DNA of 22,808 nucleotides. Origin: a virus. The stretch is taken from positions 1 to 22,808 of the IMG/VR virus record IMGVR_UViG_3300042905_000436; one strand, written 5' to 3'. Numbering within the stretch: position 1 is the stretch's first letter; the number at the start of each line of letters is the position of its first letter. The position numbers and the translations under genes are program-made. Under the pieces are notes generated by a model that was not told the origin of the DNA, did not search any database, and saw only the letters and a list, made by a program, of their open reading frames with translations. Below are positions 1 through 22,808 of this stretch, one piece after another.

Positions 1-14
1 GTAATAAAATTTTA

Positions 15-47
15 GGCTTTACAATTAAGATTGCTGAGTATAAAGCC
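15..47 (-). terminator. Possible hairpin downstream of uvsY
   Basis: A 7-base inverted repeat (GGCTTTA at 15-21, TAAAGCC at 41-47) encloses a second small stem, CAAT/ATTG at 22-25 and 30-33. Read on the minus strand, it lies about 35 bases past the uvsY stop and is followed by TAAAATTTTATT, a mixed A/T tract rather than a clean U tract. It may be a weak terminator or only a local fold. No start codon for a further gene is visible in bases 1-82. Confidence 0.3.
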
Positions 48-82
48 AAAAGTTATAGAACTAGACTGCAGCACAGAATTTT

Positions 83-535
83 TTAAATAGTAATATCTTC
101 CATACCTGCAGTCCTGAGACGCACCACATGGCCCATCATAAAGTTCTTACTTTCAAGGCCTTTAATTATTCCTAACCATTTATTACGAAGTAGAGCAACT
201 TCGTTAATAATGGTTTCGAAATCTACAACTTCTTGTTCGCCATCGGCATATTTTTCTGCATCTCTACTTGTCAGTGCTCTAGCGTAATTTTCTAAATATT
301 TTTGAAAGTGTCGTTTGCGGATTTTTTTAAGTTGTAGATTAAGGAAATTTAGAACTGCTTCTATTTCTTGCAATTGATTAAATCGTTGTTCAGTTATACC
401 TGGAAGTGCTGCAAGATTTTTTTCTAAATTTCCTTTAATCGTACAATCGTATTTGGCTTTATTCAGTTCATTTTCATAATAGGCAATAAACTCAGGAATA
501 TTTCCTAAGTCCTGTACGATTTGATTGTACCACAT
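83..535 (-). CDS. uvsY: UvsY-like recombination mediator
   Basis: UvsY is the recombination mediator of T4-type phages: it helps load UvsX recombinase onto single-stranded DNA coated with gp32. The protein is 150 residues against 137 in T4. Resemblance is strongest in the C-terminal half, where a charged segment near residues 91-105 (DAEKYADGE) precedes LRNKWLGIIKGLESKNF (116-132) and a short basic end. T4 UvsY has the same layout, with a lysine-rich helical N-terminal part and a C-terminal helix that mediates oligomerisation. Its ATG overlaps the stop of the upstream 75-residue gene as TAATG, so translation is probably coupled. Position two genes after uvsX supports the call, which rests on recalled family patterns, not a search. 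Confidence 0.82.
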   Translation of the reverse strand: MWYNQIVQDLGNIPEFIAYYENELNKAKYDCTIKGNLEKNLAALPGITEQRFNQLQEIEAVLNFLNLQLKKIRKRHFQKYLENYARALTSRDAEKYADGEQEVVDFETIINEVALLRNKWLGIIKGLESKNFMMGHVVRLRTAGMEDITI

Positions 536-762
536 TATTCGTCGTATTCGTCGTCATCACTATCATCAATATTGCCACTATATTCATCATAGCTTCGTTT
601 AGTATATACATCCACTGTGCCGAACTCTTTAAGTTCTTGATCGCCTAAAACATCCACTAATGTACTCATAAGAGTATCAGCAGCTTCTTGACGATCTTTA
701 CTGGGAATATATTGTTTTAGAATACTATATACTTCAGCTAAAACTTCAATATCAATTGTCAT
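535..762 (-). CDS. Conserved acidic 75-residue protein of the uvsX-uvsY operon
   Basis: This small protein has no known function. I choose the ATG at 762 because GAGG lies a few bases upstream (GTGAGGTTACCAATG); the longer reading begins with TTG at 783 inside uvsX and lacks such support. The frame overlaps the end of uvsX by 11 bases and its stop overlaps the uvsY start (TAATG), so the three genes are tightly packed and probably translationally coupled. The N-terminal part (IDIEVLAEVYSILKQYIPSK then DRQEAADTLMSTL) resembles a small protein conserved next to uvsX in cyanophages, from memory. The last ten residues are almost all acidic (DDSDDDEYDE). Such a tail could contact basic recombination proteins, but that is inference. 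Confidence 0.75.
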   Translation of the reverse strand: MTIDIEVLAEVYSILKQYIPSKDRQEAADTLMSTLVDVLGDQELKEFGTVDVYTKRSYDEYSGNIDDSDDDEYDE

Positions 763-1822
763 TGGTAACCTCACTATTTTCAATAGCAGATTGTTTGTGT
801 GGATTTTTTAATACATCTTGCATAACCTGATCCAAACATCCTGAATCGTTTCTTTCCCATTCTTTACGGAATAATTTCAATTCAGTACCATCTACTAGGC
901 TGTATTTAAGCCTATTGCCATCTTTAGTAAAATACCCTTTGCCCTCAAATAGATCTACTAGTCCACTATAGACATTCATACCTGTCTCATAAGGAATTTT
1001 AACCTGTACACTTTCAAACGGTTTAGCATACCTTGTTTTCATAATTTTACAAGCAGCACGAATACCTCTTACTTCGGAAATCTTATTACCTTCTTCATCT
1101 TCTTTTAGTTTAAGTTTTTTCATTGCCACTACAATACTACTTGCGTAGATAAAACCTTGACCACCGCTGATCTTATCATCCGGGTCAAACATGTCTTGGC
1201 TTGCGTAAGTATGATTAGTGGCCACTAGTCCAATGTTAAGATCACCAAACATATTCACACAGTTTCTTACTAAAGCGGTTAGTGCTTTGGGTTTACGACC
1301 CATATCACCTTTAAGATCACCACTATCAAATTGATTTACATCTGTAGGTGTAAGTAGCATACCTAAACTATCTAGTACAAACAATACTTTTGGCCTATCA
1401 TCTGCTGGTAGTGTTTTATATTCTTTTACAAATTCACTAATCATTTTAGCAACATCATCAATCATTGCCATGTTTAGTTTAAGCAGTTTTTTCTCAGATG
1501 TATCTACATCCAAGGCCTTAAGCCAAGCTTCGTCCAGTGCATTTTCTGTATCGATTAGCACCACATAAATGCCTTGTTGTTGTGCATTTCGCACTAAATT
1601 TCCTGCACAGATAAAGCTTTTACCTGCACCAGACTCACCTGCAAATACAGTAACTTTCCCCAATGGGACACCACGATCAAAATTACCGCTAATAAGGTAA
1701 TTCAATGCATAGTTTCCAGTACTGACCCAATCAGTGGGGTCTTTAAACCCAATACTAATTCCATCAATACTTTTGGTAATGCTTTTTCTAAATTTACTAA
1801 TATCAAATGGTTTTGTTGACAT
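752..1822 (-). CDS. uvsX: UvsX, RecA-like recombinase
   Basis: UvsX is the T4-family RecA homologue. It forms a filament on single-stranded DNA, uses ATP to pair homologous strands, and drives recombination-dependent replication and repair. The 356-residue protein has Walker A GESGAGKS at residues 62-69, the Walker B strand KVLFVLDSLGML at about 145-156, and the downstream segment GLVATNHTYAS (198-208) expected of RecA-fold ATPases. A glycine-rich ISGGQGF follows at 219-225 in the DNA-binding loop region. T4 UvsX is about 390 residues. The ATG at 1822 is preceded by GAGG at good spacing. The gene sits in the usual context, downstream of gp32 and upstream of uvsY, and its end overlaps the next gene by 11 bases. 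Confidence 0.96.
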   Translation of the reverse strand: MSTKPFDISKFRKSITKSIDGISIGFKDPTDWVSTGNYALNYLISGNFDRGVPLGKVTVFAGESGAGKSFICAGNLVRNAQQQGIYVVLIDTENALDEAWLKALDVDTSEKKLLKLNMAMIDDVAKMISEFVKEYKTLPADDRPKVLFVLDSLGMLLTPTDVNQFDSGDLKGDMGRKPKALTALVRNCVNMFGDLNIGLVATNHTYASQDMFDPDDKISGGQGFIYASSIVVAMKKLKLKEDEEGNKISEVRGIRAACKIMKTRYAKPFESVQVKIPYETGMNVYSGLVDLFEGKGYFTKDGNRLKYSLVDGTELKLFRKEWERNDSGCLDQVMQDVLKNPHKQSAIENSEVTNDN

Positions 1823-1836
1823 ATTTTATTCCTCTA

Positions 1837-2046
1837 TTACATGCCCAACTTATGTTCTTTGGGTGATACTACGATGTCTGTACGCCCAATTGCCGTTAGC
1901 CACAAATTTAAATGTTTAATAAGAACTGAATCATCTTTTGGGTTATCGAACCTAACATCAATATCCATTACTGTATCGCCGGTTTGGTCTTCCCTGCTGT
2001 TATAAATTAAAGAAAAGTTCTCATTTACTTTTGAAGTTCGTGCCAT
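1837..2046 (-). CDS. Small conserved protein between gp32 and uvsX
   Basis: This 69-residue protein has no assigned function. It has no signal peptide, membrane segment or cysteine. The middle (MDIDVRFDNPKDDSVLIK) and the segment LNLWLTAIGRTDIVV look like a compact alpha/beta fold. The start is well supported: AAAGGATAAAAAATG gives a clear ribosome binding site. That site begins right after the T-run of the terminator that follows gp32, so the gene is reached only by transcripts that read through. It is the first gene of a compact operon with uvsX, the 75-residue gene and uvsY, so a role in recombination or replication is likely by position only. Confidence 0.72.
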   Translation of the reverse strand: MARTSKVNENFSLIYNSREDQTGDTVMDIDVRFDNPKDDSVLIKHLNLWLTAIGRTDIVVSPKEHKLGM

Positions 2047-2056
2047 TTTTTATCCT

Positions 2057-2082
2057 TTAAAAAAGGGCGTATAAACGCCCTT
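2057..2082 (-). terminator. Rho-independent terminator after gp32
   Basis: An 8-bp perfect stem (AAGGGCGT at 2063-2070 with ACGCCCTT at 2075-2082) closes a 4-base loop. On the minus strand it is followed by a run of six T (2064-2059, the first two also in the stem). It lies 9 bases past the gp32 stop. The next gene's Shine-Dalgarno starts immediately after the T-run, so the element separates abundant gp32 transcripts from the lower-level uvsX operon. Confidence 0.88.
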
Positions 2083-2091
2083 GTGCTGCTA

Positions 2092-3126
2092 TTATTGTTT
2101 TTGCCTATTGCGAATCATTGCTAAAATATCTTCAGCTCGTTGACTGCTGGATTTAGCTGGCTTAACAACTGGATCAGGATCAAATGGGGGATCTTCATCT
2201 TCGTCTACTGATACTGGAGCGGTCACTGTAGTTTTAGGAGTAACGCGAGCAGTTGCTACTGGTTTAATAACTGTTTCTGGTTCATCATCTACATCTACTG
2301 CAGTTGCAGTTGTACTGGTTGAGCTAGAATTAGTATTAAGGTTAACTCCCATTGGTTTAAAATGGCTTGCCCATTTCATTTGATATGGTTCACCGTTCAC
2401 ACTTGCTTCAAACATTTCTTTCATAATCGCCAAATCATTGGCCTCAGGCCGTTTAGGCAAAAAGTCAGATAGATTATAAAGTCCAAACTTTTCAATAGCT
2501 TCGCGTTCTTGTGCAGTTAGTGCGGATTCTTTACGAGCCCAAGTGCTAGTATTATAATCAGCATAACCTGCTTTACTAATCTTTTTAATATTGAAATCAA
2601 GTCCAGCATCATAATCTGTAGGTAGATTTTCTAGTTCTGGATCCATAAGTGCATTTTTAATTAGGTTAAAAATCTGACTACTAATTACAAACCTACGGAT
2701 AGGATTTTCAGGCTGTTTGTCATCTGACAAAGGATTGTCCCTTACAAATCCTTGAAATAGATATGAACGCTTTTTCCAATATTTACGACCCATATCCTCA
2801 AGATTTGGATCTTTAAACCAAGTACGAACCTCAGCAAGAATAGGACAGGTGTCGTTCCACATTTCTACGCAAGGAACTTGTACTGTAACTGGTTTGCTGT
2901 CTGGTTGTCCCTCAATACCCGCAAACGGCAATTTAATCATTGCTCGTTCAATCCAAAAGAAAGTATTTTTGGGATTAGCGTCTGGAAGGAATCTTACTCG
3001 TGCAATTGTATTTTCTGCAATGTTCCAATGTGCATAAATTGCATTGTCTGATACTGTTGCGGTACCACTTGAACGATCTGCTTGTGCCTGAAGTCTTGCC
3101 CTAATGTCTGCCAATGAAGTTGCCAT
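2092..3126 (-). CDS. 32: gp32-like single-stranded DNA binding protein
   Basis: gp32 coats single-stranded DNA at replication forks and in recombination, and works with UvsX and UvsY. The protein is 344 residues (T4: 301). The N-terminal part has ARVRFLPD (42-49), matching the AVIRFLPS segment of T4, then a core with PCVEMWNDTCPILAEV (85-100) where T4 has its zinc-binding loop. Cys86 and Cys94 remain, but the CPVC pattern of T4 is CPIL here, so the fourth zinc ligand is absent. An acidic and Ser/Thr-rich linker runs from about 262 to 320 (including VDEDEDPPFDPDPV), and the protein ends in a basic helix, AEDILAMIRNRQKQ. The ATG is preceded by a strong AAGGAG site. Promoter, terminator and neighbours fit high-level expression. 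Confidence 0.9.
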   Translation of the reverse strand: MATSLADIRARLQAQADRSSGTATVSDNAIYAHWNIAENTIARVRFLPDANPKNTFFWIERAMIKLPFAGIEGQPDSKPVTVQVPCVEMWNDTCPILAEVRTWFKDPNLEDMGRKYWKKRSYLFQGFVRDNPLSDDKQPENPIRRFVISSQIFNLIKNALMDPELENLPTDYDAGLDFNIKKISKAGYADYNTSTWARKESALTAQEREAIEKFGLYNLSDFLPKRPEANDLAIMKEMFEASVNGEPYQMKWASHFKPMGVNLNTNSSSTSTTATAVDVDDEPETVIKPVATARVTPKTTVTAPVSVDEDEDPPFDPDPVVKPAKSSSQRAEDILAMIRNRQKQ

Positions 3127-3134
3127 AATGTTTT

Positions 3135-3140
3135 CTCCTT
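3135..3140 (-). promoter_or_regulatory. Strong ribosome binding site of gp32
   Basis: The minus strand reads AAGGAG, 8 bases before the gp32 ATG. It is among the best Shine-Dalgarno matches seen in the window and fixes the start at 3126. Confidence 0.85.
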
Positions 3141-3184
3141 AAGATGGTCTTAATATGTGCCTAGATATATAACTGCACCTTGCA

Positions 3185-3214
3185 ATTATATAACAAATAT
3201 ATTTATCATGTCAA
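3185..3214 (-). promoter_or_regulatory. Consensus sigma70-type promoter for gp32, with an internal late-type core
   Basis: The minus strand has TTGACA (3214-3209), an 18-base spacer and TATAAT (3190-3185): both hexamers match the bacterial consensus exactly. Transcription would begin near 3178, leaving a leader of about 50 bases before the gp32 ATG. The spacer contains GATAAATA, the same core found in the two late-type promoters at 13652 and 21256. gp32 could thus be read by host polymerase early and by a modified polymerase late; the second part is inference. Confidence 0.82.
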
Positions 3215-3225
3215 TGAAAAGATAT

Positions 3226-3259
3226 AAATTTGTAATGCACAGGAGTACTATACAAATTT
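3226..3259. repeat. 9-bp inverted repeat upstream of the gp32 promoter
   Basis: AAATTTGTA at 3226-3234 is repeated inverted as TACAAATTT at 3251-3259, with a 16-base loop. It lies between the stop of the 473-residue gene and the -35 box of the gp32 promoter. It could be a weak terminator for the upstream gene, or an operator or activator site. It lacks a strong U tract. Confidence 0.4.
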
Positions 3260-3276
3260 CTTAAATAGAAATCAAA

Positions 3277-4698
3277 CTATTTGGCTAAACCCGCCAATTT
3301 TATCATATCCAAAATATTATTTTTAGATTCTTCCATTGGTCTTTGGTCTACGATTTCTCGATCGTTAGTAGTGGCACCATACAATCCATAATTATAGTTG
3401 CTAACGCCCATTTTGGGAAATTCCATGTTTGGATCTTCCGCAGCAAAGAAATCTTTGGCTCTTTCTACTTCTTCCTGGCTATCAAAAAAAACTGTACCAT
3501 CTTCAATGTTGTATAGAAAACCATTTTTGTCTAATATACTTTGAATCTTAGGATCAATATCCTCGTTGTCAAAAATATTTTCTTCAATATCAGCTTTTTG
3601 ACTTATCTGTTCAGTATTTTGTTTATCTATTGGATTGTTTTCTATTTCTTCAATTATGTCAGATGACCAATCCTCAAATTCTTGTAACTCTCGGCTTTTG
3701 GCTTTTTTATATAATTTATCAACAATAGGCAATGCTACTGTAAGTCTTTCGTCAAACACTTTTCTACTAAATTTTTCCTTTAGTTCAATTAAATCAAAAG
3801 TATTATCTGAATCTTGTTCAGGTTCCCAAAGTTCTTTATATTGGTTATATCCTCTTTGTCCTCTAAGGCTAAACAATGTTCTATGCAAATCACCATAATG
3901 ATCTATAGCAGTTTGTACCATGTTGTTTGTATCTACATCTTCAAATGTTTTTCCCCGCATATTTCTAACAAAAAATCTTAAATCATGCATTTCTTTAATG
4001 ATGGTAGTAATATGTTGGCCAAAGTCATCTTGTAAATTGCCACCATTTTTAAAATGTCTTGCTATTGCTCTTGCGCCGTTTAATGTAGTGCCTTCTGGGC
4101 ATTTAAATCGTTCACCTTCAGCAGTTTCTATAAACAAATTACCAATGTTTCTTGACCTTGCTCCAGACTGTTCAGGATCTATTTTTTTAAAATGTCTAGC
4201 AATAATTCTCACTGGACCTAAATTTTGATAGCTTGTTCTAGAAGTTCCAGTTAAACTTTCCGCTATGTCTGTTTTGTGTTTTAAGTTATCAATAGTAATA
4301 TCAGTTGTGTTTGCTTCTGGTTTTTTAGTAAAAGCAGGCCTACTCATGTTTTGATCATCGTAATCCCACAGGTTTCTAATTGCAATATCTTTTAAACCTA
4401 ATCTAAAATTCTTCCATTGCTCTTTAAGGGCTGGTGTTAAGTATTTGTCAATGTTTTCGTAATACTGAACACTAAGTTTTCCATTATGTTTTTCATCTTG
4501 TTGATCATCTGTACCGTCACTTAATGTAACCATAATCTGACTGAAATCATGGCCTTTTAAAAAAGGAAATATAAAAAGTTTAGCATCACTGGGTTTTGTT
4601 GTATCTTTTCCGTTTTCATCTTTCATCTGAAAACCATGTTGATAAACATTTGCTATTTTATCATAAACTTCTTTGGCTATTTCTTTAATAGTAATCAT
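3277..4698 (-). CDS. Conserved phage structural-type protein with GARSRNI/GERF module
   Basis: The function of this 473-residue protein is not known. Residues about 164-220 form a module I recognise from marine myophage structural proteins, also without known role: RIIARHFKKI, then SGARSRNIGNLFIE, then EGERFKCP, then LNGARAIARHFKNGG. The IARHFK hexamer thus occurs twice, 46 residues apart. Later parts are acidic and charged (about 345-400). The C-terminus ends NNILDMIKLAGLAK, a motif shared with termini of the 547- and 640-residue proteins in this window. The N-terminus (MITIKEIAKE) weakly resembles capsid-targeting leaders. It lies 30 bases after gp17. No clear Shine-Dalgarno precedes the ATG. 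A virion or head-assembly role is inferred from the shared motif and neighbours. Confidence 0.78.
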   Translation of the reverse strand: MITIKEIAKEVYDKIANVYQHGFQMKDENGKDTTKPSDAKLFIFPFLKGHDFSQIMVTLSDGTDDQQDEKHNGKLSVQYYENIDKYLTPALKEQWKNFRLGLKDIAIRNLWDYDDQNMSRPAFTKKPEANTTDITIDNLKHKTDIAESLTGTSRTSYQNLGPVRIIARHFKKIDPEQSGARSRNIGNLFIETAEGERFKCPEGTTLNGARAIARHFKNGGNLQDDFGQHITTIIKEMHDLRFFVRNMRGKTFEDVDTNNMVQTAIDHYGDLHRTLFSLRGQRGYNQYKELWEPEQDSDNTFDLIELKEKFSRKVFDERLTVALPIVDKLYKKAKSRELQEFEDWSSDIIEEIENNPIDKQNTEQISQKADIEENIFDNEDIDPKIQSILDKNGFLYNIEDGTVFFDSQEEVERAKDFFAAEDPNMEFPKMGVSNYNYGLYGATTNDREIVDQRPMEESKNNILDMIKLAGLAK

Positions 4699-4728
4699 AA
4701 TATATTATTTAGTTAATTTTTACTAAAC

Positions 4729-6294
4729 TTAAGACATTAAAAAGGGCATGGGTAGTATTAATTCTTGCTCATCTTGAGGCATTCTGTCATCTAAACTTGC
4801 ATCGAATTCTCGTATTAGCACTGCCATTCGCACTGTTAACAATAACGACATAACAAGATCATCTTTTTCCCCCAATTTAGCAGCATAACTACCTCCTGAT
4901 GCAATGAAATTTTTTAATTGGCTTACTAAAGGTTTACTGGCTAATTTTAATTTTTTGGTTTCAACTAAGTTTTTAAAAGTAGCACATACTGTAAGTTTAG
5001 ATCTGTTTGTAGTGTTAAATCCTTTTCTATATACTCTTGAAGTTCCTTGCTTTTTTGGCTCACTTAAGAAAATACCTTTAAAGTTTTCTTCGCCATATTC
5101 ATTAATTACTACCAATGCTGCTTCGCCCAAAGTGTTATTTTCCACACTGTAATATATGTGTTCTATAGATTCTATACTATCGTTTATTTCAGAACAAATC
5201 TCTGCTAATATTTTTATTTGTTGTTGGATAGGTGTTTTATTATGCTGCCATTCTGCCACTTGCTGCATGCTAGGTAATTCTAAAACTTCTATTGCACTAT
5301 AATCGCCCCCAGTGCCTAGACTAGGATCTAATGCAACAACATATGTATTACCTTTAGTAGGCTTTTTATACCATCTTACTTGACCAGTTTTATAAGCAGG
5401 GTCTATTCCTGCCATTTCTGCTAATGTTATACTGTTAATTAATGTTTCATCAAAAATAATAAATCTACAATTCATTTCGCGTTCAAAACGCTCTTCACCT
5501 AATTGAGCTTTTTGTTGTTCTGCCCATTTTTCATCTCTTTCTGGATGCTCATGCCAATAACTGCGGAAAGCCTTAAACCCATTAATACCCAATTCTGTTT
5601 CATTACCATATTCATCTTGACACTTATTAGCTAATTTCCATATTTCAGCGAATTGGTCTTCATCGCTGTTTGGTGTGCTAGTTATTATACATTTACCACC
5701 AGTTGCTAAAGTTGGGCTTATAGATGTCCAAAACTCTCGTGCTATGGTTGGTCTTACGAATGCGAATTCGTCTAAATAAAGTAAACTAATACTCATGCCT
5801 CGACCAGTATTCTCTGTAGTAGTTGTACTTACTATTCTAGAATTATTGTCAAAGTCTATACTACCTTTATTATAAGTAACTGCTCCTGCTCTAATAAAAT
5901 CGGGCACACTTTCATAACCATACCTTATTCTTTGCATAATTTCTTGTGAGCCTGTATATTTGTGGGCTGCTACTAAGATAGTGCTATCAGGCACAAACAT
6001 AGCAAACCATAATAAATACCCTGCAGCAGTGGTGCTTTTACCTGTTTGCCTTGGCATTAGGCTAATACTGTATCTGTAATTATGATAAGTTTTAACTAAT
6101 CTGTTTTGGTATTCGAATGGGGTGTACTTTAATCTACCTTTAGTAGGATGTTGTATAAAAAAATAATTTGTTAGAAAATATTCTGGCCCAGTGTTAGGAT
6201 CAGCACATTTCAAAAATTCCTTAATTTGAAATTCAGTATACGACTCTTTCTTATTAGGTTTTTTAATTAAAACTGATTCAATTGTTTTGGACAT
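4729..6294 (-). CDS. 17: Terminase large subunit gp17
   Basis: The large terminase is the packaging motor: an N-terminal ATPase pumps DNA into the prohead and a C-terminal RNase H-fold nuclease cuts the concatemer. The 521-residue protein has Walker A-type RQTGKS at 82-87 after SLMP, Walker B LLYLDE at 171-176 with the catalytic glutamate, and coupling motif TSTP at 206-209. The nuclease domain begins near VVALDPSLGTGGDYSAI (319-335, Asp323), with VENN (Glu386) and KDDLVM (Asp478/Asp479) as further metal ligands. T4 gp17 is longer, at 610 residues. It is divergent to the HNH gene across 63 bases, with only a weak ribosome site. The small subunit gp16 is about 7.4 kb away rather than adjacent. 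Confidence 0.96.
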   Translation of the reverse strand: MSKTIESVLIKKPNKKESYTEFQIKEFLKCADPNTGPEYFLTNYFFIQHPTKGRLKYTPFEYQNRLVKTYHNYRYSISLMPRQTGKSTTAAGYLLWFAMFVPDSTILVAAHKYTGSQEIMQRIRYGYESVPDFIRAGAVTYNKGSIDFDNNSRIVSTTTTENTGRGMSISLLYLDEFAFVRPTIAREFWTSISPTLATGGKCIITSTPNSDEDQFAEIWKLANKCQDEYGNETELGINGFKAFRSYWHEHPERDEKWAEQQKAQLGEERFEREMNCRFIIFDETLINSITLAEMAGIDPAYKTGQVRWYKKPTKGNTYVVALDPSLGTGGDYSAIEVLELPSMQQVAEWQHNKTPIQQQIKILAEICSEINDSIESIEHIYYSVENNTLGEAALVVINEYGEENFKGIFLSEPKKQGTSRVYRKGFNTTNRSKLTVCATFKNLVETKKLKLASKPLVSQLKNFIASGGSYAAKLGEKDDLVMSLLLTVRMAVLIREFDASLDDRMPQDEQELILPMPFLMS

Positions 6295-6301
6295 AACTTG
6301 G

Positions 6302-6330
6302 TTGTTTAAATATATATAACAGTATATAAT
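6302..6330 (+). promoter_or_regulatory. Putative promoter for the HNH gene
   Basis: The plus strand has TTGTTT (6302-6307), 17 bases, then TATAAT (6325-6330), an exact -10 hexamer at ideal spacing with a half-matching -35. It lies 27 bases before the only plus-strand gene. The same 63-base interval must also hold the gp17 promoter on the other strand; AATAAATA there resembles a T4 late core. The region is very AT-rich, so chance matches are possible. Confidence 0.5.
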
Positions 6331-6357
6331 TATTTATTTAAGATATTTGGTGTTAAC

Positions 6358-6879
6358 ATGAGTGACTGTTTACTTTTAAATCAAGATTTCAATCCTATCA
6401 GTATATTACCACTTAGTGTTATTAGTTGGCAGCATGCCATTAAATTAATGTTTATGGACAGAATTGTGGTATTAGAACACTATGATAATTGGCAAATTCA
6501 CAGTGAAAAATTAACTATAAATGTCCCCAGTGTGGCTGTCACAACGGAATATTTTTCTTTTAAAAAGTCTGCAAAGTTCAGCAGACATAATTTATTCCTA
6601 CGGGATATGTATCAATGTCAATATTGTTTAGATACTTTTAGACCATTTGATTTAACAATTGATCATGTAATACCAAGAAAGCATGGTGGTAAAACTAATT
6701 GGGAAAATTGTGTATCTGCTTGCCGAACATGCAATAGTAAAAAAGGGGCAAAGTTAATTAAGCCTAATCGTATGCCATTTAAACCAGATCATTATCATTT
6801 AATTAACAAATGGCGTGCAAGAACTGTAAAAGTGCAGCATCCAGGTTGGTACAAATACTTAGGTATTGAGCCTAATTAG
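6358..6879 (+). CDS. HNH endonuclease
   Basis: This 173-residue protein has a complete zinc-ribbon HNH nuclease site: CQYC at 87-90, the metal-binding LTIDHVIPRKHGG at 99-111 (Asp102, His103), Asn117 in WENC, and CRTCNSKKG at 122-130. The layout matches the HNH family common in bacteria and marine phages, in which LNQDFNPISILPLSVISW-type N-termini (7-24) precede RDMYQCQYC. It is the only plus-strand gene, has its own promoter-like site, and its TAG overlaps the stop of the convergent 127-residue gene by four bases. It may be a mobile (homing-type) endonuclease or a phage nuclease acting on host or competitor DNA. Location beside gp17 also allows a packaging role; the sequence does not decide. 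Confidence 0.93.
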   Translation: MSDCLLLNQDFNPISILPLSVISWQHAIKLMFMDRIVVLEHYDNWQIHSEKLTINVPSVAVTTEYFSFKKSAKFSRHNLFLRDMYQCQYCLDTFRPFDLTIDHVIPRKHGGKTNWENCVSACRTCNSKKGAKLIKPNRMPFKPDHYHLINKWRARTVKVQHPGWYKYLGIEPN

Positions 6880-7259
6880 ACGCCATATTTGTTTTTCTTA
6901 ACTGGAGCAACAGGACTTTTGGTATAGGTACTTGCAAGTTCTGAACTTTTAAAATCCCCATTATTAAGATCTTGGTAATGACTTCCTATTATTCCAAAAG
7001 CTTGTTTCAACATTTCTTGTTCTTCGGCGGTGTAGGGAAATGCTAGGTTATTTCTGCCAGCCCAGCTTTCTGCATCTACTTCTGGCTTAATATTATTTTT
7101 TCCATCGGCCACTGCAACTGCCATCATTACCCGATTTAGTTCATAAATTCTATCAGCGAAAGTATCGTCTCTAAATTTATCTAAACCAACAGTGGCATCC
7201 TGTAATCTGGCAGGAATCTTGCCTACCTTATCTTCTGTAATTATTTCTTTAATTTTCAT
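6876..7259 (-). CDS. Conserved virion-type protein with capsid-targeting-like leader
   Basis: I do not know the function of this 127-residue protein. I choose the ATG at 7259 rather than an in-frame start at 7409: it lies four bases after the stop of the 640-residue gene, and the resulting N-terminus MKIKEIITED fits the leader type of T4 internal head proteins (MKTYQEFIAEA). The body has a helical segment FADRIYELNRVMMAVAVADG (34-53) and SWAGRNNLAFPYTAEEQEM (65-83), a pattern I recall from small proteins of marine T4-like phages. It ends in a basic PVKKNKYGV. It is last in the late cluster starting at 13632 and converges on the HNH gene with overlapping stops and no visible terminator. Packaging into the head is inferred. 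Confidence 0.75.
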   Translation of the reverse strand: MKIKEIITEDKVGKIPARLQDATVGLDKFRDDTFADRIYELNRVMMAVAVADGKNNIKPEVDAESWAGRNNLAFPYTAEEQEMLKQAFGIIGSHYQDLNNGDFKSSELASTYTKSPVAPVKKNKYGV

Positions 7260-7263
7260 TATA

Positions 7264-9186
7264 TCACCAAGCTCTACAGGACCAGTATCTCGCTCGCCAA
7301 CGGGGACCGGGATTTGCACAATTATGTCTTGCTCTAAAACTTTTACGGCGTTTAGGATTAGATTTTTTAATACGCATATTTGGGTCACCAAAATTGACTT
7401 TAACCACATTGCCTTTGGGCCCTTTTACATACACTTTAGATTTTTTAACATCTCCCTGCATAGGTTTGCCTAATGGAACTTCACGACCTTGATACTTAGC
7501 TTCTAATGTGTCTTTTAACCCTGCATAGTGCATGGGAAATTTACTGTAATATTCTTTTTCTCTAGAGTTTTGATAATCGTTTCTATCATAATCATCATAG
7601 TCTCTTTCTGCACGACTTTTTAACAGACTAATTAGTTCTTTTTCAGCTTGATCTAATTCTGATTGATTTAATTGTTTAGTAGGATTATTCAATACTTTAG
7701 TGTTAACGAAATCTAATTCACCGTCATAAGTTTCGTATTCAATTTCAACTTCTATAAGATCGCCTGTTTCTGAGTCTTCGATTTCTACAACTTTAGTTGG
7801 GCCTTCAGTGATTATTTCTGCTTCATTTATTTTTTCTTTATCTAAATATCCTAATTTATTAAGATAATTATAGGCATACTCATCCGCTTCTAAGACGAAA
7901 CCATCTTGTGTTAGATTTACTATATTCATTTCTATAAGAAAATCCCCAAGCTCTAGACCAAAACGATCCTGTATCTGGGGACTATCTGATTCATTTATTT
8001 TTTTTTTTAGAAGTAAAGATTCATATTCTTTAAGAAAACTTAATGATACAGATTCTTTTACTGCAATAGGACTGTCACTGAATCTGGCAGCGCCATCTTT
8101 AACCATTTTCTTAGTTTTACCGGCAACTTCACCTGTGCCACCTTTAAGCTGTGTTTCTAAAGGTAGCACTTTTTCTTCTGGTGTTGTGCTTGCTTCATAA
8201 CGGGAATCTTTGGCTTCATACATTTGTTCAACTTCAGGTTGTGTTGTTTTCATACCTGCTAAAGATAATAGTTGCATCAATTGTACAGCAGCATCGCCAT
8301 CTGCAGTTACAGTAACACTTTTATTGCCATCACTGCTCATGTTTGTACTAATATTCATTTTACCTTCGTTATTATCCATACCATTAGCCATTGGACCCAT
8401 TTCTCCGCATTCGGAAATCTGTTCACTTTCTCTGACTTTTTCCATATCACCGTCACCGTCTAAGTCAGCTTTCTTCAAACCTTTTGCTTTAGCAAGCCTG
8501 ACTTGATTGCCAAAATAATTTCCTTCTTCAACTTCATCTTCTTTAACTTCAGATGCAGAAACATTTGTGTCAGGAACTCCAGGGCCTGCATCCATTGTTG
8601 CTGGATTTGCGCGATTGCCCACTAGTCCCGGAATGTCAACTCCACTTTTTTGTAGTCTTTGAGATGCCATCGAGGGCCCTAATCCTCTTTCCTGACTATA
8701 TATATTAGAGTCTCCGGGTTGCATATATAGACTAGATTTAACACGATTTAAATCTGATTGAAATTGTTGGTTATTTTGTACCTGCTGGGATGCCTGCTGG
8801 CTTGCCTGCTGGCTCATATGGGCCCTACTAGCTTGAAATTCTGAAGGAGATGTTCCAAGCACATATCTCTCATCAACTTTTCCTGCTCTTAATGCTGCTA
8901 AATCAGTGCCTTCAATTCGGCCATCATCGTCAATATCTAATTTGTCCTGATCGCCATGAAGTTCTTCTTCCATTGTGCCAGATTGTTTTACATTACTGCC
9001 AGGAACTGCTTGTGTAGATCCACCTAATGCAGTTGATGTAGCTTGGGGTTGACTTTGTGGTAGAGTAAGTGTTGGTTGCATGGCTGGAGGTTTAGGAGTG
9101 CCAGGTGGGACTACCTGCATCATAGCTTCTTCTTTAAGTCCAGCTAATTTTAAAATATCTAATATATCGTTTACATTTTTTTGCAC
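7264..9186 (-). CDS. 640-residue virion-associated protein with EF-hand-like loops and ARYWSCRAW domain
   Basis: The function is unknown. Translation starts at GTG (9186) with GGAG seven bases upstream. The N-terminus carries ILDILKLAGLKEE (8-20), a motif shared with neighbouring proteins; LMQLLSLAGM (303-312) is a second internal copy. Residues 84-95 (DIDDDGRIEGTD) match an EF-hand calcium loop with Asp at position 12, and 241-249 (DLDGDGDME) is a degenerate second loop. A Gln/Ser-rich stretch lies at 124-144. Sites matching the T4 prohead protease pattern occur at INE/A (453-456) and ITE/G (459-462). The last 55 residues form a basic domain with RRKSFRARHNC and ARYWSCRAW, which I recall from marine phage proteins of unknown role. 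A head or core structural role is inferred. Confidence 0.75.
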   Translation of the reverse strand: MQKNVNDILDILKLAGLKEEAMMQVVPPGTPKPPAMQPTLTLPQSQPQATSTALGGSTQAVPGSNVKQSGTMEEELHGDQDKLDIDDDGRIEGTDLAALRAGKVDERYVLGTSPSEFQASRAHMSQQASQQASQQVQNNQQFQSDLNRVKSSLYMQPGDSNIYSQERGLGPSMASQRLQKSGVDIPGLVGNRANPATMDAGPGVPDTNVSASEVKEDEVEEGNYFGNQVRLAKAKGLKKADLDGDGDMEKVRESEQISECGEMGPMANGMDNNEGKMNISTNMSSDGNKSVTVTADGDAAVQLMQLLSLAGMKTTQPEVEQMYEAKDSRYEASTTPEEKVLPLETQLKGGTGEVAGKTKKMVKDGAARFSDSPIAVKESVSLSFLKEYESLLLKKKINESDSPQIQDRFGLELGDFLIEMNIVNLTQDGFVLEADEYAYNYLNKLGYLDKEKINEAEIITEGPTKVVEIEDSETGDLIEVEIEYETYDGELDFVNTKVLNNPTKQLNQSELDQAEKELISLLKSRAERDYDDYDRNDYQNSREKEYYSKFPMHYAGLKDTLEAKYQGREVPLGKPMQGDVKKSKVYVKGPKGNVVKVNFGDPNMRIKKSNPKRRKSFRARHNCANPGPRWRARYWSCRAW

Positions 9187-9210
9187 TTTAAATCTCCAAA
9201 TCCTTATATA

Positions 9211-10854
9211 TTATTTAATCAATCCACTTAATTTTAATAATTCTGACATCTCTTTAAGTTGGCCCTGTTGTTTAGCTAGCATTTCTCTATCTCTATCGTC
9301 CCAAGCTTCTGGATTAATGCCAACCCCTCTAGATAAATATGCCATTGCATTAGCTCTTGTTTGTAGTCTAGACTGTTCTCTTTCCTGCTCAGTAGGTATT
9401 TTAGGAAAATCATCGGACCCAGTAGCAGGAAGTACAGTCTTTTTACTCGTTACAGGTGTAGTACCGGCAGGAGCAACAGTAGTAGGTATAGCAGCAGATG
9501 CAGTAGCAGGCGCAGCAGGTGTAGGTGCAGTAGATGCAGCAGATCTAGATGTAGCAGCAGGTGCAGCAGAGGTAGCAGATGCAGCAGCAGGTGCAGCAGA
9601 GGTAGCAGATGCAGCAGGTGTAGATGTAGCAGCAGGTGCAGCGGGTGTAGATGTAGCAGCAGGTGAAGCAGGTCTAGGTGCAGCAGGTGAAGCAGGTCTA
9701 GGTGCAGCAGGAGCAGGGGGTGTAGATGTGGCGGCAGGCGCAGCAGGTCTAGGTGCAGCAGGAGCAGGGGGTGTAGATGTAGCGGCAGGCGCAGCAGGTC
9801 TAGGTGCAGCAGGAGCAGGGGGTGTAGATGTAGCGGCAGGACTGGTTGACCCAATAACTTTATCAATTAACTCATCAGCTTTATCTTTATTTGCTGCATA
9901 TCCTGCTCCCAATGCGCCCAATCCTAATAATTTTCCTGCTTCTCGGCCTCTTTGACCTCCCAAATATCCTCTGCTAGAAACTATTTTATTTTGAACCGGC
10001 TCTCTTACCGAAAAACCAGTGGCTGGCTTTGCTTGTGATATTCCTCTACTAATGGCACTAGTAGAATCGAAACTAGGCACATCTCTTCCTAACAAGTCTT
10101 TTTCTGGAACGCTAAATGGTTTAACTGCACCACCTGCTCCACCAGTTATATCTGTGCCTACACTACCCCCTACCCCACTTCCTCTGGTAGAACTTCCCGA
10201 ACCTGGAATATCAACTGTTATATCGGTCTTTTTGGGTAGTGTAGTAGAGGCATCAGGTAATGAAGGTTCCGCTTTTCCCGCTGGGGGCACTTCACCTTTC
10301 AGACTAGGTTCCGCTTTTGCTGCTGTTTTACCTGCAGTAAAGTCTGTTCCTTTATATTTTAATTGTTGTGCTGCTGCTTGTTCTGCAGGACTTAATCGAG
10401 ATAGTGGAGAAAACAACCTAGGCACCTGCATCGCAGGACCACCAATAATTGGTGGCAATGCTTGTATTACATTTCTAGTTTGTCTTTTTACCTCAGGACT
10501 AATTAAATCATCAGGCTGTACAAATTGTCTATAATTTTGTTTAGGGCCTGCTAATCTATCAGCTGCAGCTCTTATGCTAGGATCCACAGTACTAGGTCTG
10601 TCGTTAGGTATACTAGGATCCACAGGTATGTCTTTGGCCAAATTAATCTGATTTAATGCTTCTTGGGGGCTTAAATTTTTGCTGGTTGCATAATCTTGAA
10701 TAGTTTTAATATCTGCCGTTCTTGCAGCCTCTGCTCTTCTTGAAATTTCCCCTGCCTGAGCTGCACTCCCACGCCTATAGTATCTATTAGCAGGTGAAGT
10801 TTGCTCAGACAGTTTCTGATATAAATTTAACTCATGAAACAACTTAGATTTCAA
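9211..10854 (-). CDS. 547-residue protein with Ala/Pro-rich tandem repeats
   Basis: The function is unknown. It probably starts at TTG (10854): AAAGG lies six bases upstream and the previous gene stops just before it; no ATG gives a plausible alternative near the front. Residues 338-462 are a low-complexity Ala/Pro/Ser/Thr linker containing three 17-residue tandem repeats of the type PAATSTPPAPAAPRPAA. Just before it, KLLGLGALGAGYAA (308-321) is a short hydrophobic segment, probably too short to span a membrane. Residues 1-170 are helical and charged, with a glycine-rich part at 218-242. The C-terminus ends ELLKLSGLIK, matching the terminal motif of the 473- and 640-residue proteins. It lies in the late cluster between the 724- and 640-residue genes. 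A virion or scaffold-type role is inferred. Confidence 0.68.
   Translation of the reverse strand: MKSKLFHELNLYQKLSEQTSPANRYYRRGSAAQAGEISRRAEAARTADIKTIQDYATSKNLSPQEALNQINLAKDIPVDPSIPNDRPSTVDPSIRAAADRLAGPKQNYRQFVQPDDLISPEVKRQTRNVIQALPPIIGGPAMQVPRLFSPLSRLSPAEQAAAQQLKYKGTDFTAGKTAAKAEPSLKGEVPPAGKAEPSLPDASTTLPKKTDITVDIPGSGSSTRGSGVGGSVGTDITGGAGGAVKPFSVPEKDLLGRDVPSFDSTSAISRGISQAKPATGFSVREPVQNKIVSSRGYLGGQRGREAGKLLGLGALGAGYAANKDKADELIDKVIGSTSPAATSTPPAPAAPRPAAPAATSTPPAPAAPRPAAPAATSTPPAPAAPRPASPAAPRPASPAATSTPAAPAATSTPAASATSAAPAAASATSAAPAATSRSAASTAPTPAAPATASAAIPTTVAPAGTTPVTSKKTVLPATGSDDFPKIPTEQEREQSRLQTRANAMAYLSRGVGINPEAWDDRDREMLAKQQGQLKEMSELLKLSGLIK
9469..9843 (-). repeat. Low-complexity Ala/Pro coding repeats with a 51-bp tandem core
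   Basis: Within the 547-residue gene, three near-identical 51-base (17-codon) units follow each other at 9691-9843, with agcaggtcta recurring at 9691, 9742 and 9793. Shorter, decayed units of the same GCAGCAGG(T/A) type extend left to about 9470. The stretch is visibly richer in G+C than the rest of the window. Such repeats readily change copy number by recombination or slippage, so linker length may vary between related phages. Confidence 0.88.
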
Positions 10855-10856
10855 AA

Positions 10857-13031
10857 TTAGCCTTTCATTTTATGTTTGGTGGTAGGTAATTTTTCTAAAC
10901 TCTTAGACTTTTTAGGTTGATTTCCTACTATCATACTTTGTAAAGCTTTGCCAGCTTCTTCTCTATCTTTTTGTTTTCTTTTTTCTTCTGGATTAGTACT
11001 TTGACTTCCAGCTTTAGGTGGTCTACCACGGCCTCTTTTTACTTCAGGCTGTGCTGGTTTCTTGTCTGTCCCTTCACCTTCTTCTTCATCATCTTGTTGT
11101 GCGCCACCGCCATATCTAGTACCAGATACTTTTCTATCTTCACTTACAGACAATCTGTCAGATGAATCATTTGTTTTCATTGAATTAATTTTATCTGCTA
11201 TATACTCACTAACATCATTCTCGTCTTGCCTAATTTCTGGAGGCAATTCACCAGAATTTTTGTAGTAATTAAACAAAGCATCTTTTAAGTTTTCACTTAT
11301 ATCTGCTTCACCATTTTCAACAGCTTGCAGTTCATTAAATAACTGATCACCTAATGCTGCTTTAATATCTTTCTCTTCCAAACTTAATCCATTTTTATCT
11401 AAATCATCTAAATCGAATTCTTCTCTTATAAGATTATTAATAGTTTTATATCTTGTTGATTCCTGATAGATAGGTAATCTATCCTTATGCTTAGGTTTGG
11501 GACTTGCTTCCGCTACACCTTGTCCTCTTACTTTTCGGATTATGAGTTGTCTATAACCAGGATTTGCCCTCATGGACTGTATAACTGGTCTAATCTCTGT
11601 CATATCATTAGGATCATATCCCATTAATTTAGCATATTGTCTAGCAAGTTCCAAGTCTGAATCACCTGCTGCCAAGTCCGAACCACCTGCTGTTGTGGTT
11701 GGTTTATAATCAATTAAGTTTGGCATTGGAACATCTTTGCCTAGATCGTTATCATCTACACCAACTTCTCTAGGTATACCATCACCTCTACTGCTTACTG
11801 AATAGAGTTTACGGTTCAATCTAAAATAAAATGGATCTTTCATCCTACCTGTCATTAAATGATAATGAACTCCGCTATTGCGACCTGGCTCAAAAACTTT
11901 ACTAAAGTTCTCCCCCGGCTTAACCTCATAGGGATTTTCAGGGCTTGTTTCCATATTTTCTAGAAGTGCTGCTCTACCAGGCATAGGTTGTTCGCCTAAT
12001 TTATCTACTGATTTCCACATACCCCAAGGTTTATTTCTTCTATTTGTTGCCATTGGCCCTTTGGTAGAAGGTAAACTAAAGTCTTGCGCTGGACCTATTT
12101 CTAAATCCTTTACAATTCCAGACCTACCTAATTTATCTTCAGGATCAGTTGGGTTAATCCTTCTACCAGCGCCTAATTGATATACCTCAGCGTCAGCTCT
12201 ATCTAAAGCTGCTTGCTGGCCTTTTCTAATAGATTGATCTCTCTTATACTGCAAATATGCATCTAGCTCATTGTCTATTGCTGACTGTCTATTTGCACTA
12301 TACGCAGCTATTCGTTCCATATCTCGTGATCGCATTGTATCATCAGGACTAGCAATAATTTTGCCTTCTGGACTATTTAAATGAATAGTAGCTGTTCTAC
12401 CCTGTTTTGTATATGCTTTTTGTCGTTGTATTGCGTCTTGTTGTCTTGTAAACATTTCAGGCCTATTGCCTTTTGCAACAACAAAAAATGTTGACCCATA
12501 CCCATATTCTTCTAACGAAGTTTCTGCAATTTGCGTATCCACATCTAATTCACTGGTCTTTTTAGGCGCTGTAGAAGGAGCAGCCGGAGCCGGTTTTTTA
12601 GGTTGACTAGGCAAATACGGCTGTTGAACACCTTCTGGTCCTTGAGGAGTGACAACTCTTTTTTGTTCCCCTGGAGTTAAAGAACTGCCCATATCTGGAT
12701 TAGGGGGCGGGGTCATACCTGGACGCCATACTTCACCTTCTTTAACTTTCTTAGGTAATCCTTTATGTTTTGTGCTTGCATAATCTTTCGCAGCTTTATG
12801 ACTCATATCTTTGGCAACTTTAGCTACTTCAGGACTTGCAGGTTTTTCGCCTTTCTGTGCAGCATGAACCATACCCATAAATTTTTGTTGGGCTTGGCTT
12901 ACTGCTTTTTCTTTTAAGACCTCTTCACTTTCTTTTAATAAAGACTTACCATTTTCTAATTGTTTAGTGTCTGTAGGATCTTCTTTTAAACCATCCAAAG
13001 TCCTTACTAATTTGTAAAAATCTGCGTTCAT
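10857..13031 (-). CDS. 724-residue protein with DUF3008-like block and AT-hook
   Basis: The function is unknown. I take the ATG at 13031, with AAAGG seven bases upstream and one base after the previous stop; a longer frame to 13079 runs inside the upstream gene. Residues 43-97 (including QQKFMGMVHAAQKGEKPA and AKDYASTKHKGLPKKV) resemble the DUF3008 family of marine phages and bacteria. A Pro-rich linker (104-160), a charged helical middle, and LDDLDKNGLSLEE (541-553, EF-hand-like but off register) follow. The C-terminus has an acidic run (647-654), then KRGRGRPPK (665-673), a good AT-hook core expected to bind AT-rich minor grooves, and a lysine-rich tail. FYKLVRTLDGLKED near the N-terminus resembles the shared KLAGLKE motif. 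DNA-associated head protein is an inference. Confidence 0.78.
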   Translation of the reverse strand: MNADFYKLVRTLDGLKEDPTDTKQLENGKSLLKESEEVLKEKAVSQAQQKFMGMVHAAQKGEKPASPEVAKVAKDMSHKAAKDYASTKHKGLPKKVKEGEVWRPGMTPPPNPDMGSSLTPGEQKRVVTPQGPEGVQQPYLPSQPKKPAPAAPSTAPKKTSELDVDTQIAETSLEEYGYGSTFFVVAKGNRPEMFTRQQDAIQRQKAYTKQGRTATIHLNSPEGKIIASPDDTMRSRDMERIAAYSANRQSAIDNELDAYLQYKRDQSIRKGQQAALDRADAEVYQLGAGRRINPTDPEDKLGRSGIVKDLEIGPAQDFSLPSTKGPMATNRRNKPWGMWKSVDKLGEQPMPGRAALLENMETSPENPYEVKPGENFSKVFEPGRNSGVHYHLMTGRMKDPFYFRLNRKLYSVSSRGDGIPREVGVDDNDLGKDVPMPNLIDYKPTTTAGGSDLAAGDSDLELARQYAKLMGYDPNDMTEIRPVIQSMRANPGYRQLIIRKVRGQGVAEASPKPKHKDRLPIYQESTRYKTINNLIREEFDLDDLDKNGLSLEEKDIKAALGDQLFNELQAVENGEADISENLKDALFNYYKNSGELPPEIRQDENDVSEYIADKINSMKTNDSSDRLSVSEDRKVSGTRYGGGAQQDDEEEGEGTDKKPAQPEVKRGRGRPPKAGSQSTNPEEKRKQKDREEAGKALQSMIVGNQPKKSKSLEKLPTTKHKMKG

Positions 13032-13032
13032 C

Positions 13033-13632
13033 TTAATTTCCTTTAACTGGGCTAGGGATTTTGTTCTGACGACTACCAATTGGACTCATGTTTCCTAAAG
13101 GTACACTATTAGTGGTTTTGCCTTCTGGGCTTTTGCCGCCTGCAGGAATACTGTATTCGTATTTTCTTGTTTCTTCTAATTCCTTAATTAGTGAAGGAAT
13201 ACGAGCATCACCAACTAAATCTTTGTCGGGTTTTTCTGCAACCATTTCATCTTTGGATAAAACTACATCGCCAGATAAATTGCTTTTTTCTTTGCCTTCT
13301 AATGCTAGCTCGAAAGGACTATTTACAGGAGTAATTCGTAAACAACTTTGATGAATATTAAGTTGTTCTGCTATTAATCCTATTAACTGATCATCTGTAC
13401 ATGGATATTGAAGCTTAACATCAACTACATTAACTTCAACAGGCCCAGCATTTGGAAATAATGGACTTTCCTGTATAGGCAATCTTTTTACATTTTCTGT
13501 ACTGATAAGATTATATGCCTCTAATACAGTCTTAAGTCTATTATTAAAATTTTTAGGCAATTCGCCTGCTAGTCTGATCCTAAAATCATATGTTCTATGA
13601 CTTTCAGTCAAATATGTTTTAAAACTTTTCAT
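13033..13632 (-). CDS. Late-cluster protein with capsid-targeting-like N-terminus
   Basis: The function of this 199-residue protein is unknown. Its first residues, MKSFKTYLTES, closely resemble the capsid-targeting leaders of T4 internal proteins (MKTYQEFIAEA), and LTE/S at 8-11 resembles a prohead protease site. The next part, about residues 15-105 (YDFRIRLAGELPKNFNN, then VEVNVVDVKLQYPCTDDQL), looks like a small alpha/beta domain of a family I recall from marine T4-like phages without a known role. The C-terminal 60 residues are Gly/Pro/Ser-rich and probably disordered. The ATG has AGGA upstream, and a late-type promoter motif ends 19 bases before it, so this is the first gene of the transcription unit running left to 6876. 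Confidence 0.78.
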   Translation of the reverse strand: MKSFKTYLTESHRTYDFRIRLAGELPKNFNNRLKTVLEAYNLISTENVKRLPIQESPLFPNAGPVEVNVVDVKLQYPCTDDQLIGLIAEQLNIHQSCLRITPVNSPFELALEGKEKSNLSGDVVLSKDEMVAEKPDKDLVGDARIPSLIKELEETRKYEYSIPAGGKSPEGKTTNSVPLGNMSPIGSRQNKIPSPVKGN

Positions 13633-13651
13633 AAACGATCCTATTATTATC

Positions 13652-13665
13652 TATTTATCGGAAAA
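13652..13665 (-). promoter_or_regulatory. Late-type promoter motif, copy 1
   Basis: The minus strand reads TTTTCCGATAAATA here. The same 14 bases occur upstream of the tail sheath gene at 21256-21269. The GATAAATA core differs by one base from the T4 late promoter TATAAATA. It lies between the gp16 stop and the start of the 199-residue gene and would give a leader of about a dozen bases. The identity of the two copies is direct; the promoter function is inference. Confidence 0.72.
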
Positions 13666-13670
13666 TTAAA

Positions 13671-14153
13671 TTATTGTGGTTTATTTAGGATCTTATTTAA
13701 AAGACTATTACGATCCAATAACACTGCTTCCCCCTCTATTGGGGCGTCTTGCTCGTTGTTTTTAGCGGTTTGATCTAATCTTAATTTTTTAATTTGTAAG
13801 TCAACCATGCGCAATTTTTTATCTAATTTAGCTTGTTTTGCAGTAATTGCATGACCCAATAAAACTCCTGCAGTTTGAAAAATTGGACCACTAAACCTTG
13901 ACTCAACACTCATACCTAAATCCATTAAGTCATTGAATTTGTCTTTAGCTAAAGTTGCAAGCTCATCTAATTCGTGATCACTGGCTTCAAGATCCCTAAC
14001 ACTAGGCAAAGCTACATCTATTTTGTCTATAGCGAGGTTTACATCTACCAAAGTTTGCTGCTGTTCTTTAATAAAATTTTCTGTAGTTGCTATATCTTCA
14101 GCTGAGTCTGATTGATTAGGCAAATTGAACAGGTCTTCTAATTTTTTTGTCAT
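13671..14153 (-). CDS. 16: Terminase small subunit gp16-like
   Basis: The small terminase forms a ring that regulates the large subunit and starts packaging. This 160-residue protein has about the length of T4 gp16 (164). It is largely helical: a coiled-coil-like N-terminal part (about 24-75) with repeated acidic heptads, a central block KFNDLMDLGMSVESRFSG (72-89) followed by AGVLLGHAITAKQAKLDKKL (95-114), and DLQIKKLRLDQ (118-128). The central block fits the small-terminase pattern of marine T4-like phages as I recall it; resemblance to T4 itself is faint. The ATG overlaps the gp4 stop as TAATG. It stands about 7.4 kb from gp17, so context alone does not prove it. Confidence 0.65.
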   Translation of the reverse strand: MTKKLEDLFNLPNQSDSAEDIATTENFIKEQQQTLVDVNLAIDKIDVALPSVRDLEASDHELDELATLAKDKFNDLMDLGMSVESRFSGPIFQTAGVLLGHAITAKQAKLDKKLRMVDLQIKKLRLDQTAKNNEQDAPIEGEAVLLDRNSLLNKILNKPQ

Positions 14154-14581
14154 TATTTTGTACCTTGAAATATATGATACTCATTGATAACACGAAACAC
14201 TAAACCATTTGCAGCACAATAAGCCTTTGCTGCTTGCCATTTGTGTAAATTCAATATTACTGCAGCTTTGTCTTTATTTGATTTTGCAGATTCAATAAGC
14301 GTTTGATTTTTAGGCTTTATTTCTATTATTTCAGCATGTTTAACTTTATCTTTATCTTCATATAAAATAAAAAAATCAGGCACATATACTGTGTTTTTGT
14401 TTGTAAATGGATTTCTATATGGGATTTGTATTGCTTCGCTAGCCCATTTTAAAATTGCAGGATTTGTATCACAAAAGGTCATAAACTTTTCTTCCCAACT
14501 GCTTCTATAAGTAGGCTGACCTTTACCCACATATTTGTCTGGGTTTTTAATTTTATATTTTCCCTGAGCAAATTTTAACAT
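14153..14581 (-). CDS. 4: Head completion nuclease gp4
   Basis: gp4 of T4 acts late in head maturation and has a nuclease fold of the TnsA/PD-(D/E)XK kind; it is needed for heads to become competent for tail joining. The 142-residue protein (T4: 150) shows the family pattern: YRSSWEEKFMTFCDTNP (25-41, Glu30), ILKWASEAIQIPYRNP (43-58), YVPDFF (66-71, Asp69) and EIIEIKPKNQT (84-94, Glu87 and Lys89). Glu30, Asp69 and the E-x-K pair are the likely metal site. The ATG follows the upstream TAA directly (TAAATG), and the stop overlaps the gp16 start, so the three small genes are probably translated as a coupled set. No strong ribosome site precedes it. Confidence 0.86.
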   Translation of the reverse strand: MLKFAQGKYKIKNPDKYVGKGQPTYRSSWEEKFMTFCDTNPAILKWASEAIQIPYRNPFTNKNTVYVPDFFILYEDKDKVKHAEIIEIKPKNQTLIESAKSNKDKAAVILNLHKWQAAKAYCAANGLVFRVINEYHIFQGTK

Positions 14582-14941
14582 TTAAAATAATATAGATCTT
14601 GAGATATATGGATTAGTTACCGGCGGAACTTTAACCCCCAATAAACTTGTAGGTACTCTACTTAAATTTAAAAATAAAGCTAGATATGCATTTAATTCAT
14701 TATTATCCAATTTTTGGAAGTCTGTTAAAACAACTAAAGGGTCTAAATTTTGTTCTTGTGCTGTGCTAATTACTACTTGTGTGAGTATTTTTGCACTTTC
14801 CTTATTTTGCGTATATTGCTCAAAATAACTATATATTGCATCATTTATGTTTTGACTTACCCCTACTACAGGATTATATATGTTGTTAAAAAATCTTGTT
14901 GTAGGGTTAGTCACTGTTGGTTGAGTTGTAAGTTGTGTCAT
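14582..14941 (-). CDS. Small conserved virion structural protein
   Basis: The function of this 119-residue protein is unknown. It matches, from memory, a family found in T4-like cyanophages next to tail and head-completion genes: RFFNNIYNPVVGVSQNINDA (16-35), NKESAKILTQVVISTAQEQN (46-65) and the strongly patterned end LFLNLSRVPTSLLGVK (89-104) then NPYISRSILF (110-119). It contains no cysteine or membrane segment. The start is ATG at 14941 with only a poor ribosome site, 49 bases after the large structural gene. The gene directly abuts gp4. Recognition of the pattern is moderately firm; a role at the baseplate or neck is only suggested by position. Confidence 0.76.
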   Translation of the reverse strand: MTQLTTQPTVTNPTTRFFNNIYNPVVGVSQNINDAIYSYFEQYTQNKESAKILTQVVISTAQEQNLDPLVVLTDFQKLDNNELNAYLALFLNLSRVPTSLLGVKVPPVTNPYISRSILF

Positions 14942-14990
14942 TGTCTATGATCTTATTTGGCATTCCATGTATTTCTTATATCTTCTAATA

Positions 14991-17261
14991 TTAATCAGAA
15001 CTTACATCGTATGAACTTAAATTCGCACTTTGTATATCGGCTTCCACAGTTTGTTCAGAATTAAAATTCCTGTCAACAATTGGAGCACCTGCAGGACTTG
15101 TTGCAACATAAGATTCTTCATCGCCCCAAAATCCACCAGGTCCTGCATTATTGCCTGATTTAGTAACTGTTTGAACTCCATCTAAATCAAGTGTACGCTG
15201 TGTCCCATCTACATAATTGTAACTTATAGAGCCATCTGGATTTTCTACTTTGGATGTTAAATTTACAGTAGGATTTTTGGGATCGTATCCGCCTGTTCCA
15301 CTCCAAGTGCTGGTTAAATTTCTTATACTTCTTGTTGCTGAATCAAATACCTGACCTATTGCGCCAACTCCAGTGTTTACAATAGGCTGTAATAAATTAT
15401 TTGTAGCTCTATAAATACCGGCGGTTGCTCCTGCACTTATTCCTCCAGCCACTATTTGCCCCAAGAATGATTTACCTAATCCTGTTTTAGCTAAAGTCTC
15501 ATATACTTTCTTTCCAGCTACAACACCACCAACTGCACCCAATGTCTGGGAAATACCATTACTGATTACTGCAGTTGTTCCACCTACTGCTGTAACTACG
15601 CCTGTATTTGGATTAGTGATAAATCTAGTCCCAGTTTCAACATTGACATTTAATGATCTCATAGCATTTGCATTTATTTGATCTAATTGTTGTGGAGTAT
15701 AAGCTTGTGACCCTGCAGGAATTGTGTATAGAACATTATTGTTGTTATCAAAAGCTACACTACTTCCATCTGCATAACTTCTTAAAGTAACCGGATAGCC
15801 AGACTGTCCATTAAAAATTTCTGGGGGTTTTGCTAAATTCTGATTCACATTGCCTGGATTAAAACCATTAGATGTTAAACTAAATGTACTAGGAACAAAA
15901 GTACCATTTTGTAAAGTTAAAACTTGGTTGGACCCAACATTGGGCTGTCCAGTCTGTGCATTAAATGGTATTCCAAATATACCTGCACCCAATTGTCCAA
16001 CTGTAGGGCCAAAAGGTGAATTTTGCACTGTATCTGTTTGTAATCCCCGTTCTACGCCAGCTTGTGCTTGTGATATAGCTGCTCCACCAACACTAATCGC
16101 TGCCCCAGTTGCTAAAGTAGTAGTTGCTCCTCCCACTGTTGTTTGTACTGAGTTAGGATACGGACTATTACCAATGCTTGGATTTGTTCCTACTACACTT
16201 GACCCACCGACTCCGAAACCAGGAGTGCCACCTGCAGTTGGAAAAATTTGTCCAGTCAAACTGCCATTTAATGCACCATTTATAGCACTAGCACCAAATT
16301 GTCCAATTGTTAATTGTGCTGCTGATCTAAAATCTATATTTTTAATATTTTTGTATAAATTATATGCACCAAGTATATCACTAAATAGCCCTCTGCCACT
16401 TCCTTGCCCGTCTGGCCTTGCTAAATCTTGACTACCTGCAGTGCCTATTGCACCAATTAGTCCTGCTCCACTATAGATGTTAGTTGTGCTAGTACTAATT
16501 GGACTAGGAGTAGTATCATAATGTAATATACTGAACCCATTTACATCAACAGGATTTACAGTACCTACTCTGTATTTTACTGTTTCATAAGCAATGGTCA
16601 TGGAATTTGTCATTGTTTCATTATTAGATGCAGAGTCATGTGTGCCATGACGCCATGCAGTTATAATAGGATTAATTAGTTTATATTCAGTAAATCGTTT
16701 ATTGTGTAAACTAAAAATCTGAATATCTCTAAGAAACGGTATTAATTGTCTATTAATTGGGGTAAAACCCCACTTAGATCTTAGTCTTGAATCATACTTA
16801 TGTGGTACACCATATAATTCTGAATTATAGTCACTGTCTCTATAGTAATAGGTATAATAATCATTCCAAAATTTATTCACTACATCTGCTGCATCATCAT
16901 GAAACGATACACTAATTGGATCATAACTAATAGCATTTGTAACAATATTTTTCCTATTATAAGCATTATAAGTTTTATTACTAATAGAAAATTTAGGGAG
17001 ATCTATTCTTTTTATCATTAGCCCAGCTTCATATTGTTCAAATATACTTTGGCTGCTAATTGCATTAGTACTAGCACCTATCATACTTGTTAACCCTGCT
17101 GTTACACTTTGGTTTATATTCAGTACAACATAATATAAAAAGCTTTGTTTAGGAGCAAGGCGTAAATTGTCTGCCACAAAAAGTTTAGTAGCATGTTGAT
17201 ATGGTTGTGTTTTTACATTTGAACCAATTGGTTTTAAATCTGCATTGTATAGTGAGGCCAT
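14991..17261 (-). CDS. Large tube-like structural protein (tail/baseplate)
   Basis: The N-terminal 235 residues look like a tail-tube-related domain: RIDLPKFSISNKTYNAYNRK (85-104), ISVSFHDD (116-123), YYTYYYRDSDY (135-145), and a closing strand MTIAYETVKY (221-230). This order of a ring-forming strand set with FHDD and YNRK motifs is what I associate with tube-initiator or tube-like proteins of marine T4-like phages (the gp19/gp54 group). The remaining 520 residues are Gly/Ser/Asn-rich with a hydrophobic glycine stretch near VAGGISAGATAGIY, unlike gp54. The total of 756 residues is far longer than T4 gp54 (320). It follows gp19 behind a terminator; no Shine-Dalgarno precedes the ATG. A baseplate-proximal tail role is likely; the exact name is unsure. 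Confidence 0.7.
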   Translation of the reverse strand: MASLYNADLKPIGSNVKTQPYQHATKLFVADNLRLAPKQSFLYYVVLNINQSVTAGLTSMIGASTNAISSQSIFEQYEAGLMIKRIDLPKFSISNKTYNAYNRKNIVTNAISYDPISVSFHDDAADVVNKFWNDYYTYYYRDSDYNSELYGVPHKYDSRLRSKWGFTPINRQLIPFLRDIQIFSLHNKRFTEYKLINPIITAWRHGTHDSASNNETMTNSMTIAYETVKYRVGTVNPVDVNGFSILHYDTTPSPISTSTTNIYSGAGLIGAIGTAGSQDLARPDGQGSGRGLFSDILGAYNLYKNIKNIDFRSAAQLTIGQFGASAINGALNGSLTGQIFPTAGGTPGFGVGGSSVVGTNPSIGNSPYPNSVQTTVGGATTTLATGAAISVGGAAISQAQAGVERGLQTDTVQNSPFGPTVGQLGAGIFGIPFNAQTGQPNVGSNQVLTLQNGTFVPSTFSLTSNGFNPGNVNQNLAKPPEIFNGQSGYPVTLRSYADGSSVAFDNNNNVLYTIPAGSQAYTPQQLDQINANAMRSLNVNVETGTRFITNPNTGVVTAVGGTTAVISNGISQTLGAVGGVVAGKKVYETLAKTGLGKSFLGQIVAGGISAGATAGIYRATNNLLQPIVNTGVGAIGQVFDSATRSIRNLTSTWSGTGGYDPKNPTVNLTSKVENPDGSISYNYVDGTQRTLDLDGVQTVTKSGNNAGPGGFWGDEESYVATSPAGAPIVDRNFNSEQTVEADIQSANLSSYDVSSD

Positions 17262-17277
17262 AAATTTATTTAGTCAT

Positions 17278-17303
17278 AAAAAAAGCTCGCTGAGCGAGCT
17301 TTT
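17278..17303 (-). terminator. Rho-independent terminator after tail tube gp19
   Basis: A perfect 10-bp stem (AAAAGCTCGC at 17281-17290 with GCGAGCTTTT at 17294-17303) closes a TGA loop. On the minus strand it is followed by seven T (17284-17278, partly in the stem). It lies 18 bases past the gp19 stop and ends the sheath-tube unit. Confidence 0.92.
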
Positions 17304-17321
17304 AAGGTTTTTCTTATTACT

Positions 17322-17939
17322 TTAGCCAGTAATTGTTCTACCTCTTTCTCTTGGTACAGGAGTACCTACACCACCTGGGTTAGAAGTTTGTAATGCATTG
17401 TCAAACCTAATTTGACAAGTGATAGTCATTGGATCATTACTGCCATAATCAGCATCACCATAGTTCACTGTGGCCAAGAAGCAACCATATAATTCCCAAG
17501 TTTCTAAAACTACTGGTTCAACTGTGCCGTTTCCGCCATCTAACATTTCTAGTTTGCTTACAAACTTGTAATCAATACCTGAACTTGCGCTAGCTTGTTC
17601 TAAGAAATCGAATTGTTTTTGTAATTGTTCGCCAACCAGTCTGCTTACATTACCACCAGCATCGTCTCGTAAGACAATTTGTATTGGTTCCCAAGTTGGT
17701 CTACCTGCTAGGTAAATCATACTATTATACACAGGTATAGTAACAGGGTTCATATTAACATTTGGTCTAGCAAAAGTAACTAATTGTTTTGTAAGTTCTG
17801 TTTTAGGATTAGTTACTCCAAAGTTTAGAAAGGTTCCCCTATATCTAAACTTGAGTTTTGGCATAAGTATACCTTCAGTGCTGGCACTTTGGTTACCACC
17901 TAAGTATACTGTAAAGTTTTTTAATGAAGATTGTGCCAT
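17322..17939 (-). CDS. 19: Tail tube protein gp19
   Basis: gp19 forms the inner tube of the contractile tail through which DNA passes. The protein is 205 residues (T4: 163). Family features are clear: KQLVTFARPN (51-60), VYNSMIYLAGRPTWEPI (70-86), LRDDAGGNV (90-98), EQLQKQFDF (104-112), DYKF (123-126), LDGGNG (133-138), VVLETWELYGCF (143-154) and RFDNALQT (178-185). I choose ATG 17939, preceded by AGGAG at the end of the sheath gene, giving MAQSSLKNF; a longer frame to 17960 would start inside gp18. It follows gp18 directly and ends at a strong terminator, so sheath and tube are made from one transcript, as expected for proteins needed in equal copy number. Confidence 0.95.
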   Translation of the reverse strand: MAQSSLKNFTVYLGGNQSASTEGILMPKLKFRYRGTFLNFGVTNPKTELTKQLVTFARPNVNMNPVTIPVYNSMIYLAGRPTWEPIQIVLRDDAGGNVSRLVGEQLQKQFDFLEQASASSGIDYKFVSKLEMLDGGNGTVEPVVLETWELYGCFLATVNYGDADYGSNDPMTITCQIRFDNALQTSNPGGVGTPVPRERGRTITG

Positions 17940-17943
17940 ATTA

Positions 17944-20900
17944 TTATGCTCCTGTTCCAACGGCCGCTGCCGATGCTAAATTACCACTTTGGATCTCGCC
18001 AGGATTCTTGAGCCTAATTGGAATATATATAAACTCAACATCCTTAGTTGGCTGAATTGCTACATCTACCCATAACTGATTCTGTGCTATACGAGTTGGT
18101 GTATTATTTGTTGTATCGCACACTACTAGATAATCAGTAACACCTCGTTTAGCAATTAGATCATTTAATATACTAGAAACAATAGCAATTACAGCATTTC
18201 TAGTAATAGGATCATTTGGTTCAAATAAGAACGGTCTAACTGCAATATTAAGTTGTGTTCTTAAATAATTTGTTAGTCTTGCAACATTAATTCTATCCAA
18301 TGCACTTGGTGTAGCAGATAATGTCTTTTGACCATAAATTAATAAGCCAGTTCCTGGCAATACTGTTAATGGGTTAATTTTGTTTTCATACATGATGTCT
18401 CGTAAGCCTTGATTTATACCAACACTAATAAATCTACCACTTTGACCATCAATATAACCTATTGCACTCACATTGTCTATTAATCCTCTGCGAGTACCAG
18501 CAGGCGCTAACCAGGGATAACCAACTGTGTCATTCTTAATTAATGCTCTTAACACTACATGACTTGGGGGAACAACTACTGGTACTCCAGTAAATGGATC
18601 AGTAGTCTGGCCACTAGGATAATACACCCCAACATATGGACTTGTGGTATTTAGACCTTCTTCCCCAGTTGCAGTGGCGCCATTAGAATTAGTTGCCCAA
18701 GCCTGAATATCTGTACCTGTTGCAGCTAGTCTAAATGGAGTGTCACCCACTACAAATGCAGTATTATCTTTTTCCTCATTTAGTGCAACCATGTTTGGCA
18801 TTAATTCTGGATATCCAGGGCAAGCAATAATATTAAAGAAGTTGTTATCTTCTCTAATTGCTTCACTGCTATCCATTGCACTCTTTAAGGCTGCAACTAC
18901 CACTCCTCTTGGTGCTTTTCTACCAAAATTAGGAACAACACCACTAGCTTCATATCCGCTTACACTTACCCAACTTGATACAACAGTGGGTAATGATTCG
19001 CCAGGATAAGCTGCTGTTGTGAAGTAATTAGATCTATATTCTTTTACATTATATCCACTTGCTCTGGTATTAAACAACAACATACCTCTTGGATATAAGT
19101 CAGGATCTGGTGCATCTAAATCTACATAATCACTTTCTAACAATGATACAATTGTAGGAATATCATCTGTTATAGGATCTGTATCACCGTCAGTGGCCCA
19201 ACGAGCATCAGCAAATAAAATGCCATTTATACTTGTATTGTCTGTATTATTGATCTGTATCCAAGTGTCTGTAGCGTTCACACTTTGATAACGATACATT
19301 TTTGGATAATTTTCTAGATCACTAGTGTCTAACCATAAATCACCATACTCTAATACAGTGCCATCTGATTGCTCAGTTGGTTCAACACTGCTAATAATTA
19401 CCCCGTTGGGATCTGTTAAACTTAAATCATAACCACGGACATCATTAGTTAGTGTTTTATAGCCTACCCAAGCACTGCCGTTATTAATTAATACATCAAC
19501 TCTGCTTGGAGTGTTATAATACCAACGAGTTCCATTTGCAGGACTTACAGTTGGTGCTGAACTATCAACATAATAATCTGTATCTTCGATTGGTGTCCAA
19601 TTGCTAATTACAAACACATTGGCTGTACCAGTAGGATCTGCATGAATGTTTGTGCCAGATGTTGAAATACCAGCATTAGCAATATTAGAACCTTTACTAA
19701 TTACAATGTCACCGCCAGCAGTGTGTTCAAAGAACAACTGTCCACTTGCATTAAGTCCTGCATTTATATAAGGTATACCTGCTGCTAATACAGGATTAAT
19801 AATGCCTGATGCTGTATTTGCACTAACAGTTATTGTATAACTTTGTGTTGCTGCGCTAGTTAGTACAGGTCTTGTTGTAATTACAAAAGTATTACCAGTT
19901 TGATTGGTAAATGTAGGACTACTTGTTCCTGTACCCACTGTAGAATTAATACCAGATCTATACCATAACTGCATACCAGTTGTTGTATTGGCAAAAGTAT
20001 CATACTGAGTAAACACTGTGCCAGTAGAGATGTTTTGACCACCATTGGTAGGATCTAAACCATATGTAGCTGTGAATACATTTGCATAATCGTTTACAGT
20101 TTGGCTTACAAAAGCTTCGGTAGTGCTGTTATAACGCTTCACAACAGTGGTTAATCCACTGTCCTGAATACTTGTTTTATGCCAGATAGAACCACTTGGT
20201 CTACCTGTATTTGCGGTAAGACTTGTTTGTCCAACATATGTTGGAACACTTGTATAAGGCCCAACATTTGCAGTAGGTCCTCTGAAAATTCCAGGAGTAA
20301 GACCAATATCGGCAATAACTGAATTTGCTGCAGTAGTCGCACCCCAGACATTTGCCCATCTAGTAGCATCTGTAGCACCAGTTGTAAATAATGCAAAATT
20401 ACCAGTACTTAGAACATTAGCTCTAATATCTGTTGGAGTCGCAGTATTAATTGCACTTGCAATATCAGTTGCAGTTGTCATTGAGGTAGTAATGGAGACT
20501 GCTGTGCCGTTAATATAAATTGTTTGATTAGTGCCTATGTCAATTGTTGATGTTTTAGTACTAATAACAGTTGGCACATTGGTGACCCAATTACTGCTAC
20601 CAATAAAGTTCCATTTATTATCCCAAGTCTTTTGCCAAATTCTGTATGGTGCTGTAACTGTTGTTACTGCATAAGAACCAATATTGCCAATATTGGCATT
20701 TGGAGCAAGACCAACAATGTCGTCACTACTATTAATAACTAACACTGATTTGTTTGTAAATGACTGTGTAGTAGCATTCCATTCATATACACCCCAGGTA
20801 CTATCAACAGTATCTAACCAATATGTTCCATTGGTTGGGGGATCTGTTGGACGAGTAGTAGTACCACCTAAATCAGCTAAATCAACATTAGCTCTTTGGA

Positions 20901-21228
20901 TATAAACTTGATTACTTACTGCTAGCAAACTATAGGCTGCTAGAAGACCATATTCATTTTGCTCGTCACCATTGATTGGTGCTCCTGACGCAGTTGTTTT
21001 AAATATTGGGTTACCAAAAGTTTGCACTAATTCTCTTTGACTAGTGATAGTATAGATTTTTGTAGCATTACTAGCTAGCGTACCAGCAGCATATGCTGTG
21101 CCACTGGGATTGTATTTGTTCTCTGCAGTAGCCAAAAGTATATATGCCACCGACCCAACTGCAGCTGGTGCATAGTTACTTTCATCTATTACAGTTACCT
21201 GTACGCCTGGACTTACAAGGTCAGCCAT
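17944..21228 (-). CDS. 18: Tail sheath protein gp18, enlarged
   Basis: gp18 forms the contractile sheath around the tail tube. The N-terminus (MADLVSPGVQVTVIDESNYA) and the C-terminal 300 residues are typical: FNIIACPGYP (798-807), the strand set around YVGVYYP (865-871), PSHVVLRALIKND (888-900), PWLAPAGTRRG (905-915), INPLTVLPGTG (951-961), NVARLTNYLR (981-990), RPFLFEPND (998-1006) and a final strand VEFIYIPIRL (1064-1073). At 1094 residues it is much larger than T4 gp18 (659). The extra length, about 120-760, holds several related short beta modules with W-L-D-T or similar motifs. A late-type promoter and an AAAGGA site precede the ATG. gp19 follows after four bases. Confidence 0.95.
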   Translation of the reverse strand: MADLVSPGVQVTVIDESNYAPAAVGSVAYILLATAENKYNPSGTAYAAGTLASNATKIYTITSQRELVQTFGNPIFKTTASGAPINGDEQNEYGLLAAYSLLAVSNQVYIQRANVDLADLGGTTTRPTDPPTNGTYWLDTVDSTWGVYEWNATTQSFTNKSVLVINSSDDIVGLAPNANIGNIGSYAVTTVTAPYRIWQKTWDNKWNFIGSSNWVTNVPTVISTKTSTIDIGTNQTIYINGTAVSITTSMTTATDIASAINTATPTDIRANVLSTGNFALFTTGATDATRWANVWGATTAANSVIADIGLTPGIFRGPTANVGPYTSVPTYVGQTSLTANTGRPSGSIWHKTSIQDSGLTTVVKRYNSTTEAFVSQTVNDYANVFTATYGLDPTNGGQNISTGTVFTQYDTFANTTTGMQLWYRSGINSTVGTGTSSPTFTNQTGNTFVITTRPVLTSAATQSYTITVSANTASGIINPVLAAGIPYINAGLNASGQLFFEHTAGGDIVISKGSNIANAGISTSGTNIHADPTGTANVFVISNWTPIEDTDYYVDSSAPTVSPANGTRWYYNTPSRVDVLINNGSAWVGYKTLTNDVRGYDLSLTDPNGVIISSVEPTEQSDGTVLEYGDLWLDTSDLENYPKMYRYQSVNATDTWIQINNTDNTSINGILFADARWATDGDTDPITDDIPTIVSLLESDYVDLDAPDPDLYPRGMLLFNTRASGYNVKEYRSNYFTTAAYPGESLPTVVSSWVSVSGYEASGVVPNFGRKAPRGVVVAALKSAMDSSEAIREDNNFFNIIACPGYPELMPNMVALNEEKDNTAFVVGDTPFRLAATGTDIQAWATNSNGATATGEEGLNTTSPYVGVYYPSGQTTDPFTGVPVVVPPSHVVLRALIKNDTVGYPWLAPAGTRRGLIDNVSAIGYIDGQSGRFISVGINQGLRDIMYENKINPLTVLPGTGLLIYGQKTLSATPSALDRINVARLTNYLRTQLNIAVRPFLFEPNDPITRNAVIAIVSSILNDLIAKRGVTDYLVVCDTTNNTPTRIAQNQLWVDVAIQPTKDVEFIYIPIRLKNPGEIQSGNLASAAAVGTGA

Positions 21229-21255
21229 ATCGTTTTCCTTTATTACATTTAAAGA

Positions 21256-21269
21256 TATTTATCGGAAAA
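21256..21269 (-). promoter_or_regulatory. Late-type promoter motif, copy 2
   Basis: The minus strand reads TTTTCCGATAAATA, identical over 14 bases to the copy at 13652-13665. It lies between the terminator of gp1 and the sheath ATG, ending 27 bases before that ATG, with AAAGGA in between as ribosome site. It should start the gp18-gp19 transcript. Confidence 0.75.
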
Positions 21270-21272
21270 CCC

Positions 21273-21301
21273 AAAAAAAACACCCCATATAGGAGTGTTT
21301 T
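21273..21301 (-). terminator. Rho-independent terminator after gp1
   Basis: AAAACAC (21277-21283) pairs with GTGTTTT (21295-21301). The stem continues after one C-A mismatch with CC/GG and closes on an ATATA loop. On the minus strand a run of eight T (21280-21273) follows. It lies 13 bases past the kinase stop and directly before the sheath promoter motif. Confidence 0.82.
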
Positions 21302-21314
21302 AACAAATTATTTT

Positions 21315-21941
21315 TTATTTTATTATTTCCATTAATTGTCTATATAAATTACTTATATCTCTGTTATTATCTATAACCATATCGAAATCTGTATTAGCCC
21401 AACTGTATTCACTTGCATGAATCTTTGCTTGTTCTATAAAATCTTTAGACATTTCGTATAAAGGATGATAAGGCCCCGCCATAAAAATTTTAGCATATTT
21501 GAACCATTCAGGATCAGGCCCACGAATAATTCTACAAATCTTAGCTTGCAGTTTTTTAAAAACTGCAATTTCATTAGGAAATCTGCAATCAGTAATTATG
21601 ATATTACCACCTTTATTAGTAATTTTCTTTTCTAAACTGGCAATCCATATGTCATCGTGAAAGTTTTTGCGTAAAACTTCCGTACCCCAATACTGTAATA
21701 CCCATCTAGGAGTAACAGTCATATTCAATCTATTAGACCACCATGGGTCAACTTGCTCACGCCAATAACGACTTTCTGCTGTTCTACCTTCCAATAAATC
21801 CCTATCCCAACCAAATACAATAGAAACGATATCTTTTAAATGCCCAGCAAAACTTTCTCTTTGGAAATTGTAATTGTCTACTAAAAAATCTGCGGCGGTA
21901 TCTTTGCCACTGCCTATTAGGCCAACTAGTCCAACTATCAT
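21315..21941 (-). CDS. 1: Deoxynucleoside monophosphate kinase gp1
   Basis: T4 gp1 phosphorylates dNMPs to dNDPs with ATP and feeds phage DNA synthesis. The 208-residue protein (T4: 241) has the P-loop GLIGSGKDT at 7-15, FGWDRDLLEGRTAESRYWRE (43-62) which fits the gp1-type substrate region, PRWVLQYWGTEVLRKNF (78-94) and ITDCRFPNE (116-124), a Walker B-like strand with the DxRFxNE signature of this kinase family. The ATG at 21941 has AAGGA at proper spacing, 22 bases after the neck gene stop. A metabolic gene between neck and sheath genes means it is probably transcribed with structural genes. A terminator follows it. Confidence 0.9.
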   Translation of the reverse strand: MIVGLVGLIGSGKDTAADFLVDNYNFQRESFAGHLKDIVSIVFGWDRDLLEGRTAESRYWREQVDPWWSNRLNMTVTPRWVLQYWGTEVLRKNFHDDIWIASLEKKITNKGGNIIITDCRFPNEIAVFKKLQAKICRIIRGPDPEWFKYAKIFMAGPYHPLYEMSKDFIEQAKIHASEYSWANTDFDMVIDNNRDISNLYRQLMEIIK

Positions 21942-21963
21942 TGAAAATCCTTACTTAATTGAA

Positions 21964-22808
21964 TTAACCTATAACAAAACTTAAAGGCTGTGAACCATCT
22001 GTGTAAAACTTTAAGTCATTTTCTAATTTTTCTAACTCAGCAACTGATTCCTGTATTAATGCAGTGCCATTTAATTGTGTCGCACCCTGTGGGCCTGCTA
22101 CAGTAGCAAATTTACTTCTTGCCTGGCCCAACATACCTTTACACATAGCTAATGCATAATCCTGAATCCAAGGATAAACTTGTGGGTCACTAATTATAAC
22201 ACTATCTGGTTTGTAATTATATACTTGTAAAAGAACACTTTCAGTATTACCTATCCCATCTACTGTTGGGCTCCATATTTGTGTGGCAGATATTTGAATT
22301 CCCGTCACACTGGTTGCTGCTAGACTTTGATTTGCTAATACTGTTAAAACTGTACCAGATCCATCAATTGTTTGTAAAATATATTGTGCATTATATCCAT
22401 CTACAGGACAATTTTGTATGTAAACACTATCACCTGGCGCCATTGTTACTGGTTGTGCTAAAGTAATTGTAATTACACTATTTACTGTGGTAGCAGCGGC
22501 AGTTAAACTTTGTAAATTAAAAAAAGTATGCCCATAATCAGGAATCTTTCTTATTAGTGTAAGTTTTTTAGTGACCCTATTCCAAGTATAGTTCATAAAA
22601 CCGCCAAACATACGCATAGCAAGTTTTTGATAGCTTACGAAAAACTCATAATTAGTTAACCCGCCAACTCGTCCTGCTACTAGCATATAAGTGTTTAAAT
22701 ACCCTGAAGCAAACGGCTCAAATTGGCTGGCAGTAGTTCCACTTACACTACCTATACCCCTTCTATATACAGCTCTCACTTCTTGAACATAACTGGGTAA
22801 AATGTATT
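21964..22808 (-). CDS. 13: Neck protein gp13-like, 5' end outside the window
   Basis: gp13 closes the filled head and forms the joining site for the tail. Only the C-terminal 280 or so residues are present: the frame is open to the window edge, and the codons before the GTG at 22779 read ILPSYVQEV, which looks like real coding sequence, so the true start is outside. The ending has the pattern I associate with gp13: YPWIQDYALAMCKGMLGQAR, KFATVAGPQGATQLNGTALI, ESVAELEKLENDLKFY and PLSFVIG at the C-terminus. A segment of about 85 residues in the middle (TITLAQPVTMAPGDSVYI and onward) looks like an inserted beta domain. The other neck protein, gp14, is not in the window. Identification rests on the C-terminal pattern. 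Confidence 0.65.
   Translation of the reverse strand, partial: YILPSYVQEVRAVYRRGIGSVSGTTASQFEPFASGYLNTYMLVAGRVGGLTNYEFFVSYQKLAMRMFGGFMNYTWNRVTKKLTLIRKIPDYGHTFFNLQSLTAAATTVNSVITITLAQPVTMAPGDSVYIQNCPVDGYNAQYILQTIDGSGTVLTVLANQSLAATSVTGIQISATQIWSPTVDGIGNTESVLLQVYNYKPDSVIISDPQVYPWIQDYALAMCKGMLGQARSKFATVAGPQGATQLNGTALIQESVAELEKLENDLKFYTDGSQPLSFVIG

Follow-up and report, generated by a model that had tools for sequence, protein, structure and literature searches.

A probable T4-type late promoter element with two spacings, one predicted to give leaderless mRNAs, in uncultured T4-like jumbo phages

A motif repeated before two virion gene units of this viral DNA is best explained as a T4-type late promoter that occurs at two distances from the start codon, the shorter of which would give leaderless mRNAs. 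We put the probability of this joint reading, which draws on comparative sequence analysis, at roughly 0.85. The T4-type late promoter itself is a known kind of element, and the upstream TTTTCC extension proposed in the original prediction is not supported; that reading also overlooked the second class of sites, those with leaderless spacing. The window, meaning the whole stretch of DNA analysed, is a fragment of 22,808 nt.

On the minus strand, TTTTCCGATAAATA was confirmed as two exact copies, at 13665-13652 and 21269-21256, and no further copy was found in the 22.8-kb window at up to two mismatches. The copies sit in the gaps preceding the tail sheath gene (17944-21228, minus strand; PHROG 10581, E 2e-209) and ORF 13632-13033 (13033-13632, minus strand), a virion structural protein gene homologous to PA5oct gp282 (27%, E 2e-14), whose annotation describes a structural protein detected by mass spectrometry. 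Both copies do precede virion genes, as had been claimed. The claim that such an identity is unlikely by chance also held: TTTTCCGATAAATA was the sole 14-mer repeated between two intergenic gaps of the window, and with the 665 intergenic bases (the total by the ORF set used) modelled as a first-order Markov chain, a 14-mer common to any two gaps had a probability of 0.009. The suggested scan for TTTTCCGATAAATA had a divided outcome, in that the core recurs before late genes in relatives, whereas the whole 14-mer showed no enrichment in the window at up to three mismatches; CGATAAATA, scanned as a genome-wide element, gave just 0-4 copies per contig. All four minus-strand ATAAATA sequences of the window (3206, 6337, 13658, and 21262) are intergenic, and the gaps make up only 2.9% of its length. 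The significant part of the repeat is the ATAAATA core and its position, not the whole 14-mer.

The T4-like genes of the window comprise uvsY, uvsX, ssb, terminase, head closure, two tail tubes, sheath, and dNMP kinase. In the putative late promoter of the sheath gene (21256-21269, minus strand), the core GATAAATA occupies 21263-21256 and the sheath ATG (21228) comes 34 nt after the first A of ATAAATA, with an intrinsic terminator (21277-21301, minus strand) between the dNMP kinase gene and this promoter. The other copy of TTTTCCGATAAATA (13652-13665, minus strand; core 13659-13652) lies 26 nt before the ATG of ORF 13632-13033. Two CTAAATA elements are much closer to their genes. One (17267-17273, minus strand) is 12 nt before the ATG (17261) of a second tail-tube-like protein gene (14991-17261, minus strand; PHROG 13438, E 1e-12), a homologue of the PA5oct tail tube protein; it has leaderless geometry and is immediately preceded by an intrinsic terminator (17281-17303, minus strand; AAAAGCTCGCTCAGCGAGCTTTT, then TTT). 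The other (4706-4712, minus strand) has near-leaderless geometry, 14 nt before the ATG of ORF 4698-3277 (ORF 3277; 3277-4698, minus strand), a virion structural protein gene (PHROG 13484, E 1e-16) in which homology to PA5oct gp279 was not detected. Finally, ATAAATA elements were located 43 nt before the ATG (6294) of the terminase large subunit (6331-6337, minus strand), where the element is partly conserved in close orthologues, and 80 nt before the ATG (3126) of the ssb/gp32-like gene (3200-3206, minus strand).

The ssb element sits within the spacer of a sigma70-like TTGACA...TATAAT pair (window 3170-3215, minus strand), and orthologues keep it about 80 nt from the ATG, an arrangement like that of a dual early/late promoter. 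An HNH endonuclease gene (window 6358-6879, plus strand) lies on the opposite strand upstream of the terminase gene and is likely a homing-type insertion. ORFs 7409-6876 and 9186-7264, which are in different frames, have about 146 bases in common (7264-7409), a possible frameshift or assembly error, and ORF 10854-9211 contains a Pro/Ala-rich repetitive tract (window 9450-9866), of which the long other-frame ORFs are a by-product.

Related viral contigs were fetched with the sheath, second tail tube, ORF 13033, and terminase, and about 260 loci were compared, including stretches taken from larger contigs. Across 20 related contigs with 1134 called ORFs, 63% of 266 ATAAATA sequences had a same-strand ORF start no more than 100 nt downstream, compared with about 10% for 20 permutations of the same letters in the same contigs. 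Orthologues were counted as distinct upstream regions and searched for [A/C]TAAATA. The pattern was present before 38/40 sheath, 52/53 ORF 13033 (mostly at 26 nt), 59/64 second tail-tube, and 73/75 ORF 3277 orthologues, and before 52/68 ssb orthologues at distances of 72-98 nt. The predicted enrichment before late genes was thereby recovered, whereas in-operon genes were almost devoid of the motif (uvsX, 1/56; dNMP kinase, 0/39; neck, 0/29; another count, 1/60). Presence before late genes together with near-absence within operons is the distribution that would be expected of a late promoter.

The distance d, counted to the start codon from where [A/C]TAAATA begins, was measured in distinct orthologue regions. 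The results showed two separate classes, with 119 pooled sites at 11-15 nt, none at 16-22 nt, and 159 at 23-60 nt, so that about 40% of sites belong to the short, start-codon-adjacent class. Both classes occur among orthologues of one gene: the second tail-tube gene had 37 sites at d = 12-13 and 22 at d = 23-36, and ORF 3277 had 61 at d = 11-15 and 13 at d = 25-34. A Shine-Dalgarno sequence was found in nearly all leadered regions (sheath, 35/36; ORF 13033, 46/46; second tail tube, 18/20) and in hardly any of the short class (second tail tube, 0/36; ORF 3277, 3/60). At leadered sites, A was enriched at +1 (54%) and T at -1 (55%).

Assuming the T4 rule that RNA begins 12 nt beyond the first A, a site at d = 12 has the A of its ATG at +1. 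Furthermore, an intrinsic terminator was found just upstream in 56/56 distinct regions of second tail-tube orthologues, and since the terminator abuts this gene, a short-class mRNA can start only within the last few nucleotides before the ATG, barring readthrough. The spacing thus points to leaderless late mRNAs with the ATG at about +1, although the d = 14 subclass counts against this, as it would carry a 2-nt leader if the start were strictly at +12. Orthologues of terL and ORF 13671 showed the weaker variants GTAAATA, TTAAATA, and ATAAGTA at the same 12-nt distance before the ATG, suggesting that the core may be looser in leaderless sites. As far as the literature searched extends (most subscription journals lie outside it), the leaderless spacing class appears undescribed for T4-type late promoters, and no reports of leaderless late mRNAs in T4-like phages were found there.

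The strongest competing explanation accepts the short-spaced elements as genuine late promoters and supposes that the protein is made from a downstream in-frame start or from readthrough mRNA, with no leaderless initiation. The start codons are indeed predictions, and readthrough expresses some T4 and host genes. Nevertheless, the N-termini of the second tail-tube and ORF 3277 proteins can be aligned from the very ATG onwards whichever spacing class they belong to, annotated starts in the pelagimyophage HTVC008M coincide with the predicted ones, and the short class combines its want of a Shine-Dalgarno sequence with, at the second tail tube, a strong terminator that separates the upstream gene from the ATG in every orthologue region. 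We consider this explanation unlikely.

In the preferred two-spacing reading, the motif would act as the -10-like TATA box of a gp55-directed late promoter in a lineage of uncultured T4-like jumbo phages, with the consensus (G)[A/C]TAAATA at -13 to -6. Host RNA polymerase core carrying a phage gp55-like sigma factor would open the DNA at the element, and RNA synthesis would begin some 12 nt beyond the first A. An element at least 23 nt before the start codon would yield a leader with a Shine-Dalgarno sequence (sheath, ORF 13033, and ssb), whereas one at 11-15 nt would place the ATG at about +1 and yield a leaderless mRNA (second tail tube and ORF 3277), which would be translated as such. The terminase gene and ORF 13671 would take the leaderless form in relatives. 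A scan of bacterial genome contigs for the host revealed no relative.

The divergent late sigma factor postulated in the original prediction has a counterpart in the relatives. The window is a fragment without a gp55 region of its own, and gp55 is known from the relatives: homologues matching PHROG 12791 were found in 5/8 large relatives, next to a gp47-like gene. These proteins are about 290 aa long, compared with 185 in T4; they have an N-terminal segment in common with T4, contain an inserted stretch, and do not carry the T4 SLDFLYE C-terminus, the letters of the T4 sequence taken here as clamp-binding. The same type of gp55 is present in PA5oct (45% identity). In searches for the clamp protein gp45, phrog_223 gave no match, and PF02916 matched T4 only, missing HTVC008M despite its annotated gp45. 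Clamp binding by gp55 is a property of its C-terminal segment (PMC2988020). The gp55 of the jumbo lineage, without the T4 epitope, may work without a sliding clamp.

As originally proposed, the motif resembles the T4 late promoter, and the TATA-box core N[A/C]TAAATA is kept upstream of late genes. The pooled profile of 260 sites gave 47% G, 26% A, 17% C, and 10% T at -13, and 77% A and 23% C at -12, where the search pattern admits only A or C. The T of the T4-type consensus at -13 was therefore not found as a rule in these sites, but it was not treated as defining for a T4-type late promoter, because this position varies in other T4-like phages (PMC1524935). The variants at -13 include NATAAATA in S-PM2 and A/T in RB49 and KVP40 (PMC2984593, PMC1524935, PMC5259590), and late motifs have been described as ATAAATA in two jumbo phages, CBB and GAP32 (PMC5259590), and as CTAAATA in Aeh1 (PMC1524935). 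Late promoters of the NATAAATA, ATAAATA, and CTAAATA types are already published. Since its first base, at -13, was already known to vary, finding GATAAATA does not by itself point to a new class of promoter.

The proposal that TTTTCC belongs to the recognition sequence, so that a divergent sigma factor would read a longer late promoter, is highly improbable. It could draw on the two identical 14-mers of the window, on the divergence of the relatives' gp55 (its inserted segment and its lack of a T4-like clamp epitope), and on a T-rich-CG upstream block that persists at both genes in the nearest relatives. Even there, only CG at -14/-13 and T-richness upstream of the core are kept (TTTTACG, TTATACG, or TTTCG), and the block is absent elsewhere. 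Conservation ended at -14 in the pooled profile; TTTTCC lies outside the recognised sequence because nothing is conserved upstream of that position, and it is rejected as a promoter part on the strength of this profile. In addition, 4/6 window sites are without the block, and other site pairs in related genomes occasionally share runs of 7-8 bases. Least credible of all are AT-rich recurrence by chance, the -10 box of a sigma70 promoter, and a signal unrelated to promoters, for instance a site of RNA processing. The 30-40% GC of the region and the unenriched 14-mer might speak for these readings, but many orthologues show strong constraint on position, strand, and distance, no -35 element was predicted at the two TTTTCCGATAAATA sites, and the core is identical to the late promoter published for related jumbo phages (PMC5259590).

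The element of this lineage can be set beside known systems. With the T4 late promoter (TATAAATA, read by gp55/gp33/gp45) it has in common the TAAATA core, the position before virion genes, the absence of a -35 element, AT-rich downstream DNA, and, in relatives, the gp55 homologue next to gp47. It differs from T4 in the rarity of T at -13, in allowing C at -12, in its altered gp55, and in the short-spaced class, as no T4 site closer than d = 21 was found in a three-stretch survey of that genome. CBB and GAP32, which are jumbo relatives by their sheath, resemble it in the core, the kind of genes served, the related sheath, and a gp55-like sigma factor, whereas the 43-kb structural regions of GAP32, PA5oct, and Atu_ph07 showed leadered sites only, with none at 11-15 nt. 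The cyanophage and Aeh1 promoters have in common with it a variable -13 and A/C at -12, but no excess of d = 12 sites was found in S-PM2, P-SSM2, or Aeh1.

Among the first 14 isolates searched, HTVC008M alone stood out, with 13 matches at d = 12 compared with 2 for the reversed pattern and 1 at a longer spacing. As in the jumbo lineage, the sites precede structural genes: 12/13 lay exactly on annotated starts, so that [A/C]TAAATA stands exactly 12 nt before the annotated ATGs of 12 genes, structural genes included (among them gp2, gp4, gp48, gp25, tape measure, and gp3 homologues). HTVC008M differs in belonging to another phage family and in its consensus, [A/C]TAAATAGTA. Late-promoter prediction had been unsuccessful in pelagimyophages (PMC7029224). 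Further relatives were tried later: Mosig had 9 matches and no control match, with 6/7 of those checked coinciding with starts, and Melnitz had 5 matches and no control match, with 2/4 coinciding. At 18914-18945 of HTVC008M, the gp2 and gp4 homologues, with start codons only 26 bp apart, have between them two divergent, overlapping late sites of leaderless geometry.

These comparisons raise a broader proposal, which we regard as about evenly poised: several T4-like lineages (the uncultured jumbo clade and the pelagimyophages) would have evolved a leaderless gp55 late promoter in which the spacing sets the start codon at +1. Genes would switch between leaderless and Shine-Dalgarno forms, a terminator-promoter-ATG cassette would insulate single virion genes, and the jumbo gp55 may be clamp-independent.

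Should transcription prove to begin at the ATG, abundant aquatic phages would have their virion genes translated from leaderless late mRNAs, which would change how such promoters must be searched for. They would also offer a natural comparison, with one orthologous gene leaderless in some phages and Shine-Dalgarno-leadered in others.
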